Of a stretch of DNA of 64,000 nucleotides, positions 1-64,000 are shown one piece after another (within the stretch, counting starts at the first letter, position 1; every line of letters starts with the position of its first letter). Source of the DNA: Streptomyces adelaidensis (GTDB taxonomy: Bacteria > Actinomycetota > Actinomycetes > Streptomycetales > Streptomycetaceae); the NCBI RefSeq assembly GCF_016598475.1, contig NZ_JAEMUX010000049.1, positions 1 to 64,000 on the forward strand. The letters run 5' to 3'. The notes below the pieces were generated by a model. It saw only the letters and a list, made by a program, of their open reading frames with translations, was not told where the DNA came from and ran no database searches. The position numbers and the translations under genes are program-made.

Positions 1-701
1 GCCCCTCAGCGCCCGAATACAAGCGAGGCTCATGGGAGGGGAGTTGCTCCTGCACCGGTCTCGCCCCCGAGAGGACGGCCATGGAGACCGGTGAGAGCCA
101 CCCGGGGAACGGGCTGCGCGACCCACCCGGGAGACACTCGTGGGCACGCTCGCAAACCGGCCGTGGCGCCCGCCCGGACCCGAACGCGGGCCCGCCGGGA
201 CGCGGGCCCGCCGGGAAACCAGCCGTGCGGCCCCCGCGCGGAATCCGAACGCGGGTGGCAACCGGCGCGAACACCTCGCGACTATGCGGGCACGACGTCA
301 ACGTCCGCCCCCGCTACGGCTTCCCCCCTTGTGGTTGACCGAACGCGGCGGCCGGCTTCGGACGCGCGAGATCGAGGACCGGTTCGCTCTCCACCGCGAG
401 GAACTGGGGCTCCCGGAGCTGGGCCGCCGTGGCCGTCAGGACCGCATACGCAGCCGGGGTGGCTCGCCGACTGGAGCTTCTGACCGCCCGCCTGCGAAGG
501 CGGCTCGCGTTTGACGCCGCCGCACGCCAAGAGCTCGGTTCCCGGTGGCGTTGAGGTGCGGCGTGAAGTGCCGCGACCGGTCCGCCGCTCACGGCCCCCA
601 GGGCTCGAAGTGGGCGTATGAGAGGGAGTACTCACGGGCGGCGCACACGCCTCGGCGCGCACCCGCACGCCTCTCGGAGGTGACTCCGCCGCCCGAACGA
701 G
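1..701. other. Left edge, no supportable gene
   Basis: I see no gene I can defend here. Open frames exist on both strands because the GC content leaves few stops, but none combines a ribosome-binding site, sensible codon use and a recognisable protein. A plus-strand frame ending at the TGA at 552-554 (roughly from 400) reads like a basic helical peptide with runs of Arg, Leu and Ala; it could be the tail of a decayed gene, but I cannot name it. The region also holds a 16-bp tandem duplication at 184-215. Confidence 0.5.
184..215. repeat. 16-bp perfect tandem duplication
   Basis: The 16-base unit ACGCGGGCCCGCCGGG occurs at 184-199 and again at 200-215 without a mismatch. The unit contains its own palindromic core (GCGGGCCCGC), so each copy could fold. 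It lies in a stretch without a supportable gene. Confidence 0.85.
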
Positions 702-738
702 GGCGAGCCTCCGCACACATGATGTGCGGAGGCTCGCC
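702..738 (-). terminator. Strong hairpin downstream of the protease gene
   Basis: Bases 702-717 pair perfectly with 723-738 (16 bp) around a 5-base loop. It lies 63 bases past the stop of the minus-strand protease gene and most likely ends that transcript. There is no U-run, as is usual for Streptomyces terminators. Confidence 0.85.
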
Positions 739-800
739 TGCTGTCGGCCGCAGCTGAGTCGGAACCGGCGCCGGGGGAAGTGCGCCGGCTCCCGGTCGGT

Positions 801-1703
801 CTAGAAGACGCTGACGCCGTACGCGCTCAGGGCCTCGGTGACCGGCTGGAAGAAGGTCGTGCCGCCGGAGGTGCAGTTGCCACTGCCGCCGGAGGTGAGA
901 CCGTACGCCACACCGTTGCTGCCGTAGAGCGGGCCGCCGGAGTCGCCGGGCTCGGCACAGACCGTGGTCTGGATCATGCCGTAGACAACGTCGCCGCCAC
1001 CGTAGTTGACGGTCGCGTTGAGGGCGGTCACGCGTCCCGTGCGGGTACCGGTGGTGGAGCCGGTACGGATGACGTTGGTGCCCACGCTCGGGGTGGCCGC
1101 GCTGGTGATGTCCACGCTGCCCGCGGTGCCGTCCTTGGCGATGGACGTGTTGCTGTAGCGCACGATGCCGTAGTCGTTGGTCGGGAAGCTCGACCCGGTG
1201 GTCGGGCCGAGGACCGTGGTACGACCGGAGTTGGAGTACCAGGTGCCCGCGCCGTCGGTGCAGTGACCGGCGGTCAGGAAGTAGTTGGTGCTCCCGCTGC
1301 GGACGTTGAAGCCGAGGGAGCAGCGCCAGCTACTCGCATAGACCGCGTCGCCGCCCTTGATCAGCTTGTTGAACCTGCCCGGCGTCCGCTTGATCGTCAG
1401 GGCGTCGGCGTTCTCGCCCGCCACCTTCGCGATCTTCGCGAGCTCCGCCTTGGAGACGGTGCTGTCGGCGGTGACGACGACCTTGTCCGTCGCCGGGTCG
1501 ATCACCCAGGAGGTGCCCGGGATATCGGCCTGGAGCACCGATGAGCTGGCGCTCTTCAGCTCGGCGGCACTGAAGGTCTGGGTGCCTGCCGCGCTGGCGG
1601 TGGGGACTGTGATGGCGGCTGCGGCCACGAGTCCGGTGGTCACGGCGATCAGCCGGGTCCGTCTCGTTATGCCACTGCGGGGGGTGGTGCGCGTGATCCT
1701 CAC
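801..1703 (-). CDS. Streptogrisin B-like secreted serine protease (S1 family)
   Basis: A preproenzyme of 300 residues, the size expected for Streptomyces griseus protease B precursors. The start is the GTG at 1703, behind GGAGGG, rather than more upstream in-frame starts; this places a basic n-region and a hydrophobic stretch ending ...PTASAA (about residue 38) as the signal peptide. A propeptide runs to about residue 112; the mature chymotrypsin-fold protease begins near GGDAVY. The catalytic triad is visible: His147 in TAGHC, Asp177 in NDYGIV and Ser255 in GDSGGP. Four cysteines sit as in the family's two disulfides (RCS/GHC and VCAEP/GNC). The C-terminus ([12 protein letters not shown]) is nearly identical to known streptogrisins, so the family call is very secure; exact substrate preference is not. 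It probably acts outside the cell on proteins. The promoter region carries nested inverted repeats (1768-1809). Confidence 0.95.
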
Positions 1704-1767
1704 TGTTCGTTCCCTCCAAAGGGAAGTCGGGGGCCCGCGTGGGGGTCGGGGCCCGTGAGGCGTCAGA

Positions 1768-1809
1768 TCAGGGACATCGGTCCGGATTCCGGACACGCCG
1801 TGTCCCTGA
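1768..1809 (-). promoter_or_regulatory. Nested inverted repeats upstream of protease gene
   Basis: Three overlapping symmetric elements lie 65-106 bases upstream of the protease GTG: TCAGGGACA (1768-1776) with TGTCCCTGA (1801-1809); TCCGG-ATT-CCGGA (1781-1793); and GGACAC-GCC-GTGTCC (1791-1805). They could be operators or alternative hairpins in a leader RNA. No regulator is identified; the functional role is inference. Confidence 0.5.
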
Positions 1810-2121
1810 CAAGGCGCTGGGGGGAAGTATTCGGCCGCGCGACCGACCCACGCAAGAGGGCCTTTCGGCCTCTCGGAATGCAACCGGCGCTCCCTCCCCG
1901 GCGGTTGACCCCACCAGGGGGTATGTGCGGGTTCTGTGCGAATCCTGAGCGCCCCTCGCGACGGCCGTCGAACGGACCGTCACAGCAGGCCGCGCGACCC
2001 GCCGACGACCACCACCGCGCTCACCCGCACCGCCGGGCCTCGCCCGCCGCACCCGGCCGAACCCCTTCGCCACCCGCCCGCGCCTGGCCGGAAGTCATCC
2101 TGCCGATCCGCCACGATCCCT

Positions 2122-2280
2122 TCTCCCGCCGCTCCTTCCTCCCCTTCCTCCCCTTCCTTCGCCCCTTCGCCCCTTCGCACCCGCACCCGCACCCGCACCC
2201 GCACCCGCACGGTCACGGTCACGTCGCTCCCCCGGTCGCGGCACGGCAAGCCGCACCCGTCGCTCCGTCGCTCCGTCGCT
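2122..2280. repeat. Low-complexity array of short tandem repeats
   Basis: Consecutive simple repeats: pyrimidine-rich TTCCTCCCC and TTCGCCCC units (about 2139-2177), nearly six copies of CGCACC (2176-2210), two GGTCAC units (2211-2222) and three CCGTCGCT units (2257-2280), the last touching the stop of the adjacent pseudogene. The rest of 1810-2120 holds no gene I can support. Confidence 0.8.
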
Positions 2281-4000
2281 CACGCGGCGGCGCGACCCCG
2301 CAGGTCTCGCAGGAACACAAGGACCCGGGCGGTCGCGTCGTTCTGGCGGAACGCCGGCCCGCCGGTACGCGGCCGGGTGAACGCACCCGGCGTACGGCTG
2401 TCCGTGTAGGGCCCGAGCGCGAACCACCGGGGGTGCGGCCGGCCGGACCCGTCCAGCACCCGCCCGTCCGCCGGGTCGACGGCGACCAGTCCTTCCGGTG
2501 TCTCGACGTCACCCCCGTCGTCGTACAGCTCGCGCAGCAACATGTCGCGGACCCGCGCGACCGTCGGCTCCGGCAACCGCGCCTCCACGAGCGCCCTCGC
2601 CTCGACCGAGCCCCCGGGCACGGTGACACTGGACGCCCGGAACACCCCGCCCTCGGCGGCCACGGCCATGTCCGCCCCGAGGAAGTTCAGGACACCGGCC
2701 CGTGACAGGGCGAGCATCTGCCGCAGCCGGGGTCCGGGCGGCCCGGAGGCCAGATAGCTGAAGAAGCCGTGCCACCAGGACCCGACATCCCCGAGCCGGA
2801 TCAACTGCCCAAACACGGACAACAGCCCGAAGAACACCGCCAGGTCGCCACTGAAGGAAGGATCATGACGTCGACTCAGGTCACCCTCGATATGACCGCG
2901 CAGCCCTTCCTGGAACTCCTCGTACGAGCCGTACCGCACCCCCTCCAGCGGAGGGTCCAGCGCGGCGAGGTCCAGCCGGTCGGCGGCATCCGGCACGGCG
3001 GAGGCGACCAGCACCGCCCGCTCCCCCGCATCCACCACGGCCGCGTACTTCTCCTCGAAGTCCGCCCAGGCCATGGCCGTCCGCTCGGGGTGGGCCGTGA
3101 ACAGCCGGTGGTAGTGCGCGAACCCCAACTCCCGCTCCACCAGCGGCCACACATCCCGCCGGAAATCCAACCTGTCGGCCCGCGCGAGCAGTTCGTCGGC
3201 CTCGGCCGGCCCGAAGAACCTCGGCAGCGGCGGCCGCTCGCCCTCCAGGTCGTACCCGATCTTCGAGTGGTACGGCACCCCGCCGCGAGCCGACGTGCAG
3301 CACCGGCTCCCGCCCGGACGGGTGATACGTCAACTCGCCCTCCGCGTCGCCCTCGTACCGTCCGCCGCGCCCCTCCGTGAGCAACACCATGAGGTCGACG
3401 AAGGCGAGCCCGAAGCCCCGGACGAGTACCGGTTCGCCGGGCGCGAGCGGGACAGGTCGCTGTCGGCGGTGAAGTCCGGCGGCAGATGGACGAGCCCATG
3501 AGTGCGGGCGTAACCGGCCAACTCGCCCTGCTCCTCGTCGGGTTCGGCGTCCAGATGGCCGAGCGCGAGGACGACGAGGTCCGCGAGCAGCGGCCGTGTA
3601 CGCCCCTCCAGCCATACCTGCTGGCGCCCCTCGCGCGGACCGCCGATCCGCAGCGCGCGACACGGGTGATGGCGGACGGTGACCCCCTCGGGGAGGGCCG
3701 CCACGGCATCCTCGTACGCCCAGCGCAGATACTCCCCCTGTATCCGCCGGTCCGAGAAGAGCCGCCCGTCGAGCCCCGCCCACTCGTACAGGGTGGGTCC
3801 CTCCCGTACAGGGCCGTCCATCCGTACGGTCTCGTCGGTGAACACGGTGACGTCCTCGGCCCGCGAGTTCATCCACAGCAACCGCGACTGGTCCGCACGC
3901 CAGATCCGCCCGGCACCCGGCGGACAGGGATCGACGAGATGGATGTCGAAGCCGGCGCCGGCGATGCCCGAACCGGCATACAGCTCACCGGTCGAGTGTG
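2280..4000 (-). pseudogene. Decayed FAD/NAD(P)-binding protein
   Basis: Three reading-frame segments join into one protein of the NAD_binding_9-type FAD/NAD(P)-binding family. Frame A runs from about 4000 to 3460 (LVDPCPPGAGRIW, WMNSRAEDVTVF, HLPPDFTADSDL). The reading then moves to another frame for about 3455-3285 (LAPGEPVLVRGFGLAFVD, TEGRGGRYEGDAEGELTYH) and returns to frame A from about 3280 to 2280 (VPYHSKIGYDLEGERPPLP to RDLRGRAAA). So there are two compensating single-base indels, near 3450 and 3283. The N-terminus is also poor: only a degenerate AGSGIAGAG remains where the FAD-binding GxGxxG should be, and I cannot place a start codon. Indels in two C/G-rich runs could be sequencing errors, but the damaged N-terminus supports real decay. 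The family includes flavoproteins of unknown substrate. Confidence 0.75.
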
Positions 4001-4124
4001 GTCCTCTTCCTGTTGAGCCGGACCTGATCCACTGCGCGCCCTGATTCCGCGGGGCGCCTTCGTGTTCTTCCCTCGCTTCTTCCCCCCGCCTTCACACGCG
4101 CCCCTCCCCTCGCGCGCCACCTCG

Positions 4125-4165
4125 TCAGCGGTCGCGACTTCAGCGGTCGCCTCGTCAGCAGTCGC
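4125..4165. repeat. Period-15 repeat crossing a stop codon
   Basis: The 11-base unit TCAGCRGTCGC recurs at 4125-4135, 4140-4150 and 4155-4165, a strict 15-base period, with a looser copy at 4173-4183. On the minus strand it runs from the last Cys/Asp codons of the Cys-rich gene, through its TGA stop (4157-4155), into the 3' flank. Confidence 0.8.
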
Positions 4166-5354
4166 ATGCCTCACAGCAGTCGCAGTCCCGGCAGCAGCCC
4201 TCACGCTTCTTACGGGACCAGGGACCCTCGTACTCCTTGGCACAGCACAGTCGGCAGGTGCAGCACAGCAGCCAGAACATCCCGCACCCCGCCCAGAACC
4301 CCCGCCGCTGCGGCGGCTGAGGCGAGGGCACCCCACCGAAACCACCGCCCCCGCCACCATGGGCGCCGCCCCCACCGAACGGGTTCCCACCGCCTCCCGC
4401 AAACGGATTCCCGTCGCCGCCCGCGTACGGGTGGCCGCCGCCTCCGTACGGATCACCCTGCTGGGGCGGCCCGCCCGGCTGATGCGCGGAGCACACCGGG
4501 ACCGTCCCGAACGCGCGGTGCACCGACCTGCGCAACTCGTGCACGAGCAGCAGATGGGCCAGCCCGCCGTCCACGAAGTGGGCCTCGCGCAGGGCGAGCC
4601 GGATGCCGTGCAGGGCGTCCTCGGCGAGCCGTCGGGCCTCGGCCGGAGAGGTCCCCGTGGCGGTCAGCGGGTTCCACGCCCCGTGGGCCGCGTCGGCGGC
4701 CCGGTCCTCCACCGCGTCCAGCAGATGGGCGAGCCGCCCGAACAGGCGTCCTGCCTCGGCGAGCGGAGCGGCGTTGTCCGGCCGCCCGGCCAGCACCGCG
4801 GTGTAGGCGAAGGCCGCCGCGGTCGCCGTCTCGGTCGGTTCCGTGACCGTCAGCAGCGGGGTGCCCGGCCCGGCGAGTGCCTCGATGCCGACCTGCCGGT
4901 CCACGGCGTCGACCAGCACCGCCGTATCGAACCCGATGTCCGATCCCGTACGGGCGCCCGCGCGCCCCCAGTTCGTCGCGACCCGGCGCGCCGCGAGCGC
5001 CACCGGCTTGCGCCCGAGCAGTCCGTCCCCGTCGGCCATGTGGTCACGCACCTTGGCCGAGGCGAGCACCAGCGAGACGGCGGCGGCGAGCCGCGCGCCC
5101 TCGCCCCGCGCGACCGAGGCGGTGCGCATCCCGCGCAGCAGACAGGGTCCGGCGGTGCGCCGCAGATCGGTGGCTTGCCCGGCCTGAGCCTCCGTCAACA
5201 CTGATACCAGCAAACCGTCATAATTGGTGACGACACGAGCGAACTGCCCGTGGTCTCCGCGCAGTGCGAGACAGAGCCCGCACAGATGCGCCATCCACTG
5301 CGTCCGCAGCCCCTCGCCGAGCCGATGGCTGCATGGCCTCACGATTCCGAACAC
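4155..5354 (-). CDS. DUF5685-like protein with Cys-rich tail
   Basis: A 399-residue conserved actinobacterial protein that I recognise as DUF5685-type from its opening FGIVRPCSHRLGEG and HLCGLCLALRGDHGQ. The start is the GTG at 5354, 8-9 bases after GGGGGAG; the open frame extends further upstream but without conservation. The body (residues 1-290) is largely helical with scattered Cys and His. A Gly/Pro/Asn linker with repeated GGGGNPFGGG-like units follows (about 295-350), and the tail has about 13 cysteines in the last 50 residues (CGMFWLLCCTC, CCRDCDCCEACDC). Such a tail could bind metal or be heavily disulfide-bonded or lipidated; its function is unknown. The gene is divergent from the sepF paralogue at 5649. 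The DNA coding for the Cys/Asp tail forms tandem repeats that continue past the stop. Confidence 0.75.
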   Translation of the reverse strand: MFGIVRPCSHRLGEGLRTQWMAHLCGLCLALRGDHGQFARVVTNYDGLLVSVLTEAQAGQATDLRRTAGPCLLRGMRTASVARGEGARLAAAVSLVLASAKVRDHMADGDGLLGRKPVALAARRVATNWGRAGARTGSDIGFDTAVLVDAVDRQVGIEALAGPGTPLLTVTEPTETATAAAFAYTAVLAGRPDNAAPLAEAGRLFGRLAHLLDAVEDRAADAAHGAWNPLTATGTSPAEARRLAEDALHGIRLALREAHFVDGGLAHLLLVHELRRSVHRAFGTVPVCSAHQPGGPPQQGDPYGGGGHPYAGGDGNPFAGGGGNPFGGGGAHGGGGGGFGGVPSPQPPQRRGFWAGCGMFWLLCCTCRLCCAKEYEGPWSRKKREGCCRDCDCCEACDC

Positions 5355-5648
5355 GACACTCCCCCGTGTCTTCCGTGCACTCGTCGTTGTGGCGGCAGCG
5401 TAGCCGCCGGAACGTTCACCCGGACGCACCGACACTCACCCAAACGCCGCGAACAATATTATTTCACTCAGCGTCAGCACGTGTGTACAGCAGAGCCCTT
5501 GGGGCACATGGACTCTCGACGAATTCGTTCTGCACCAGTACCGTCACGAAACCCCCGTGCGGCGTCTATCCACTTGGCGAGACATCCGCATCATGGACGA
5601 CGATAGAGATGCGGAAAGCACGAAAGACCGCTGCGAGAGGAGGCGTCC

Positions 5649-6092
5649 ATGGGATCGGTGCGCAAGGCGAGTGCCTGGCTTGGCCTCGTCGACGACAACG
5701 ATGACGAGCGTTACTACGACGACGACTACGCCGATGAGCGGGAGTCCGGCTCCGGCGAGGCCTGGGTCACCGACCCTCGCGTCAAGGTCGCGTCCGAGTC
5801 CGCGCAGGTGCAGGGACGGCGGATCGGCACGGTCACGCCGGACAGCTTCCGTGACGCCCGGCACATCGGTGAGCTTTTCCGGGACGGCGTCCCGGTCATC
5901 ATGAATCTCACGAACATGGAGGCCTCCGACGCCAAGCGCGTCGTCGACTTCGCGGCCGGTCTGATCTTCGGTCTGCGTGGTTCGATCGAGCGGGTGTCCA
6001 ACCGGGTGTTCCTGCTGACCCCCGCCGACACGGAGATCGTCAGCGGCGAGGCCGCTGGCCGTCCGGTGGACGGTTTCTTCAACCAGAGCTGA
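5649..6092 (+). CDS. sepF: SepF-family cell division protein paralogue
   Basis: A 147-residue SepF-type protein. SepF proteins bind the C-terminus of FtsZ, polymerise and tether the Z-ring to the membrane. The N-terminus [16 protein letters not shown] is the amphipathic membrane-targeting helix, followed by an acidic linker (to about residue 40) and the SepF core from about residue 62 ([55 protein letters not shown]). It starts at an ATG behind GAGAGGAGGC. The gene is alone, not in the ftsZ division cluster; Streptomyces carry several SepF paralogues and this looks like one of the accessory ones rather than the ftsZ-linked copy. It has no operon partner here. Confidence 0.93.
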
Positions 6093-6144
6093 GGCAGGGC
6101 CGCTCGCCGGCCCGTCTTCCGGCGCGCGGGTCATGCCCCGTGGC

Positions 6145-7335
6145 TCACCGGAAGGCGTCGAGTCCGGTGAGCGCCTTGCCCAGCACCAGTTGGTGCATTT
6201 CGACGGTTCCCTCGTAGGTGAGCACGGACTCCAGGTTCGTCGCGTGCCGCATCACCGGATATTCGAGTGAGATCCCGTTCGCGCCGAGGATCGTGCGGGC
6301 GGTACGGCAGATCTCGATCGCCTCGCGTACGTTGTTCAGCTTGCCGAAACTGATCTGTTCGGGACGGAGCCGTCCCGCGTCCATCCGCCGCCCCAGATGG
6401 TGGGCGAGCAGAATCCCCTTGTGCAACTCGACCGCCATGTCGGCGAGTTTGGCCTGGGTGAGCTGGAATCCCCCGATCGGCTTCCCGAACTGCTCGCGCG
6501 ACTTGGCGTATTCGACCGCCGTCTCGAAACACGCCCGCGCGGCTCCCATCGCGCCCCACACGATTCCGTAGCGGGCGTGGGAGAGACAACTGAGCGGCCC
6601 TTTCAGCCCCGTGACCTCCGGCAGTACGGCGTCGGCGGGCAACCGGACGTCGTCCAGGACGAGTTCACTGGTGACGGAGGCGCGCAGGGACCACTTGTGC
6701 TTGATCTCCGGCGCGGAGAACCCGGCGGTGTCCGTGGGCACGACGAACCCCCGGATCCCTTCCTCGGTCCGCGCCCACACGACGGCGACGCCGGCGACGG
6801 ACCCGTTGGTGATCCACATCTTGCGTCCGTTGAGGACCCAGTCGCCGCCGTCCCGCTTGGCGTGCGTCCGCATCGCCGCCGGGTCGGACCCGTGGTCGGG
6901 TTCGGTGAGGCCGAAGCACCCGATCACCTCGCCGGAGGCCATCCTCGGCAGCCACGTCTGCTTCTGCTCCTCGCTCCCGAAGCGGTGGACGGCGTACATC
7001 GCGAGCGATCCCTGCACCGACACCAGTGACCGGATCCCGGAGTCCGCCGCCTCAAGTTCCAGACAGGCGAGCCCGTACTGCACGGCACTGGCCCCGGCGC
7101 ACCCGTACCCGTCCAGGGACATCCCCAGCGCGCCGATCGCCCCCAGCTCCCGGGCCAGTTCCCGGATCCCCGGCAGCTCACCCTGCTCGTACCAGTCGGC
7201 CACCCGGGGCAGCACCCGGTCCGCCGCCCAGCTCCGCACGGTGTCCCGGACGGCGAGTTCCTCGGGGTCGAGCAGGTCGTCGAGTCCGAGCGGGTCGGCG
7301 GGGTCGAAGGGCGGCAACTTCGCGGGCGCGGACAT
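6145..7335 (-). CDS. gcdH: Glutaryl-CoA-type acyl-CoA dehydrogenase
   Basis: A 396-residue FAD-dependent acyl-CoA dehydrogenase. The start ATG at 7335 has GGAGG seven bases upstream; the longer frame adds nothing conserved. N-terminal helical domain (about 1-130), beta domain with CFGLTEPDHGSDP and WITNGSVAGVAVVWAR, and C-terminal helical domain with SREQFGKPIGGFQL. The catalytic glutamate lies in the TYEGTVEMHQLVLG motif near residue 380, and MRHATNLESV preceding it is characteristic of glutaryl-CoA dehydrogenases, which oxidise and decarboxylate glutaryl-CoA to crotonyl-CoA in lysine and tryptophan breakdown. Substrate assignment rests on this similarity; other short-chain acyl-CoAs are possible. 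A perfect palindrome 22 bases upstream (7358-7372) suggests repressor control. Confidence 0.88.
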   Translation of the reverse strand: MSAPAKLPPFDPADPLGLDDLLDPEELAVRDTVRSWAADRVLPRVADWYEQGELPGIRELARELGAIGALGMSLDGYGCAGASAVQYGLACLELEAADSGIRSLVSVQGSLAMYAVHRFGSEEQKQTWLPRMASGEVIGCFGLTEPDHGSDPAAMRTHAKRDGGDWVLNGRKMWITNGSVAGVAVVWARTEEGIRGFVVPTDTAGFSAPEIKHKWSLRASVTSELVLDDVRLPADAVLPEVTGLKGPLSCLSHARYGIVWGAMGAARACFETAVEYAKSREQFGKPIGGFQLTQAKLADMAVELHKGILLAHHLGRRMDAGRLRPEQISFGKLNNVREAIEICRTARTILGANGISLEYPVMRHATNLESVLTYEGTVEMHQLVLGKALTGLDAFR

Positions 7336-7357
7336 GGGCAACCTCCGGCTCAGTAAA

Positions 7358-7372
7358 ACTAGCACCGCTAGT
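7358..7372 (-). promoter_or_regulatory. Perfect palindrome, likely repressor operator of gcdH
   Basis: ACTAGC-ACC-GCTAGT, two 6-base arms around 3 bases, 22 bases upstream of the gcdH ATG. Its size and position over the expected transcription start resemble operators of TetR-type regulators of acyl-CoA metabolism. No regulator gene is adjacent. Confidence 0.6.
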
Positions 7373-7482
7373 CACGGTGCAGGGCGACGGTATCGCCATG
7401 CCCGGCTGCGGGCAATCACGCCGACGAGGCGGCCGAGCGCGACTCACCCTCCCGGGCGCCCAGCCCGGTGCGCCGGGGCAGC

Positions 7483-9102
7483 TCAGCGGATCGACTCGGC
7501 GCGGACCGGCGCCTTCGTGGCCTCGCGGGGCCCGGGAACATCCGCCGAGCCCGCCGCGGGCGCCCCGCACTCCATCGCCCGGGGCAGCCGCAGCGCCATG
7601 ACCGCGCCGAGGACGAGCAGTGCCGCGCTCACCAGCAGTGTCACGTGCAAGCCGTGGACGAAGGAGTCACGGGCGGCATGGCGAAGGGCCTCGCCCGAGG
7701 GCCCGCCCAGCCGGTCGGCGACCTCGTACGCCTCGCCGAGCGAATGCCCGGCGGAGTTCGACGCCGAGGCCGGCACACCCGGCACGGAGGACAGCCCAGG
7801 CGCGTACGCCGCGTTCATGACGCTGCCGAGGAGGGCGATGCCGATGCCCGCGCCCAGCTGATAGGAGGTCTCGCCGATCGCGGCGGCGCCACCCGCGGCG
7901 GACGGGGGCGCCTCGCTCAGCATCGACTCGTACGCGCCGAAGAGGGTCGTCTCCAGGCCGAAGCCGAGCAGCACGAACCCGGCGAGCAGCAGGCCGGCGT
8001 TGTCGTGGCGGCCCATCGCGGTGAGCAGGACGACGGCGAGGGCGGTGAGGCAGAAGCCGAGGGACACCATGCGTCGGGGCCCGAAGCGGTGCAGCAGGTG
8101 GGAGCCGGCGAGGCCGGCCGCCATCGCGGCGATGGTCAGCGGCAGCAGCCGCAGACCCGTCTGGAGCGGGGACAGCCCGAGGACCAGTTGCAGATACTGC
8201 GCGGCGATCAGCTCCAGGCCCACCAGCGCGAGCATGGCCAGCACGATGCAGCCGACGGAGGTGCTGAACGCGGGGCGCGCGAACATCCGCAGGTCGACCA
8301 GCGGCTGCGCCCGGCGCCGCTGCCGTCGTACGAACGCGATCAGCAGCCCGCCGCCGCCGAGGAGCGCCAGCGCGGTGCCCGGGTCGAACGGCGGGTGGCC
8401 GCCACCGAGCCGCTTCACCCCGAGGACCACGCCGAAGAGACCGACGGCGGCCGTCAGGGCTCCGACCACGTCCCAGGGGCCGTCGCGCTCGCCCGTCGAC
8501 TCGGGCAGCAGCAGCCGGCCGACCGGCAGGCTGACGAGCATCAGCGGGATGTTGATGAGGAAGACCGAACCCCACCAGAAGTGCTCCAGCAGGAACCCGC
8601 CGAGCAGCGGCCCGACCGCCGCGCCCACGGCGGCGACGGCGCTCCAGACGCCGATGGCGAGCGCCCGCTCGCGCCGGTCGGGAAAGACCTGGCGCAGGAT
8701 CGACAGCGTCGCGGGCATGATCATCGCGCCGCCGACGCCGAGCAGGGCACGGGCCGCGATCAGGACCTGAGGGGTCTCGGCGAAGGCCGCGAGTCCGGAG
8801 GCGACGCCGAAGAGGGCGTAACCGAGGAGGAGGATCCGTCTGCGGCCGACCCGGTCGCCGAGCGTGCCGAAGAGGATCAGCAGCGAGGCGCAGACGAGCG
8901 GGTAGACGTCGACGATCCACAGGAGCTCCATGGCGCCGGGCTTGATGTCCTCGGTGACGGCGGGCACCGCCACATGGAGCACGGTGGCGTCGACGGCGAC
9001 GAGGAGCAGGCTGACGCAGAGCACGACGAGGACGACCCAGCGGTTCGCACCGGCCCCGGTCTCCCGACGGCGTCGCGCGGCGGCCGTGGGCGTCCCGGAC
9101 AT
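7483..9102 (-). CDS. DHA2-family MFS multidrug exporter (14 TM)
   Basis: A 539-residue major facilitator of the DHA2 (EmrB/QacA) type, expected to export drugs or other small molecules by proton antiport. The ATG at 9102 follows GGGAGG. The first helix region (WVVLVVLCVSLLLVAVDATV) carries the DHA2-typical Asp; motif A-like FGTLGDRVGRRRILLLGYA lies between TM2 and TM3, and the antiporter motif C pattern appears in TM5 (GVWSAVAAVGAAVGPLLGG). Hydrophobicity predicts 14 segments, the last near residue 500 (VTLLVSAALLVLGAVMAL). The C-terminal tail is hydrophilic. No regulator is adjacent; the 315-base divergent gap upstream (9103-9417) contains only promoters as far as I can see. Substrate unknown. 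Confidence 0.9.
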   Translation of the reverse strand: MSGTPTAAARRRRETGAGANRWVVLVVLCVSLLLVAVDATVLHVAVPAVTEDIKPGAMELLWIVDVYPLVCASLLILFGTLGDRVGRRRILLLGYALFGVASGLAAFAETPQVLIAARALLGVGGAMIMPATLSILRQVFPDRRERALAIGVWSAVAAVGAAVGPLLGGFLLEHFWWGSVFLINIPLMLVSLPVGRLLLPESTGERDGPWDVVGALTAAVGLFGVVLGVKRLGGGHPPFDPGTALALLGGGGLLIAFVRRQRRRAQPLVDLRMFARPAFSTSVGCIVLAMLALVGLELIAAQYLQLVLGLSPLQTGLRLLPLTIAAMAAGLAGSHLLHRFGPRRMVSLGFCLTALAVVLLTAMGRHDNAGLLLAGFVLLGFGLETTLFGAYESMLSEAPPSAAGGAAAIGETSYQLGAGIGIALLGSVMNAAYAPGLSSVPGVPASASNSAGHSLGEAYEVADRLGGPSGEALRHAARDSFVHGLHVTLLVSAALLVLGAVMALRLPRAMECGAPAAGSADVPGPREATKAPVRAESIR

Positions 9103-9404
9103 GTACCTACCTCCCAGATGCTCTCGCGTTCGGCGGGACCGCAGGGATGGGGACTCCCCAGCGGCTACGGTTCGGGAGGAGTGGTGTCCCGGACCCGCGC
9201 AACGAAAGGCGAGCGAGCCGTCAGCGTACGCGAGTCCCGGCAGGTGGAACGTGGCGGGTGTCTCATGGAACCCTCATGCGACGTGTGGCATACGCCACGC
9301 CGTAGGCCGTCCACCGGTCCTCCACGGCTCCTTCATCACTCGTCCGTGTTCCGCCCGTCACGGTCCATCACGTGCGGGCGTCCTGGCCGCTTCCTGGCTC
9401 CGCC

Positions 9405-9410
9405 GATAAT
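9405..9410 (+). promoter_or_regulatory. -10 box for a probable leaderless transcript
   Basis: GATAAT lies with exactly 7 bases between it and the GTG at 9418, and there is no ribosome-binding site. This is the spacing at which transcription would begin at or next to the start codon. I cannot find a convincing -35 box. Confidence 0.5.
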
Positions 9411-9417
9411 CGAGCGC

Positions 9418-10575
9418 GTGACCGATCTCGCTACGCGCCCGGCGCCGCCCCTGCTGCGGCGGGCCGCCCCCGCACTCCTCGGGTACGCCGCCGTGCGCGC
9501 TCTGGGGATCGTCGCGCTGACCCTGTGGAGCGCGGCGCGCGACAAGAGCGCCCTCACGCTGCTGTCGGCCCGCTGGGACTCGCTCTGGTACACCCGCGTC
9601 GCCGAGCTGGGTTACGGCTACGAGGTGCGCCTGCCGAACGGCGACGTCCATTCGAACCTGGCCTTCTTCCCGCTGCTGCCGTGGCTGGAGCGGGCGGTGT
9701 CGGCGGTGACCCCGCTGTCGTACGCGCACGCGGGCCTCGTCGTCGCCACGCTCGCCTCGCTCGCCGCGGCCTGGGGGATCTTCGCGGTCGTCGACCAGGT
9801 GTACGGGCGCCGGGTCGGGGTGTGCGCGGTGCTCCTGTGGGCCGTGCTGCCGGTCGGCGTCGTGCAGTCGATGGCGTACACGGAGTCGCTGTTCACCGCG
9901 CTGGCCGCCTGGTCGCTGTACGCCGTCCTGACCGGCCGCTGGGTGAGCGCGGGCGCCCTGGCCGCGCTCGCCGGGCTGACCCGCCCGGTGGGGCTCGCCG
10001 TGGTCGCGGCGGTGTGGGCGGCGGCGATCGCGTCGTACCTACGAGATCGGAGCACGGGGACATCGGACGGCGCTCCCGTCTGGCCGCGCGCCCTCGGCAT
10101 GCTGCTCGCGCCCATGGGTGCCGCCGGATACGTCCTGTGGGTCGGCCGGCACACGGGCAGGGGCCCGCTCGGTTATCTCGACGTCCAGGCGGGCTGGCGC
10201 AACGGCTTCGACGGGGGTTACGCCTTCGCCCGTTTCGTCGCCGACAAGTTCACGTCGTTCCCGTCGGCCCTGGCGGGGATCGGGCTGATCGTCGGAGTGG
10301 CGTTGATCATCTGGCTGTACGTGCTGTGTGTACGACAGGGGCAGCCGCTGTCACTGCTGGTGTACGCGGGGGTCGTCACCGCGCTGGCGCTGTGCGCGTC
10401 GAGCTACTTCGGCTCGAAACCACGGCTGCTGATGCCCGCTTTCCCCCTCCTGCTGCCCCTCGCACAGGCCCTGGCACGGGCGCGTACGCCCAGGTCAGCG
10501 GCGATCCTCGGGGGCGCCGCGGCGGCGATGGCGGTGTACGGGGCGTTCTGGCTGAATGGCTCCGGCCCTCCGTGA
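9418..10575 (+). CDS. GT-C fold membrane glycosyltransferase (PIG-V/mannosyltransferase-like)
   Basis: A 385-residue integral membrane protein with about 9-10 hydrophobic segments. The motif SARWDSLWYTRVAELGYGYE (about residues 45-64), with the catalytic-type Asp in the first extracellular loop, is typical of GT-C polyprenyl-phosphate-sugar transferases such as PIG-V-like mannosyltransferases. It would use a lipid-linked sugar on the outer face of the membrane. The start at GTG 9418 is chosen because of a -10 box directly before it and because the upstream in-frame region (7468-9417) is just the antisense of the exporter gene. It is not in an operon; the PAP2 phosphatase follows 236 bases later, and the two may both act on polyprenyl-phosphate carriers, but that is inference. 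Confidence 0.8.
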   Translation: MTDLATRPAPPLLRRAAPALLGYAAVRALGIVALTLWSAARDKSALTLLSARWDSLWYTRVAELGYGYEVRLPNGDVHSNLAFFPLLPWLERAVSAVTPLSYAHAGLVVATLASLAAAWGIFAVVDQVYGRRVGVCAVLLWAVLPVGVVQSMAYTESLFTALAAWSLYAVLTGRWVSAGALAALAGLTRPVGLAVVAAVWAAAIASYLRDRSTGTSDGAPVWPRALGMLLAPMGAAGYVLWVGRHTGRGPLGYLDVQAGWRNGFDGGYAFARFVADKFTSFPSALAGIGLIVGVALIIWLYVLCVRQGQPLSLLVYAGVVTALALCASSYFGSKPRLLMPAFPLLLPLAQALARARTPRSAAILGGAAAAMAVYGAFWLNGSGPP

Positions 10576-10811
10576 CCGGGCGGCGCGGGACGGAGAGCGC
10601 CCGGGTAATTCCACGCGAGCATTCGGTGAACGAATTCAAAAGGGTGGTAAAACCGATACCCCCTATTGAGTCATGGAATTAAAGACGGAGCGTCACGGCG
10701 ATTCGTCCAGCTGAAATAACCATCGATCTGAGAGCAATCCCACATCACGGCGTCATCACAAAGCCGGTGATTCACAGCGCGTCGGAGCTCACTCGCTGTA
10801 ACGTCGATTGA

Positions 10812-11918
10812 GTGCGTACCGAACGAAAGCTGACCCGTCTGGACCGGGTCTTCTCCAGGCTGGACCGTGAGCCGGAACGACCGGCCCACATCGATGTGCC
10901 GGTGATGACCCGGCACAGGGTGGTGCTGTTCTCCTCCACCCTGGCCTTCTACGGGGCGATCGTGTGGGCCGTGGTGATCACGTCGTGGCTGGTGCGGCTC
11001 GACTGGCAGATCATGTTCTTCCGGCCGTACCAGCAGTGGCAGCAGATCCACGCGTTCCTGGACTACTACGTCGTCCTGGGCCAGCGTGGCCCCACCGCCG
11101 TGATGGTCGCCGCCTGGCTGGGCTGGCGCTCGTGGCGGCAGCACACCCTGCGGCCGTTGCTCGCGCTCGGCGTCTCGCTGCTGCTGCTGAACATCACGGT
11201 CGGCGCCGCCAAGCTCGGCATGGGCCGGCTCGGCCCGCACTACGCGACCGAGATCGGCGCCAACGAGATGTGGCTGGGCGGTGACATATTCCCTTCGGGC
11301 CACACCGCGAACGCCGTGGTGACCTGGGGAATCCTGGCCTATCTGGCGTCGACGCCGAGGGCCAGACGCTGGCTGTCCGCGCTGTCCGCCGTGATCTCGC
11401 TGGGCGTCGGTCTCACCACGGTCTACCTCGGTACGCACTGGTTGAGCGACGTCGTGCTGGGCTGGGCAGCCGGTCTGCTGATCATGCTGGGACTGCCCTG
11501 GTTCGAGCCGCTGATCGCCCGCGCCGAGGCCTGGGTCTTCTCGCTGCGGGACGGCTGGCGCGACCGGCGTACCGCCCCTGTGCCGAGTACGGCGCCCTTG
11601 CCCGGTGCAGCGCCGATGCCCGGGACGGCACCCGTGCCCGCTACCGCGTCCGTGCCCGGGACGGCACCCGCGCCGGCGTCCACCGCCGTGGCCGCGGCCT
11701 CGCTGCGCAAGCCCGGCGAGGAGTCCCCGGGCGCCCGTGACACGACCATCGCGGCCCGCACCACGCACCCGCCGATCGTGCCGCTGCACCTGGCTCCCGG
11801 ACCGCATCTGACCAGGTCGGAGCGGGCGTCGGTCACTCCGCTCGGCGCCCGTCGGCCACCCCACGCGGACCGGGTCGCGCACAACGCGAGCTCGGCCCGG
11901 CCGCTCGCGGGCGGCTGA
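10812..11918 (+). CDS. PAP2-superfamily membrane phosphatase
   Basis: A 368-residue PAP2-type phosphatase. Several membrane segments (residues about 38-60, 92-110, 118-135, 160-235). The phosphatase signatures are FPSGHTAN (motif 2) and YLGTHWLSDVVLGW (motif 3, with the catalytic His-Asp pair); motif 1 is recognisable but weak at AKLGMGRLGPHY. Likely substrates are lipid phosphates such as undecaprenyl pyrophosphate or phosphatidate. After the last helix comes a long cytoplasmic or external tail (about 255-368) that starts with an imperfect Pro-Ala repeat (TAPVPSTAPLPGAAPMPGT...) and looks disordered. The start is GTG 10812: TAACGT ends 7 bases before it and no ribosome-binding site is present, suggesting a leaderless mRNA. 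The gap 10576-10811 holds no other gene. Confidence 0.88.
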   Translation: MRTERKLTRLDRVFSRLDREPERPAHIDVPVMTRHRVVLFSSTLAFYGAIVWAVVITSWLVRLDWQIMFFRPYQQWQQIHAFLDYYVVLGQRGPTAVMVAAWLGWRSWRQHTLRPLLALGVSLLLLNITVGAAKLGMGRLGPHYATEIGANEMWLGGDIFPSGHTANAVVTWGILAYLASTPRARRWLSALSAVISLGVGLTTVYLGTHWLSDVVLGWAAGLLIMLGLPWFEPLIARAEAWVFSLRDGWRDRRTAPVPSTAPLPGAAPMPGTAPVPATASVPGTAPAPASTAVAAASLRKPGEESPGARDTTIAARTTHPPIVPLHLAPGPHLTRSERASVTPLGARRPPHADRVAHNASSARPLAGG

Positions 11919-11960
11919 CACGAGACAGCGGGGCCGGTACGCACACACCTCATGCCCCGC

Positions 11961-12002
11961 ACGGGCGAAGGCCCGGCTCGCGAGAGCCGGGCCTTCGCCC
12001 GT
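11961..12002. terminator. Bidirectional terminator, 19-bp perfect stem
   Basis: 11961-11979 pairs perfectly with 11984-12002 around the tetraloop GCGA. It sits between convergent genes (PAP2 phosphatase ending 11918, inhibitor ending 12026), so it can stop transcription from both sides. Confidence 0.92.
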
Positions 12003-12025
12003 CCTGGACCTGACGGCGTGCGGAG

Positions 12026-12241
12026 TCAGCCCTTCCAGGCGCGCTTCACCCGGCCGTCCTCGACCTCCAGGTTCAGCCGGCCGAAGCGGTACTCCATGGT
12101 GATGATCGCGCCCGGCGGCAGCTTTCTGACCGTGGACCAGCCGCGCTCCCGGGCGCGGTGCTCGGCGTTCGGCGCCTCCAGTCCGACGTATGCGTCGGGG
12201 TTGTCCCGGGGCTCTTCGGAAGGGGTGGGAATGGGTGCCAT
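12026..12241 (-). CDS. I78-family peptidase inhibitor-like small protein
   Basis: A 71-residue protein matching the potato-inhibitor-I-like I78 family (WSTVRKLPPGAIITMEYRFG, then LNLEVEDGRVKRAWKG). These small proteins block serine proteases or have unknown cytoplasmic roles; there is no signal peptide here, so an intracellular location is expected. The ATG at 12241 is chosen because a promoter with AGGACA, 18 bases, TAACGT ends 7 bases before it; the open frame continues 300 bases upstream but without conservation. No ribosome-binding site is visible, consistent with a leaderless mRNA. It is separated from the convergent PAP2 gene by a strong terminator. Confidence 0.8.
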   Translation of the reverse strand: MAPIPTPSEEPRDNPDAYVGLEAPNAEHRARERGWSTVRKLPPGAIITMEYRFGRLNLEVEDGRVKRAWKG

Positions 12242-12248
12242 GACCGCC

Positions 12249-12278
12249 ACGTTAGGCGGCCGGAGGGCCCGTTGTCCT
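12249..12278 (-). promoter_or_regulatory. Promoter of the I78-like gene
   Basis: Read on the minus strand: -35 AGGACA (12278-12273), 18-base spacer, -10 TAACGT (12254-12249), then 7 bases to the ATG at 12241. This is the best-formed leaderless promoter in the window. The remaining gap to 12643 has no gene I can support and should hold the ctaD promoter. Confidence 0.6.
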
Positions 12279-12643
12279 CCCACAGTCACGCTTCTGTCAC
12301 AGAACCACGACACGCGATTCGACCGCCCCGACATCCCCTGTCGGCGTAGTGAGCCGTCACACGTACGAGCGGTTCCGTACGCCTTCCGCGCGCTGTCGAA
12401 CCTAATTCTGGGCCTCTTCGGCACCATCTCGAATAGCCCGTCGGAAAGTATGTCCGGGGCCGTGTGTCCGGTGCGTGTCCGGCCTTTTCCCGCTGATTCC
12501 CGAACGGCCCCCGAAAGCCCGTTCCTCATGGGAAATACATGGTTCCCGCACACTTCCCCCCTACGCCCCCTGTCGGAGCGGCGGGGGCACGAGCATCATG
12601 GCGTGCTTCACGGGCCCAGGACGCGGCAGCGAAGGGGCGAGCG

Positions 12644-14374
12644 ATGGGGACCGAGACCGTACAGGCACCGGTACGACCCGTGCGGGTCAAGCGGCCGGGG
12701 CGGCTGGTGGTCGACTGGCTGACCACCACGGACCACAAGAAGATCGGCCATCTCTACCTGGTCACGTCGTTCCTGTTCTTCCTGGCCGCCGGTCTGATGG
12801 CGCTGGTGATGCGCGCCGAGCTGGCCCGGCCGGGTACCCAGATCGTGGACAACGAGCAGTTCAACCAGCTGTTCACGCTGCACGGCACGATCATGCTGCT
12901 GCTCTTCGCGACGCCCACCTTCGCCGGGTTCGCCAACGAGATCATGCCGCTGCAGATCGGTGCGCCCGATGTCGCCTTCCCCCGGCTGAACATGCTGTCG
13001 TACTGGCTTTTCCTGTTCGGCGGGCTGATCGTGCTGGGCTCGCTGCTGGTGCCGTCGGGGCCCGCGGCCTTCGGCTGGTTCGCCTACGCGCCGCTGAACG
13101 GTCTGGAACGGTCACCGGGGATCGGGGCCGACATGTGGATCATGGGGCTCGCGCTGGCCGGCTTCGGCACGATCCTCGGCGCGGTGAACTTCCTGACCAC
13201 GATCATCGCGATGCGCGCCCCCGGCATGACGATGTTCCGGATGCCGATCTTCACCTGGAACACGCTGTTCACGTCGATCCTGATCCTGATGGCGTTCCCC
13301 GTGCTGGCGGCCGCGCTGCTCTGTCTGGAGGCCGACCGGCGGTTCGGCTCGCACGTCTTCGCCGCGGCGAACGGCGGCGCGCTGCTGTGGCAGCACCTCT
13401 TCTGGTTCTTCGGACACCCTGAGGTCTACATCATCGCCCTCCCCTTCTTCGGGATCGTCTCGGAGATCATCCCGGTCTTCAGCCGTAAGCCGATCTTCGG
13501 CTATCTGACGCTGGTCGCGGCGACGATGGCGATCACCGGGCTGTCGGTGGTGGTGTGGGCGCACCACATGTTCGCGACGGGCGCGGTGCTGCTGCCGTTC
13601 TTCTCGTTCATGAGCTTCCTGATCGCCGTCCCGACGGGGGTGAAGTTCTTCAACTGGACGGGGACGATGCTGAGGGGCTCCCTGTCGTTCGAGACGCCGA
13701 TGCTGTGGGCGACCGGCTTCCTGGTGTCGTTCCTCTTCGGCGGTCTGACGGGGGTGATCCTGGCCTCGCCGCCGATGGACTTCCACGTCACGGACTCGTA
13801 CTTCGTGGTCGCGCACTTCCACTACGTCGTCTTCGGCACGGTCGTCTTCGCGACCTTCGCGGGGTTCTACTTCTGGTGGCCGAAGTTCACCGGGAAGATG
13901 CTCGACGAGCGGCTCGGCAAGATCCAGTTCTGGACGCTCTTCGTCGGCTTCCACACCACGTTCCTGGTGCAGCACTGGCTGGGCGCCGAGGGCATGCCGC
14001 GCCGGTACGCGGACTATCTGGCCGCCGACGGCTTCACGGCCCTCAACACGCTCTCGACGATCGGCGCGTTCCTGCTGGGCCTGTCCACACTGCCGTTCCT
14101 CTACAACGTCTGGAAGACCTCCCGGTACGGCGTGCGGGTCGACGTCGACGACCCGTGGGGCTACGGCCGGTCACTGGAGTGGGCGACCTCCTGTCCGCCG
14201 CCGCGCCACAACTTCGTGACGCTGCCCCGGGTCCGCTCCGAGTCCCCTGCGTTCGACCTGCACCATCCGAAGTTCGCGGCGATCACACCGCCCCAGACCC
14301 GGGAGGGGCAGGAGCGGACCCCGCATCCCCGCTTCGGTCAAGAGCGGCCGACAGGCGGTCCCGAAGGGTCCTGA
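12644..14374 (+). CDS. ctaD: Cytochrome c oxidase subunit I, stand-alone copy
   Basis: A 576-residue aa3-type cytochrome c oxidase subunit I, the catalytic subunit that reduces O2 and pumps protons. ATG 12644 follows GAAGGGGCG. Twelve helices are evident. Haem a and a3/CuB ligands are all present: FTLHGTIML, the [14 protein letters not shown] motif with the His-Tyr pair and D-channel Glu, WAHHMF, and [23 protein letters not shown] carries the D-channel entry residues and PTGVKFFNW the K-channel lysine, so this is an A-type enzyme with both proton paths. The C-terminus is extended and polar (about residues 545-576). Subunits II, III and the bc1 genes are not nearby, so this is a paralogue separate from the main oxidase cluster. 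Its 3' end overlaps the convergent WYL pseudogene. Confidence 0.95.
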
Positions 14375-14801
14375 TCGTCCCGGTCAGCTCCGCCGGCTCG
14401 ACGACCTCGAACTCGACGCCCGTCATCATCACGTGAATGGCCATCACGTCCAGGTTCGGGGCCCTGGTACGCAGCAGACAGCTGTGCTCGTCGCAGGCCT
14501 CCAGGGTGCCCGCCGAGGGCGAGATCCGCTCGGTGGCCTCCGGCCAGGGGCACGAGCAGCCGTACGACCGCGTGCGAGGCGTACGCGCGCGTCGAGACCC
14601 CTTTGGAGACGTACGCGGCGAGGTCCTCGGCCGGTGGCTCGCGGGGCGTGAAGCGCGGGCCGTGCGGCGGCCTGGGCGTGACCCGGTCCACGCGGAAGGT
14701 GCGCCAGTCGGCGCGGTCGACGTCCCAGGCGACCAGGTACCAGCGGCGCTCGGTGCACACCAGGCGGTGCGGCTCGACGGTACGGCGGGTGGCGACGCCG
14801 A

Positions 14802-14840
14802 TGGGGGTCCACCGGTCGAGGTCGTTCGAGACTGGGGGAG
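14802..14840 (-). repeat. 40-nt repeat element, copy 2
   Basis: Read on the minus strand it begins CTCCCCCAGTCTCGAAC and ends GGTGGACCCCCA (39 nt). It shares the blocks CTCCCCCA, CTCGAAC, CTCG, CGG and GG-CCCCA, in order and spacing, with the copy at 15093-15132, which is in the opposite orientation. It lies exactly where a short HxG-type turn is expected between the YRD and RRTVEPHR motifs of the WYL protein, and shifts the frame. Confidence 0.6.
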
Positions 14841-15092
14841 GTCGCGGTACTCGAAGCACAGCCGCTCGGCGTCCCGGCAGGCGTTCGCGAGCTCGGTGAG
14901 CACTTCCGGGGCTACGGCGGAGAGCTGCGGTCCGCGCAGCAGGGGCACGGTGAAGGCGTTCAGCGCGCCCACGCGGCGGCGCAGCCGGCCGGGCAGCACC
15001 TGTTCGAGCTTGGCGAGGGCGCGTACGGAGGACTCGCCGATGCCCTCGACGCCCTGTCCGGCGGCCGTGCGCAGGCCGACGGCCACCGCGAC

Positions 15093-15132
15093 CTCCCCCA
15101 TCCTCGAACCTGCTCGGGCGGGAGGGGCCCCA
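15093..15132 (+). repeat. 40-nt repeat element, copy 1
   Basis: Begins CTCCCCCATCCTCGAAC and ends GGAGGGGCCCCA (40 nt). It falls inside the regulator, adding about 14 residues (GGAPPARAGSRMGE) between DDD and VAVAVGLR without changing frame. Both copies are preceded by the same ACCGCGAC, so the identical tract spans 16 bases. Confidence 0.6.
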
Positions 15133-15378
15133 CCGTCGTCGTCGAGGAGCAGCGGCGGGAGTTCGGCCCCGGCGCCGAGCTGGTAGCCGCCGCCCGTGCC
15201 GGGGCCGGCGTTGACGGGGTAGCCCAAGCTCGCGCAGCCGGTCCACGTCCCGGCGGACCGTGCGCGGGGTGACCCCGAGCCGGTCGGCCGGCGCGGAGCC
15301 GGACCATTCGCGGTGGGCCTGCAGAAGCGAGAGCAGCCGCAGCAGCCGTGCCGATGTCTCCGAATAGGGGCGAGTCTG

Positions 15379-15415
15379 CCGGCGGTCGCGGACAGGGTGT
15401 GTCCGCGACCGCCGG
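15379..15415 (-). terminator. Terminator of the glycosyltransferase pair
   Basis: 15379-15394 pairs perfectly with 15400-15415 (16 bp, 5-base loop GGGTG), 14 bases past the stop of the minus-strand gene ending at 15429. Confidence 0.9.
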
Positions 15416-15428
15416 TACTCCGTTCGGC

Positions 15429-16253
15429 TCAGCTCACGGCGCCGACCCTGACCGACAGGTCGTTGTCGGCCGTGTAGAACGGCTCGGCCTCCAGCGGTCC
15501 GTGATCCGTCTCGACGCGGGTCCTGGGATAGACGAAGACGGGATGCTTGTCGACGATGTCGTCGAGCAGCCGTGCGATCCGCACGCGCGGGCCGTTCTCC
15601 CCCCGCGGCCGCAGCCACAGGTCCCAGGTGCCGGGACGCAGCGCGCCATAGGCCACGGCGCAGCGGAAGCCGCCCTGGCCCGGGGTGAGTTCGGCCCGGA
15701 CGGCGGGTGCCGACTCCTCGCGGTCGGTGAACTCGGCGTACGCGTCGGGCGTCGGTTCGGTGCCGTACGTCTCGACGGTCACCTCCAGTTCGCCGTCGCC
15801 GATGTGGAGTGCGCCCGCCTCGGCGTGCGGGGAGCGCTCCCAGCTGCGGATGGTGAGGTTGCCGTGCTTGGTGCCGTACGGGATGCGGACGGCGATCCGG
15901 TCGGCGGTGGGGGCGCGGTCGACGAGGGAGCGCAGGTCGTTGAGGCCCGGAGACAGCCGGCTCGGCTCGCCGCCGGCCACCTGGAGGTAGGCGTCCCAGC
16001 GGCCCTCGGGGACGTCCACGCCACTGGGCAGCGCGGCCCGGAGGCGGCCGTCGCCGGCCGGGGTGAGCGGCAGGCTCACCCGCTGATCGCTGTCGCGGAG
16101 GAAGAGGACCAGGTGGGCGGGGCCGGGCTCGCCGCGGTCGGCGATGTCGAAGGTCAGGCCGCCCGCCGAGTCGGCGACGCAATCCGTGCGCGGGATGGCC
16201 CGGTCCTCCTCGTCGTCGCGGTGCGTGGGCTGCTGCGGAGCCAGCGTCATCAT
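15429..16253 (-). CDS. Conserved protein coupled to a GT4 glycosyltransferase
   Basis: A 274-residue soluble protein with no signal peptide or membrane segment. It is acidic and rich in beta-type motifs that repeat loosely about every 85 residues (LRAALPSGVDVPEGRWDAYL; AELTPGQGGFRCAVAYGALRPGTWDLWLR), as if built of two or three Ig-like or carbohydrate-recognition modules. I cannot assign a catalytic role. Translation begins at ATG 16253 (or the second ATG, 16250), overlapping the TGA of the upstream glycosyltransferase, so the two are translationally coupled and probably work together on the same glycan. It is followed by a strong terminator, closing a two-gene operon. Confidence 0.75.
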   Translation of the reverse strand: MMTLAPQQPTHRDDEEDRAIPRTDCVADSAGGLTFDIADRGEPGPAHLVLFLRDSDQRVSLPLTPAGDGRLRAALPSGVDVPEGRWDAYLQVAGGEPSRLSPGLNDLRSLVDRAPTADRIAVRIPYGTKHGNLTIRSWERSPHAEAGALHIGDGELEVTVETYGTEPTPDAYAEFTDREESAPAVRAELTPGQGGFRCAVAYGALRPGTWDLWLRPRGENGPRVRIARLLDDIVDKHPVFVYPRTRVETDHGPLEAEPFYTADNDLSVRVGAVS

Positions 16254-17512
16254 GCGGTGCGCCCCTTCTTGAGAGCGGAACGTCCGGCGTCCCGGACGGC
16301 GTACGCGCCGCCGAGCAGCGCGCCCCGGGTGCGGTGCAGGGAGCCGCGCATCCGGCCCACCGACGAGCCGCCGCCACGGGCGACGAGGTCGCCGAAGAGC
16401 GTCTCGTAGCGTTCGGCGATGCGGGACGGGTCGAAGCGCTCGGAGTCCGTGAGCGCGGCGTGCGCCATCCGCTGCCGCTTGTCGTCGTCGTTGATGAGTT
16501 CGAGGAGACCGTCGGCGATGGCCTTGACGTCGCCGACCTTGACCAGGCGGCCGTCCACGCCGTCCTCGATGATCTCGCCGGGGCCGTGCGGGCAGTCGGT
16601 GGAGACCACCGGCAGGCCGCAGCGCATGGCCTCGACGATGGTCATGCCGAAGGACTCCAGGCTGGAGGTGACGGCGGCGATGGAGCCCTTGGCCCACTCG
16701 GGCTCGATGGGGTTGGCGGGGCCCATCAGGTAGACGTGGTTGTAGAGGCCCAGTTTGTCGATGAGGGCGCGCAGCTTGTCCTTCTGCTTGCCGCCGCCGT
16801 AGATCCGCAGGCGCCAGTCGGGCCGCTCCTCGCGGACCTTGTCGAAGGCATTGACGAGCAGGTCGTAGCGCTTGACGGGGGCGAGCCGTCCGGCGGCGAC
16901 GACCCACTTGCCGGTGCCGTCGGCGGGGTCGAGGCCCGGCGCGGGCACCGGGTTGGGCACGGCCAGCAGTTGGACCCCCGGCAGCCGCATCTTCGAGCCG
17001 TACGCGCGCGCGTCGGCCTCGGTGGTCGTGGTGAGCGCGTCGAGCCGCGGGTAGACGCCGCGCAGGGTGGCGCGCAGGGCCGGGGAGTGACTGTCGAGCG
17101 TGAGGTGCTCCTGGCCGACGCGGACCGGACCGCGGCGGGTCTGCCGCGCCATGTGCACGTTCAGCCCCGGCCGGGTGCCCACGAGAACGTCGGCGTCGAC
17201 GGCGCCGAGGTGCTCGGCCATGCGCCGGTCGGTCAGTGCGCTGTACTGCCCGAAGCGGCCCTCGGCGCGCGGGAAGACCTTCGCCGGGCGCTCCAGATCG
17301 GCGTGGCCATTGTCGGCGCCACCCTCCCGGATGTCGACGAGGGCGCGCAGCCGGACCTTCGGGTCCACGTCGAAGACCGGCTCGTCGCGGTGGCGGAAGA
17401 CGGAGACGATCTCCACGTCGTGCTGCTCGGTCAGGGTGTTCGCCAGGTTGTACGTCGTCCGGATCGTGCCCCCGATTCCGTACGCGTTGTGTATCAGGAA
17501 AGAAATGTGCAT
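16250..17512 (-). CDS. GT4-family glycosyltransferase
   Basis: A 420-residue GT-B fold retaining glycosyltransferase of family GT4. The start is the ATG at 17512 behind GGGGGA, giving MHISFLIHNAYGIGGTIRT, the N-terminal Gly-rich loop of the family; in-frame codons upstream lack conservation. The nucleotide-sugar half includes WVVAAGRLAPVKRYDLLV (about residue 208), the basic patch GGGKQKDK, and the E-x7-E motif in SSLESFGMTIVEAMRCGLPV (about 292-311). It probably transfers a sugar from a nucleotide donor to a cell-surface or teichoic-acid-like polymer at the cytoplasmic face. Acceptor unknown. Coupled to the 274-residue partner downstream. Confidence 0.88.
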   Translation of the reverse strand: MHISFLIHNAYGIGGTIRTTYNLANTLTEQHDVEIVSVFRHRDEPVFDVDPKVRLRALVDIREGGADNGHADLERPAKVFPRAEGRFGQYSALTDRRMAEHLGAVDADVLVGTRPGLNVHMARQTRRGPVRVGQEHLTLDSHSPALRATLRGVYPRLDALTTTTEADARAYGSKMRLPGVQLLAVPNPVPAPGLDPADGTGKWVVAAGRLAPVKRYDLLVNAFDKVREERPDWRLRIYGGGKQKDKLRALIDKLGLYNHVYLMGPANPIEPEWAKGSIAAVTSSLESFGMTIVEAMRCGLPVVSTDCPHGPGEIIEDGVDGRLVKVGDVKAIADGLLELINDDDKRQRMAHAALTDSERFDPSRIAERYETLFGDLVARGGGSSVGRMRGSLHRTRGALLGGAYAVRDAGRSALKKGRTA

Positions 17513-17683
17513 GCGTCCCCCGAACCCCCGTTTTCCCTGGTCATCCATCAATGGCGGTTCTGGTCAACCGCCACACGGTTAGACCCGGCATCCTGGGGAA
17601 TGGTTGGACATCCACATCAAGTTGTTCTCCAACGGTTGCGCGATCGGTAGCCGGATGAGGGAACCCGATCGCCCCGAAACGCA

Positions 17684-18991
17684 TCAGGGTCGGTAGGGCA
17701 GCTGCGGGACGTCGAAACAGGTGGCGTTCATGTCCCCCTGACTGACCCATCCCTTCCCGTCCTGCCAACGGGCCACCGACACACAGGACCTGCGGGTCTT
17801 CGGGGGCTCGGCGAGCCGCTCGAAGCGGACGGGGACGAGGAGTCCACCGGCGTCGTAGGGCTCGTCCCGGTTCATGAACCGGTCGACGCACGCCCGCGTG
17901 ACACCTCTCTCGCTTCCTTCCCGGCTTCCCGCGCACGATCTCGCCGCGTCCGTGAACCACATCGCGGCCGCCCAGCCCTCCAACTGCCACTGGGAGCGCG
18001 TCTTCAGAGTCTTCGTCGCGTCCCGGAACTCCCGCACCGCCGGGTGCCCGGTGTCCTCGTAGTCGCGGCTGGACCCGGTGGCCCACAGGGCGTTGCGGCA
18101 GCGCGGGGCGTCCCGGTAGTCCTCGGCGACCTCGGAGGTCCAGTTCTGCACATTGGTGACCTTGGCGGTCACCTCGGCGCCGGCCTCGTCCATCGCCTCG
18201 CAGAGCCGGGCGTTGCCGTGGCCGTCGATGGCGTCGAAGACCAGGTCGGCGCCCTGCTCCTTGATGTCGGCGGCGGCCGCGCGGAAGTTGGGCAGCGCGA
18301 AGTCGACCTGCTCGGTGACCACCTCGTACCCCTCGGCCTTCAGCCCCTGGACGACGAGCCGCGCGTACGCGGCGGACGCCGACTGGTTGTACGAGACCAC
18401 GGCGGCGGTACGGGCGCCGTGCTCGCGCTTGAAGTAGCGGTAGACCTCGGTGCCGCCGTACTGCTCGCCGTCCCAGCCGGTCGTGCCGTTCCGTGGCGCG
18501 AGGCTGCCGTAGACGCTGTACAGGTGCGGATAGGTGTCGTACGCCGGGCCGATGGGCTGGCCGCCGATGTCGGGCACGCGCGCGCGTGCGACCCGGGAGG
18601 CGCCCGCGTAGTCGAGGGCGGTGGTGGCGACCAGCGCCACCACCTCGTCATCCTCCACCAGTTTCCGCACGCACTCGTTGTTGCCGACGCCGCTGCCCCC
18701 GTCGTCGCACTCCCGCACCTCGACCCGGCGGCCGTCGATGCCGCCGCGCGCGTTGAGCGCCGCGAAGTAGGCCTTGGCCCCGTCGCGCGGCCCGGTGAAC
18801 GCGGTGCCGCCGACCGGGCTGGTGACACTGGTGATGATGCCGACGCGCAGCGGCTCACGGTTCGGCGGCGTGGTGCCGGCGGTGTCCCGGTGTTCGAAGT
18901 CGCTCTCCGGGAGCCGGCTGCCGCAGGCCGTGGCCAGCAGGAGCAGCAGGCCCGCCGCGGCCGACTCAGCAGCCCGGGCCCGGGGTCGCAT
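17684..18991 (-). CDS. LivK-type ABC substrate-binding lipoprotein
   Basis: A 435-residue periplasmic-binding protein of the branched-chain amino acid (Peripla_BP_6) type. The signal peptide ends in the lipobox LATAC (Cys about 23), so it is anchored as a lipoprotein. The binding fold begins at EPLRVGIITSVTSPVGG and carries the family's GGIDGRRVEV and VALVATTALDYAGASR stretches. Its start ATG overlaps the end of the preceding lipoprotein gene by 26 bases. The permease/ATPase genes of the same importer type lie just beyond on the opposite strand (20173-23537), so this is very likely their binding protein. The ligand could be an amino acid, urea or a related amide; the sequence does not decide. 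Confidence 0.88.
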   Translation of the reverse strand: MRPRARAAESAAAGLLLLLATACGSRLPESDFEHRDTAGTTPPNREPLRVGIITSVTSPVGGTAFTGPRDGAKAYFAALNARGGIDGRRVEVRECDDGGSGVGNNECVRKLVEDDEVVALVATTALDYAGASRVARARVPDIGGQPIGPAYDTYPHLYSVYGSLAPRNGTTGWDGEQYGGTEVYRYFKREHGARTAAVVSYNQSASAAYARLVVQGLKAEGYEVVTEQVDFALPNFRAAAADIKEQGADLVFDAIDGHGNARLCEAMDEAGAEVTAKVTNVQNWTSEVAEDYRDAPRCRNALWATGSSRDYEDTGHPAVREFRDATKTLKTRSQWQLEGWAAAMWFTDAARSCAGSREGSERGVTRACVDRFMNRDEPYDAGGLLVPVRFERLAEPPKTRRSCVSVARWQDGKGWVSQGDMNATCFDVPQLPYRP

Positions 18992-19553
18992 TGCCGCTCA
19001 GCGTGACCAGCCCGCACAGCGTCTTGACGGACACCTTCCAGGTGCCGTCCTGCTCGACGGCCGTGCCCGCCGCGTCGGGCAGGGCGGTGGCGCCCTCCAG
19101 GAGCAGGGTGTAGGTCACGTCGGCGCCGGTCGCCGAGGTGAACGCGACCTTCTGGACCTCGGCCTCCACCTGCCCGCCGCGCTCGTCGCCGCTGAAGGCC
19201 TTCAGTACCGGACCCATCTCCTCACCGTTCTCCAGAACGGCCTGTTTCTCCTTCGTGGAGGTGGCCGGATCGAAGAACTTCCGCCAGTTCTCCTTGATCT
19301 CCTGCTCCGCCGCCGCCTCGTCCGCCGGCCCGGCCGCGCTCGTACTCGGATCGGCCGGCTCGCTGGTCGTCCGCTCCACCGACGGGGTGGGCAGGGGTGT
19401 GTCGCCGCCGCCACCGCTGTCGTCGCTGCATGCCGCGAGGGCCGGGGCGAGGAGGAGGACCAAGGTGGCGGCCAGGGCCGTACCCCGTCCCGCCGCTCCT
19501 GGGCCGCGGCCCCGCCGTCCGTTCGCCCGCCTGAGGTCGCTCCCGAGAACCAT
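18966..19553 (-). CDS. Mtb12-like lipoprotein
   Basis: A 195-residue secreted lipoprotein. The signal peptide (about 20-42) ends in the lipobox LAAC, followed by a Ser/Gly/Pro/Thr-rich linker (DDSGGGGDTPLPTPS) and a compact domain from about 85 (EIKENWRKFFDPATSTKEKQ) resembling the NTF2-like low-molecular-weight antigen Mtb12 family of actinobacteria. The ATG at 19553 is preferred; a GTG pair 9-12 bases upstream is an alternative. It overlaps the binding-protein gene downstream by 26 bases, so they are co-transcribed. Its role in the transporter, if any, is unknown. Confidence 0.78.
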   Translation of the reverse strand: MVLGSDLRRANGRRGRGPGAAGRGTALAATLVLLLAPALAACSDDSGGGGDTPLPTPSVERTTSEPADPSTSAAGPADEAAAEQEIKENWRKFFDPATSTKEKQAVLENGEEMGPVLKAFSGDERGGQVEAEVQKVAFTSATGADVTYTLLLEGATALPDAAGTAVEQDGTWKVSVKTLCGLVTLSGNATPGPGC

Positions 19554-19675
19554 CTGGCTCACCACCGGGTGTCGGTCCGGGCGGTCTACGCCCGGTGCTT
19601 TCAGGGTCAGCTTGCAGGGGGCATAGTGCAAGCCATCGGCTGAGATGGACAGACACACGACGTGTGGAGGCCCGG

Positions 19676-20173
19676 ATGCGAACAGTCCGACCGCGGACCA
19701 CTCACCCCGTCCTCTGGGCCGGCTGGGCCGCGCTCGCCGGTGGCGCCGTGCTGTGCGTCGTCGGCTGGTACGGCATCTCCGGCGAACGCTTCGCCGAGCG
19801 GCAGCTCCCCTACCTGGCCTCCTGCACGGTGCCCGGAGCCGCGCTGATCATCGCGGGCGCGGTCCTCCTCGCCCACGGCCAAAACGCCCTGGCCGCCACG
19901 CGCGTCGAGGAGTTGTACGGCCTCCTGGTCACCGCCGAGCCCGCCGGCGCCGACGTGTCCGGGCCGGCGGCGGTCGTGCCCCTCGCCACCAGCGGCAAGC
20001 TGCTGATGGTGCCCGGCGGCACCCTCTGGCACCGCGCGGACTGCCCGCTGGTGGCCGGCAAGGCGGAGGCGGTGCCGGTGGACTCCCGGGTGCCGGCGAG
20101 CGGCGAACTGCGGCCGTGCCCGATCTGCGAGGCGCCCTCCGGGAGTGACGCGGCCGAGCCCACGGAGGGCTGA
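19676..20173 (+). CDS. Small membrane protein with zinc-type Cys/His motif
   Basis: A 165-residue protein with two hydrophobic segments near the N-terminus (about 13-33 and 47-69) and a soluble C-terminal part. The ATG at 19676 follows GGAGG. In the C-terminal part, WHRADC (about 118-123) and CPIC (about 148-151) form an H-x3-C ... C-x2-C pattern like that of small Ada-type zinc-binding domains found next to nucleases and other enzymes. It overlaps by one base (TGATG) with the start of the Liv-type fusion gene, so it belongs to that operon; it could be a regulatory or assembly subunit. Function is unknown. Confidence 0.75.
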   Translation: MRTVRPRTTHPVLWAGWAALAGGAVLCVVGWYGISGERFAERQLPYLASCTVPGAALIIAGAVLLAHGQNALAATRVEELYGLLVTAEPAGADVSGPAAVVPLATSGKLLMVPGGTLWHRADCPLVAGKAEAVPVDSRVPASGELRPCPICEAPSGSDAAEPTEG

Positions 20174-22899
20174 TGGCGTCGTTGACGTACGACCTCACGC
20201 TGGCCGGGCTGTCGGTCGGCGGCGCGGCGGCCCTCACCGGGATCGGTCTGATCGTGACGTACCGGGCCACCGGTGTGCTCAACTTCGCGCACGGGGCGAT
20301 CGCGATGGTGTGCGCGTATCTGCTGCGGCAGTTCACCGTGGAGTGGGACTGGCCCCTCTGGCTCGGCGCCTCGGTGACGCTGCTGGTGGTGGCTCCCGTC
20401 ATCGGCCTGGTGCTGGAGCGCTTCGTCTTCCGCCCGCTCGCCGTGCTCGGCGGCGACCCGGCGCAGACCCTCGTGGCGTCCATCGGCGTCTTCGTCCTCC
20501 TCGTCGGCGGGGCCGCCCTGCTGTGGGGGCAGGGGGCGCGGGCCGACGCGCCGACGCTGGTGTCCGCCGAGCCGTGGGGCCAGTTGGCGGTGGTCCTGGC
20601 GGTCGCGGCGGCCGTCGGCGCGGTCACGCGCTTCACGCGCTTCGGCCGCGAACTGCGCGCCGTCGTGGACGACAGGTCCCTCGCCGTCCTCGCAGGCGTC
20701 GACGCGGACCGGGTGGCCGCCGCGGGCTGGGCCTTCGGCTCCTTCACTGCGGGCCTGACGGGCGTCCTGCTGGTCCCGTACGTACGCCTCGACCCGTACG
20801 GCATGCCGCTCCTGGTGATGGAGGTGGTCGCCGTGGCGGTCGCCGCCCGGATGCGCGGCCTGCCGGTGGCGGTGGTGGTGGCGCTCGGCATCGGGGTCGC
20901 CCAGAGCCAGCTGACCCGGCTGCATCCCTCGGGCTGGGCGGAGCCGCTGCTCCGGGCGGTGGGCGCCGACCTCTTCGTCGTGGCCCTGCTCATCGCGGCC
21001 CTCGTCCTGCCCGGCGTCGGCACCCGGGACGCCCTGCCGCGCACGGCGACCGCACGGGTGCGCACGCCCGCCGGGGCCTGGATCGTGGCGGCGCTGCTCT
21101 TCCTGATCCCACTGGGCTTCGCGGGCCCGGACCTGCATACGGCCGTCCAGGTGCCGGCGCTGGGCGTGGTCCTGCTCTCCCTGGTGGTGGTGACGGGCCG
21201 GGGCGGCCAGATCTCCCTCGGACAGGCGGCGTACGCGGGCCTGGGCGCGCTGTTCACCGCGCTCCTGGCGGCCGGCCGCTTCCCCTTCCTGCCCCCGCTC
21301 CCCGAACTGACCGCCCTGCTGGTCGCCGTGCTTCTGGTGGCCCCCCTCGGCCTGCTGACCGGCCGGCCCGCCATCAGCCGCCACGGCCTGGCCCTCGCCC
21401 TCGCCACCTTCGCGGTGGGCGTCGGCGTCAGCCGCTTCGTCTTCGCCCAGCCGTACGCGACCTCCGGCCTCACCCTCTCCCGCCCTGCCGGTTTCGAGGG
21501 GGACCGCGCGTACTACGTCCTGGAGTTGGCCCTCCTGGCCTGCGCGCTCCTGGCCGTCCACGCGCTGCGCCGGGGCCGCACCGGCCGGGCCCTCGCCGCC
21601 CTGCGCGACCACGAGTCCGGCGCCTCGGCGGCGGGCGTCCGCGTACCCGCCCTCAAGCTCACGGCCTTCGTGGCGGGCGCCGCGCTCGCTGCCCTCGGCG
21701 GCGGCCTCCTCGCCATGGGCGTCCACGCCTTCGACCCCGGCGCCTACGACCCCGTCCGCGGCCTCCTCTGGTTCGCCGCCGTCGTCGTCCTGGGCGCCGA
21801 CAGCGCCCTGGGCGCCCTCGCGGCGGCCGCCCTGCTCGTAGGCCTCGACGCCGGCACCAAGGGCGGCGTGGCCGCCGCCGTGATCGGCGTCCTGGCCGTA
21901 CTGGTGGGCCGCTTCCCCGGCGGCCCGTACGAGGCGGCTCGCGCGGCGGCCACCCGGCTGCGGCGGGGGACGACGCCCCGGGGCGAGCTGACGCCGACGG
22001 GGGTACGGGCCCGGGAGCGGGTACGGGCGGGGATGTCGGCCGGGGCGGCTCTGCGGCCCGCGGGCGACTCGGGCGGGGCAGCGGCGGCATCCCCCGAGGC
22101 GGGCGGCTCGGGGCGGGACGGCGCCCAGGAACAGCCGCCCACCCCGGCCGCCGCGCCCACCCCGAGACCCACCACCACCGGCACCACCCCTCCCCCTCCC
22201 CGCGCCCCCTCCCTCGGAGCCCGCCACCTCAGCCTCCGCTACGGCGAGTTCACCGCTCTCGACGGTGTCGACCTCGACGTCCCGCCAGGTCGCGTCAGTG
22301 CGGTCGTGGGGCCCAACGGGGCAGGGAAGAGCACCCTGTTCCACTGTCTCGCCGGAACGCTGCGGCCCGGCGGCGGCCGGGTGAGCTTCGGTGAGCGGGA
22401 CATCACACGACTTCCGGCACATGCGCGCACCCGGCTCGGTATCGCTCGGACGTTCCAACAGCTGGCTGTTTTCCCATCCTTGACGGTCGCCGAAAATGTG
22501 CGGGTGGGCGCCGAGCAGGGTCGGGTCACCGATCCCGGGGCGGTGGAGCGGGCCCTACGGCTGCTCGGACTGGACGGGCCGGTGCGGACGTTGCCCGCCG
22601 CCGGGCTGGCGACCGGGACGCTGCGGCGGGTCGAGCTGGCGCGGGCGCTGGCCGGCGGCCCCCGGGTGCTGCTGCTGGACGAGCCGGCCGCCGGGCTCGA
22701 CGCGGGCGAGGTGGCCGCCCTCGCCCGCGTGCTGCGCGCCCTCGCCGACGACGGCACGGCCCTGCTGGTCGTCGAACACGACCTCGACCTCGTCGCAGAC
22801 CTCGCGGACGTCGTGCACGTGATGGCGGCGGGCCGGATCGTCACCTCCGGCCCCGCCGAACGGATCCTCCGCTCACTCGACCCGGCGGCCGAACGATGA
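20173..22899 (+). CDS. LivH-LivM-LivG triple fusion ABC transporter
   Basis: A 908-residue protein joining both permeases and one ATPase of a branched-chain amino acid-type importer. Residues 1-285 are LivH-like (ATGVLNFAHGAIAMVCAY is the classic first motif); about 300-595 are LivM-like (GRGGQISLGQAAYAGLGALF, LRDHESGASAAGVRV); a Pro/Ala/Gly-rich linker spans about 600-675; the LivG-like ATPase begins near 678. In the ATPase, Walker A GPNGAGKST, Q-loop FQQLAVFPSLTVAENV, Walker B VLLLDEPAAGLD and the switch His (VVEHDLD) are intact, but the ABC signature is degenerate (LATGTLRRVELARAL, compared with LSYGQQRRLE-type sequences in the family). Normally these are three genes. ATG 20173 overlaps the preceding TGA, and the 3' end overlaps livF by ATGA. 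Confidence 0.9.
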   Translation: MASLTYDLTLAGLSVGGAAALTGIGLIVTYRATGVLNFAHGAIAMVCAYLLRQFTVEWDWPLWLGASVTLLVVAPVIGLVLERFVFRPLAVLGGDPAQTLVASIGVFVLLVGGAALLWGQGARADAPTLVSAEPWGQLAVVLAVAAAVGAVTRFTRFGRELRAVVDDRSLAVLAGVDADRVAAAGWAFGSFTAGLTGVLLVPYVRLDPYGMPLLVMEVVAVAVAARMRGLPVAVVVALGIGVAQSQLTRLHPSGWAEPLLRAVGADLFVVALLIAALVLPGVGTRDALPRTATARVRTPAGAWIVAALLFLIPLGFAGPDLHTAVQVPALGVVLLSLVVVTGRGGQISLGQAAYAGLGALFTALLAAGRFPFLPPLPELTALLVAVLLVAPLGLLTGRPAISRHGLALALATFAVGVGVSRFVFAQPYATSGLTLSRPAGFEGDRAYYVLELALLACALLAVHALRRGRTGRALAALRDHESGASAAGVRVPALKLTAFVAGAALAALGGGLLAMGVHAFDPGAYDPVRGLLWFAAVVVLGADSALGALAAAALLVGLDAGTKGGVAAAVIGVLAVLVGRFPGGPYEAARAAATRLRRGTTPRGELTPTGVRARERVRAGMSAGAALRPAGDSGGAAAASPEAGGSGRDGAQEQPPTPAAAPTPRPTTTGTTPPPPRAPSLGARHLSLRYGEFTALDGVDLDVPPGRVSAVVGPNGAGKSTLFHCLAGTLRPGGGRVSFGERDITRLPAHARTRLGIARTFQQLAVFPSLTVAENVRVGAEQGRVTDPGAVERALRLLGLDGPVRTLPAAGLATGTLRRVELARALAGGPRVLLLDEPAAGLDAGEVAALARVLRALADDGTALLVVEHDLDLVADLADVVHVMAAGRIVTSGPAERILRSLDPAAER

Positions 22900-23537
22900 C
22901 CCACATCTCCCTGCGCCACGCCCGCGTCCGCTACGGCCCCCTGGAGGCCCTGCACGGCCTCACCCTCGCCGCTCCGGGCCCCGGCCTGACCGTCCTGCTG
23001 GGCCGCAACGGCTCCGGCCGTACGACCGCGCTGCGGGCCCTCGCCGGCACGGTCCCGCTCTCCGGCGGCGCCGTGGTGTGGGACGGTGCCGACGTGACCC
23101 GGGTGCCCGCCTACGAGCGCGCCCGGCGCGGCCTCGTCCTCGTACCGGAGCGGCGGGCCGTCTTCGGCTCGCTCACCGTGCGCGAGAACCTCGAACTCGC
23201 CGCGCCGGACGTCTCCTCCGCCCTGGACGCCTATCCACAGCTCGCCCCGCTCCTCCCCCGCCGCGCCGGCACCCTCTCCGGCGGCGAGCAGCGCATGGTC
23301 GCCCTCTCCCGGGCCCTGCCGCCCCACGTGCGAGTCGTCCTCGCCGACGAACCCACCCAGGGCATGTCACCGGCGGTCGCGACCCGCACGTACGCACTGC
23401 TCGGCGGCCTCGACGCCTGTGTGGTCGTCGCCGAACAGCGCCTGCCACCGGCGCTGCGCGAGACACCGGGCGTGCTCGTGTACGAACTCCGCCGCGGAGC
23501 ACTGGCGTTCGGCGGCGAGGCGAGGGAACTCGACTGA
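22896..23537 (+). CDS. LivF-type ABC ATPase with altered Walker A
   Basis: A 213-residue ATPase, the second nucleotide-binding subunit of the Liv-type importer. The start codon overlaps the stop of the fusion gene (ATGA). The family signature LSGGEQRMVALSRAL, Walker B VVLADEPTQGM and the LivF-type GLVLVPERRAVFGSLTV segment are intact. The Walker A motif reads GRNGSGRTT: the invariant lysine is arginine (codon CGT at about 23019-23021), which usually reduces or abolishes ATP hydrolysis. The protein is also about 20 residues shorter than usual, ending soon after the switch region, where the expected His is replaced (VVAEQRLP). With the degenerate signature in the fused LivG, the pair may have only one competent ATP site. 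Confidence 0.88.
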   Translation: MTHISLRHARVRYGPLEALHGLTLAAPGPGLTVLLGRNGSGRTTALRALAGTVPLSGGAVVWDGADVTRVPAYERARRGLVLVPERRAVFGSLTVRENLELAAPDVSSALDAYPQLAPLLPRRAGTLSGGEQRMVALSRALPPHVRVVLADEPTQGMSPAVATRTYALLGGLDACVVVAEQRLPPALRETPGVLVYELRRGALAFGGEARELD

Positions 23538-23568
23538 TCCGGCGCGGCACGGGTCCCGGGGCGCGCGG

Positions 23569-24324
<756 letters not shown>

Positions 24325-24331
24325 TCAGCCC

Positions 24332-24384
24332 CGTCCGCCGGCGGTGGTGTTGCTGTGAGCTGGCTGCGGTGCGGCCGGCGGACG
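24332..24384 (-). promoter_or_regulatory. Hairpin in the leader of the rpf-like gene
   Basis: CGTCCGCCGGC (24332-24342) pairs perfectly with GCCGGCGGACG (24374-24384) around a 31-base loop, 83-135 bases upstream of the rpf-like ATG. Leaders of Streptomyces rpf genes can carry regulatory RNA; I looked for the conserved c-di-AMP (ydaO) riboswitch core and do not see it. The rest of 24250-24786 shows no gene. Confidence 0.5.
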
Positions 24385-24786
24385 TACCCGAGCGGTGCTC
24401 GTTGCACACGGCGGGGAATGTATGGAGGTTGACGCGCTGTCAGCAACCGATGGCTTGTCATGCGAGGCCAGTTCGCCGTTACCGCGAGTAGCGGCCAATT
24501 CAGGCCACCCACTTCATTCCCTGATTTCAGGATTTGTCGACCAGACCCCTCGATGATCTGTGACCCACTTCACCCGGCCAACTTCCTGGCTACGCAGAGA
24601 AGTTGGCGCGGAGTAACCGATTCCGCCGGTGAATTCACCCTGCGCGTCGGATGGTTCGATTCCGTTCGTCCTCGGGCGTGACTCCGGCCACAGATCGCCC
24701 GTTGTCTCCTTCATGAGCCGGAACCTCCGCGCTCATGGGCCGGGCTCCACCCGGCACCGACCCGCACCGCATCCCGAGGAGCCACC

Positions 24787-25557
24787 GTGCCGCGCATGCT
24801 CGACGTCAGCGACGAGGTACGCGCCGAGATCGGCGACGAAGAAGCCGACCGGCTGCTCGCCGGCGAGAACGCCCCCGGCGGCTACGACTGCACGTCGTGC
24901 CGCACCCCCGGCGACTCCGAGCAGGAGCGCACCAGCACCGTCCTCTTCGTCGGCGACGAGACAGCCGTTCTCGCCTTCGCCCACGCCACCTGTCTGCCCT
25001 CCCAGGTCGTCCAGGTCACCGAGGAACAGTTGCAGGGCGCCGCCCGTTCCATCGCCGGGGACAGCCCGGTCCAGGCCGCGCCCGAGCAGGCCGTGCTCGG
25101 CGTCACCAGCGGACTGATCCTGCTCAGCGGCGAGTTGCACCCGGCGCTGGTGGTGGAACCGACCGCCCCCATCGCGCGCCCGGGCACGACCGGCGCGGGC
25201 GACGACTTCCTGCCCCTGCTCATCGAGCAGGGCTTCATGCCGCTCCCCCAGATCGACTCCGTACCGCCCGTACTGCACGGCTGGTCCATCCTGCTCGCGA
25301 TGGGCCAGCTGCACGCCATCCTGCAGCCGGGAACCACCGGTGGTTCGCCGGTCGCGTGGTGGCAGGCGCACCAGGCCCTCCAGGTCGCCGACGCCTGGCG
25401 GGCGGCCGCGAACAAGCATCAGCAGGTGCTGATGTTCGCGGCGCCGGTCGGGTCGATCGGACGGCAGCCGCGGGAGGATCTGCTGCGGGACGCGCTCGAC
25501 AAGGCGGCGGCCAACGGGAAGTTGGTGGCGGCCACGCTGCCGCTCGCCGGGACCTGA
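24787..25557 (+). CDS. Conserved actinobacterial protein of unknown function
   Basis: A 256-residue soluble protein. The GTG at 24787 follows CGAGGAGCC. The N-terminus has a CTSCRTPGD motif (about residues 35-43) and another Cys in HATCLPSQVV (about 70), which might bind a metal; the remainder alternates strands and helices (HALVVEP-like core, FLPLLIEQGF, HGWSILLAMGQLHAIL). I do not recognise the family by name. It stands alone between the rpf-like gene and another unknown gene that begins 52 bases later and may be co-transcribed. Confidence 0.7.
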   Translation: MPRMLDVSDEVRAEIGDEEADRLLAGENAPGGYDCTSCRTPGDSEQERTSTVLFVGDETAVLAFAHATCLPSQVVQVTEEQLQGAARSIAGDSPVQAAPEQAVLGVTSGLILLSGELHPALVVEPTAPIARPGTTGAGDDFLPLLIEQGFMPLPQIDSVPPVLHGWSILLAMGQLHAILQPGTTGGSPVAWWQAHQALQVADAWRAAANKHQQVLMFAAPVGSIGRQPREDLLRDALDKAAANGKLVAATLPLAGT

Positions 25558-25609
25558 GCGCTCCGCCCTGCGGGCCGTCCCTCGGAAGCGGAGCCCGACC
25601 GGAGGCTGA

Positions 25610-26077
25610 ATGGTGGAGTCGGCGCATCTCTTCCGCAGCGGGGTCGTTGGCACAGACGTGCACGCATACGACGTTCCCCGCCGCCAGCCCTACCAGTCGA
25701 TCCCATCCATGCGGCCGACCCAGGATCCCTCGGGCGACCCCTCGGCCACACCGATCTACGACATGCTCTACGCGGAGTGGGTCAGAACCTATCGGACCCT
25801 GCCGGGCGACCGGCACGGTGAGGAGGAGATGGGGTTCACGGGCTTCGGGAGCCTCACGCACGGCTCCGGCGGCCAGCGCGGGTCGGGGTCGTACAGCTCC
25901 GGCTCGTACGGCGCCCGGCACGCGGCGGGACACCTCGCCACCCAGCGTGAGACGCACCCCGGTCACACGGCCTCGACGACCAGCGTCTGGCAGGCGGTCG
26001 GACGCATCCCCACCGGGCAGACGGGGATGCACCACATCCCGTCGCCCCTGCCGCCCAACCCGCGCCGAGGCCTCTGA
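25610..26077 (+). CDS. Conserved small protein, probably disordered
   Basis: A 155-residue protein starting at ATG 25610 behind GGAGG. It contains ATPIYDMLYAEWVRTYRTLP (about 47-66), the most structured and likely conserved part, followed by a Gly/Ser-rich and His-rich low-complexity half (GSGGQRGSGSYSSGSYGAR) and a C-terminal SVWQAVGRIPTGQTGMHHIP. No signal peptide or membrane segment. I do not recognise its function. The transcript ends at a 25-bp terminator. Confidence 0.65.
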   Translation: MVESAHLFRSGVVGTDVHAYDVPRRQPYQSIPSMRPTQDPSGDPSATPIYDMLYAEWVRTYRTLPGDRHGEEEMGFTGFGSLTHGSGGQRGSGSYSSGSYGARHAAGHLATQRETHPGHTASTTSVWQAVGRIPTGQTGMHHIPSPLPPNPRRGL

Positions 26078-26111
26078 CGACGAAGAGACTCGAAGCGGCG
26101 CGCAGGGACAC

Positions 26112-26165
26112 ATGAGGAGGGCGGCTCCCCAAGGTCGACAGACCTTGGGGAGCCGCCCTCCTCAT
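26112..26165. terminator. Bidirectional terminator, 25-bp perfect stem
   Basis: 26112-26136 pairs perfectly with 26141-26165 around the loop GACA. It lies between the convergent small gene (ends 26077) and der (ends 26190) and should serve both. Confidence 0.95.
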
Positions 26166-26189
26166 TCACGTCGTGCTGCAGGCGCAGGT

Positions 26190-27668
26190 CTACTTCTTGC
26201 GGCCGCGCTTCTCGCGCACCCGCACCGAGATGTGGATCGGGGTGCCCTCGAAGCCGAACTCCTCGCGCAGGCGGCGCTCGATGAAGCGGCGGTAGCCCGC
26301 CTCGATGAAGCCGGAGGCGAAGAGGACGAAGCGCGGCGGCTTGGTGCCGGCCTGGGTGCCGAAGAGGATGCGCGGCTGCTTGCCGCCCCGGATCGGGTGC
26401 GGGTGGGCGGAGACCAGCTCGCCGAGGAAGGCGTTCAGGCGGCCCGTCGGGACGCGGGTCTCCCATCCGGCGAGGGCCGTCTCGATCGCGGGGACCAGCT
26501 TCTCCATGTGCCGGCCGGTGCGCGCCGAGACATTGACCCGGGGCGCCCAGGCGACCTGGCCGAACTCGGTCTCGATCTCCCGCTCCAGGTAGTAGCGGCG
26601 CTCCTCGTCGAGGGTGTCCCACTTGTTGTACGCGATGACCAGCGCGCGGCCCGCGTCGACGGCCATCGTCACGATGCGCTGGTCCTGCACCGAGATGGAC
26701 TCGGAGGCGTCGATCAGGATGACCGCGACCTCGGCCTTCTCGACGGCGGCGGCGGTGCGCAGCGAGGCGTAGTAGTCGGCGCCCTGCTGGAGGTGGACGC
26801 GCTTGCGGATGCCGGCCGTGTCGACGAACTTCCAGGTCACGCCGCCGAGTTCGATCAGCTCGTCGACCGGGTCGCGGGTGGTGCCGGCGACCTCGTTGAC
26901 GACGACGCGGTCCTCGTTCGCCACCTTGTTGAGGAGGGAGGACTTGCCGACGTTCGGGCGGCCGATGAGGGCGATGCGGCGCGGGCCGCCGACCCCGGTG
27001 CCGAAGGTCTGCGCGGGCGCCTCGGGCAGCGCCTCCAGGACGGCGTCCAGCATGTCGCCGGTGCCGCGGCCGTGCAGCGAGGAGACGGGGTGCGGCTCGC
27101 CGAGCCCGAGGGCCCACAGGGCCGTGGCGTCGGCCTCGCCGCTCGGTCCGTCGACCTTGTTGGCGCACAGCACCACGGGCTTGCCGGCCTTGCGGAGCAG
27201 GCGTACGACGGCCTCGTCGGTGTCGGTGGCGCCGACCTTGGCGTCGACGACGAAGACGACCGCGTCGGCGGCCTCGATGGCGTACTCGGCCTGGGCGGCG
27301 ACGGAGGCGTCGATGCCGAGGACGTCCTGCTCCCAGCCGCCGGTGTCGACGAGCTTGAAGCGGCGGCCCGCCCACTCGGCCTCGTAGGTGACGCGGTCAC
27401 GGGTGACGCCGGGCTTGTCCTCGACGACGGCCTCGCGGCGGCCGATGATGCGGTTCACGAGTGTCGACTTGCCGACGTTCGGGCGGCCGACGACGGCGAG
27501 GACGGGCAGCGGGCCGTGGCCCGCCTCCTCGATCGCGCCCTCGACGGCTTCGAGGTCGAATCCCTCCTCCGCGGCGAGCTCCATGAACTCCGCGTACTCG
27601 GCGTCGCCGAGCGCCCCGTGATCGTGCTCGAAGCCGTCCGAGCCGTCGGGCTGGGTGTGGTCGTTCAT
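26190..27668 (-). CDS. der: Ribosome assembly GTPase Der (EngA)
   Basis: A 492-residue tandem GTPase needed for 50S subunit maturation. Two G domains are complete: the first with [18 protein letters not shown] and NKVD (about residues 60-225), the second with [18 protein letters not shown] and NKWD (about 235-400), followed by the KH-like domain (about 410-485) and a basic tail ending EKRGRKK. The N-terminus has an acidic, His-rich extension ([17 protein letters not shown]) common in actinobacteria. ATG 27668 follows GAGGTACGG. It is the last gene of the aroH-tyrA-cmk-plsC-der series, 88 bases after plsC, and is followed by a strong terminator. Confidence 0.97.
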
Positions 27669-27756
27669 GAAGTCCGTACCTCGTAGTTCATTCGTGGTGA
27701 TCGGTGGAGCATCCGTTTTGTTGAGGTTGATCCACTACTTGGTTATTCAGTGTCGC

Positions 27757-28473
27757 TCAGCGCCCGGTCAGGCGCCTGGCGTTTTCCAGGTGGGCGGCCA
27801 GCTGTTTCTGGATGCGTTCGGTCGCCTCGTCCAGCGCCTTGCGGGTGCGCCGTCCGCTGCCGTCACCCGCCTCGAACGGGTCGCCGAAGACGACGTCGAC
27901 GCGGGAGCGCAGCGGGGGCAGCCCCTTCAACAACCGTCCGCGCCGCTCGGAGCTTCCCAGCACGGCGACGGGCACGATCTGCGCCCCGCCGCGCACCGCG
28001 AAATAGGCGAGCCCGGCACGCAGCGCGGCGAAATCACCCTCGCCCCGGGTGCCCTCGGGGAAGATCCCGAGCACGCCGCCGTTCTCCAGGACGCCCAGCG
28101 CCCGGGTGATCGCCGTGCGGTCGGTGGTGTCACGGTCGACCCGGATCTGACCGACGCGGTTCATGAACGAGCCGAGTGGACCGATGAACGCCTCTTTCTT
28201 GACCAGGAAGTGCGACGTCCGGGGTGCCACACCGATGACCATCGGGCCGTCGATGACATGGGAGTGGTTGACGGCGAAGATCACCGGGCCGGTCGCGGGG
28301 ACCTTCCAGGCGCCCAGGACACGCGGCTTCCACAGCCCGTACATCAGTCCGACGCCAATACGCCGACCGACCTCGGCACCCCGCAGCGTAGGGGCCTGGA
28401 CCGAGGAAGTCCGGGCCGACGGAGTCCGGGCCGAGGGGGCCCGGCCCGCCGAAGCATCGTCGCTGGTGCTCAC
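27757..28473 (-). CDS. plsC: 1-acyl-glycerol-3-phosphate acyltransferase
   Basis: A 238-residue PlsC-family acyltransferase making phosphatidate from lysophosphatidate at the membrane. The HX4D catalytic motif is NHSHVID (about residue 67), and motif III is FPEGTRGEGDF. The N-terminus is a Ser/Ala-rich low-complexity stretch with an imperfect repeat (APSARTPSARTSSVQ), probably disordered, before GVGLMYGLWKPRV. GTG 28473 overlaps the cmk stop (GTGA) and has GGGCGGGGAA before it, so it is coupled to cmk. Pairing of cmk, a PlsC-like protein and der is a conserved actinobacterial arrangement. Confidence 0.92.
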   Translation of the reverse strand: MSTSDDASAGRAPSARTPSARTSSVQAPTLRGAEVGRRIGVGLMYGLWKPRVLGAWKVPATGPVIFAVNHSHVIDGPMVIGVAPRTSHFLVKKEAFIGPLGSFMNRVGQIRVDRDTTDRTAITRALGVLENGGVLGIFPEGTRGEGDFAALRAGLAYFAVRGGAQIVPVAVLGSSERRGRLLKGLPPLRSRVDVVFGDPFEAGDGSGRRTRKALDEATERIQKQLAAHLENARRLTGR

Positions 28474-29147
28474 TTCCCCGCCCGCTTCTCCTCGACGAGG
28501 GTGACGACGCACTCGATGACCTGCTGGAGCGTGAGGTCCGAGGTGTCCACCTCGACCGCGTCGTCCGCCTTGGCGAGCGGCGAGGTCTTCCGGCTGGAGT
28601 CGGCCGCGTCCCGCTTGAGCAGGGCCTCACGGGTCGCCTGGACGTCGGAGCCCTTCAGCTCACCGCTGCGGCGGGCGGCGCGGGCCTCCGGGGAGGCGGT
28701 GAGGAAGATCTTCAGGTCGGCGTCCGGCAGCACGGTCGTACCGATGTCACGGCCCTCCACCACGATGCCGTGCTCCGCGTCGGCGGCGATGGAGCGCTGC
28801 AGCTCGGTGATCCGGGCACGCACCTCGGGCACCGCGCTGACCGCGCTGACCTTGGAGGTGACCTCCTGGGTGCGGATCGGACCGGCCACGTCCGTACCGT
28901 CGACCGTGATGGCCGGCGCGGACGGGTCGGTGCCGGAGACGATGTCCGGCTTCCCGGCGACGGCGGCGATCGCCGACGGGTCCTCTATGTCGATGCCGTT
29001 GGTGACCATCCACCATGTGATCGCCCGGTACTGGGCTCCCGTGTCCAGATAGCTCAGCCCGAGCTGCGCGGCCACGGCCTTCGAGGTGCTCGACTTGCCC
29101 GTGCCGGAGGGGCCGTCGATGGCAACGATCACTGTGGCGCGTTCCAC
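28470..29147 (-). CDS. cmk: Cytidylate kinase
   Basis: A 225-residue CMP/dCMP kinase providing CDP for nucleotide and phospholipid synthesis. P-loop GPSGTGKSSTSKAVA lies at residues 9-23, then LSYLDTGAQYRAITWW, the CMP-binding insertion (DPSAPAITVDGTDV), and VVEGRDIGTTVLPDADLK. The start is GTG 29147; the frame is open for another 260 bases upstream, but that part is only the antisense of an intergenic repeat. AGGAAAGG lies 10-17 bases before the GTG. Coupled to plsC downstream through GTGA. Confidence 0.95.
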   Translation of the reverse strand: MERATVIVAIDGPSGTGKSSTSKAVAAQLGLSYLDTGAQYRAITWWMVTNGIDIEDPSAIAAVAGKPDIVSGTDPSAPAITVDGTDVAGPIRTQEVTSKVSAVSAVPEVRARITELQRSIAADAEHGIVVEGRDIGTTVLPDADLKIFLTASPEARAARRSGELKGSDVQATREALLKRDAADSSRKTSPLAKADDAVEVDTSDLTLQQVIECVVTLVEEKRAGK

Positions 29148-29249
29148 TGGGGAGCACCTTTCCTGGTCCGAGGTGGCGGGGGCTGGACGGAAAGCGCCCC
29201 GGACAAGGGTACTGGCTGCCCGTACCCCATCCGGCCGCGCGCCCGGCCC

Positions 29250-29320
29250 GTCCGGCGTTCGAGGACGAGGCCGTCCAGGCCGACAGCGGGGGCCTGGGGG
29301 CGCAGCCCCCAGGAACGGGA
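29250..29320. repeat. Dispersed Streptomyces-type intergenic repeat
   Basis: GTCCGGCGTTCGAGGACGAG (29250-29269) followed by a hairpin CCTGGGGGC-GCA-GCCCCCAGG (29293-29313). This combination is one I recognise as a common intergenic repeat in Streptomyces chromosomes. It lies downstream of tyrA and upstream of cmk and could act as terminator or attenuator between them. Confidence 0.7.
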
Positions 29321-29382
29321 CGGGACGGGCACGGGCGGCGGGGACGAAAACCCCCACCCGGCCCCGCGCCGACACCATGCCA

Positions 29383-30477
29383 CTACTGCCGGATCGCCCA
29401 TCCCCGCTCACGCAACGCCCCCGTCAACACCGGCGCCGCCTTCGGCTCCACCATCAACTGCACCAGCCCCGCCTGCTGCCCCGTCGCATGCTCGATACGC
29501 ACGTCCTCGATATTGACGCCCGCCATCCCCGCATCGGCGAAGATCCGGGCCAGCTGACCGGGCTGGTCGTCGATCAGCACGGCCACGACCTCGTAGACCA
29601 GCGGAGCGGTCCCGTGCTTGCCGGGAACCCGGACCTGCCCGGCATTGCCCCGGCGCAGGACGTCCTCGATACCGCCGGCACCCTCGCGGCGCTTGGCCTC
29701 GTCGGAGGCCTGAAGGGCGCGCAGCGCCTGGACCGTCTCGTCGAGGTCGGCGGAGACGTCCGCGAGCAGATCGGCGACCGGCCCGGGGTTGGCGGAGAGG
29801 ATGTCGATCCACATACGGGGGTCGGAGGCCGCGATCCGGGTCACGTCCCGGATGCCCTGCCCGCACAGCCGTACGGCCGTCTCATCGGCGTGCTCCAGCC
29901 GTGCGGCGACCAGGCTGGAGACGAGGTGCGGCATGTGCGAGACCAAAGCCACGGCCCGGTCGTGGGCGTCCGCGTCCATGACCACCGGCACGGCCCGGCA
30001 GTGCGAGACCAGCTCCAGCGCGAGGTTCAGGACCTCGGTGTCGGTGTCCCGGGTCGGGGTCAGTACCCAGGGCCGGCCCTCGAAGAGGTCGCCCGTGGCA
30101 GCCAGCGGGCCGGATTTCTCCCGGCCCGACATGGGGTGCGTGCCGATGTACTGCGACATCACGGCGGGGTCGAGGCCCAGCGCCTCCAGCTCGCGGTGCG
30201 GGCCGCCCTTGACGGAGGCCACGTCGAGGTAGCCGCGCGCGAGCCCCCGCCGCATGGCGTCGGCGAGGGTCGCGGCCACATGGGCGGGCGGGGCCGCGAC
30301 GATCGCGAGGTCCACCGGGCCGTCGGGCACCTCGTCGGTACCGGCGCCGAGCGCGGCCGCCGTACGGGCCTGCGCCGCGTCGTGGTCGGCGAGGTGGACG
30401 GTCACACCGCGCTGGGCGAGGGCGAGGGCGGCGGAGGTGCCGATCAGGCCGGTGCCGATGACGAGTGCGGTTCTCAC
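29383..30477 (-). CDS. tyrA: Prephenate dehydrogenase
   Basis: A 364-residue NAD(P)-dependent enzyme converting prephenate to 4-hydroxyphenylpyruvate in tyrosine synthesis. Rossmann motif ALVIGTGLIGTSAALALAQR at residues 4-23; the substrate-binding GTHPMSGREKSG near 124; helical dimer domain; and a C-terminal ACT domain (about 285-360, VAVLIDDQPGQLARIFADAG) for feedback by tyrosine. Start GTG 30477 overlaps the stop of the chorismate mutase gene (GTGA), so the product of AroH is handed to the coupled next enzyme of the pathway. Confidence 0.95.
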   Translation of the reverse strand: MRTALVIGTGLIGTSAALALAQRGVTVHLADHDAAQARTAAALGAGTDEVPDGPVDLAIVAAPPAHVAATLADAMRRGLARGYLDVASVKGGPHRELEALGLDPAVMSQYIGTHPMSGREKSGPLAATGDLFEGRPWVLTPTRDTDTEVLNLALELVSHCRAVPVVMDADAHDRAVALVSHMPHLVSSLVAARLEHADETAVRLCGQGIRDVTRIAASDPRMWIDILSANPGPVADLLADVSADLDETVQALRALQASDEAKRREGAGGIEDVLRRGNAGQVRVPGKHGTAPLVYEVVAVLIDDQPGQLARIFADAGMAGVNIEDVRIEHATGQQAGLVQLMVEPKAAPVLTGALRERGWAIRQ

Positions 30478-30836
30478 TGGGCGATGTCCTTGCGGAGGGC
30501 GGCCGCGGTGCCCAGGTAGACGTGCGCGATCTCGGCGCGGGGCCGGTCGGACTCGATGTGCGCGAGGATCCGTACGACCCGGGGCATGGCGCCCGCGATG
30601 TCGAGCTCCTGTGCGCAGATCAGGGGTACGTCGACGATGCCGAGCTTGCGGGCCGCGGCGGCCGGGAAGTCGCTGTGCAGGTCGGGGGTGGCCGTGAACC
30701 AGATGCTGATCAGGTCGTCGGGCGTGAGGTCGTTGCGCTCCAGGACCGCGGTGAGCAGCTCGCCGACCTGCTCGTCCATGTGCCCCGCCTCGTCCCGCTC
30801 CAGTTGGACGGCGCCCCGGACCGCTCGTACCGCCAC
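30474..30836 (-). CDS. aroH: Chorismate mutase, AroH type
   Basis: A 120-residue chorismate mutase of the trimeric Bacillus AroH class, converting chorismate to prephenate. VRAVRGAVQLERDE at the N-terminus, then ISIWFTATPDLHSDFPAAAARK and VPLICAQELDIAGAMPR, carry the conserved Arg, Glu and Cys positions; the C-terminus has the AHVYLGTAAALRKD motif. GTG 30836 is preceded by GAGGAG. The open frame extends 480 bases upstream across the promoter region, without conservation. First gene of the superoperon with tyrA, cmk, plsC and der. Confidence 0.95.
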   Translation of the reverse strand: MAVRAVRGAVQLERDEAGHMDEQVGELLTAVLERNDLTPDDLISIWFTATPDLHSDFPAAAARKLGIVDVPLICAQELDIAGAMPRVVRILAHIESDRPRAEIAHVYLGTAAALRKDIAQ

Positions 30837-31107
30837 GGCTCTGCTCCTCGCTGATGTACATCCCGGCTCTGTTGTACTTCCAGGGTAGTGAGCCCGCGTC
30901 GGGCGGGCGCACGGCGCCCGCCTGCCGAGACGCCCGCACCGGCGAGCGTCCCCGGTGGTGGATCTCGGCCGCAGACCCTGACAATGTCCCGCGAACGTCA
31001 CTGTCACGTCACTTGGGGTGAAACACCTCCGTGCGCCTCTGGACGCCGCCCCGCGCGTCCGCTTGCATGGGGGAGGCCGTCCGCGCCACGCCTCGGGGGA
31101 GGCTCGT

Positions 31108-31782
31108 ATGAAGCGCTCCGGACCACTTCTCACACTTCTCGGCGGGCTCTTGCTGGCCCTGTTCATGCTGTCGCTCAACGCGACGACAGGGAGTCGCGCC
31201 ACATCGTCGTCCACCACGTACGACCCACCGTCCGCCCCTGCCCCGGCCTCACCGAGCCCGTCGCCGACGAAGGTCTCGCCATCGCCGGATCCGTCGCCGA
31301 GCCCGAAACCCACGCCGCCGGCCGACGCCGACTACGCGGGCCGTACCGACGACGGCTCCTCGGCGATCGCCGTCACCCTGCGCGACGGCAGGGCGGTCGC
31401 GTACTTCTGCGACGGCCGGGACAAGGAGTCGTGGCTCAAGGGCGACGTCGAGGACGACGGCGGCATGAAGCTGACGAGCAAGGACGGCGCCGAACTGAAC
31501 GGCACGGTCAAGGGCGGGAGCGTCCGCGGCACCGTGGACATCGGCGGTCGGGAGTACGGCTTCACCGCGGACCGCACGATCAAGCCGTCGGGGCTGTACC
31601 GCGCGACCGCCAATGTGCGCGGCGCCGAGGTCGACGGCGGCTGGATCGTGCTGCCGGACGGCGGCCAGGTCGGCATCCTCAAGCGCGACGGCAAGCCCGA
31701 GGCGGCGCCTCGGATCGACCCGGAGACCGGCGAGGTGACGGTCGACGGCGTGCGACTCACGGCCCGCCCGGTCACCCCGTGA
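31108..31782 (+). CDS. Secreted/membrane-anchored protein with Ser-Pro linker
   Basis: A 224-residue exported protein. ATG 31108 lies behind GGGGGAGGC. A single hydrophobic segment (SGPLLTLLGGLLLALFMLSL, residues 4-23) is followed by an extracytoplasmic Ser/Pro/Thr linker (SPSPSPTKVSPSPDPSPSP, about 50-75) and a beta-rich domain (about 80-220; GRTDDGSSAIAVTLRDGRAV, VDIGGREYGFTADRTI). It sits 19 bases before the DUF6529-like gene and appears to be the first gene of a three-gene operon with the Rieske protein. I do not recognise the domain. Confidence 0.75.
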   Translation: MKRSGPLLTLLGGLLLALFMLSLNATTGSRATSSSTTYDPPSAPAPASPSPSPTKVSPSPDPSPSPKPTPPADADYAGRTDDGSSAIAVTLRDGRAVAYFCDGRDKESWLKGDVEDDGGMKLTSKDGAELNGTVKGGSVRGTVDIGGREYGFTADRTIKPSGLYRATANVRGAEVDGGWIVLPDGGQVGILKRDGKPEAAPRIDPETGEVTVDGVRLTARPVTP

Positions 31783-31801
31783 CACCGGCAGGGAGCAGCT
31801 C

Positions 31802-32389
31802 ATGACCGTCGACCCGAACGCCGCCACCCAGGGCTTCCCGTCCCCGCATCCCGTCCCCGCCCGCGGCCCCGGCGCGACCCGTTATCTGGTCCCGGCCCTC
31901 GTGGCGTGCGCGGTGGCGGTCGGACTCGGCGTCTACGGCAAGGCGCACGACCCGGCGGGTACCGCGTTCAACCTCGCGGGTTTCAGCAGCACGGGCGCGG
32001 TGAAGTCGTGGCTGGCCACGGCGTCGTTCGGCTTCGCGCTCGTCCAGCTGGTGTCCGCGCTGATGGTGTACGGGAAGCTGCCGGGCCCCAGCTGGTCGGC
32101 GGTGCTGCACCGCTGGTCGGGGCGGGCGGCGTTCCTGATCGCGGTGCCGGTGGCGGTGCACTGCCTGTACGCGCTCGGCTTCCAGACGTACGAACCGCGC
32201 GTTCTGTGGCACTCTGTCCTGGGTTGTTTCTTCTTCGGTGTTTTCAGTGCGAAAATGCTGTTGCTCCGCTCGGAGCGACTTCCCGGCTGGCTCCTGCCGA
32301 TCGTCGGCGGCCTCGTCTTCGCCGCTCTCACGGTCGTCTGGCTGACCTCCGCCCTCTGGTTCTTCCGCACGTTCGGAGTGACGACATGA
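31802..32389 (+). CDS. DUF6529-like membrane protein, possible b-type cytochrome
   Basis: A 195-residue integral membrane protein with five hydrophobic segments (about 27-47, 66-88, 108-127, 137-154, 160-188). Its layout and the motifs SVLGCFFFGVFSAKMLLLR and LHRWSGRAAF match what I know as DUF6529. Histidines lie at or near the membrane edge in LHRW, AVHCLYALGF and LWHSVLGC, positions suited to haem ligation as in cytochrome b561-like proteins; this role is inference. Its stop overlaps the start of the Rieske gene (ATGA), which strongly supports a redox partnership. Confidence 0.75.
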   Translation: MTVDPNAATQGFPSPHPVPARGPGATRYLVPALVACAVAVGLGVYGKAHDPAGTAFNLAGFSSTGAVKSWLATASFGFALVQLVSALMVYGKLPGPSWSAVLHRWSGRAAFLIAVPVAVHCLYALGFQTYEPRVLWHSVLGCFFFGVFSAKMLLLRSERLPGWLLPIVGGLVFAALTVVWLTSALWFFRTFGVTT

Positions 32390-32838
32390 CGATGGGTTCG
32401 ACGCGGCGCACGGTCCTGGCGACCGGCGCGGCGGGCACGGCGGCGCTGCTCGTGGGATGCGGCGAGTACGGCGGCGACAGCGACAGCGGCAGCGGCAGCG
32501 ACAGCGACACCGTGGAGGAGGCCTCTCCCGGGGACACCGGCACGGGCGGCGGCGAGGAGCTGGCCAGGACGGCCGACATCCCGGTGGGCGGCGGCAAGAT
32601 CTTCAAGGATCAGAAGGTCGTCGTGACCCAGCCCGAGGAGGGCGACTTCAAGGCCTTCTCGGCGGTCTGCACACACCAGGGCTGCATCGTCGCAAGCGTC
32701 TCGGACAAGACGATCAACTGCGCGTGCCACGGCAGCAAGTTCGAGATCGCGGACGGTGCGGTGGCGAACGGTCCGGCCACCAGGCCGCTGCCCGCCGAGG
32801 AGATCACGGTCTCGGGAAATTCGATTCAGCTGGCCTGA
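32386..32838 (+). CDS. Rieske [2Fe-2S] lipoprotein
   Basis: A 150-residue Rieske iron-sulfur protein. The N-terminus combines twin arginines (STRRTVLATG) with a lipobox (LLVGC, Cys about 25), so it is likely exported folded by Tat and then lipid-anchored. An acidic Ser/Gly/Asp linker follows. The cluster motifs CTHQGC and CACHGSKF provide the two Cys and two His ligands plus the disulfide pair. The domain is short (about 90 residues) and lacks the transmembrane helices of the bc1 Rieske subunit. ATG 32386 overlaps the stop of the preceding gene. Likely electron acceptor or donor for the DUF6529-like protein. Confidence 0.93.
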   Translation: MTMGSTRRTVLATGAAGTAALLVGCGEYGGDSDSGSGSDSDTVEEASPGDTGTGGGEELARTADIPVGGGKIFKDQKVVVTQPEEGDFKAFSAVCTHQGCIVASVSDKTINCACHGSKFEIADGAVANGPATRPLPAEEITVSGNSIQLA

Positions 32839-32860
32839 GCCACCCCGTACGCTCCCGGGC

Positions 32861-33622
32861 ATGCAGCCCCCGCATCCGCACGCCCTGGTCCGCGACCACA
32901 CGATCTACGCCTGTGTGATGGGTTCGCGCGCCTTCGGTCTCGCGACGGACGACAGCGACACGGACCGGCGGGGTGTCTTCCTGGCCCCGACCGCGCTGTT
33001 CTGGCGCTTCGAGAAGCCGCCGACGCATGTGGAGGGGCCGGCGGAGGAGCAGTTCGGCTGGGAACTGGAGCGCTTCTGCGGTCTGGCCCTGCGCGCCAAC
33101 CCCAACATCCTGGAGTGCCTGCACTCCCCCTTGGTGGAGCACCTCGACGCCACCGGCCGTGAACTGCTCGCCCTGCGCGGGGCGTTCCTGTCCCGCCAGA
33201 CCCAGGAGACGTTCGCCCGCTACGCCCTCGGCCAGCGCAAGAAGCTGGACGCGGACATCCGCACGCACGGCGCCCCCCGCTGGAAGCACGCCATGCACCT
33301 GCTCCGTCTGCTGATGAGCTGCCGGGACCTGCTGCGCACGGGCGCGCTCACCATCGACGTGGGCGACCAGCGCGAGCCTCTGCTGGCGGTGAGGCGCGGC
33401 GAGGTCCCGTGGCCCCGGGTCGAGTCCTGGATGACCCGTCTGGCGGCGGAGACCGAGAAGGCCGCGGCCCGCAGCCCGCTGCCGGCGGAGCCGGACCGGG
33501 CCCGCGTCGAGGACTTCCTCGTCCGTACCCGGCGCGCGTCAGCCCTGGGGCCCGTCGAGGCGGACGCGGACCACGAAGTCGTGCAGGGCGTCGTAGGCGG
33601 CCGGGTTCTCCGGCAGCACTGA
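32861..33622 (+). CDS. Pol-beta superfamily nucleotidyltransferase, YcgL-like (copy 1)
   Basis: A 253-residue predicted nucleotidyltransferase. The nucleotide-binding GSRAFGLATDDSDTDRRGVF (residues 21-40) has the family's GS and DxD pattern; the third acidic residue is probably in GWELERFCGLAL. The C-terminal helical part contains KKLDADIRTHGAPRWKHAMH. Start at ATG 32861 is without ribosome-binding site; TACGCT ends 7 bases before it, suggesting a leaderless mRNA, only 22 bases after the Rieske stop. Its last 28 codons overlap the convergent copy 2 (33539-33622); the conserved part ends before the overlap, so an ancestral stop may have been lost. Such enzymes transfer nucleotides to RNA or other acceptors; substrate unknown. 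Confidence 0.85.
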   Translation: MQPPHPHALVRDHTIYACVMGSRAFGLATDDSDTDRRGVFLAPTALFWRFEKPPTHVEGPAEEQFGWELERFCGLALRANPNILECLHSPLVEHLDATGRELLALRGAFLSRQTQETFARYALGQRKKLDADIRTHGAPRWKHAMHLLRLLMSCRDLLRTGALTIDVGDQREPLLAVRRGEVPWPRVESWMTRLAAETEKAAARSPLPAEPDRARVEDFLVRTRRASALGPVEADADHEVVQGVVGGRVLRQH

Positions 33623-34300
33623 CAGGGCCTGCTCCTCGTCCAGCACCCGCTGCAGCCGCTCCACGTCCTGCGCGACGCGCTCCTGGTCGACCTCGGCCTT
33701 GCCGTGCTCCTGGGCGGCCTTCGCCGCGACCAGGTCCGGCAGATACGTGGGGGCCTCGTCGATCTCCGGCAGCAGGGTGGGCAGATGGGCCCGCACCTCG
33801 CCACTGCGCATCAGGTGGATGCCGGTGAGCAGCACCCGGAACGTGTAGAGCAGCGGCTTGAGTTCACCGGTCTTCTCGAAGAGCCGCCACTGGGTGGTCG
33901 CGAACCCGCGGTAGTGGTGGGCGTGGTGCCGGGTCAGGACACCGGGGGCGAGCGCGATCAGTTCGCGGTGCGCGTCGCTCGTGTGCACGACGAGCGGGGA
34001 GAGCAGCTGCTCCAGCACATAGCCGTTGCGGCGCAGCATCAGCCGGGCGAACTTGCGCACGTCGTGCGTGACGAGGTCCATTTCGACGCCGCCTTGGTCC
34101 CACATCCTCGACCGGGTCTCCTCCGGCTCGCCCAGCCCGACCAGTTCGGCCGTGGGCAGCAGGTGCACACCGCGCAGGTCGACGTCCGAGTCGCGTGAGG
34201 GGAAGCCGTACAGATGGGCTCCGGAGACGGTGGCGAACAGCAGCGGGTCGGGCTGTTCCGCCACCACCGGGGCCAGGTCGATATCGAGGGCGTCGGTCAT
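33539..34300 (-). CDS. Pol-beta superfamily nucleotidyltransferase, YcgL-like (copy 2)
   Basis: A 253-residue paralogue of the convergent gene at 32861. The active-site loop reads SGAHLYGFPSRDSDVDLRGV (about residues 26-45): the two metal-binding Asp are kept, but the usual GS is GA. The third acidic residue is likely in VEMDLVTHD (about 72-80). RRNGYVLEQLLSPLVVH corresponds to RANPNILECLHSPLVEH in copy 1. ATG 34300 follows the ADP-ribosylglycohydrolase stop by three bases, with the GAGGG at the stop serving as ribosome-binding site, so it is the third gene of the Nudix-DraG-NTase operon. Confidence 0.87.
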   Translation of the reverse strand: MTDALDIDLAPVVAEQPDPLLFATVSGAHLYGFPSRDSDVDLRGVHLLPTAELVGLGEPEETRSRMWDQGGVEMDLVTHDVRKFARLMLRRNGYVLEQLLSPLVVHTSDAHRELIALAPGVLTRHHAHHYRGFATTQWRLFEKTGELKPLLYTFRVLLTGIHLMRSGEVRAHLPTLLPEIDEAPTYLPDLVAAKAAQEHGKAEVDQERVAQDVERLQRVLDEEQALSVLPENPAAYDALHDFVVRVRLDGPQG

Positions 34301-34303
34301 CCC

Positions 34304-35326
34304 TCAAGCGTCCCAGAGGGCTCCCAACGACACGAGGTCGCCCTGGTACTCGATCCGGTCGGCCCACTCGGCGGGCCAGGCGCCCGGCCCGTGGTAGGCG
34401 CCCGCGAAGGCACCGGTGAGGCAGGCGATGGAGTCCGAGTCGCCCTTGGTGCAGGCGGCGCGGCGCAGTGCGGTGACGGGCTCGTCGACGAAGAGCAGGA
34501 AGCACAACAGGCCGGTGGCGAAGGCCTCTTCGGCGATCCAGCCCTCACCGGTGGCCAGGCAGGGGTCCGTCTCGGGCGACGGGAGCCGCAGGGCCTGCTG
34601 GACGCGGTCCAGGGCGCCCAGGCACTCGTCCCAGCCCCGGGAGATGTAGTGCTCGGCCGAGGGGTCCTGGCTGTACGTCCACAGGTCGCCGAGCCAGCGC
34701 GCGTGGTAGCGGGCGCGGTTCTCCTGCGCGTACGACCGCAGCCGTCCGACCAGGCCCATCGGCTCGACGCCCTGGGCGAGCAGCCGTATCGCGTGTGCGG
34801 TGAGGTCGGACGCGGCGAGCGCGGTGGGGTGACCGTGGGTGAGCGCAGCCTGCAACTGGGCGGCGCCCGCCCGCTGTTCGTCGCTGAGCGGGCCGATGAG
34901 GCCGAGCGGCGCGACCCGCATGTTGGCACCGCAGCCCTTGGAGTCGATCTGGCTGGCGAGCTGCCAGGGGGTGCGTTCGGCCGCGAGGAGTCCGCAGGCG
35001 ACCATGCAGGTGTGGCCGGGGGCCCGGTTGTTCTCCGGGGAGCGGGACCACTCCACGAACTCCTTGCGGACCGCCCGCTCCAGGACTTCGGGGGCGAGCA
35101 CGCCGCGGTCCATGGCCGCGCGCAGCCCGTGTCCCAGCGCCAGCGTCATCTGGGTGTCGTCGGTGACGATCGCGGGCCGCGGCAGCTCCATCTTCCGCCA
35201 GGGACCGAACTTGGCGAGGATGCCCGGGACGTCGTTGAACTCCGTGGGGAAGCCGAGGGCGTCTCCGAGGGCGAGTCCGAGCAGGGATCCGGTGGCGGAG
35301 CGCTTCGTACGCAGAGTCATGGTCAT
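34304..35326 (-). CDS. ADP-ribosylglycohydrolase (DraG family)
   Basis: A 340-residue ADP-ribosylglycohydrolase, which removes ADP-ribose from proteins or nucleic acids using a binuclear metal site. SATGSLLGLALGDALGFPTEF (about 10-30) and VTDDTQMTLALGHGLR (about 54-69) give the first metal-binding Thr-Asp-Asp; the second site is GDSDSIACLTGAFAGAYHG near 290. CTKGDSDS and the GxxxGDxxG pattern are complete, so the enzyme should be active. ATG 35326 overlaps the Nudix stop by one base (TGATG). It links this operon to NAD/ADP-ribose metabolism. Targets are unknown. Confidence 0.92.
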   Translation of the reverse strand: MTMTLRTKRSATGSLLGLALGDALGFPTEFNDVPGILAKFGPWRKMELPRPAIVTDDTQMTLALGHGLRAAMDRGVLAPEVLERAVRKEFVEWSRSPENNRAPGHTCMVACGLLAAERTPWQLASQIDSKGCGANMRVAPLGLIGPLSDEQRAGAAQLQAALTHGHPTALAASDLTAHAIRLLAQGVEPMGLVGRLRSYAQENRARYHARWLGDLWTYSQDPSAEHYISRGWDECLGALDRVQQALRLPSPETDPCLATGEGWIAEEAFATGLLCFLLFVDEPVTALRRAACTKGDSDSIACLTGAFAGAYHGPGAWPAEWADRIEYQGDLVSLGALWDA

Positions 35327-36051
35327 CAGGGCCGTCCTTCCGTGGTGGGTCGCAGCAGAGGCGGGTGCAGGGCGGTGGCCCCACCCGCTCGATACAGCGC
35401 GGCAGGCTTGCCGCGGCCGCCGGTCAGGCGCGCGGCGCCGGGCACCGGTTCGACGAAGCCCGGCGTGGCCAGCACCTTGCGCCGGAAGTTGGGCCGGTCG
35501 AGCGGAGTGCCCCACACGGTCTCGTAGACCTGCTGCAGCTCACCGAGGGTGAATTCGGCCGGACAGAAGGAGGTGGCGAGACAGGTGTACTCGAGCTTGG
35601 CGCCGACGCGTTCGTGGGCGTCGGCGAGGATGCGGTCGTGGTCGAAGGCGAGCGGACCGATGGCGTTGAACCGCAGCCACTGGGCCTGGGCCGCGTCACC
35701 GCCGCCGTGCGGGACGGGCGGGTCCGGGAACAGCGCGGCGAACGCGACGGTGACGACCCGCATCCGGGGGTCCCTGCCAGGCTCGCTGTAGGTCCGCAGC
35801 TGCTCCAGGTGGAGCCCGGAGACGTCCTTGACGCCGGTCTCCTCCGCGAGTTCGCGCCAGGCGGCCTCCTCCGCGGACTCCTCCGGCAGCACGAACCCGC
35901 CGGGCAGTGCCCAGCGGCCCGCGTACGGCTCCTGCCCGCGCTCGACGAGCAGCACCTGGAGGGTGCCCGCGCGGACGGTGAAGACGGCCAGGTCGACAGT
36001 GACGGCGAAGGGTTCGAAGGCGTACTTGTCGTAGCCCTCGGGTGTGGTCAT
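35326..36051 (-). CDS. NrtR-like Nudix transcription regulator
   Basis: A 241-residue protein with an N-terminal Nudix domain (VDLAVFTVRAGTLQVLLVER, then GGFVLPEESAEEAAWRELAEETGV, residues about 51-74) and a C-terminal winged-helix-like part (FTLGELQQVYETVWGTPLDR and FRRKVLATPGFVEPVPG, about 165-205). This two-domain form is that of NrtR, which senses ADP-ribose-type molecules and represses NAD-related genes; some members keep hydrolase activity, and the Nudix box here is nearly complete. ATG 36051 follows GGGGGTGGGGG. A symmetric sequence 33 bases upstream (36084-36100) would be its operator, so it likely autoregulates the operon with draG and the nucleotidyltransferase. Confidence 0.88.
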   Translation of the reverse strand: MTTPEGYDKYAFEPFAVTVDLAVFTVRAGTLQVLLVERGQEPYAGRWALPGGFVLPEESAEEAAWRELAEETGVKDVSGLHLEQLRTYSEPGRDPRMRVVTVAFAALFPDPPVPHGGGDAAQAQWLRFNAIGPLAFDHDRILADAHERVGAKLEYTCLATSFCPAEFTLGELQQVYETVWGTPLDRPNFRRKVLATPGFVEPVPGAARLTGGRGKPAALYRAGGATALHPPLLRPTTEGRP

Positions 36052-36083
36052 GTCCCCCACCCCCTTTATGGTCACCTCGACTA

Positions 36084-36100
36084 ATAGTCATGACGACTAT
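36084..36100 (-). promoter_or_regulatory. Candidate NrtR operator
   Basis: ATAGTC-ATGAC-GACTAT: 6-base arms in perfect inverted symmetry around 5 bases, lying in an AT-richer patch 33-49 bases upstream of the Nudix-regulator ATG. The position and the TAGTC/GACTA half-sites suit an NrtR-type regulator, by inference. Confidence 0.6.
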
Positions 36101-36172
36101 AAAAGGGCGAACGCCGGGGCACAACCCCTTTACGGGGAAAGGAAGGCCAGGAGCGGGGCCGGGAACGGCAAA

Positions 36173-36206
36173 GGGCCGGCCCCGGGAGATGTCCCGGAAC
36201 CGGCCC
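36173..36206 (-). terminator. Terminator after rluB
   Basis: GGGCCGG (36173-36179) pairs with CCGGCCC (36200-36206), and CCGGGA (36182-36187) with TCCCGG (36192-36197), with a small 2x2 internal loop between. It lies 25 bases past the rluB stop on the minus strand. Confidence 0.8.
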
Positions 36207-36230
36207 CCTCGGCACAGCCTGACGCGGACC

Positions 36231-37307
36231 CTAGAGGTCGACCTCCTGCATCAGCATCCCGACCTCGGTGTTCGACAGTCGGCGCAGCCAGCCCGACTTC
36301 TGGTCGCCGAGGGTGATCGGCCCGAAGGCGGTGCGCACGAGGCTCTCGACGGGGAAGCCGGCCTCGGCCAGCATCCGGCGCACGATGTGCTTGCGCCCCT
36401 CGTGGAGAGTCACCTCGACGAGGTAGTTCTTGCCGGTCTGCTGCACGACCCGGAAGTGGTCCGCGCGGGCGTACCCGTCCTCCAGCTGGATGCCGTCCTT
36501 GAGCTGCTTGCCCAGGTCACGCGGGATCGGGCCGACGATGTGCGCGAGGTAGACCTTCTTCACGCCGTACTTGGGGTGGGTCAGCCGGTGCGCCAGTTCA
36601 CCGTGGTTGGTGAGCAGGATGACACCCTCGGTCTCGGTGTCGAGCCGCCCGACGTGGAAGAGCCGCGTCTCGCGGTTCGTCACATAGTCGCCGAGGCACT
36701 GCCGGCCGTCCGTGTCCTCCATGGTCGAGACGACACCGGCGGGCTTGTTCAGCGAGAAGAACTGGTACGACTGCGTGGCGACGGTCAGACCGTCGACCTT
36801 GACCTCGTCCCGCTCCGGGTCGACACGCTTGCCCTGCTCAAGGACGATCTCGCCGTTGACCTCGACGCGGGCCTGCTCGATCAGCTCCTCGCAGGACCGC
36901 CGGGAGCCGTAACCGGCGCGCGCGAGCACCTTCTGCAGCCGCTCGCCCTCCTGCTCGGCGCCGGGGAAGGTCTTGGGCGGCTTGACGTCCTTCTTGCCCG
37001 CGTACCGCTCGCGGTTGCGCTCCTCGGCCCGCGCGTCGTACTCGCGCGAGGTCGCCGGGACCGAACGGCCACGTCCGGTGCCCGGCTGGGTCTGCTTGGG
37101 GCGGCCCTTGGCGCCGCCGCGGGCCGCGTCGCCGCGCCCGGTCTTGGGGCCTTCGTGGGTGGCGCCGGGGCCCACGTCGTAGCGGCGCTCCTCGGGACGG
37201 GGCTTGCTGGGGCGGCCCTGCCCCTGCCCCTGCTTCTGGTCCCTGCCGTTACCGGCGCCGCGGGGTTTACCGCGTCCGCCGCTCTTGCCGCTGCCACTGC
37301 TTCGCAT
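36231..37307 (-). CDS. rluB: 23S rRNA pseudouridine synthase RluB-type
   Basis: A 358-residue pseudouridine synthase of the RsuA/RluB group. The first ~115 residues are a low-complexity basic tail (GSGKSGGRGKPRGAGNGRD and similar) likely binding rRNA. The S4 domain follows (ERLQKVLARAGYGSRRSCEE, about 122-141), then the catalytic core with SLNKPAGVVSTMEDTDGR and the catalytic Asp in HVGRLDTETEGVILLTN (about 218-234), and HEGRKHIVRRMLAEAGFPV. ATG 37307 overlaps the scpB stop by one base (TGATG). Association of rluB with scpAB is widespread in bacteria. Confidence 0.95.
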   Translation of the reverse strand: MRSSGSGKSGGRGKPRGAGNGRDQKQGQGQGRPSKPRPEERRYDVGPGATHEGPKTGRGDAARGGAKGRPKQTQPGTGRGRSVPATSREYDARAEERNRERYAGKKDVKPPKTFPGAEQEGERLQKVLARAGYGSRRSCEELIEQARVEVNGEIVLEQGKRVDPERDEVKVDGLTVATQSYQFFSLNKPAGVVSTMEDTDGRQCLGDYVTNRETRLFHVGRLDTETEGVILLTNHGELAHRLTHPKYGVKKVYLAHIVGPIPRDLGKQLKDGIQLEDGYARADHFRVVQQTGKNYLVEVTLHEGRKHIVRRMLAEAGFPVESLVRTAFGPITLGDQKSGWLRRLSNTEVGMLMQEVDL

Positions 37308-37957
37308 CAAAGTTCCGTCGTCGTCGGGTCATCTGTCTCCGGTGCGTCCGGATCGAACGACGGAACACCTTCCTGCGTCTCGGCCTCGATCGCCTCCGCC
37401 TCCGGAAGGAAGGGCGCGAGCTCCGGGAGCTCGTCCAGGCCGCGCAGGCCCATCCGCTCCAGAAAGTAGTTCGTCGTCGTGTACAGGATCGCACCTGTTT
37501 CGGGTTCCGCGCCCGCCTCCTCCACCAGACCCCGCTGCAGCAGGGTCCGCATGACCCCGTCGCAGTTGACTCCCCGTACGGCCGAGACCCGGCTGCGGCT
37601 CACCGGCTGCCGGTACGCCACCACGGCCAGCGTCTCCAGTGCGGCCTGGGTCAGCCGGGCCTGCTGCCCGTCGAGCACGAACCGCTCCACGGCGGCGGCG
37701 TACTCGGGCCTGCTGTAGAACCGCCACCCCCCGGCGATCAGCCGCAGCTCGAACCCGCGCCCCTGCCCGGCGTACTCGTCGGCCAGTTCCCTGAGCGCCT
37801 TCGCGATCTGCCGCTTCGGTCGCTCAAGGATCTTGCTCAGGTGCTCGGCGGTCGCGGGCTCGTCCACGACCATGAGGACGGCCTCCAGGGCGGGCTTGAG
37901 GTCGAGGTCGGCGACGGTACGCGGACCCGCGGGCATGTCGGTGGTCTCCTCGCTCAC
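37307..37957 (-). CDS. scpB: Segregation and condensation protein B
   Basis: A 216-residue ScpB, the winged-helix kleisin partner of the SMC condensin complex. Tandem winged helices: LDLKPALEAVLMVVDEPATA, LERPKRQIAKALRELADEY (about 18-65), then ARLTQAALETLAVVAYRQPV and SRVSAVRGVNCDGVMRTLLQ (about 100-150). The tail is acidic. GTG 37957 overlaps the scpA stop (GTGA) with GAAGGAGAAG before it. The longer frame upstream (to 38041) is antisense-like and not used. Confidence 0.94.
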   Translation of the reverse strand: MSEETTDMPAGPRTVADLDLKPALEAVLMVVDEPATAEHLSKILERPKRQIAKALRELADEYAGQGRGFELRLIAGGWRFYSRPEYAAAVERFVLDGQQARLTQAALETLAVVAYRQPVSRSRVSAVRGVNCDGVMRTLLQRGLVEEAGAEPETGAILYTTTNYFLERMGLRGLDELPELAPFLPEAEAIEAETQEGVPSFDPDAPETDDPTTTEL

Positions 37958-38946
37958 ACCTTCTCCTCCTTCGCCGGCTCGGGCGGCCGGTCGAACTCGT
38001 CCGTGACAACGGGCTCCGCCTCCCCGTCCCCGCCGGTCCACCGCACGATCAGATCCCCGAGCGCGGTCTCCTGGTCGAGCGCCACCGCCTTCTCCCGGTA
38101 CAGCTCCAGCAGCGCGAGGAACCGGGCCACGACGGTCAACGTGTCGTCGGTGTCCTCGATCAGCGCCCGGAACGAGGCCTCCCCCAGCTCCCGCAGCCGC
38201 GCGACCACGATCCCGGCCTGCTCCTGCACGCTCACCAGGGGCGCGTGGATGTGATCGACGTACACCTGCGGCTTGGGCTTCGGCTGCATCGCCTTCACGG
38301 CCAGCTTGGCGAATCCTTCCGCCCCGATGCTGATGACCACCTCGGGCAGCAGCTCCGCGTGGTGCGGCTCCAGAGCGACGGTACGGGGATAGCGCCGGGC
38401 CTCCTCCTCCAGCCGCCGGTTGAAGATGTCGGCGATCTGTTTGTACGCGCGGTACTGGAGCAGCCGGGCGAAGAGCAGGTCCCTGGCTTCGAGGAGCGCC
38501 AGGTCGGCCTCGTCCTCGACCTCGGCGGCGGGCAGCAGCCGGGCCGCCTTCAGGTCCAGCAGGGTCGCGGCCACGACGAGGAACTCGGTCGTCTCGTCCA
38601 GGTCCCAGTCCGGCCCCATCGCCCGGATGTGCGCCATGAACTCGTCGGTGACCTTGGAGAGCGCGACCTCGGTGACGTCCAGCTTGTGCTTGGAGATCAG
38701 CTGGAGGAGGAGGTCGAAGGGCCCCTCGAAGTTGGCGAGCCGAACCTTGAAGACACCGTCGTCGGAGGCCTCGGGCTCGACGGGCTCGACGGCGGAGTGC
38801 GCCGCCTCGGCCACCGCCTCGGCAGGCTCCGGTACAGGCCTCGCGGGCTCGGCCGGCGGGTCCGGGGGCTCGCCCCCGGGACCCCGCCCCAGCGCACGCC
38901 GACGACCGGCTGAACCGCCGGAGGCCGAGGTGTCATACGAGGTCAT
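37954..38946 (-). CDS. scpA: Segregation and condensation protein A (kleisin)
   Basis: A 330-residue ScpA, the kleisin that bridges SMC heads. After an actinobacterial Pro/Glu/Ala-rich N-terminal extension (about 1-68) the kleisin domain begins with FKVRLANFEGPFDLLLQLIS; DWDLDETTEFLVVAATLLDL and ARDLLFARLLQYRAYKQIAD follow; the C-terminal winged helix is near 235-290 (GEASFRALIEDTDDTLTVVA). ATG 38946 is 19 bases after the RHH protein gene. Together with scpB, parA and the RHH protein it forms a chromosome-organisation operon. Confidence 0.95.
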   Translation of the reverse strand: MTSYDTSASGGSAGRRRALGRGPGGEPPDPPAEPARPVPEPAEAVAEAAHSAVEPVEPEASDDGVFKVRLANFEGPFDLLLQLISKHKLDVTEVALSKVTDEFMAHIRAMGPDWDLDETTEFLVVAATLLDLKAARLLPAAEVEDEADLALLEARDLLFARLLQYRAYKQIADIFNRRLEEEARRYPRTVALEPHHAELLPEVVISIGAEGFAKLAVKAMQPKPKPQVYVDHIHAPLVSVQEQAGIVVARLRELGEASFRALIEDTDDTLTVVARFLALLELYREKAVALDQETALGDLIVRWTGGDGEAEPVVTDEFDRPPEPAKEEKV

Positions 38947-38964
38947 AACCCCCGCAGGCTACCC

Positions 38965-39519
38965 CTACCGCCCGCGAAGCCGTCGTACGAGGATGCTCGC
39001 GTCCCCGCGGGACTCCAGATCCGCCAGCACCACGGCGACGGCCTCCCGCACGATGCGGCCGCGGTCGACGGCCAGTCCGTGTTCCCCGCGCAGCACCAGC
39101 CGGGCGTGCTCAAGATCCATGAGCTCCTCGGCGGACACATACACGGTGATCTTCTCGTCGTGCCGTTCCCGCCCGCTGGGCCGGCGCCCGGAGGCCCGCC
39201 CCCGCTTGCGGGATCCGGCAGAACCTTCCTGCACCTGCGGCTGACGGCCTGCGGCGGCCGATCGCTCGGCCCCCGCGGCGGCGGCACGACTGCGTGGCTC
39301 GCCGTCGGACTCGGCGTCCGCGGCCACATGCTCGGACCCCTCGCCGTCACCGCCCTGTACGGGCACGGACGGTGGAGCGTCCTCCGCGGCGGCCCCGTCG
39401 CTGTCCCCGGCGGGAGCGGGCACCCGGGCTTCTCCGCCTGGCCCCCGCCGGGGAGCGGACGGCTGAAGCGCCGTTCCCCCTGTCGTACGGAAGAGTTCGT
39501 CGGCCCCCGGCAGACTCAC
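38965..39519 (-). CDS. RHH-like DNA-binding protein between parA and scpA
   Basis: A 184-residue protein. I choose GTG 39519, which overlaps the parA stop (GTGA) and yields MSLPGADELFRTTGG; a GTG four codons earlier is possible. The first ~120 residues are low complexity, rich in Ala, Gly, Pro and charged residues, with a basic stretch (SRKRGRASGRRPSGRERHD). The last ~60 residues (EKITVYVSAEELMDLEHARL, then RIVREAVAVVLADLESRG) resemble a ribbon-helix-helix domain: a beta strand followed by two helices. It may be the DNA-binding or regulatory partner of the ParA-like ATPase, in place of ParB. No parB lies here. The function is inferred only. Confidence 0.75.
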   Translation of the reverse strand: MSLPGADELFRTTGGTALQPSAPRRGPGGEARVPAPAGDSDGAAAEDAPPSVPVQGGDGEGSEHVAADAESDGEPRSRAAAAGAERSAAAGRQPQVQEGSAGSRKRGRASGRRPSGRERHDEKITVYVSAEELMDLEHARLVLRGEHGLAVDRGRIVREAVAVVLADLESRGDASILVRRLRGR

Positions 39520-40694
39520 TCGGCGTGACACCGGGCGAGCACCTCCCTGGCGAGCTGACGGTAGGCGGCGGCGCCGACGGAGTTGGAGGCGTACGTGGTG
39601 ATCGGCTCACCGGCGACCGTGGTCTCCGGGAAGCGGACCGTCCGCCCGATGACCGTGTGGTAGACGTGCTCGTCGAACGCTTCGACGACACGCGCGAGCA
39701 CCTCACGGCTGTGGACGGTGCGCGAGTCATACATCGTGGCGAGGATGCCGTCGAGCTCCAGGTCGGGGTTGAGCCGCTCCTGGACCTTCTCGATGGTCTC
39801 CGTCAGCAGCGCGACACCTCGCAGGGCGAAGAACTCGCACTCCAGCGGCACGATCACCTTGTGGGCGGCCGTCAGGGCGTTCACCGTGAGCAGGCCGAGC
39901 GAGGGCTGGCAGTCGATCACGATGTAGTCGTAGTCGGCCAGCAGCGGCTTGAGCGCTCGCTGCAGCGTGGACTCGCGCGCGACCTCGGAGACCAGCTGGA
40001 CCTCGGCCGCCGACAGGTCGATGTTGCTCGGCAGCAGGTCCATGTTGGGCACCGCGGTCTTCAGCAGGACCTCGTCGGCCGACATGCCCCGCTCCATGAG
40101 CAGGTTGTAGACCGTGAGGTCGAGCTCCATCGGGTTCACCCCGAGGCCGACCGAGAGGGCGCCCTGCGGGTCGAAGTCGACGAGCAGGACCCGCCGGCCG
40201 TACTCCGCGAGCGCGGCGCCCAGGTTGATGGTCGACGTCGTCTTGCCGACGCCGCCCTTCTGGTTGCACATCGCGATGATCGTCGCGGGGCCGTGACTGG
40301 TCAGCGGTCCCGGGATCGGGAAGTACGGCAGCGGGCGACCGGTCGGACCGATGCGCTCACGGCGCTGACGCGCCGCGTCGGGCGCGAGCGTGGCCGCGTA
40401 CTCCGGATCGGGCTCGTACTCGGCGTCGGGGTCGTAGAAGTGCCCGTCGGGCAGCTCGTCGTAGTCGGCGAAGTGGTTGTGGACCCCGCCACTTCCGTCG
40501 CCGGCCATGGCGTTCACGTGTTGGCCATCCATGCTCTGGTGTGCTGGCTGAGTTAGCCCGGCTGGTCGCTGACTCTGGTGTGCTGCGAAGGTGCGGACAG
40601 CGACAGAGCCGACAGCCGCGAACCCCGTGGGGCCCGAGACCCGCGCAGGCATTCCTGGTTGACCACCCCCGGGAGTAAATGTCGACTCATTCAC
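39516..40694 (-). CDS. ParA-family ATPase (second, not parB-linked)
   Basis: A 392-residue ParA/Soj-type ATPase. The deviant Walker A is complete (IIAMCNQKGGVGKTTSTINL, about residue 137), as are VLLVDFDPQGALSVGLG and YDYIVIDCQPSLGLLTVNA. The ~125-residue N-terminal extension (GHFYDPDAEYEPDPEYAATL and others) is acidic and low complexity. GTG 40694 has AAGGAGG about 10 bases upstream. Unlike the origin-proximal parAB, it precedes an RHH-like protein and scpAB, so it likely links chromosome segregation with condensin loading. Its DNA partner is not known. Confidence 0.93.
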   Translation of the reverse strand: MNESTFTPGGGQPGMPARVSGPTGFAAVGSVAVRTFAAHQSQRPAGLTQPAHQSMDGQHVNAMAGDGSGGVHNHFADYDELPDGHFYDPDAEYEPDPEYAATLAPDAARQRRERIGPTGRPLPYFPIPGPLTSHGPATIIAMCNQKGGVGKTTSTINLGAALAEYGRRVLLVDFDPQGALSVGLGVNPMELDLTVYNLLMERGMSADEVLLKTAVPNMDLLPSNIDLSAAEVQLVSEVARESTLQRALKPLLADYDYIVIDCQPSLGLLTVNALTAAHKVIVPLECEFFALRGVALLTETIEKVQERLNPDLELDGILATMYDSRTVHSREVLARVVEAFDEHVYHTVIGRTVRFPETTVAGEPITTYASNSVGAAAYRQLAREVLARCHAE

Positions 40695-41042
40695 AAGTCG
40701 TCTTACCTCCTTGGTGACCAGGAAACTTCTCGATAGGTCAGCGTGGCACCATGCCGACGGTTGGCGACTCTATGGCGTGTCGGCGGTCCGCAGCAACACA
40801 ATCCGCCGGACCCGGCCCGATGTGTCGGCAATGAAACATGCGGCTGTCAAGGGCGTAGGGCCGTCGCACAGCAGGTTTCACCGGTGCGCGAAACATCCGA
40901 ACGGTTACGTTCGAGGCGAGTTGCGCGAGTGTCGCAAAGTGACCATACACACATCCGGCCGGACCTTGTCGGGCAAGATCCGGCCGGGACGGCGCTGTTG
41001 ACGACCTGTGTTGACGTATCGCCTTTTACCGAAAGGTGACTT
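40695..41042. other. Intergenic region upstream of parA
   Basis: About 350 bases without a supportable gene. It must hold the promoter of the parA-scpAB-rluB operon. GTTTCACCGGTGCGCGAAAC (about 40874-40893) has outer GTTTC/GAAAC arms but is not a parS site (see rejected items). Confidence 0.6.
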
Positions 41043-41078
41043 AAAGCAGCCGGTCGGCGGCCGGTGGGCAGCTTTTTT
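41043..41078. terminator. Probable terminator near the ald 3' end
   Basis: AAAGC ... GCTTT arms (41043-41047 and 41071-41075) with inner CCGG/CCGG pairing, followed by a run of six T on the plus strand. It is 11 bases past the ald stop. Stem quality is moderate because of an asymmetric internal loop. Confidence 0.55.
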
Positions 41079-41088
41079 CGGTGGCCGG

Positions 41089-42213
41089 TCAGCCGAGCAG
41101 CGAAGCCGGCTCGATGTACTCCAGTCCGTGCGCCTCGGCGACCTCGCGGTAAACGACCTTGCCGTCATAGGTGTTGAGGCCGCGGGCCAGCGCGGGGTCG
41201 CGGCGCAGGGCCCCGGCCCAGCCGTGGTCGGCGAGTTCCACGATGTACGGCAGCGTGGCGTTGGTCAGTGCGTAGGTGGAGGTGTTGGGCACCGCGCCGG
41301 GCATGTTGGCGACGCAGTAGAAGACCGAGTCGTGGACCGGGAAGGTCGGCTCGGCGTGGGTCGTCGGACGGGAGTCCTCGAAGCAGCCGCCCTGGTCGAT
41401 CGCGATGTCGACAAGGACACTTCCGGGCTTCATCCGCGACACGAGCTCGTTGGAGACCAGCTTCGGAGCCTTGGCACCGGGGATGAGCACGGCACCGATG
41501 ACGAGGTCCGCCTCCAGGCAGGCCTTCTCCAGTTCGAAGGCGTTGGAGACGACGGTCTGGATCTTGGTGCCGAAGATCTTGTCGGCTTCCTTGAGCTTGT
41601 TGATGTCCTTGTCGAGCAGGGTCACATGGAAGCCCATGCCGATGGCGATCTGCGCGGCGTTCCAGCCCGACACGCCGCCGCCGATGACGACGGCCCGGCC
41701 GGCCGCCACGCCCGGCACCCCGCCCGGCAGCACACCGCGCCCGCCGTTGGCGCGCATCAGGTGGTAGGCGCCGACCTGCGGGGCGAGCCGGCCCGCGACC
41801 TCGGACATCGGGGCGAGCAGCGGCAGCACACGGCCCGGCAGCTCGACGGTCTCGTACGCGATCGCGGTCGTGCCGGACTCGACGAGGGCGTCGGTGCACT
41901 CCTTGGAGGCGGCCAGGTGCAGGTACGTGAAGAGCGTCTGGTCCTTGCGGAGGCGGTGATACTCCTCGGCGATGGGCTCCTTGACCTTGAGCAGCAGGTC
42001 GGCGGTGGCCCACACCTCGTCGGCGGTCCGGAGGATCTCGGCACCGGCGGCGACGTACTCGGCATCCGGGATCGACGAGCCGACTCCGGCACCCTGCTCG
42101 ATGACAACCCGGTGGCCGTGGCGTACGAGTTCGTGCACGCCGGCGGGGGTGATGGCCACCCGGAACTCGTTGTTCTTGACCTCGCGGGGGATGCCGACCT
42201 TCACGTCGATCAC
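41089..42213 (-). CDS. ald: Alanine dehydrogenase
   Basis: A 374-residue NAD-dependent L-alanine dehydrogenase, interconverting alanine and pyruvate plus ammonia. GTG 42213 ([20 protein letters not shown]) lies behind AAGGACC. The substrate-binding Arg and Lys in EFRVAITP and LLLKVKEPI, the catalytic His in [10 protein letters not shown], and the NAD loop [20 protein letters not shown] (about 170) are all present, as is [21 protein letters not shown] single gene, with promoter-like TAGACA-16-TAGACT at 42365-42338 and a terminator-like hairpin behind. Confidence 0.96.
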
Positions 42214-42337
42214 GGTCCTTGGCTCGGAGGGGTGTGGGGCTCGCACGCAGGGGCGGTACATGCCCGGGCGATGCGTGACATACCCGTACGCATCGGAGCG
42301 CACCGGGAGACACCGCAGGAGAACCGGCGGCGCAGCC

Positions 42338-42365
42338 AGTCTAATGAAGGCGTCCCCGCTGTCTA
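42338..42365 (-). promoter_or_regulatory. Candidate ald promoter
   Basis: On the minus strand: TAGACA (42365-42360), 16 bases, TAGACT (42343-42338), 124 bases before the ald GTG. The -35 matches TTGACA at 5 of 6 positions. The two hexamers are near-copies and could instead be paired regulator half-sites. Confidence 0.5.
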
Positions 42366-42378
42366 GCCTTTCAATGCA

Positions 42379-44487
42379 TCAATCTTTCGCCGATGTACTA
42401 CGGATTTCGCAGGCGTTAGAGCCGTGTTCCGTCTCGATCTCGTCGATGAGGCCGGTCTCGCCGGTCTCCCGGTCCGCAGACTCGTCGCCGAGCAGTCGCT
42501 CGGCGGCCGTCCGGTGCAGCCGGGCCGCCGCCGGGTCGCCGAGCCGCTCCAGGGTGTCGGCGAGCCGGAGCTGGAGCGCGGCCTGCAGCCGGGTGTCGTC
42601 GGCGCGCCGCGCCCACTCCACCGCCTCCTGGCAGGTGTGCAGCGACTCCTCGGGCCGGTCCGCGTACTCCTGGACGCGGGCCATCTCGCTCAACGCCCTT
42701 GCCTGGCCGCCGACATCGCCGAGCCTGCGGTAGCCGGTGAGCGCCGAGCTCCAGTTGCGCAGCGCCTCGCCGTACTGGCCCGCGTGGGTGTGCGCGGCGG
42801 CGATCCGGCCGTACAGCCGGGCGGCGTCCTCGCGCTCGTCCCGGGCGAGCCGCTGGACGAGCGCCCTGCCGTACCAGTCGGCGGCCCGTTCGTAGTCCGC
42901 CAGCTCCTGGTGGGCGCCGCCCACGGATTCCATCGCGCGGCCGGTCGCGTAGGGGTCGTTCGCGGCCCGTCCGGCGTCGAGCGCGGCCCGGTAGCGGGCC
43001 AGTGCCGCCTTCGAACGGCCGGTCCTGGCGTCCAGGTCGCCGAGGTTCAGCAGGGCCGCGGCCTGCTCGCGGGGCAGGTCGCGGCGCTCGGCCACATCGA
43101 GGACGAGCCGGTGGATGCCGTACAGGTCGGGAGCCGCGGCCTGCGTGCCGAAATGCGCCACCATGGCCCGGACCAGCTGGGACATCAGCCGCCGGGCCAG
43201 GGTGTCCAGCTCCCCGTCGGCGACGGCGAGCCGGGCCGCGGCGAGCAGCGCGGGCCGGCGCGTGCGCAGCCACTCCTCGGCGGCCCTGGGGCTCGGGAAG
43301 CGCAGCGCCTTCGGCATGCCGAGGAGCTTCTCGCGCGCCAGCGGGCTGTCGGTCTCGGTGATGGCCCGGCACGACTGCAGCAGCCGTACCGTCCGCTCCA
43401 GCATCCGCGCGCGGGCCAACTGCAGCTCGCCCGGCCGCTCCTGGCTCTCGGCGAGGGACCACAGCAGCGGCTGGAGGCAGCCGGGGACCTCGTACTGGGG
43501 CAGCGGCGAGTCGACCGGGTGCAGGAACCCGAGGGCCACGAAGTCGTCCAGCGTGGTGCGGGCCGCGCCGACCGAGGAGCCGGCGAGCCCGGAGGCGATG
43601 TGCGGGTCGACCAGGCCCTCAGGGGCGAGGGCGAGAAGGCGCAGTATCCGGGCGGCGGGGCTCGGCAGGGACGCGTACGACAGCTTGAAGACCTTGGCGA
43701 GCGGCGGGCTGTCGTCGCCCTCGGCGCGCAGCTGTTTGGCCAGGTCGGAGACGGCTGCCATGGGCCGGGCGGCGAGCCAGCCGCCGGCGAGCCGCAGCGC
43801 GGCGGGGTGGGCGCCGCACACCTCGGCGAGCCCCTCGGCCGAGCGCGGGTCCACGGTGATCCGCACGGAGCCGGTGAAGCGTTCCAGCAGCTCCACCGCG
43901 GACTTGGTGTCCAGTCCGCCCAGCGTGCACGGGCGGACGTCGGAGATGCCCGTCAGCGGCCCCTCGGAGACCGCCACGACCAGGGAGTCGGGGGTGGCCG
44001 GCAGCAGCGCGTCGACCTGCTCGGCGTCCGCCGCGTCGTCGAGCAGGAGCACCACCCGGCGCTCGGTCAGCGCCTCCCGCAACGCCTCGCTGAGATCGTC
44101 CTCGTCGGCCCCGGCCGGCGCCGACACCCCGAGCTCACCGAGCAGTTCCCGCGCCGCCCGCTCGACCGGGACACGGGTGCCGTCCGGCTCGGTGAGACGT
44201 GCCCGCAGCACGCCATCGGGGTAACCGTCGGTAACCTGCCGTACGAGTTCCTCGGCGAGGGCGCTGCGGCCGAAACCGGGCCGGCCGGCGATGAGCAGCA
44301 CGCGCGCGTGGGGCGCCTTCCGGCCCGCGATGGTGTTCAGCCCGGCCCGGCCGATGTCGGCCCGCAGTTCCTTCAACTCTCTTGCCCGGCCGAGGAACTG
44401 ACTGTCCGTGGGGGCGGCCTCGACAGCCGGGGGCCGCCCTGTACCGGAGACCCGGGCGCCCCCGATGTCCACCGCCTGATCCGCCAC
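42379..44487 (-). CDS. P-loop/TPR protein (AfsR-like STAND without DNA-binding domain)
   Basis: A 702-residue protein with a P-loop NTPase region like NB-ARC/STAND proteins (about residues 30-330) and tetratricopeptide repeats (about 445-660; AAALLNLGDLDARTGRSKAA, TGRAMESVGGAHQELADYER, ARLYGRIAAAHTHAGQYGEA, ARALSEMARVQEYADRPEES). The N-terminal DNA-binding domain of AfsR/SARP proteins is absent. Walker A reads GRPGFGRSAL, with Arg replacing the invariant Lys; Walker B is RRVVLLLDDAADAEQV. GTG-type start at 44487. It is a lone gene between ald and a Nudix gene. Likely a signal-responsive scaffold that may bind but not hydrolyse nucleotide. Confidence 0.85.
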   Translation of the reverse strand: MADQAVDIGGARVSGTGRPPAVEAAPTDSQFLGRARELKELRADIGRAGLNTIAGRKAPHARVLLIAGRPGFGRSALAEELVRQVTDGYPDGVLRARLTEPDGTRVPVERAARELLGELGVSAPAGADEDDLSEALREALTERRVVLLLDDAADAEQVDALLPATPDSLVVAVSEGPLTGISDVRPCTLGGLDTKSAVELLERFTGSVRITVDPRSAEGLAEVCGAHPAALRLAGGWLAARPMAAVSDLAKQLRAEGDDSPPLAKVFKLSYASLPSPAARILRLLALAPEGLVDPHIASGLAGSSVGAARTTLDDFVALGFLHPVDSPLPQYEVPGCLQPLLWSLAESQERPGELQLARARMLERTVRLLQSCRAITETDSPLAREKLLGMPKALRFPSPRAAEEWLRTRRPALLAAARLAVADGELDTLARRLMSQLVRAMVAHFGTQAAAPDLYGIHRLVLDVAERRDLPREQAAALLNLGDLDARTGRSKAALARYRAALDAGRAANDPYATGRAMESVGGAHQELADYERAADWYGRALVQRLARDEREDAARLYGRIAAAHTHAGQYGEALRNWSSALTGYRRLGDVGGQARALSEMARVQEYADRPEESLHTCQEAVEWARRADDTRLQAALQLRLADTLERLGDPAAARLHRTAAERLLGDESADRETGETGLIDEIETEHGSNACEIRSTSAKD

Positions 44488-44654
44488 GGGCCACTCTCCC
44501 GTCCCACTGCACGAGCAAGCCCGCCGGGACTCCGGTTCGGGCGTTTCCCGAGCCTAGTTCACGCTCTGCGACGATCTGGGCGGAGCACGGCGGGCAGGTC
44601 CCTCGATCGGATCAGCAGATCGTAGGACTGGCGGTGTGAGGACGCTGTGAGGAC

Positions 44655-44675
44655 GTCCTGAGGGCGGGTCAGGAC
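44655..44675 (-). terminator. Weak hairpin overlapping the Nudix stop
   Basis: GTCCTGA (44655-44661) pairs with TCAGGAC (44669-44675) around GGGCGGG. It includes the stop codon of the Nudix gene (44671-44669). Short, so its function is uncertain. Confidence 0.45.
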
Positions 44676-45295
44676 TCGAACGGCCGCGCGGGCCACGGCG
44701 CCTCGGCCGGGCGCAGCGCTTCGATATCGCCCCCGGCGCGCGCCGCCACCAGCGAAAGCGCCCCCACCACCAGGCAGTTGTTGTGCAGCTCCCCGGCCAG
44801 CGCACCCCGCACCAGTTCGTCCAGGGGAACCCGGGCCAACTCCATGTCGGCCTCCTCGTCCTCCACCTCGAAACGCTGCCCCTCGGCCTCGGACAGGTCC
44901 CGGGCCAGGAAGATGCGCACGGCCTCGTCGCAGCCGCCGGGCGTGGTGTAGACGTCGGTCAGCACCCGCCAGTCCTCCGCCTTGACGTGCGCCTCCTCGT
45001 ACAGCTCGCGCTGGGCGGCGTGCAGCGGGTTCTCCCCGGGCACATCGAGGAGCCCGGCCGGGATCTCCCACAGCTTCTGGCGGACGGGATGACGGTACTG
45101 CCGGATGACCAGGGCCCGGTCCTGGTCGTCGACGGCGAGGACGGCGACGGAGCCGGGGTGGACCTGGTAGTCGCGGCCGACGACCGAACCGTCCGGCATG
45201 ACCACGTCGTCGGTGCGTACGGAGGTCTTCTTGCCGACGAACGGCGTCTCGCTCGCCCGGACCTCCCACTTTTCGGCGGTGTCCTTGATCGTCAT
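44669..45295 (-). CDS. Nudix hydrolase, ADP-ribose pyrophosphatase type
   Basis: A 208-residue Nudix enzyme of the ADP-ribose pyrophosphatase group, splitting ADP-ribose to AMP and ribose-5-phosphate. The ATG at 45295 follows GGAGGACGA; the longer frame adds nothing conserved. The beta-strand VLAVDDQDRALVIRQYRHPV precedes the Nudix box (AGLLDVPGENPLHAAQRELY then EE, about residues 92-113); the box has one residue more than canonical between Gly and Glu, as is common in the actinobacterial members. It lies 98 bases downstream of pyrG and may be co-transcribed with it past a moderate hairpin. Confidence 0.92.
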   Translation of the reverse strand: MTIKDTAEKWEVRASETPFVGKKTSVRTDDVVMPDGSVVGRDYQVHPGSVAVLAVDDQDRALVIRQYRHPVRQKLWEIPAGLLDVPGENPLHAAQRELYEEAHVKAEDWRVLTDVYTTPGGCDEAVRIFLARDLSEAEGQRFEVEDEEADMELARVPLDELVRGALAGELHNNCLVVGALSLVAARAGGDIEALRPAEAPWPARPFES

Positions 45296-45328
45296 GTCGA
45301 CTCGTCCTCCCACACGTGCAACACAGAA

Positions 45329-45364
45329 ACCGGGGCACACATCCCGAAAGACATGCACCCCGGT
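45329..45364 (-). terminator. Hairpin between pyrG and the Nudix gene
   Basis: ACCGGGG (45329-45335) pairs with CCCCGGT (45358-45364); the 22-base loop can pair partly on itself. It lies 29 bases past the pyrG stop and could attenuate transcription into the Nudix gene. Confidence 0.5.
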
Positions 45365-45392
45365 CACCGTACAGCTCTTGTGCCGCTCGGTT

Positions 45393-47060
<1,668 letters not shown>

Positions 47061-47438
47061 GGCCAAGAGGGGGCTCCCGTGGTCGCGATTCGGTGTGCGG
47101 GTCGGCCGCCGCCCGATCAAGTCGTCGGGGGTGCCGTCGCTGCGGTTCGGGGGTCCCTTGCGAATTTTCGACGTGGGGCGTCCACCGGTCCACGGGCTAC
47201 CAGGGTATCAGCGAAGGAACACGATCGCTTCCGGCCACGCTCCGCGCACGGGCCGCCACGGACCTGGTACGACGATCGGCGAATCTCGGTCAGGCGTCAC
47301 CCTTGGGTCACCCGTTCGGCCCACCCGTGTTGTCGGGAGCGGCACGCGGAGCCCTCCGGTGCGTCGTATCCTCTTCGGACACTCGCTGCCGAGCCCGGCC
47401 GGCGCAACGGCACCACCCCCGGCCGTCACCGGTTAATC

Positions 47439-47495
47439 ACGAGATCTCGTCAGTTCGTTGAGCAACGATCGCCTCGTTTGCGTTGAGGATCGTTG
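47439..47495. promoter_or_regulatory. Palindromes in the pyrG-GH15 divergent region
   Basis: A perfect 12-base palindrome ACGAGATCTCGT (47439-47450) is followed by CAACGATC (47463-47470) paired with GATCGTTG (47488-47495), and by two CGTTGAG direct repeats in the same stretch. Dense symmetry 120-170 bases before the GH15 start suggests a regulated promoter. The rest of 47061-47610 shows no gene. Confidence 0.55.
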
Positions 47496-47610
47496 TAGCG
47501 ACATCGCATGACACCGTCCCTTGGATCACTCTGGAATATGGATTCCCTGTCGATCCCTCGGGTCCCTTGACCGCACACCGCACAGCGACCGCCCCTCGGG
47601 GGGCGACGAC

Positions 47611-49437
47611 GTGGCCGTTCGACTGGAGTTGCACGTGGCCGGGCGCATCGAAGACTACGCACTCATCGGAGACATGCAGACCGCTGCCCTGGTCTGCCGG
47701 GACGGCACGGTCGATTGGCTGTGCCTGCCCCGCTTCGACTCCCATGCCGTCTTCGCGGGACTGCTCGGCACGGAGGAACACGGGTTCTGGCGCCTGGGCC
47801 CCGCGCACGCGGCGGACGCGGAGCCGCCGACCGCCTCCCGGCGCAGGTACCGCGGCGACTCGCTGATCCTGGAATCCGAGTGGGACACCCCGCGCGGCAC
47901 GGTCCGTGTGACCGATTTCATGCCGCCCCGTGACGGCGCCCCCCAGCTGATCCGCATCGTGGAGGGCATCAGCGGCCGGGTCCCGATGCGCTCGGCGCTG
48001 CGCATGCGGTTCTCCTACGGTCGGGTCGTGCCCTGGGTGCACAAGCACGAGGGGCGCACAGTAGCCGTGGCGGGGCCGGACTCGGTGTGGTTCGACACCG
48101 AGTGCGAGACATACGGCAAGGCGCTGACCACGTACGCCGACTTCACGGTGACGCCGGGCGACCGGATCGCGTTCACGATCTCCTGGGAGCCGTCGCACAA
48201 GCAGCCCCCGCCGCTGCCGGAGCCGGAGCCGTCGCTCCGGGCGACCGAGGAGTTCTGGCGCGAGTGGGTCGAGCAGTGCACGTACCACGGCCCGTACCGC
48301 GAGGCGGTGGTCCGCTCACTCATCACCCTGAAGGCCCTGACGTACGCCCCGACCGGCGGTATCGTCGCGGCGCCGACGACCTCCCTGCCGGAGCACATCG
48401 GCGGAGTCCGCAACTGGGACTACCGCTACACCTGGCTGCGTGACGCGGCCATCACCCTCTCCTCGCTGCTGCGGACCGGCTACCGCGACGAGGCCCGCGC
48501 CTGGCGCGAGTGGCTCCTGCGGGCGGTCGCCGGCGACCCGGAGAACCTGCAGATCATGTACGGCATCGCGGGTGAGCGGGAACTGGGCGAGGCCGAGCTG
48601 GAGTGGCTGCCCGGATACGAGAACTCGGGCCCGGTCCGGGTCGGCAACGGCGCCGCGCACCAGCTCCAGCTGGATGTGTACGGCGAGGTCACCGAGGCCC
48701 TGCACCTGGCCCACATGACGGGCCTGGCCCGCAACGACTACGCCTCCCTCCTCCAGCTGAAGCTGATCCGCTACCTGGAGGACCACTGGGACGAGCCCGA
48801 CGAGGGCATCTGGGAGGTCCGCGGCCCGCGCCGGCACTTCGTGCACTCCAAGGTCATGGCCTGGGTCGCCGTCGACCGCACGATCAAGCTCATCGAGTCC
48901 GGCGACGCGGACGGCCCGCTGGAGAAGTGGCGCGAGCTGCGCGACGACATCCACCGGGACGTGTGCGAGAAGGGCTACGACAAGGAGCGCAACACCTTCA
49001 CCCAGTCGTACGGCTCGAAGGAGCTGGACGCCTCGCTGCTCCTCATCCCGCAGATGGGCTTCCTGCCGCCGGACGACAAGCGGGTCATCGGCACCATCGA
49101 GGCGATCCAGCGCGAGCTGTCCACCACGGACGGCTTCATCCTGCGCTACCCGACCTCCGGCGCGGACGAGGGCGTGGACGGTCTGCCGGGCGACGAGGGC
49201 GCGTTCCTCGCCTGCTCGTTCTGGATGGCCGACGACCTGGCGATGATCGGCCGCGTGGACGAGGCCCGCAAGCTCTTCGAGAAGCTGCTCTCCCTCCGCA
49301 ACGACCTGGGCCTGCTCGCCGAGGAGTGGGACCCGGTCCTCAAGCGCCAGGTCGGCAACTTCCCGCAGGCCTTCAGCCACGTGCCGCTCATCGACACGGC
49401 CCTGCGCCTGACCGCTTCGGGGGCGTACGGCGGCTGA
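47611..49437 (+). CDS. GH15-family glycoside hydrolase (trehalase/glucoamylase-like)
   Basis: A 608-residue GH15 protein. After an N-terminal beta-sandwich domain (IEDYALIGDMQTAALVCRDG, SRRRYRGDSLILESEWDTPR), the (alpha/alpha)6 catalytic barrel starts near residue 235. The catalytic acid region is RNWDYRYTWLRDAAIT (about 270), LEWLPGYENSGPVRVGNGA matches the family, and the general base is in GLLAEEWDP near 570. Actinobacterial members of this subgroup include trehalases and exo-alpha-glucosidases; which applies cannot be read from the sequence. No signal peptide, so cytoplasmic. GTG 47611 is preceded by GGGGGG. A terminator follows at once. Confidence 0.88.
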   Translation: MAVRLELHVAGRIEDYALIGDMQTAALVCRDGTVDWLCLPRFDSHAVFAGLLGTEEHGFWRLGPAHAADAEPPTASRRRYRGDSLILESEWDTPRGTVRVTDFMPPRDGAPQLIRIVEGISGRVPMRSALRMRFSYGRVVPWVHKHEGRTVAVAGPDSVWFDTECETYGKALTTYADFTVTPGDRIAFTISWEPSHKQPPPLPEPEPSLRATEEFWREWVEQCTYHGPYREAVVRSLITLKALTYAPTGGIVAAPTTSLPEHIGGVRNWDYRYTWLRDAAITLSSLLRTGYRDEARAWREWLLRAVAGDPENLQIMYGIAGERELGEAELEWLPGYENSGPVRVGNGAAHQLQLDVYGEVTEALHLAHMTGLARNDYASLLQLKLIRYLEDHWDEPDEGIWEVRGPRRHFVHSKVMAWVAVDRTIKLIESGDADGPLEKWRELRDDIHRDVCEKGYDKERNTFTQSYGSKELDASLLLIPQMGFLPPDDKRVIGTIEAIQRELSTTDGFILRYPTSGADEGVDGLPGDEGAFLACSFWMADDLAMIGRVDEARKLFEKLLSLRNDLGLLAEEWDPVLKRQVGNFPQAFSHVPLIDTALRLTASGAYGG

Positions 49438-49460
49438 GCGCGCCGTCGGGCCCGGCGCGC
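49438..49460 (+). terminator. Terminator immediately after the GH15 gene
   Basis: GCGCGCCG (49438-49445) pairs with CGGCGCGC (49453-49460) around seven bases, starting directly after the TGA. Confidence 0.8.
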
Positions 49461-49495
49461 ACGGCGGCGGACAGGGGCGCGGGCAGGCGCGCGCG

Positions 49496-49507
49496 GCAAG
49501 CGCTTGC
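49496..49507. promoter_or_regulatory. LacI-type palindrome
   Basis: GCAAGCGCTTGC, a perfect 12-base palindrome with the central AAGCGCTT that is typical of LacI-family operators, 155 bases upstream of the flavoprotein oxidase gene. No LacI gene is in the window. Confidence 0.55.
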
Positions 49508-49661
49508 GCTCGCTGGTACGGGTTGCTCGCGCCTGTCGGCGAGGCGCCCGCGCCTGCCGGGCGCGGGTGTTCGCGCCCCCTCCGCGCCGAACAGGACCGA
49601 TCCGCGGTACACGCCTAGCCTGGGGATAGTCCTGTCCCCTGGCTGAAAGGGGGCGGCTGCG

Positions 49662-51044
49662 ATGGCTCCCCTCTCGAAGGCGGGCGCGGCTCTCGCCGCG
49701 CTGCGCGAGGAGCTGGCCGGCGAGGTGTTCGCCCCGGAAGATCCTGGGTACGACGAGGCCCGGACGGTCTTCAACGCCATGATCGACCGGCGCCCGGCCG
49801 TGATCGCGCGGTGCGCGGACGAGATCGATGTCGTCCGTTCGGTGCGCTTCGCCCGTGACCTGGACCTGAAGATCGCGGTGCGCGGCGGCGGTCACAGCGT
49901 GGCCGGAATGGCACTGAACGACGGCGGACTCGTCATCGACCTGCGCCGGATGCACGCGGTCACGGTCCATCCCGGGTCCATGAGCGTACGGGTCGAGGGT
50001 GGGGCCACGATGAGCCATCTCGACCGCGCCACCGAGCCGTACGCCCTCGCGACCACCGGCGGCCGGGCCTCCACCACCGGCGTCGGCGGTTTCGTCCTCG
50101 GCGGCGGCAGCGGCTGGCTGGAACGGGCCTTCGGGCTCGCCGTCGACAATCTGCTCGGCGTCGAACTGGTGACCGCCGAGGGCCGTCCGGTCCGGGCGAC
50201 CGCCGAGGAGAACCCGGAGCTCTTCTGGGCCCTGCACGGCGGCGGCGGGAACTTCGGCGTGGCCACCGCGCTCACCCTCCGGCTGCACGAACTCCCCGCC
50301 TTCGCCATCGCCCTGCTGCTGTACCTGCCGGAGCACGGCCCCGAGGTGGCCCGCACGTACCGCGAGATCATCGAGAACGGCCACCCGGAGGCGGGCGGCG
50401 GAATCCTGTACCTCACCGGCCCGCCCGAGGAGTTCGTCCCCGAACACCTGGTGGGCGAGCTCACCTGCGGCGCCCTCCTCACGTACGCGGGCACCGAGGA
50501 CGACATGCGCAAGGTCGCCCAGCCGCTGCTGGCGCTTCCGCACGAGGCGGAGGTCGTCGGGGCCATGCCGTACGCGGACGTCCAGTGCATGATCGACGAT
50601 CCGCCCGGTCTGCGTAACTACTGGTCGGCGGAGTATCTGACCGGGCTGCCGGACGACCTGGTCGACGTCTTCTGCCGCCGTGCCCGCACGATGCCCGTGC
50701 CGACCGGCACCCAGCACGTGCTGTTCCCGATGGGCGGCGCGGTCGCCGACGGCCCCGCCGAGTACCCGGTGCCCTACCGGGGCTCACCGTGGGCCGTGCA
50801 CCCCTTCGGCATCTGGGAGAGCCCGGCCGACGACGAGCGGGGCGTTCGGTGGGTCCGGGACGTCCGCGCCGACGTCCGGCCGTGGCGCACCGGCGCGGTC
50901 TACCTCAACTTCATCGGCGACGAGGGCGCCGACCGGGTCGAGGCGGGCCTCGGCGCCGGGAACGCGCGGCGGCTGGCCGCGGTGAAGACGGAGTACGACC
51001 CGGACAACGTCTTCCGCTTCAACCACAACATCCGGCCCGTCTGA
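49662..51044 (+). CDS. FAD-linked oxidase, BBE-like (covalent flavin)
   Basis: A 460-residue flavoprotein oxidase of the vanillyl-alcohol-oxidase/berberine-bridge group. FAD domain: KIAVRGGGHSVAGMALNDGG with the flavin-linking His (about residue 78), then TTGGRASTTGVGGFVLGGGS. The second flavin-attachment Cys of bicovalent members is absent, so FAD should be held by the His alone, as in 6-hydroxynicotine oxidase-like enzymes. The BBE motif YDPDNVFRFNHNI closes the protein. ATG 49662 follows AAAGGGGG. Substrate unknown (sugars, alkaloids and other secondary alcohols or amines are used by relatives). The PucR regulator gene begins 62 bases downstream. Confidence 0.88.
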   Translation: MAPLSKAGAALAALREELAGEVFAPEDPGYDEARTVFNAMIDRRPAVIARCADEIDVVRSVRFARDLDLKIAVRGGGHSVAGMALNDGGLVIDLRRMHAVTVHPGSMSVRVEGGATMSHLDRATEPYALATTGGRASTTGVGGFVLGGGSGWLERAFGLAVDNLLGVELVTAEGRPVRATAEENPELFWALHGGGGNFGVATALTLRLHELPAFAIALLLYLPEHGPEVARTYREIIENGHPEAGGGILYLTGPPEEFVPEHLVGELTCGALLTYAGTEDDMRKVAQPLLALPHEAEVVGAMPYADVQCMIDDPPGLRNYWSAEYLTGLPDDLVDVFCRRARTMPVPTGTQHVLFPMGGAVADGPAEYPVPYRGSPWAVHPFGIWESPADDERGVRWVRDVRADVRPWRTGAVYLNFIGDEGADRVEAGLGAGNARRLAAVKTEYDPDNVFRFNHNIRPV

Positions 51045-51106
51045 GGAGCGGGCGCCGGGCCGGGCCGGAGATGCCCCCGCGCCGCGCGCGCGGGTACCGT
51101 CCGGTC

Positions 51107-52759
51107 ATGGACACCCGTGACAGCCGCGAACCCGGTGCCGGCCACGAGGCGCGGGGCGGCATCACCGTGCGCCGGGCGCTGGAGCTGCCCGGGCTGCGCG
51201 GCGGGCTGCCGGAGGTCCTGGCCGGCGCCGACCGGCTGCAGCGGACCGTGCGCTGGGTGCACGCGGGCGAGGTCCCGAACATCGCCTCGCTCCTCAAAGG
51301 CGGCGAACTGCTGCTGACCACCGGTTACGGGCTGGGCACCCGCCCCGCCGACGAGCGGGCGTTCGTACGGACCCTCGCCGAGCGCGGTATCGCGGCCCTC
51401 GTCATCGAACTGGGCCCGCGCTTCACCAGGCTCCCGGCCGCCCTCGTCGAGACCGCGCGCTCGGCCGGGCTCCCGCTCGTCCAGCTGCACCGCGAGGTGG
51501 CGTTCGTGACGGTCACCGAGGAGATCCACACCGAGATCGTCAACGGCCACTACGCACTCCTCCAGCAGGCCGAGGAGGTCCACCGGCGCTGCACCGAGGC
51601 CCTGCTCGGCGGGGGCGGCGTCCCCCAGGTCCTGGGCATCCTGGCCGACTTCAGCGGCAACCCGATCTTCCTGGAGACCGCCGACGGGCAGCTCCTGTTC
51701 GCCGCCGGGAGCGGTCCGGGGGACACCGATCCGCTCCAGGTGTGGGAGGGGCTGCGCGGCCGGCACAAGGAAGAGCCGCCGGCCGGGACGGCCATCGTCG
51801 ACGTACCGGGCGGCGGCCCGGGAACCGGCTCGGTACGGGCCCGCCTCGTCCTCCTGCCCGCCCTCGCCCCACTGGCCCCCGTGCACCGGATCGCCGCCGA
51901 GCGGGCGGCCGGCATCCTCGCCGTGGTCCTCATGCAGGCCCGGCAGGAGGAGGAGCTGGCGGCACGCGGGCGGGGCGACTTCCTCACCGATCTCGCCGAA
52001 GGCCGTATCCGGACGGAGGACGCCCCCGCCCAGGCCCGTGTCCTGGGCTTCAAGCCGGGCGGCGGCCCCCTCCTGCCTGTGGTCATGCGCCTCGCCGACG
52101 CGGGCCTGGTCCCCGGCGGCGGCTGGGCGGTCCTGGCCCGCGCGGTGGCCGAGGAGCTGGCCTCCGTGGGCGTACCCGCCCTTTTCGGCGTACGCCCCGT
52201 CGAGGGCCGCGTCCCGCTGCTGCTGGGCCTGCGCGCGGAGGCGGAGCGCCCGGCGGTGGCGGACAAGGTCGCTGCGGCGCTGCGGGCCGGCGTGGAGCGG
52301 GCCGGGACGCGGCGGCCGGGCGACCGGCCGCCCGTGGTGGTCGTCGGGGTGCCCGGCGGCTGGGCGGCCGCCTCGGCGGGCCTCAGACACGCGGCGGCGA
52401 CGGCGACGGCCGCGCAGGGCCTCGCCGACCGCCCCTGGTACGACGCCCGGCGCCTCGACATCGACCTGCTCCTGTGGCGGCTGCGCGACCACCCCGACCT
52501 GGCCGCCTTCGTGGACCGCGCGATCGGTCCCCTGCGCGACCACGACGACCGCTCCAAACCACCCCTGCTGCCCACCCTGGAGACCTACCTGGCCCACGCC
52601 GGCCGCAAGGCGGAGACCGCCCGCGAGCTGCACCTCAACCGGCAGACCCTTTACAACCGCCTCGCCCGCATCGGCGAACTCCTGGGCACCGACCTGGACG
52701 ACCCGCAGGCCGTGCTGGCGCTGAGCCTGGCACTGCGGGCGCGCAGACACGTCATGTGA
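51107..52759 (+). CDS. PucR-family transcription regulator
   Basis: A 550-residue regulator. PucR N-terminal domain at about 22-140 (TVRRALELPGLRGGLPEVLA, VRWVHAGEVPNIASLLKGGE, LLTTGYGLG), a GGDEF-like middle part (about 300-430) and the C-terminal PucR helix-turn-helix (LETYLAHAGRKAETARELHL, NRQTLYNRLARIGELLG, about 490-530). Such regulators control purine or amine/amino acid catabolism and often sit next to their target genes, here possibly the flavin oxidase upstream. Start at ATG 51107 has no ribosome-binding site; TACCGT ends 6 bases before it, suggesting a leaderless mRNA. Confidence 0.9.
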   Translation: MDTRDSREPGAGHEARGGITVRRALELPGLRGGLPEVLAGADRLQRTVRWVHAGEVPNIASLLKGGELLLTTGYGLGTRPADERAFVRTLAERGIAALVIELGPRFTRLPAALVETARSAGLPLVQLHREVAFVTVTEEIHTEIVNGHYALLQQAEEVHRRCTEALLGGGGVPQVLGILADFSGNPIFLETADGQLLFAAGSGPGDTDPLQVWEGLRGRHKEEPPAGTAIVDVPGGGPGTGSVRARLVLLPALAPLAPVHRIAAERAAGILAVVLMQARQEEELAARGRGDFLTDLAEGRIRTEDAPAQARVLGFKPGGGPLLPVVMRLADAGLVPGGGWAVLARAVAEELASVGVPALFGVRPVEGRVPLLLGLRAEAERPAVADKVAAALRAGVERAGTRRPGDRPPVVVVGVPGGWAAASAGLRHAAATATAAQGLADRPWYDARRLDIDLLLWRLRDHPDLAAFVDRAIGPLRDHDDRSKPPLLPTLETYLAHAGRKAETARELHLNRQTLYNRLARIGELLGTDLDDPQAVLALSLALRARRHVM

Positions 52760-52778
52760 GCCTGCCGGGGCGTGAGAG

Positions 52779-53912
52779 TCAGCCGAGCGGCCGGAGCCGC
52801 GTCAACTCGTCGTAGACGCTGAGCACCTGGGCCACCGTCTCGTCCTCGGTCGGCCAGGTGGCGGCCTGCCGGGCGCCCCTCTCCCGCAGCGCTTCACGCA
52901 GGCCGGGGTCGCCGAGCAGGCGTACGACGGTGGTGGCGAGCGCCTCGGCATCGCCGTAGGGGACCAGTTCGGCGCCGTCGCCGACCAGGTCCGGCACCGA
53001 TCCGACGGCGGCGGCGACGAGCGGCACGCGCGCGTGGAGGGCCTCCTGGGCGAGGACGGAGCGGGCCTCGGGGCCGCCGGGCAGCAGCGCGAGGTCGGCG
53101 GCGGCGATCAGCTCGGAGATGTCGTCGCGCCGGCCGACGAGCCGTACGGGCAGCTCCTCGTCCTCGATGCGCTGCTGGAGGACGCTCCGCAGCGGCCCCT
53201 CGCCGGCTACGACGAGCAGCGGCGCGGGGTCGAGACCGCGCCATTCCCGGGCGGCGTCGAGCAGCGTCTCGTACCCCCGGTGGCGGTCGAGCGTGCCGAC
53301 GGCCATGAGCAGCGGGCGGTCCGTGGCGCCGAGTTCGGCCCGGGTCTTGGAGCGGGGCCGGTCCGTGTCGTCGCGGGAGTCGGCCCGGCGCGGCGCGGGC
53401 AGGGCGACGGCGGCGAGCCGGGCGTCGCGCGCGCCCCGGCTGCGGGCCCGGTCGACGAGCTCGGCGGAGGCGCCGAGGACCACCGCGGCGGCCTTGGCGA
53501 CCCGCCGCTCCAGCAGCCGCAGCAGATGGGCCCGCGCCCCTTCCGCGTACGAACGCGTGTGCCAGGTGACGACGAGCGGGGTGCGCCGCCGGCCGAGCGC
53601 GAGGGTGGCCCTGAAGCCGGCGTGCAGCCCGTGCGCGTGCACCAGGTCGGCGTCCGCGCAGGCGCTGCGCAGGGTGGCCACCGAGGCCGGATCGCTGCTG
53701 CGGGGCACATGGACGTGGTGGGCACCGACGCCGGTGAAGTCGTACGCGCCGTCGATCTCGGTGGGGGCGCAGACGGTGACCCGTACGCCCCGGGCGACGA
53801 GGCCCGAGGCCAGCGATCGCACATGCGCGCCGCTCACCGCGCTGCCGCCGAGCACTTGCACGGTTCGCAGCGGCGACTGGCCTGGCGGTGAGTGGCTGCT
53901 CACGTGGCTCAC
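52779..53912 (-). CDS. GT4-family glycosyltransferase
   Basis: A 377-residue GT-B glycosyltransferase of the GT4 family (PimB/C-like type). N-terminal half: TVQVLGGSAVSGAHVRSLAS, VTVCAPTEIDGAYDFTGV, DLVHAHGLHAGFRATLALGR; C-terminal half: LLMAVGTLDRHRGYETLLDA, LLVVAGEGPLRSVLQQRIED and the E-x7-E-like SVLAQEALHARVPLVAA (about 278-294). GTG 53912 is preferred because AGGAG lies 10 bases upstream; a GTG three codons later is possible. Donor and acceptor are not evident. It lies convergent to the PucR gene with a 19-base gap, and upstream of it is a 360-base gap before recN. Confidence 0.85.
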   Translation of the reverse strand: MSHVSSHSPPGQSPLRTVQVLGGSAVSGAHVRSLASGLVARGVRVTVCAPTEIDGAYDFTGVGAHHVHVPRSSDPASVATLRSACADADLVHAHGLHAGFRATLALGRRRTPLVVTWHTRSYAEGARAHLLRLLERRVAKAAAVVLGASAELVDRARSRGARDARLAAVALPAPRRADSRDDTDRPRSKTRAELGATDRPLLMAVGTLDRHRGYETLLDAAREWRGLDPAPLLVVAGEGPLRSVLQQRIEDEELPVRLVGRRDDISELIAAADLALLPGGPEARSVLAQEALHARVPLVAAAVGSVPDLVGDGAELVPYGDAEALATTVVRLLGDPGLREALRERGARQAATWPTEDETVAQVLSVYDELTRLRPLG

Positions 53913-54272
53913 GTGGCCGGGGCTCCTGGTTCGGGGTGGGACGGTCACGAAGGAACGTACAGAAGGATCCCGTGGTGGGGGCGGAACGCACGAAGCGCCT
54001 CCGTGTCGTCCACGCGGCACGTCCTGCTACGTCCTGCTCGTCCAAGGATGCCAGGCCGCAAGGGTGTTCTGGGACCGCCGGACGCGGCGGGACCCGGAGC
54101 CCCGGGCAACCACGGCCCCAGGGTCACCCACACGAGTGAACTCCCGCACTGGGTTGCCCCTCTGTACGACTCCGGCCCCGTTCCTCGCCGCCGCATTCAC
54201 TCCAGATTTCCCTCGTGGTTCCACTCCCACTGCCATCCGCGGCCCAGCGAACGAGGCGTCCCCGCCCCCGCC
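53913..54272. other. Intergenic region between recN and the GT4 gene
   Basis: About 360 bases without a supportable gene. It holds the 3' end region of the recN operon and the promoter of the GT4 gene. The only structure I see is GGGCAACC (54104-54111) with GGTTGCCC (54152-54159), an 8-bp stem with a 40-base loop, which may be the recN-side terminator. Confidence 0.55.
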
Positions 54273-56003
54273 TCACCCGTCCGCGCGGGCCGCCGCCAGC
54301 AGTTCCTCCGCATGTGCCCGCGCCGTCTCGGAGTCCTCCTGTCCGGCGAGCATCCGCGACAGCTCGCGCACCCGCTCCTCGCCCTCCAGGACCTTCACAC
54401 CGGACCGGGTCACGGACCCGTCGCTGGTCTTCTCCACCAGCAACTGCCGGTCGGCGAAGGCGGCCACCTGCGGCAGGTGGGTGACGACCACGACCTGGGC
54501 CGACTTGGCGAGCTTGGCGAGCCGCCGGCCGATCTCGACGGCGGCCTTGCCACCGACACCGGCGTCGACCTCGTCGAAGAGATACGTCGGTACGGGGTCC
54601 GTCCCCGCGAACACGACCTCCACGGCCAGCATCACGCGCGACAGCTCACCGCCGGACGCGCCCTTGGCGATGGGCCGCGGCGGCGCCCCCGGATGCGGAG
54701 CGAGCAGCAGTTCGACCTCGTCGACTCCGGACGGCCCGTACGCGACCGTACGCCCGTCCACCTCTACACCCTCGACATCGTCCGTCTGCCGGATCTCGAA
54801 CGACACGCGCGCGTGCGGCATGGCGAGCGAGGCCAGCTCGCCGGTGACGGCGGCGGCGAACCGCTCGGCCGCCTCCGCCCGGGCGTCCGTCAGGGCCTGC
54901 GCCAGCCCGCCCAGTTCGGCCCGCAGCGCGTCCCGCTCGGCGGTCAGCTCGTCGATCCGCTCGTCGTCGCCGTCGAGTTCGGTGAGCCGCTGGACGCCCT
55001 GCTCGGCCCAGGTCAGCACGGAGGCGACATCCTGGCCGTACTTCCGGGTGAGCGCGTTCAGCGCGGCCCGCCGCTCCTCCACGGCCGCCAGCCGCCGCGG
55101 ATCGGCGTCCAGGTCGTCGGCGTACCCCGCCAGCTCCCCCGCCACATCACCCAGCAGGATCCCGATCTCCCCGATCCGGTCGGCGAGCGCGGCCAGCGCC
55201 GGGTCGTGCGACCGCACGGCCTCCAGTGCCCGGTGGGCGCCCGCGACGAGCGTCGAGGCGTCCACGCTTTCCGGGTCCTCGGGATTGCCCGCGAGCGCGG
55301 CGTGCGCGGCCGTGGCGGCGGACGCCAGCGCCTCCGCGTGCCCGAGCCGCTCGGCCTCCTCCGACAGTTCCACGTCCTCACCGGCCCGCGGCTCGACGCC
55401 CGCGATCTCGTCGAGCCCGTACCGCAGCATGTCGGCTTCCTGGGCCCGCTCACGCGCGCGCGTGACGATCTCGTCGAGCTCGACGGACACCGCCCGCAGC
55501 CGCCGATAGGCTTCGCCGTACTTGGTGAGCGGCACGGCCACCGCGTCCCCCGCGTACCGGTCGAGCGCCGCCCGCTGGCGGGACTGCTTCAGCAGCCCCT
55601 GCTGGTCGGTCTGCCCGTGCACGGCCACGAGTTCGTCGGCCAGCTCCGCGAGCACGCCCACGGGCACGCTCCGCCCGCCCAGGTGCGCCCGCGACCGCCC
55701 CTCGGCGGAAACGGTACGGCTGATCAGCAGCGCACCGTCGTCGAGTTCGGCCCCGGCCTCCTCGGCCCGGACGATCGCCGTCGCGCCCTCGGGCACGGCG
55801 ATCCGCCCCTCGACGACCGCGTTCTTCGCCCCGATCCGCACCAGCGCCGGGTCCGCCCGCCCGCCGAGCAGCAGACCGAGGCTGGTGACCACCATGGTCT
55901 TGCCCGCGCCCGTCTCACCCGTCACGGCGGTGAAGCCTGGCGACAGCTCGACGACCGCGTCGTCGATGACTCCGAGCGACCGTATCCGCATCTCCTCCAA
56001 CAC
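54273..56003 (-). CDS. recN: DNA repair ATPase RecN
   Basis: A 576-residue SMC-like protein for double-strand break repair. Walker A GFTAVTGETGAGKTMVVTSL (about 25-42), coiled-coil arms (about 150-370, rich in Glu/Arg/Ala heptads), ABC signature KGASGGELSRVMLAVEVVF, Walker B YLFDEVDAGVGG and the switch QVVVVTHLPQVAAFAD. I take GTG 56003 (V-LEEMRIRSLGVIDDAVVEL) with AAGG eight bases upstream; a TTG two codons before or the ATG four codons after are alternatives. Last gene of the tlyA-nadK-recN series, separated from nadK by a dispersed repeat. Confidence 0.95.
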   Translation of the reverse strand: MLEEMRIRSLGVIDDAVVELSPGFTAVTGETGAGKTMVVTSLGLLLGGRADPALVRIGAKNAVVEGRIAVPEGATAIVRAEEAGAELDDGALLISRTVSAEGRSRAHLGGRSVPVGVLAELADELVAVHGQTDQQGLLKQSRQRAALDRYAGDAVAVPLTKYGEAYRRLRAVSVELDEIVTRARERAQEADMLRYGLDEIAGVEPRAGEDVELSEEAERLGHAEALASAATAAHAALAGNPEDPESVDASTLVAGAHRALEAVRSHDPALAALADRIGEIGILLGDVAGELAGYADDLDADPRRLAAVEERRAALNALTRKYGQDVASVLTWAEQGVQRLTELDGDDERIDELTAERDALRAELGGLAQALTDARAEAAERFAAAVTGELASLAMPHARVSFEIRQTDDVEGVEVDGRTVAYGPSGVDEVELLLAPHPGAPPRPIAKGASGGELSRVMLAVEVVFAGTDPVPTYLFDEVDAGVGGKAAVEIGRRLAKLAKSAQVVVVTHLPQVAAFADRQLLVEKTSDGSVTRSGVKVLEGEERVRELSRMLAGQEDSETARAHAEELLAAARADG

Positions 56004-56073
56004 GGACAAGACCTTACGAGGTCGAGGAGGGCAACCGCGACGCCCCCCGTCCCCAATGTCACCCCGGCGAGCG

Positions 56074-56136
56074 ACAGCGCCCCTTCAGGGGCGCGGGGAA
56101 CCGCGCGAGCGACCACAACGAAACCGCAGCCGCTGA
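56074..56136. repeat. Dispersed Streptomyces-type repeat between nadK and recN
   Basis: A hairpin GCGCCCC-TTCA-GGGGCGC (56077-56094) followed by GGGGAACCGCGCGAGCGACC and AACCGCAGCCG. I recognise this arrangement as a very common intergenic repeat in Streptomyces. It may weaken transcription from nadK into recN. Confidence 0.75.
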
Positions 56137-56162
56137 CGACTCCCCACCATCCTTACGGCGCG

Positions 56163-57068
56163 CTAGTTCCGAGCCCCCCGCCACCCGGAAACAGGCAGAG
56201 CGAACTTGGCCACCAACCGATCCGTGAACGACGCATGATGCAGCCGAGCCAGCCGCACAGGCACAGCCCCTCGCCGGACCTCCACCCGCGCCCCCGGCGG
56301 CAGCTCAACGGTCCGCCGCCCGTCACACCACAGAACCCCAGGCGGAACATGGGGCAGAACCTCCACCGCCAGCACCGAGTTCGGCGACGTCACCAACGGC
56401 TTGGCGAACAGCGCGTGCGCGCTGATCGGCACCATCAGCAGCGCCTCGACCTCCGGCCACACCACGGGCCCGCCCGCGGAGAACGCGTACGCCGTGGACC
56501 CGGTCGGGGTCGACAGGACGATGCCGTCGCACCCGAACCCGGTGACCGGCCGCCCGTCGATCTCCAGCACGACCTCCAGCAGCTTCTCCGCGCCCGCCTT
56601 CTGCACGGCCGCCTCGTTGAGCGCCCAGTCCGTGTGCACGATGTCACCGTTGCGATGGACGATGACGTCGACCGTCATGCGTTCCTCGACCTCGTACGAC
56701 CTGGTCACCACCCGGTCGACGACCTTGTCGAGGTCGTCGCGCTCGGCCTCCGCGAGGAAGCCGACGCTGCCGAGGTTGACGCCGAGCATCGGCACCCCGG
56801 ACGCGCGGGCGAACTCGGCGCCGCGCAGCAGCGTCCCGTCACCGCCGAGGACGATGAGCAGCTCGCACCCGTCGAGGCACTGCGGGGTGGCCTCCTTGAC
56901 GAGTTCCACCTCCTCCGGCACCGGGATGTCCTCGGCCTCGTGCTCCAGAACGCGCACGCCGATGCCGTGGTGCAGCAGCCCCTTGACGACGAGTTCGGCA
57001 CTGCGGATGGCCGCGGGCCGCCCGGTGTGCGTGAGCAGGAAAACAGTTCGAGCTCGGTTCTGAGTCAA
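56163..57068 (-). CDS. nadK: NAD kinase
   Basis: A 301-residue NAD kinase making NADP. The conserved GGDGTLLRGAEFARASG (about 78-94) with the catalytic Asp, NLGSVGFLAEAE, and STPTGSTAYAFSAGGPVVWP are all present. The start is TTG 57068, which overlaps the tlyA stop (TTGA) and has GGAGGGG seven bases upstream; other starts in the frame are further into tlyA and lack support. The tlyA-nadK-recN order is a conserved actinobacterial operon. Confidence 0.95.
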   Translation of the reverse strand: MTQNRARTVFLLTHTGRPAAIRSAELVVKGLLHHGIGVRVLEHEAEDIPVPEEVELVKEATPQCLDGCELLIVLGGDGTLLRGAEFARASGVPMLGVNLGSVGFLAEAERDDLDKVVDRVVTRSYEVEERMTVDVIVHRNGDIVHTDWALNEAAVQKAGAEKLLEVVLEIDGRPVTGFGCDGIVLSTPTGSTAYAFSAGGPVVWPEVEALLMVPISAHALFAKPLVTSPNSVLAVEVLPHVPPGVLWCDGRRTVELPPGARVEVRRGAVPVRLARLHHASFTDRLVAKFALPVSGWRGARN

Positions 57069-57880
57069 CGCGGCCCCTCCGCCACTGCTCGGTCGACATC
57101 GGCCGGGTCCAGCGCGGGCGCCCCGGCACGCAGCCACAGAAAGTACTCGACATTGCCCGAGGGTCCGGGCAGCGGACTGGCCGTCACACCCTTCACTCCG
57201 AGCCCCAGTGCCCCGGCCCGCCGGGCCACCCCGCGCACCGCTTCGGCACGCAGCTCCGGACTCCGTACGACTCCCCCACTGCCCAGCCGCTCCTTACCCA
57301 CCTCGAACTGCGGCTTGACCATCATCACCAGATCGGCATCCGGCTTCACGCACCGCACCAGGGCGGGCAGTACCAGGCCGAGTGGGATGAAGGACAGATC
57401 CCCCACGACAAGATCCACAGGCTCCCCATCGATCGCTTCGAGCGTCAACTCGCGTACGTTCGTACGGTCCTTGACGGTGACGCGTTCATCACCGCGCAGA
57501 GTCCACGCGAGTTGTCCGTATCCGACGTCCACGGCGACGACGTGCGCGGCCCCGGTCCGCAGCAGTACATCGGTGAAGCCGCCGGTGGAGGCACCCGCGT
57601 CGAGGGCCCGGCGGCCCTCGACGGCGAGCCCCTGCGGGACGAAGACCGCGAGGGCGCCGGCGAGCTTGTGGCCGCCGCGCGAGACGTACTCGGGGTCGCC
57701 GTCGTCACTCGACACCAGGATCGCGGCGGCGGTCTCCACCTGGGTGGCGGACTTGGTCGCGACGGTCTTGCCGACGGTGACCCGCCCGGCGGCGATCAGC
57801 TGGCTCGCGTGTTCACGCGACCGCGCGAGCTTCCGCCGGACCAGCTCGGCGTCCAGACGGCGGCGTGCGACTCCTGCCAC
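57065..57880 (-). CDS. tlyA: TlyA-type rRNA 2'-O-methyltransferase
   Basis: A 271-residue TlyA, an rRNA 2'-O-methyltransferase associated with capreomycin sensitivity in mycobacteria. S4 RNA-binding domain at the N-terminus (VRRKLARSREHASQLIAAGR, about 12-31), FtsJ-like Rossmann domain with the SAM motif ALDAGASTGGFTDVLLRTGA (about 92-111), and the catalytic K-D-K-E-type residues in DLSFIPLGLVLPALV and MMVKPQFEVGKE. GTG 57880 has AGGAGC about 12 bases upstream. Immediately preceded by a 116-residue gene and coupled to nadK by TTGA. Confidence 0.95.
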   Translation of the reverse strand: MAGVARRRLDAELVRRKLARSREHASQLIAAGRVTVGKTVATKSATQVETAAAILVSSDDGDPEYVSRGGHKLAGALAVFVPQGLAVEGRRALDAGASTGGFTDVLLRTGAAHVVAVDVGYGQLAWTLRGDERVTVKDRTNVRELTLEAIDGEPVDLVVGDLSFIPLGLVLPALVRCVKPDADLVMMVKPQFEVGKERLGSGGVVRSPELRAEAVRGVARRAGALGLGVKGVTASPLPGPSGNVEYFLWLRAGAPALDPADVDRAVAEGPR

Positions 57881-57887
57881 GTTCGGT

Positions 57888-58238
57888 TCAGCTCCTGCTT
57901 TCGTACTGCCGTGGGGGCGCCGGAGGTCCCGGGCGGGCGTCGAGCGCGGTGAGCGCGTCGCGCAGCCCCTGGTGTACATCCTCGTACACCTCCACATGGC
58001 CGTCGGTGGCGAGGTGGTCGGTGTCCGTCAGCCGGTCGAGGGCGGCGTCGACGTCGGGATGGCCGGTGGCGGTGCGGGGCACGTACAGGGGGGCCGGGGC
58101 GGCGGGGTCGTACTCGAGTTCGCCCGCGGCTCCGAGCATGACCGCGGTCTGCGGAACCGCGGTCTCCGTAGCCGGGAAGTCACCCTCCGGAATCACCGCT
58201 TCCGCCCGAGGCCCGATCCCGGGCACAGAGTCACTCAT
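57888..58238 (-). CDS. Conserved small protein upstream of tlyA
   Basis: A 116-residue acidic protein, starting at ATG 58238. Residues 1-60 are low complexity with PEGDFPATETAVPQT; the C-terminal half (DVDAALDRLTDTDHLATDGH, VEVYEDVHQGLRDALTALDA) is helical and the most likely to be conserved. No known domain. It ends 7 bases before tlyA and lies in the same orientation, so it is presumably the first gene of the operon and may assist TlyA; function unknown. Confidence 0.7.
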   Translation of the reverse strand: MSDSVPGIGPRAEAVIPEGDFPATETAVPQTAVMLGAAGELEYDPAAPAPLYVPRTATGHPDVDAALDRLTDTDHLATDGHVEVYEDVHQGLRDALTALDARPGPPAPPRQYESRS

Positions 58239-58280
58239 GCCCAGACGCTACCTCGAAGCACTGGGGTACCGTCGATCGCG

Positions 58281-58628
58281 ATGGCCACGATCGAGGAGTG
58301 CCGCGCCGCACTCGACAAGCTCTCGGACAACATGCGGAGCGCCGACGGGGACGTGCACACAGCCGCCGCCCTGGACCGGTCGCTGAGCTGCCGTATCACC
58401 GACCTGGACGTCACCTTCGTCGGCCGCCTCAGAGACGGCCGCATCGAAGTGCTGGACACCCTCCAGGGCCCGCCGCCCGAGAAGGCGGAGATCCGGCTGA
58501 CGATGACCGGCGACGACCTGGTCGCGATGGTCGACGGCGAGCTGAACTTCGCGAAGGCCTGGGGCGCGGGCCGGGTGAAGCTGGAAGCGGGCTTCCGGGA
58601 CCTGCTCCGGCTCAGGAAACTTCTGTAG
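58281..58628 (+). CDS. SCP2-type sterol/lipid-binding protein
   Basis: A 115-residue SCP2-like domain protein. MATIEECRAALDKLSDNM, then SLSCRITDLDVTFVGRLRDG, EIRLTMTGDDLVAMVDGELN and FAKAWGAGRVKLEAGFRDLL form the compact lipid-binding fold. ATG 58281 has no ribosome-binding site; TACCGT ends 8 bases before it, so the mRNA may be leaderless. It is divergent from the small gene at 58238 with only 42 bases between. The last 17 bases overlap the 3' end of the convergent siderophore ATPase gene. Confidence 0.85.
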   Translation: MATIEECRAALDKLSDNMRSADGDVHTAAALDRSLSCRITDLDVTFVGRLRDGRIEVLDTLQGPPPEKAEIRLTMTGDDLVAMVDGELNFAKAWGAGRVKLEAGFRDLLRLRKLL

Positions 58629-59553
58629 AGACCGTCTCCCTCGGCTTCTCCGCGTCGACCGCGCTGGCCCGAGCCCTGCGCGCCGCCGGCACCACGAGCG
58701 GCGTCCCCGTCTCCGGGTCGTCGATGACCTGGCAGCGCAGCCCGAAGACCTCCTCGACCAGCTCGGCCGTGACGATCTCGGCGGGGGCGCCCTCGGCGAT
58801 CACCGTGCCGCCGCGCAGGGCTATGAGATGGGTGGCGTACCGGGCGGCGTGGTTGAGGTCGTGCAGCACCGCGACCAGGGTGCGGCCCTGCTCCTCGTGG
58901 AGTTCGGCGCACAGGTCGAGGACATCGATCTGGTGCTGGATGTCCAGGAAGGTGGTCGGCTCGTCGAGCAGCAGCAGCGGGGTCTGCTGGGCGAGCGCCA
59001 TGGCGATCCAGACGCGCTGGCGCTGGCCCCCGGACAGCTCATCGACGTAACGGTCGGCCAGCTCGGCGACGCCGGTCGACTCCATGGACTCCCGGACGAT
59101 CCGCTCGTCCTCGGTCGACCACTGCCGCAGCAGCCCCTGGTGCGGGTAGCGGCCGCGGCCCACCAGGTCGCCGACCGTGATCCCGTCGGGCGCGATCGAC
59201 GACTGCGGCAGCAGCCCCAGCGTCCGGGCGACCTTCTTGGCGGGCATCGACTGGATGACCTGCCCGTCGAGCAGCACCCGCCCCTGGGACGGCTTCAGCA
59301 TCCGCGAAAGGGCGCGCAGCAGCGTGGACTTGCCGCACGCGTTGGGGCCGACGATCACGGTGAACGAGTTGTCGGGGATCTCCACCGACAGCTGCTCGGC
59401 GATGACCCGCTGGTCATAGGCGAGGGTGACGTTCTCGGCGGACAGGCGGTTCACAGTGCTCCTCTTGTTGTTCTCGTTCGCCGACGCGTCGCTGTTCTCG
59501 TTCGCCGACGCGCTCGTGTCCGGCCTGCTCGCGCTCGCTGCCGGGCGGCTCAT
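58612..59553 (-). CDS. Siderophore ABC transporter ATPase (FepC type)
   Basis: A 313-residue ATPase of an iron-siderophore importer. Walker A GPNACGKSTLL, signature LSGGQRQRVWIAMAL and Walker B LLLLDEPTTFLD are complete, followed by the switch His in AVLHDLNHAARYATHL. The N-terminus has a Ser/Ala/Asn-rich extension (about 1-32) containing a duplicated SANEN unit. ATG 59553 overlaps the stop of the permease gene (ATGA), so all three importer genes form one coupled operon under an iron box. No binding-protein gene is present here. Confidence 0.93.
   Translation of the reverse strand: MSRPAASASRPDTSASANENSDASANENNKRSTVNRLSAENVTLAYDQRVIAEQLSVEIPDNSFTVIVGPNACGKSTLLRALSRMLKPSQGRVLLDGQVIQSMPAKKVARTLGLLPQSSIAPDGITVGDLVGRGRYPHQGLLRQWSTEDERIVRESMESTGVAELADRYVDELSGGQRQRVWIAMALAQQTPLLLLDEPTTFLDIQHQIDVLDLCAELHEEQGRTLVAVLHDLNHAARYATHLIALRGGTVIAEGAPAEIVTAELVEEVFGLRCQVIDDPETGTPLVVPAARRARASAVDAEKPRETVSTEVS
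59470..59512 (-). repeat. 19-bp direct repeat in the FepC N-terminus
   Basis: GTTCTCGTTCGCCGACGCG occurs at 59470-59488 and 59494-59512, a 24-base period. It encodes the duplicated SANEN peptide in the N-terminal extension of the ATPase; a recent in-frame duplication. Confidence 0.85.
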
Positions 59554-60614
59554 ATCCGCCCGGCCTTCCGCTCGGTGACCAGCAGCCACAGCAGATAGAC
59601 ACCGCCGAGTACGCCGGTGACGACACCGACGGGCAACTGGTCGGCTCCGAAGGCCCGTTGCGAGGCCCAGTCGGCGACGATCAGCAGGGTCGCGCCCATG
59701 CACATCGCGGGCACCAGGTTCGGGCCGGGCGAGCGGGTGAGCCGACGGGCGAGCTGCGGCGCGGTGAGGGCGACGAAGCTGACCGGTCCGGCGGCCGCGG
59801 TGGCCCCGGCGGTGAGCAGCACGGCCGACACCATCAGCAGCAGCCGTACGCTCTCGACGCGCACCCCGAGGGCGTACGACACGTCGTCACCCATCTCCAT
59901 CATCCGCAGCCCCCGCGCGTTGGCGAGCACGAGCGGGACGAGGATCAGGCACATGAGCAGCAGCGGCCGGACCTGGGTCCAGTCACGGCCGTTGAGGGAG
60001 CCGGTCATCCACACGACCGCGCGGGCCGCGTCGACGAGGTCCGCCTTGGTGATCAGATAACCGTTGACCGCCGTGGCGATGGCGGAGACACCGATGCCGA
60101 CCAGCACGAGCCGGTAGCCGTGCACGCCCCGGTTCCAGGCCAGCACATAGATCGCGAGACCGGTGACCAGGCCGCCGACGAGCGCCCCGAGGGCGACCTG
60201 GGTGGCGCTCCCGGAGAACAGCACGATGACGACCAGCGCTCCGGCGGTGGCGCCCTGCGAGAGGCCGAGCACGTCCGGACTGCCCAGCGGATTGCGGGAG
60301 ATGGACTGGAACAGCGCGCCGCCGAGCCCGAGCGAGGCCCCGACCAGCAGCCCGACCAGGACCCGCGGCAGCCGCAGCTCGTTGACGATGAACTCCTGGC
60401 CCGCGTCGCCGTTGCCGAGCAGCGTCCTGACGACGTCGCCGGCCGGGATCGGGAAGTCGCCGGTCCCGATGAGTACGACACTCGCGGTCAGCGCCGCCAC
60501 CAACAGCAGCGCCACGACGGTGAACGCCCGCACGTCCAGCCGGACCGACAGCCCGCCGGGAGTGCGGACCGCGCGGCTGCGTTCGGCGGGCTTGCTCATG
60601 ACCTGCGTCTTCAC
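59550..60614 (-). CDS. FecCD-family iron-siderophore permease (2)
   Basis: A 354-residue permease of the FecCD type, one half of the transmembrane channel. About 9-10 helices; family motifs ELRLPRVLVGLLVGASLGLG, LFQSISRNPLGSPDVLGLSQ and LALGVRVESVRLLL-like, with GPVSFVALTAPQLARRLT near the coupling region. GTG 60614 overlaps the upstream permease stop (GTGA). The N-terminal ~35 residues are cytoplasmic. Confidence 0.93.
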   Translation of the reverse strand: MKTQVMSKPAERSRAVRTPGGLSVRLDVRAFTVVALLLVAALTASVVLIGTGDFPIPAGDVVRTLLGNGDAGQEFIVNELRLPRVLVGLLVGASLGLGGALFQSISRNPLGSPDVLGLSQGATAGALVVIVLFSGSATQVALGALVGGLVTGLAIYVLAWNRGVHGYRLVLVGIGVSAIATAVNGYLITKADLVDAARAVVWMTGSLNGRDWTQVRPLLLMCLILVPLVLANARGLRMMEMGDDVSYALGVRVESVRLLLMVSAVLLTAGATAAAGPVSFVALTAPQLARRLTRSPGPNLVPAMCMGATLLIVADWASQRAFGADQLPVGVVTGVLGGVYLLWLLVTERKAGRI

Positions 60615-61654
60615 AGCTGCGCCGTCCTCCGCCGTCGTACGAGAAAGATGAAGACCGGCCCGCCGAGGATCGCGGTGACGATGCCGACCTGAAGCTCCGC
60701 CGGCCGCGCCACCATCCGGCCGATGACATCGGCGCCGAGCAGCAGCACGGGCGACAGGAGGGTCGCGTACGGCAGGATCCAGCGCAGGTCGGGCCCGGTG
60801 AAGGACCGTACGACGTGCGGAACCATCAGCCCGACGAACACGATGGGCCCGCAGGCGGCGGTCGCGGCGCCGCACAGCACGGTGGCGGCGGCCATGGAGA
60901 GGGCCCGGGTGCGGTTGAGGTTGGCGCCGAGCGCGCGGGCGGTGTCGTCGCCCATGGCCATCGCGTTCAGCGGCCGGGCGAGCAGCAGCGCGACCACCGT
61001 GCCGACGACGAGGAACGGCAGCACCTGCGTGATGGTCCCGTCGGTCGCCGAGGCCAGCGAACCGACGGTCCAGAAACGCATCTTGGAGAGCGCCGCGTTG
61101 TCCATGATCATTATGGCTTGCAGGTAGCCGTAGAGCGCGGCGCTGATCGCCGTACCCGCGAGCGCGAGCCGCACCGGCGTCGCGCCCCGGCTGCCGCCGA
61201 GGAACCAGACCAGCGCCCCGACCGCGGCGGCGCCCGCGAACGCGAACCACACATATCCGCTCAGCGAGGTGACGCCGAAGAAGGTGATGGCGGTGACGAC
61301 CGCGGCGGACGCGCCCGCGTTGATGCCCAGCAGCCCCGGGTCGGCCAGCGGGTTCCGGGTGAGCGCCTGGAGCACGGCACCGGCCAGCCCGAGCGCGGCT
61401 CCCGCGAGCAGCCCCAGCAGGGTGCGCGAGATCCGCTCCCCGACCACGACGTCGCCGTACGTCCCCGTGTCCTGGAACAGACCGTGCCAGACCTGGCCGG
61501 TCGACAGCTCTTTCGCACCGATCGCGATGCTCGCCAGTGCCACCAGGGCGAGGATCACGAGGGACACGAGGAGTCCGACGGCTCGTATCGCCTGTCGGTG
61601 GGGGGGCGCGGGAGCGGTCTCCGCGCTCGGTTCAGGAGGACTGTCGACCAACAC
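60611..61654 (-). CDS. FecCD-family iron-siderophore permease (1)
   Basis: A 347-residue FecCD-type permease, the other half of the channel (RISRTLLGLLAGAALGLAGA, LTRNPLADPGLLGINAGASA, GPIVFVGLMVPHVVRSFTGP). GTG 61654 is the first codon; there is no ribosome-binding site, and TAACCT ends six bases upstream inside an iron box, suggesting a leaderless, iron-repressed mRNA. Start of a three-gene operon. Confidence 0.93.
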   Translation of the reverse strand: MLVDSPPEPSAETAPAPPHRQAIRAVGLLVSLVILALVALASIAIGAKELSTGQVWHGLFQDTGTYGDVVVGERISRTLLGLLAGAALGLAGAVLQALTRNPLADPGLLGINAGASAAVVTAITFFGVTSLSGYVWFAFAGAAAVGALVWFLGGSRGATPVRLALAGTAISAALYGYLQAIMIMDNAALSKMRFWTVGSLASATDGTITQVLPFLVVGTVVALLLARPLNAMAMGDDTARALGANLNRTRALSMAAATVLCGAATAACGPIVFVGLMVPHVVRSFTGPDLRWILPYATLLSPVLLLGADVIGRMVARPAELQVGIVTAILGGPVFIFLVRRRRTAQL

Positions 61655-61658
61655 CCAC

Positions 61659-61677
61659 TTAGGTTAGCCTATCCTCT
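61659..61677 (-). promoter_or_regulatory. Iron box (DmdR/IdeR operator)
   Basis: On the minus strand the 19 bases match the actinobacterial iron-box consensus TTAGGTTAGGCTAACCTAA at 16 of 19 positions. It covers the apparent -10 (TAACCT, 61666-61661), ending 4 bases before the permease GTG. Iron-loaded DmdR/IdeR should repress here. Confidence 0.9.
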
Positions 61678-61710
61678 TCTTTGCTCGATCCGGTCCAGGG
61701 GCTCAGCAGC

Positions 61711-62739
61711 TCACAACCCCAGCCGCGCCAGCGCCTTCCCCCCGTCCAGCTCGCACGAGCCCGCCCCGGCCGCCGTCCAGGCCGCCGCGCACAGCGCCCG
61801 CAGCCCGTCGAGCGCCTCGCCCTCGCCGGCCAGTTCCAGCCTCTCGCGGCCGGCCGTCGCCGTCCAGCCACCGCAGCGGAAGCCCGCGCCCGCCTCGACG
61901 ACCTCCGGCTGCCCGGTGAGCATCCCCCGCAGATCGGCGTCGACGTACGTCGGCCGGTGCCGCGGCGGCGCGGCCAGGAGCTGCGCGCCGTCGGTGACCC
62001 CGGTCAGCACGAGCAGCGAGTCGACCTCCCCGTTGAACGCCCCCTCGATGTCGGTGTCCAGCCGGTCCCCGACCACCAACGGCCGCTCGGCGCCCGTCCG
62101 CAGGATCGTCTCCCGGTGCATCGGCGGCAGCGGCTTCCCCGCCACCTGCGGCTCGGCCCCGGTGGCTATGCGTACGACCTGGACCGCCGCCCCGTTGCCG
62201 GGCGCGATGCCCCGCGCGCTGGGAATCGTCAGGTCGGTGTTGGATGCGAACCACGGCACCCCGCGCGCGATGGCGTAGCTCGCCTCCGCGAACCGCCCCC
62301 AGGGCAGCTCGGGACCGCCGTACCCCTGCACCACGGCCACCGGCTCGTCGTCCGCCGACTCGACCGGCTCCAGCCCCCGCTCGCGCAGCGCCACCCGCAG
62401 CCCTTCGCCGCCGATGACCAGCACCCGCGCACCGGCGGGCACCTGCTCGCTGATCAGCCGGGCCACGGCCTGCGCCGAGGTGATGACGTCACCGGCGTCG
62501 GTCGGTATCCCGAGCGCCGTGAGATGCGCGGCCACCGTCTCGGGCGTCCGCAGCGCGTTGTTCGTGACGTACGCCAGGGGCATACCGCCCGCGCGTGCCG
62601 TACCGAGTGACTCCACGGCGTACGCGATCGCACTGCCGCCCGCGTACACCACCCCGTCCAGATCGAGCAGCGCCGTGTCGTACGCCTCGCTCAGGGCCTG
62701 CCCACTGCCGTCGGGCCGAGTCCTGACTGCCTGGCTCAT
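61711..62739 (-). CDS. HAD-IIA family sugar phosphatase
   Basis: A 342-residue HAD phosphatase of the NagD/p-nitrophenylphosphatase group. Motif I ALLDLDGVVYAGG (about 23-35), TNN motif II (VTNNALRTP), C2 cap, Lys in VAGKPLPPMH, and motif IV VVGDRLDTDIEGAFNGEVDS. ATG 62739 follows GAGGAGC. The C-terminal ~80 residues (GGWTATAGRERLELAGEGE and after) exceed the core. Substrate unknown, though phosphoglycolate or sugar phosphates are typical. Confidence 0.9.
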   Translation of the reverse strand: MSQAVRTRPDGSGQALSEAYDTALLDLDGVVYAGGSAIAYAVESLGTARAGGMPLAYVTNNALRTPETVAAHLTALGIPTDAGDVITSAQAVARLISEQVPAGARVLVIGGEGLRVALRERGLEPVESADDEPVAVVQGYGGPELPWGRFAEASYAIARGVPWFASNTDLTIPSARGIAPGNGAAVQVVRIATGAEPQVAGKPLPPMHRETILRTGAERPLVVGDRLDTDIEGAFNGEVDSLLVLTGVTDGAQLLAAPPRHRPTYVDADLRGMLTGQPEVVEAGAGFRCGGWTATAGRERLELAGEGEALDGLRALCAAAWTAAGAGSCELDGGKALARLGL

Positions 62740-62831
62740 TTGCACACCGCTCCTCGCTCGGTCGGTCAACATTCGGTTTGATCGCTTTCACCGATCATCC
62801 CGCACAGCACTGACACACATACGATGCATCA

Positions 62832-64000
62832 ATGAACTACGCAGGTCCCGCGGAGGAGATCCCAGCGCGCAGCGGCCTCGAACTGACCCCGTTCCGGGGC
62901 CTTCGCTACGATCCCGACCGGGTCGGCAGCCTGGCCGCCGTGACGTCACCGCCGTACGACGTGGTCGTACGGCCGGACGGTCTGCTCCACCTCGAATCGG
63001 CCGACCCGCACAACATCGTCCGCCTGATACTTCCCCAGGCCAGTACCCCCACCGTCCGCGACGAGCAGGCGGCCGACACCCTGCGCCGCTGGCTCGCCGA
63101 CGGCGTCCTGGCCCCCGACACCGAGCCCGGCCTCTACGTCTACGAGCAGGCCGACGGCAGCATCCTCCAACGCGGCCTGATAGGCGCCCTGCGCCTCTCG
63201 GAGCCCTCCGCCGGCGTGGTCCTCCCCCACGAGGACGTCATCCCGCATGTCATCACGGACCGCGCGGCCCTGATGCGCGCCACCTCCACCAACATGGAAC
63301 CCCTGCTCCTGACCTACCGGGGCAACGGCGCCACAGCCGGCGCGACAGCCGTCGTCGAACGCACCACGGAACGCGCCCCGCTGCTCTCCACGACCACGGA
63401 GGACGGCTTCAACCACCGCCTCTGGGCGGTCACCGACCCGGCGGACCTCGCCGAGATCCAGTCGGACCTCGCACACCATCAGGCCCTGATAGCCGACGGC
63501 CACCACCGCTGGGCGACGTACCTACGTCTACGGGCGGAGCACCCGTCCCCCAGCCCCTGGGACTACGGCCTGGTTCTCCTGGTGGACACCGCCCGGTACC
63601 CGCTGCGCGTCCGCGCGATCCACCGTCTCCTCCACCAGTTGCCGGTCTCCACCGCGCTGACCGCCCTGGACGGCCTGTTCCGCGTACGCCGCCTCGACGT
63701 CCCCCTCCCCGAGGCCCTGGAGTCCCTGGCGAAAGCGGCCTCCGACGGCAACGCCTTCCTCCTCGCGGGCGACGGCTCCTTCCATCTCGTCGACCGCCCG
63801 GACCCTGCCCTCCTCACCCGTACGATCCCCGCCGACCGCCCACCCGCCTGGCGCACCCTGGACGCGACGGTCCTGCACGCCACCCTCCTCGACCACGTGT
63901 GGCACATCCCCGAGGACTCCCCGGCCCACATCGCGTACATCCACGACACGGCCGCCACCGTCGAGAAGGCCCGACGCGACGGCGGCACTGCCGTCCTGAT
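62832..64000 (+). CDS. DUF1015 family protein (cut by window edge)
   Basis: The first ~389 codons of a DUF1015 protein; the stop lies beyond the window. LELTPFRGLRYDPDRVGSL, SPPYDVVVRP and LPHEDVIPHVITDRAALMRA are the family's hallmarks, with HHQALIADGHHRWATYLRLR later. The function of DUF1015 is unknown, although some members resemble enzymes of sugar or amino acid phosphate metabolism. ATG 62832 lacks a ribosome-binding site; TACGAT ends 6 bases upstream, suggesting a leaderless mRNA. Divergent from the HAD gene. Confidence 0.9.
   Translation, partial: MNYAGPAEEIPARSGLELTPFRGLRYDPDRVGSLAAVTSPPYDVVVRPDGLLHLESADPHNIVRLILPQASTPTVRDEQAADTLRRWLADGVLAPDTEPGLYVYEQADGSILQRGLIGALRLSEPSAGVVLPHEDVIPHVITDRAALMRATSTNMEPLLLTYRGNGATAGATAVVERTTERAPLLSTTTEDGFNHRLWAVTDPADLAEIQSDLAHHQALIADGHHRWATYLRLRAEHPSPSPWDYGLVLLVDTARYPLRVRAIHRLLHQLPVSTALTALDGLFRVRRLDVPLPEALESLAKAASDGNAFLLAGDGSFHLVDRPDPALLTRTIPADRPPAWRTLDATVLHATLLDHVWHIPEDSPAHIAYIHDTAATVEKARRDGGTAVL

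Follow-up and report, generated by a model that had tools for sequence, protein, structure and literature searches.

ARG-centred systems, in which an ADP-ribosylglycohydrolase is associated with a one-component Nudix-HTH regulator, have been described in Actinobacteria (Iyer et al. 2022, PMC9503650). Those controlled by Nudix or WYL regulators lack a coupled transferase, and often, if not universally, feature linked phosphatase, chaperone and REase/endonuclease genes. Fusions of a Nudix domain and a winged helix, known as NrtR, control NAD metabolism in Mycobacterium, as described in passages of PMC6800001. RlaP nucleotidyltransferases have been predicted in print to be RNA-repair enzymes acting on RNA ends (in a passage of PMC7824862), and in the pertinent passages of the literature found they are known from comparative genomics only. 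The term RlaP is absent from the main text of Iyer et al. 2022 (PMC9503650).

The locus described here is found in a 64,000-nucleotide stretch of Streptomyces adelaidensis DNA (the window), where it spans positions 32861-36051. Its genes, the adjoining putative operator and the flanking genes are as follows:

32861-33622, plus strand: RlaP-A, pol-beta nucleotidyltransferase, 253 aa, PF10127
33539-34300, minus strand: RlaP-B, pol-beta nucleotidyltransferase, final gene of the NrtR operon, 253 aa, PF10127
34304-35326, minus strand: DraG-type ADP-ribosylglycohydrolase, 340 aa, PF03747 at 213.1 bits
35326-36051, minus strand: NrtR-like regulator, 241 aa, NUDIX PF00293 and NrtR_WHD PF21906
36066-36102, no strand: putative palindromic operator made of the overlapping boxes TTATGGTCACCTCGACTAATA (36066-36086) and TAATAGTCATGACGACTATAA (36082-36102), recognised by sequence and genus-wide conservation
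Flank, one side, from a scan of neighbours: RNA pseudouridine synthase (rluB), ScpB, ScpA
Flank, other side, from the same scan: Rieske protein, DUF6529, prephenate dehydrogenase (tyrA)

All four proteins score above the Pfam cut-offs of their families in profile searches. The nrtR stop and the draG start have one base in common (TGATG), and three bases separate draG from rlaP-B; both distances are as given in the original prediction of a tight regulator-DraG-nucleotidyltransferase operon facing a second nucleotidyltransferase. The genes rlaP-A and rlaP-B are convergent, with an 84-base overlap at the 3' ends, as calculated from the coordinates. The flanking genes are syntenic in relatives, and the locus is therefore not an island. 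Neither ADP-ribosyltransferases nor HEPN-like partners were found among the scanned neighbours. RNA ligase and RNA-repair genes are similarly missing in the scanned cluster, and the linkage expected of RlaP is not observed locally. None of the PADLOC anti-phage models matches either RlaP or DraG, and the regulator matches one of them, PDC-S07, weakly (26.6 bits).

The regulator is a fusion of a Nudix domain (PF00293, 75.2 bits) and an NrtR winged helix (PF21906, 60 bits), both above cut-off, and its Nudix box is intact by comparison with the consensus. The solved chains closest to it are 5bs6 (AraR) and 3gz5, an entry denominated MutT/nudix family that we take to be an NrtR. The score against the NCBIfam equivalog of ADPR-responsive repressors (NF050029) is 130.6 bits, below the cut-off of 400. 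The 9.3-Mb genome contains ATAGTC-N5-GACTAT exactly once, in the core of the putative operator. A palindromic operator marks the start of the predicted operon in 24 of 25 Streptomyces loci, including all 18 that bear nrtR; where nrtR has been lost, 6 of 7 loci still have it ahead of draG, but in the form that precedes a second NrtR gene (20/20 genomes). The NAD salvage genes pnuC and nadR head the predicted operon in 6 of the 18 NrtR-bearing loci, the two families having been checked in one of these (L053). Operator and operon structure are retained in Streptomyces while the upstream gene content varies. The view that the regulator is NrtR-like is borne out, and its operator is conserved. NrtR-type factors sense ADP-ribose (PMC9503650), which is the expected ligand here too. 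As reported for mycobacterial NrtR in passages of PMC6800001, Nudix and winged helix domains are joined, a palindrome is located in the regulator's own promoter, and NAD genes are among the putative targets. In contrast, the operator sequence in the window is different, and the operon includes in addition draG and rlaP-B.

The DraG-type protein, well above the PF03747 cut-off (26.2 bits), could be aligned with the solved DraG 2woe through the TDDT and GD-x-D motifs (GDSDS in the window), and the dinuclear-metal motifs are present. DDTQM and GDSDS are invariant in an alignment of 34 rows, these being tblastn segments with gaps removed and rows with internal stops omitted. The score against the dinitrogenase-reductase DraG equivalog TIGR02662, 68.1 bits, falls below the threshold of 337.05. 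SCO1766 of S. coelicolor, perhaps orthologous to the window protein to judge from gene numbering, is listed as an uncharacterised DraG homologue in PMC5087735 and PMC9411070; the passages on SCO1766 in these two papers mention neither its regulator nor RlaP neighbours.

RlaP-A (119.6 bits) and RlaP-B (182.9 bits; PF10127 cut-off 23) are the only two RlaPs found in the genome, and are 29% identical to each other. D33, D35 and E68 of RlaP-A are invariant across 21 sequences, as are D39, D41 and D75 of RlaP-B across 25. By sequence, these residues are presumed to be the catalytic pol-beta acids, the third of each set (E68, D75) having been presumptively assigned by strand position in AlphaFold2 models (mean pLDDT 85.6 for RlaP-A, 89.3 for RlaP-B). 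Two alignments, A2 and A3, which cover 24 and 20 of the 80 RlaP loci described below, were used for these residues, because earlier RlaP-A and RlaP-B sets had loci in common. Active-site residues are thus conserved in DraG and in both nucleotidyltransferases, and the inactive sites that would have spoken against the original prediction are not seen. RlaP-A is 50% identical to Deinococcus ficus RlaP1 and RlaP-B is 52% identical to RlaP2, crosswise identities being 25-29%. Since each window RlaP is closer to a different Deinococcus protein, with one-to-one counterparts, a local duplication is ruled out. Phages have been similarly rejected as a source: neither RlaP-A nor DraG has a phage match that reaches 60% identity.

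In the plasmids of D. ficus and D. gobiensis the RlaP pair is found inside a Hen1-RlaP1-RlaP2-Pnkp operon. The pair is the same, but in the window its members are convergent and distant from pnkp, and one of them belongs to the NrtR-draG operon. At least 578 RlaP loci have been confirmed, and neighbourhoods were inspected for the best 80 of these, which come from several phyla. Among these 80, RlaP-A is found beside RlaP-B in 72 (in four, L219, L221, L233 and L243, the RlaP-A neighbour matches at 27-34% only), and Pnkp and Hen1 are located near RlaP in 15 and 14, respectively. A Pyrinomonadaceae MAG features the order Hen1-Pnkp-NadR-PnuC-RlaP-A-RlaP-B. The association with RNA repair, already supposed for these families, turns out to be stronger than could be known from the window. 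In the set of relatives, 35 of 41 genomes, that of S. adelaidensis among them, have a Pnkp match above the NCBIfam cut-off, and Hen1 adjoins Pnkp in all 19 stretches read. The part of pnkp recovered in S. adelaidensis covers profile positions 248-851 only and is joined to a recombinase frame, so that the gene is interrupted. Other contigs of the same genome encode RtcB and two PF09414 RNA ligases, all above cut-off.

The reading that we tentatively favour, at a likelihood just short of even, is that of a NAD/ADP-ribose stress operon coupling de-ADP-ribosylation to RNA-end repair. NrtR would bind the palindromic operator and repress nrtR, draG and rlaP-B, plausibly transcribed together. ADP-ribose, produced when stress or attack cleaves NAD, would be the ligand that releases the repressor. 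DraG would remove ADP-ribose from macromolecules, and the two RlaPs, RlaP-B from the predicted common transcript and RlaP-A from the facing gene, would act on RNA and restore nucleotides lost from damaged ends, so that DraG and the RlaPs would serve one response. The ends would then be sealed by an RNA ligase, in most of the genus by the Pnkp/Hen1 complex encoded elsewhere, and in S. adelaidensis, given its interrupted pnkp, perhaps by RtcB or one of the two PF09414 ligases. NAD salvage, through pnuC and nadR, belongs to this operon too in some species. The reading is supported by the frequency of the operator and its unique core, the pnuC-nadR genes of the relatives, the Deinococcus counterparts, the distribution of Pnkp and Hen1, and the clusters of the Pyrinomonadaceae MAG and of two further organisms described below. 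Against it stand the position of rlaP-A, which is read from the other strand and does not belong to the NrtR operon, the interrupted pnkp, the lack of RNA ligases among the scanned neighbours, and the uneven retention and linkage of draG and rlaP genes. Altogether, the data hint that NAD loss and RNA damage are answered together.

NrtR and DraG may alternatively constitute an ARG-centred system which only counters ADP-ribosylation, for example by phage transferases, the RlaPs being uninvolved neighbours. Such systems with Nudix regulators are known in Actinobacteria (Iyer et al. 2022, PMC9503650), and, as in these, a coupled transferase is missing among the immediate neighbours. In 25 Streptomyces genomes DraG is intact in 23, RlaP-A in 21 and RlaP-B in 13, and DraG is thus retained without RlaP-B; the persistence of the operator before draG in most NrtR-less loci similarly speaks for this alternative. 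In contrast, the phosphatase, chaperone and REase/endonuclease genes frequent in ARG systems are absent among the scanned neighbours, and RlaP nucleotidyltransferases, along with pnuC-nadR in some species, are found instead. Moreover, rlaP-B begins only three bases past draG, and certain distant genomes likewise combine RlaP with DraG or with further ADP-ribose genes. The alternative is held to be somewhat unlikely.

It is also conceivable that draG, rlaP-B and rlaP-A are functionally unrelated genes, kept together by vertical descent at a core chromosomal locus of one genus. The flanking rluB, scpAB, tyrA and Rieske genes are syntenic as well, rlaP-A is convergent, and neither the loci of relatives nor the best 80 of the at least 578 RlaP loci show all four genes in this arrangement outside Streptomyces. 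Two further findings weigh against the stress operon: the DraG and RlaP genes read in other families of the order lie apart, and genome G165 hosts both RlaPs at another locus and no DraG orthologue. Within the phylum, outside the genus, no linkage was found at the distant RlaPs or DraG orthologues read, except in L088, from the same class, where a 32% identical DraG is located about 4.6 kb from RlaP. More distant associations do exist. In a MAG titled Ca. Kuenenia, RlaP-A, RlaP-B and DraG genes follow each other with 4-base overlaps. In Adhaeretor mobilis, genes encoding NrtR, two DraG, PARG, macro, KptA, nicotinamidase and NadE face the RlaP-A/RlaP-B pair. A 499-aa protein of the latter cluster was considered as SPFH and rejected, as it matches no Pfam family above cut-off. 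Beside an SPFH gene, the genome of the window encodes a protein similar to NAD kinase 2 (1.3e-8), called NAD-kinase-like because the match to the family is weak (16.4 bits, cut-off 25.5). Conservation of the neighbourhood is accordingly mixed: the four-gene set is confined to one genus, whereas RlaP-RlaP-DraG and NrtR-DraG-RlaP linkages recur in two distant genomes. DraG is found near RlaP in only 2 of the best 80 of the at least 578 loci (three DraG genes). The chance expectation is 0.24 (99 PF03747 matches in 48 genomes, 335 Mb; loci 0.85 Mb), and refers to the 48 of 80 loci with searchable genomes and to DraG only. Proximity beyond chance is suggestive only. Still, the recurrence of RlaP with DraG, PARG, PnuC-NadR or NrtR in unrelated genomes, for which the excess over chance, calculated for DraG only, is mild, and the constancy of operator and operon structure next to changing upstream genes, make a merely historical association unlikely.

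A narrower version of the favoured stress operon would make the locus one arm of NAD-coupled RNA-end repair. DraG would clear ADP-ribosylated RNA ends, the RlaPs would rebuild them and a ligase such as Pnkp/Hen1 would seal them; the freed ADP-ribose would induce the operon via NrtR, and pnuC-nadR would refill NAD. A KptA/Tpt1-type enzyme reportedly modifies 5'-phosphorylated RNA in S. coelicolor, and is a possible source of such ends. This more specific scheme is considered improbable.

Least likely, and indeed very doubtful, is that proteins or small molecules, and not RNA, are what the RlaPs modify, by an adenylylation such as MNT antitoxins or aminoglycoside nucleotidyltransferases perform: the latter are the solved folds nearest to RlaP-B (E 3e-6) and, together with HalB of Hailong (E 1e-3), head the RlaP-A list, in which MNT antitoxin chains rank low, but TM-scores are low (about 0.3-0.5) and the fold does not reveal the substrate, a HEPN-like partner is missing among the scanned neighbours, the counterparts are found in a Hen1 and Pnkp context, and in Gordonia phage Daredevil a distant RlaP has an annotated RNA ligase next to it, though none is annotated beside that of Streptomyces phage Kela.

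The initial interpretation is supported in part, as the NrtR-like regulator, the conserved active sites and the link to RNA repair hold. A reversible nucleotide modification had also been proposed, and there is no sign that DraG removes an RlaP product. Nor can the system be called undescribed, since systems of ARG and Nudix regulators (PMC9503650) and, in a passage of PMC7824862, RNA-repair RlaPs have been predicted in print. Predictions already exist for the families and for a link between NAD and RNA repair; the wiring seen here, an NrtR-draG-rlaP-B operon facing rlaP-A, was not found in that literature, as far as the passages concerned extend. The locus places a DraG-type hydrolase, a kind listed as uncharacterised in S. 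coelicolor, and RlaP under one putative switch responding to ADP-ribose, and tractable laboratory strains are available in this group. Because DraG and RlaP are tied to a single predicted switch, the function of the RlaP pair and a joint response to NAD loss and RNA damage may be tested together.

The window's genome (9.3 Mb), probably that of a Streptomyces by its gene content, carries two RlaP genes and no others were found in it. Their products, and those of the two genes transcribed ahead of rlaP-B, match the corresponding Pfam families above cut-off:

35326-36051, minus strand: NrtR-like regulator, first gene in transcription order
34304-35326, minus strand: DraG-type ADP-ribosylglycohydrolase, second gene
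33539-34300, minus strand: RlaP-B, nucleotidyltransferase of the RlaP family, third gene
32861-33622, plus strand: RlaP-A, nucleotidyltransferase of the RlaP family, convergent with RlaP-B

The nrtR and draG genes overlap by 1 base, draG and rlaP-B are 3 bases apart, and the convergent RlaP genes overlap by 84 bases. A tight operon of three genes, facing a second nucleotidyltransferase, had been described in the original prediction, correctly by both coordinates and Pfam. The locus is flanked on one side by genes for a pseudouridine synthase, ScpB and ScpA, on the other by genes for a Rieske protein, a DUF6529 protein and prephenate dehydrogenase.

The presumed catalytic acids of RlaP are invariant across the RlaP alignments. 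The metal-binding motifs are conserved in DraG, where Ser takes the place of the final Thr in GD-x-D-T. NrtR has a Nudix box that is intact by the consensus, and hydrolase activity of the regulator is therefore possible. AlphaFold2 models of RlaP-A and RlaP-B are good (mean pLDDT 85.6 and 89.3, respectively). Among solved folds, RlaP-B comes closest to aminoglycoside nucleotidyltransferases (E 3e-6) and to HalB of Hailong (E 1e-4), an oligodeoxyadenylate maker; HalB is also the closest to RlaP-A, at a marginal E of 1e-3. TM-scores are about 0.3-0.5 in these comparisons. The modelled fold is that of a minimal pol-beta enzyme, and the substrate is not readable from it.

Two palindromes, overlapping each other, are found upstream of nrtR. 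The core ATAGTC-N5-GACTAT has one exact match in the whole genome; weaker matches are uninformative, because 22 are found with up to 2 mismatches against 18 for a reversed control pattern. The pattern TTATNGTC-N5-GACNATAA, scanned allowing up to 2 mismatches, is present at the operon start in 24 of 25 loci (the window and 24 relatives), L059 being the sole exception. No further match occurs in the 8.2-14.5 kb read per relative, nor in the 64-kb window; seven were found in a comparison set of 544,770 bases from other loci, which takes in the SPFH-linked boxes described below.

Of the 25 loci, 18 have NrtR and 7 lack it. Six of the NrtR-bearing loci (L053, L063-L066, L070) host pnuC and nadR between operator and nrtR; families were checked in L053, where PnuC scores 198.6 bits (PF04973) and NadR 189 bits, below the TIGR01526 cut-off of 341. 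A separate pnuC-nadR-nrtR copy lies away from the draG locus in one genome (L106, G171:C23:82735-83451). At one variable position of the operator, A occupies at least one half-site in each of the 18 NrtR-bearing loci, the other being A or G, save for a T in one half-site of L100; the six NrtR-less loci retaining the operator have C or T in both. The split (18/18 vs 0/6) gives p = 7e-6 if loci are counted as independent, which they are not, since the regulator label requires five changes on the DraG tree, at least two of them forced by well-supported branches. The genus also has a second NrtR gene, 59-61% identical, which is complete in 21 of the 25 genomes and present as two pieces in another 2. 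Its promoter carries TTATCGTC-N5-GACGACTA in all 20 genomes examined, with C in both half-sites, a feature in which it resembles the altered draG operators. We infer from these sequences that, where the first NrtR was lost, draG would have been taken over by the second. In G164, NrtR-less at the locus and assembled in about 1140 contigs, no NrtR of either kind was found.

By bit-score thresholds chosen in this analysis, orthologues of DraG, RlaP-A, NrtR and RlaP-B are found in 23, 21, 16 and 13, respectively, of 25 genus genomes, the window's own included. None has RlaP-B without RlaP-A, and presence is nested as DraG > RlaP-A > RlaP-B, except in G165, which hosts both RlaPs at two places outside the locus and where no DraG orthologue was found. 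RlaP-B fragments persist in G155 and G160. Reduced copies of RlaP-B (L068, L070) and RlaP-A (L100) also occur, all at the locus, showing RlaP loss still under way. In the wider phylum, 8 of 149 sampled genomes have RlaP. One genome (L088) has a distant RlaP and, about 4.6 kb off on the same strand, a DraG at 32% identity.

By sequence comparison, the RlaP pair is an old one, because its members have separate counterparts elsewhere and recur together. In a tblastn search of plasmids, RlaP-B matched three from Deinococcus at 52-53%, and a fourth in part at 41%. D. ficus and D. gobiensis share the gene order Hen1, RlaP1, RlaP2, Pnkp, with one extra gene ahead of Pnkp in D. ficus, and starts and stops overlap or nearly so; D. 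taeanensis has Hen1-RlaP1-RlaP2 and no more than a remnant of Pnkp. RlaP-A is 50% identical to RlaP1 and RlaP-B 52% to RlaP2, against 25-29% crosswise. Named genomes were also scanned with the RlaP-B alignment. Among the best 80 of at least 578 confirmed loci, by record title from Planctomycetes, Cyanobacteria, Acidobacteria, Verrucomicrobia and others, RlaP-A is found near RlaP-B in 72 (four being weak matches), Pnkp in 15 and Hen1 in 14, some loci being cut by contig ends. Local duplication of the window's RlaPs is ruled out by the one-to-one Deinococcus matches and the recurring pair. RlaP-B relatives in Embleya (69% identity) and Nonomuraea (64-65%) have no DraG, NrtR or RlaP-A within 8 kb.

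In the relatives' set of 41 genomes, which counts in the window's own, Pnkp scores above the NCBIfam cut-off in 35, and Hen1 adjoins it in all 19 stretches read; most relatives thus encode the repair partners in trans. The pnkp gene of the window's genome is interrupted, with only profile positions 248-851 found, behind a recombinase: a 1273-aa frame (G000:C26:11654-15475) joins a serine recombinase, an IS-transposase-like stretch and a terminal Pnkp ligase part. In G154 pnkp is split by about 7 kb, and the gene may be an insertion site of mobile elements. A 608-aa open frame elsewhere in the window's genome (G000:C112:160921-162411), with a weak match to the Pnkp kinase part and an RNA ligase domain, is a candidate second RNA-repair enzyme.

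On the same contig as the 1273-aa frame, tandem palindromes of the type found with the second NrtR (G000:C26:7417-7470, L124) are flanked by genes for arginine deiminase and an SPFH + NAD-kinase-like pair. Boxes were sought, with up to 3 mismatches, in L124 and 20 fetched stretches (19 around Pnkp), and occur in 5/5 stretches with an SPFH match and 0/16 without. The SPFH pair adjoins hen1-pnkp in three stretches (L147, L154, L158). A weaker site, at 3 mismatches, lies ahead of a gene read as nadA.

Outside the genus, six of the best 80 of at least 578 loci have ADP-ribose or NAD genes near RlaP:

L215: RlaP-A, RlaP-B and DraG, with 4-base overlaps
L258 (Adhaeretor mobilis, NZ_CP036263.1 3042056-3062787): KptA, macro, Nudix, two DraG, microbial PARG, nicotinamidase, nucleoside deoxyribosyltransferase-like, NrtR and NadE genes, facing RlaP-A/RlaP-B
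L231: Hen1-Pnkp, NadR, PnuC, RlaP-A, RlaP-B
L206: SPFH + NAD-kinase-like protein
L197: PARG
L252: Nudix

A 499-aa member of the A. mobilis cluster has no family match over cut-off. The three DraG genes, in two loci, compare with 0.24 expected by chance, a linkage mildly in excess. Between the L215 DraG and that of the window identity is no more than about 25%, which suggests separate recruitment.

RlaP, defined in Burroughs and Aravind 2016 (as cited by PMC7824862), is predicted in PMC7824862 and PMC9503650 to replace nucleotides lost at RNA ends prior to ligation; KptA there ties RNA repair to NAD. PMC5087735 and PMC9411070 list SCO1766 as an uncharacterised DraG homologue and SCO3953 as a tRNA 2'-phosphotransferase, a reported modifier of 5'-phosphorylated RNA. 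SCO1767, by its gene number perhaps this NrtR, appears as a DNA hydrolase in tables of PMC6637917 that also list recA and dinP, and is up 1.8-1.9 log2 there on lowered or raised topA expression. Literature searches, most subscription papers lying outside their coverage, listed no paper on an NrtR-DraG-RlaP locus. The functional interpretation first proposed, an undescribed modification system regulated by ADP-ribose, is supported in part. The gene families and the theme are already known; what was not found described is the wiring, with a predicted ADP-ribose switch in common, NAD-salvage genes inside the operon, and regulator turnover with the operator kept.
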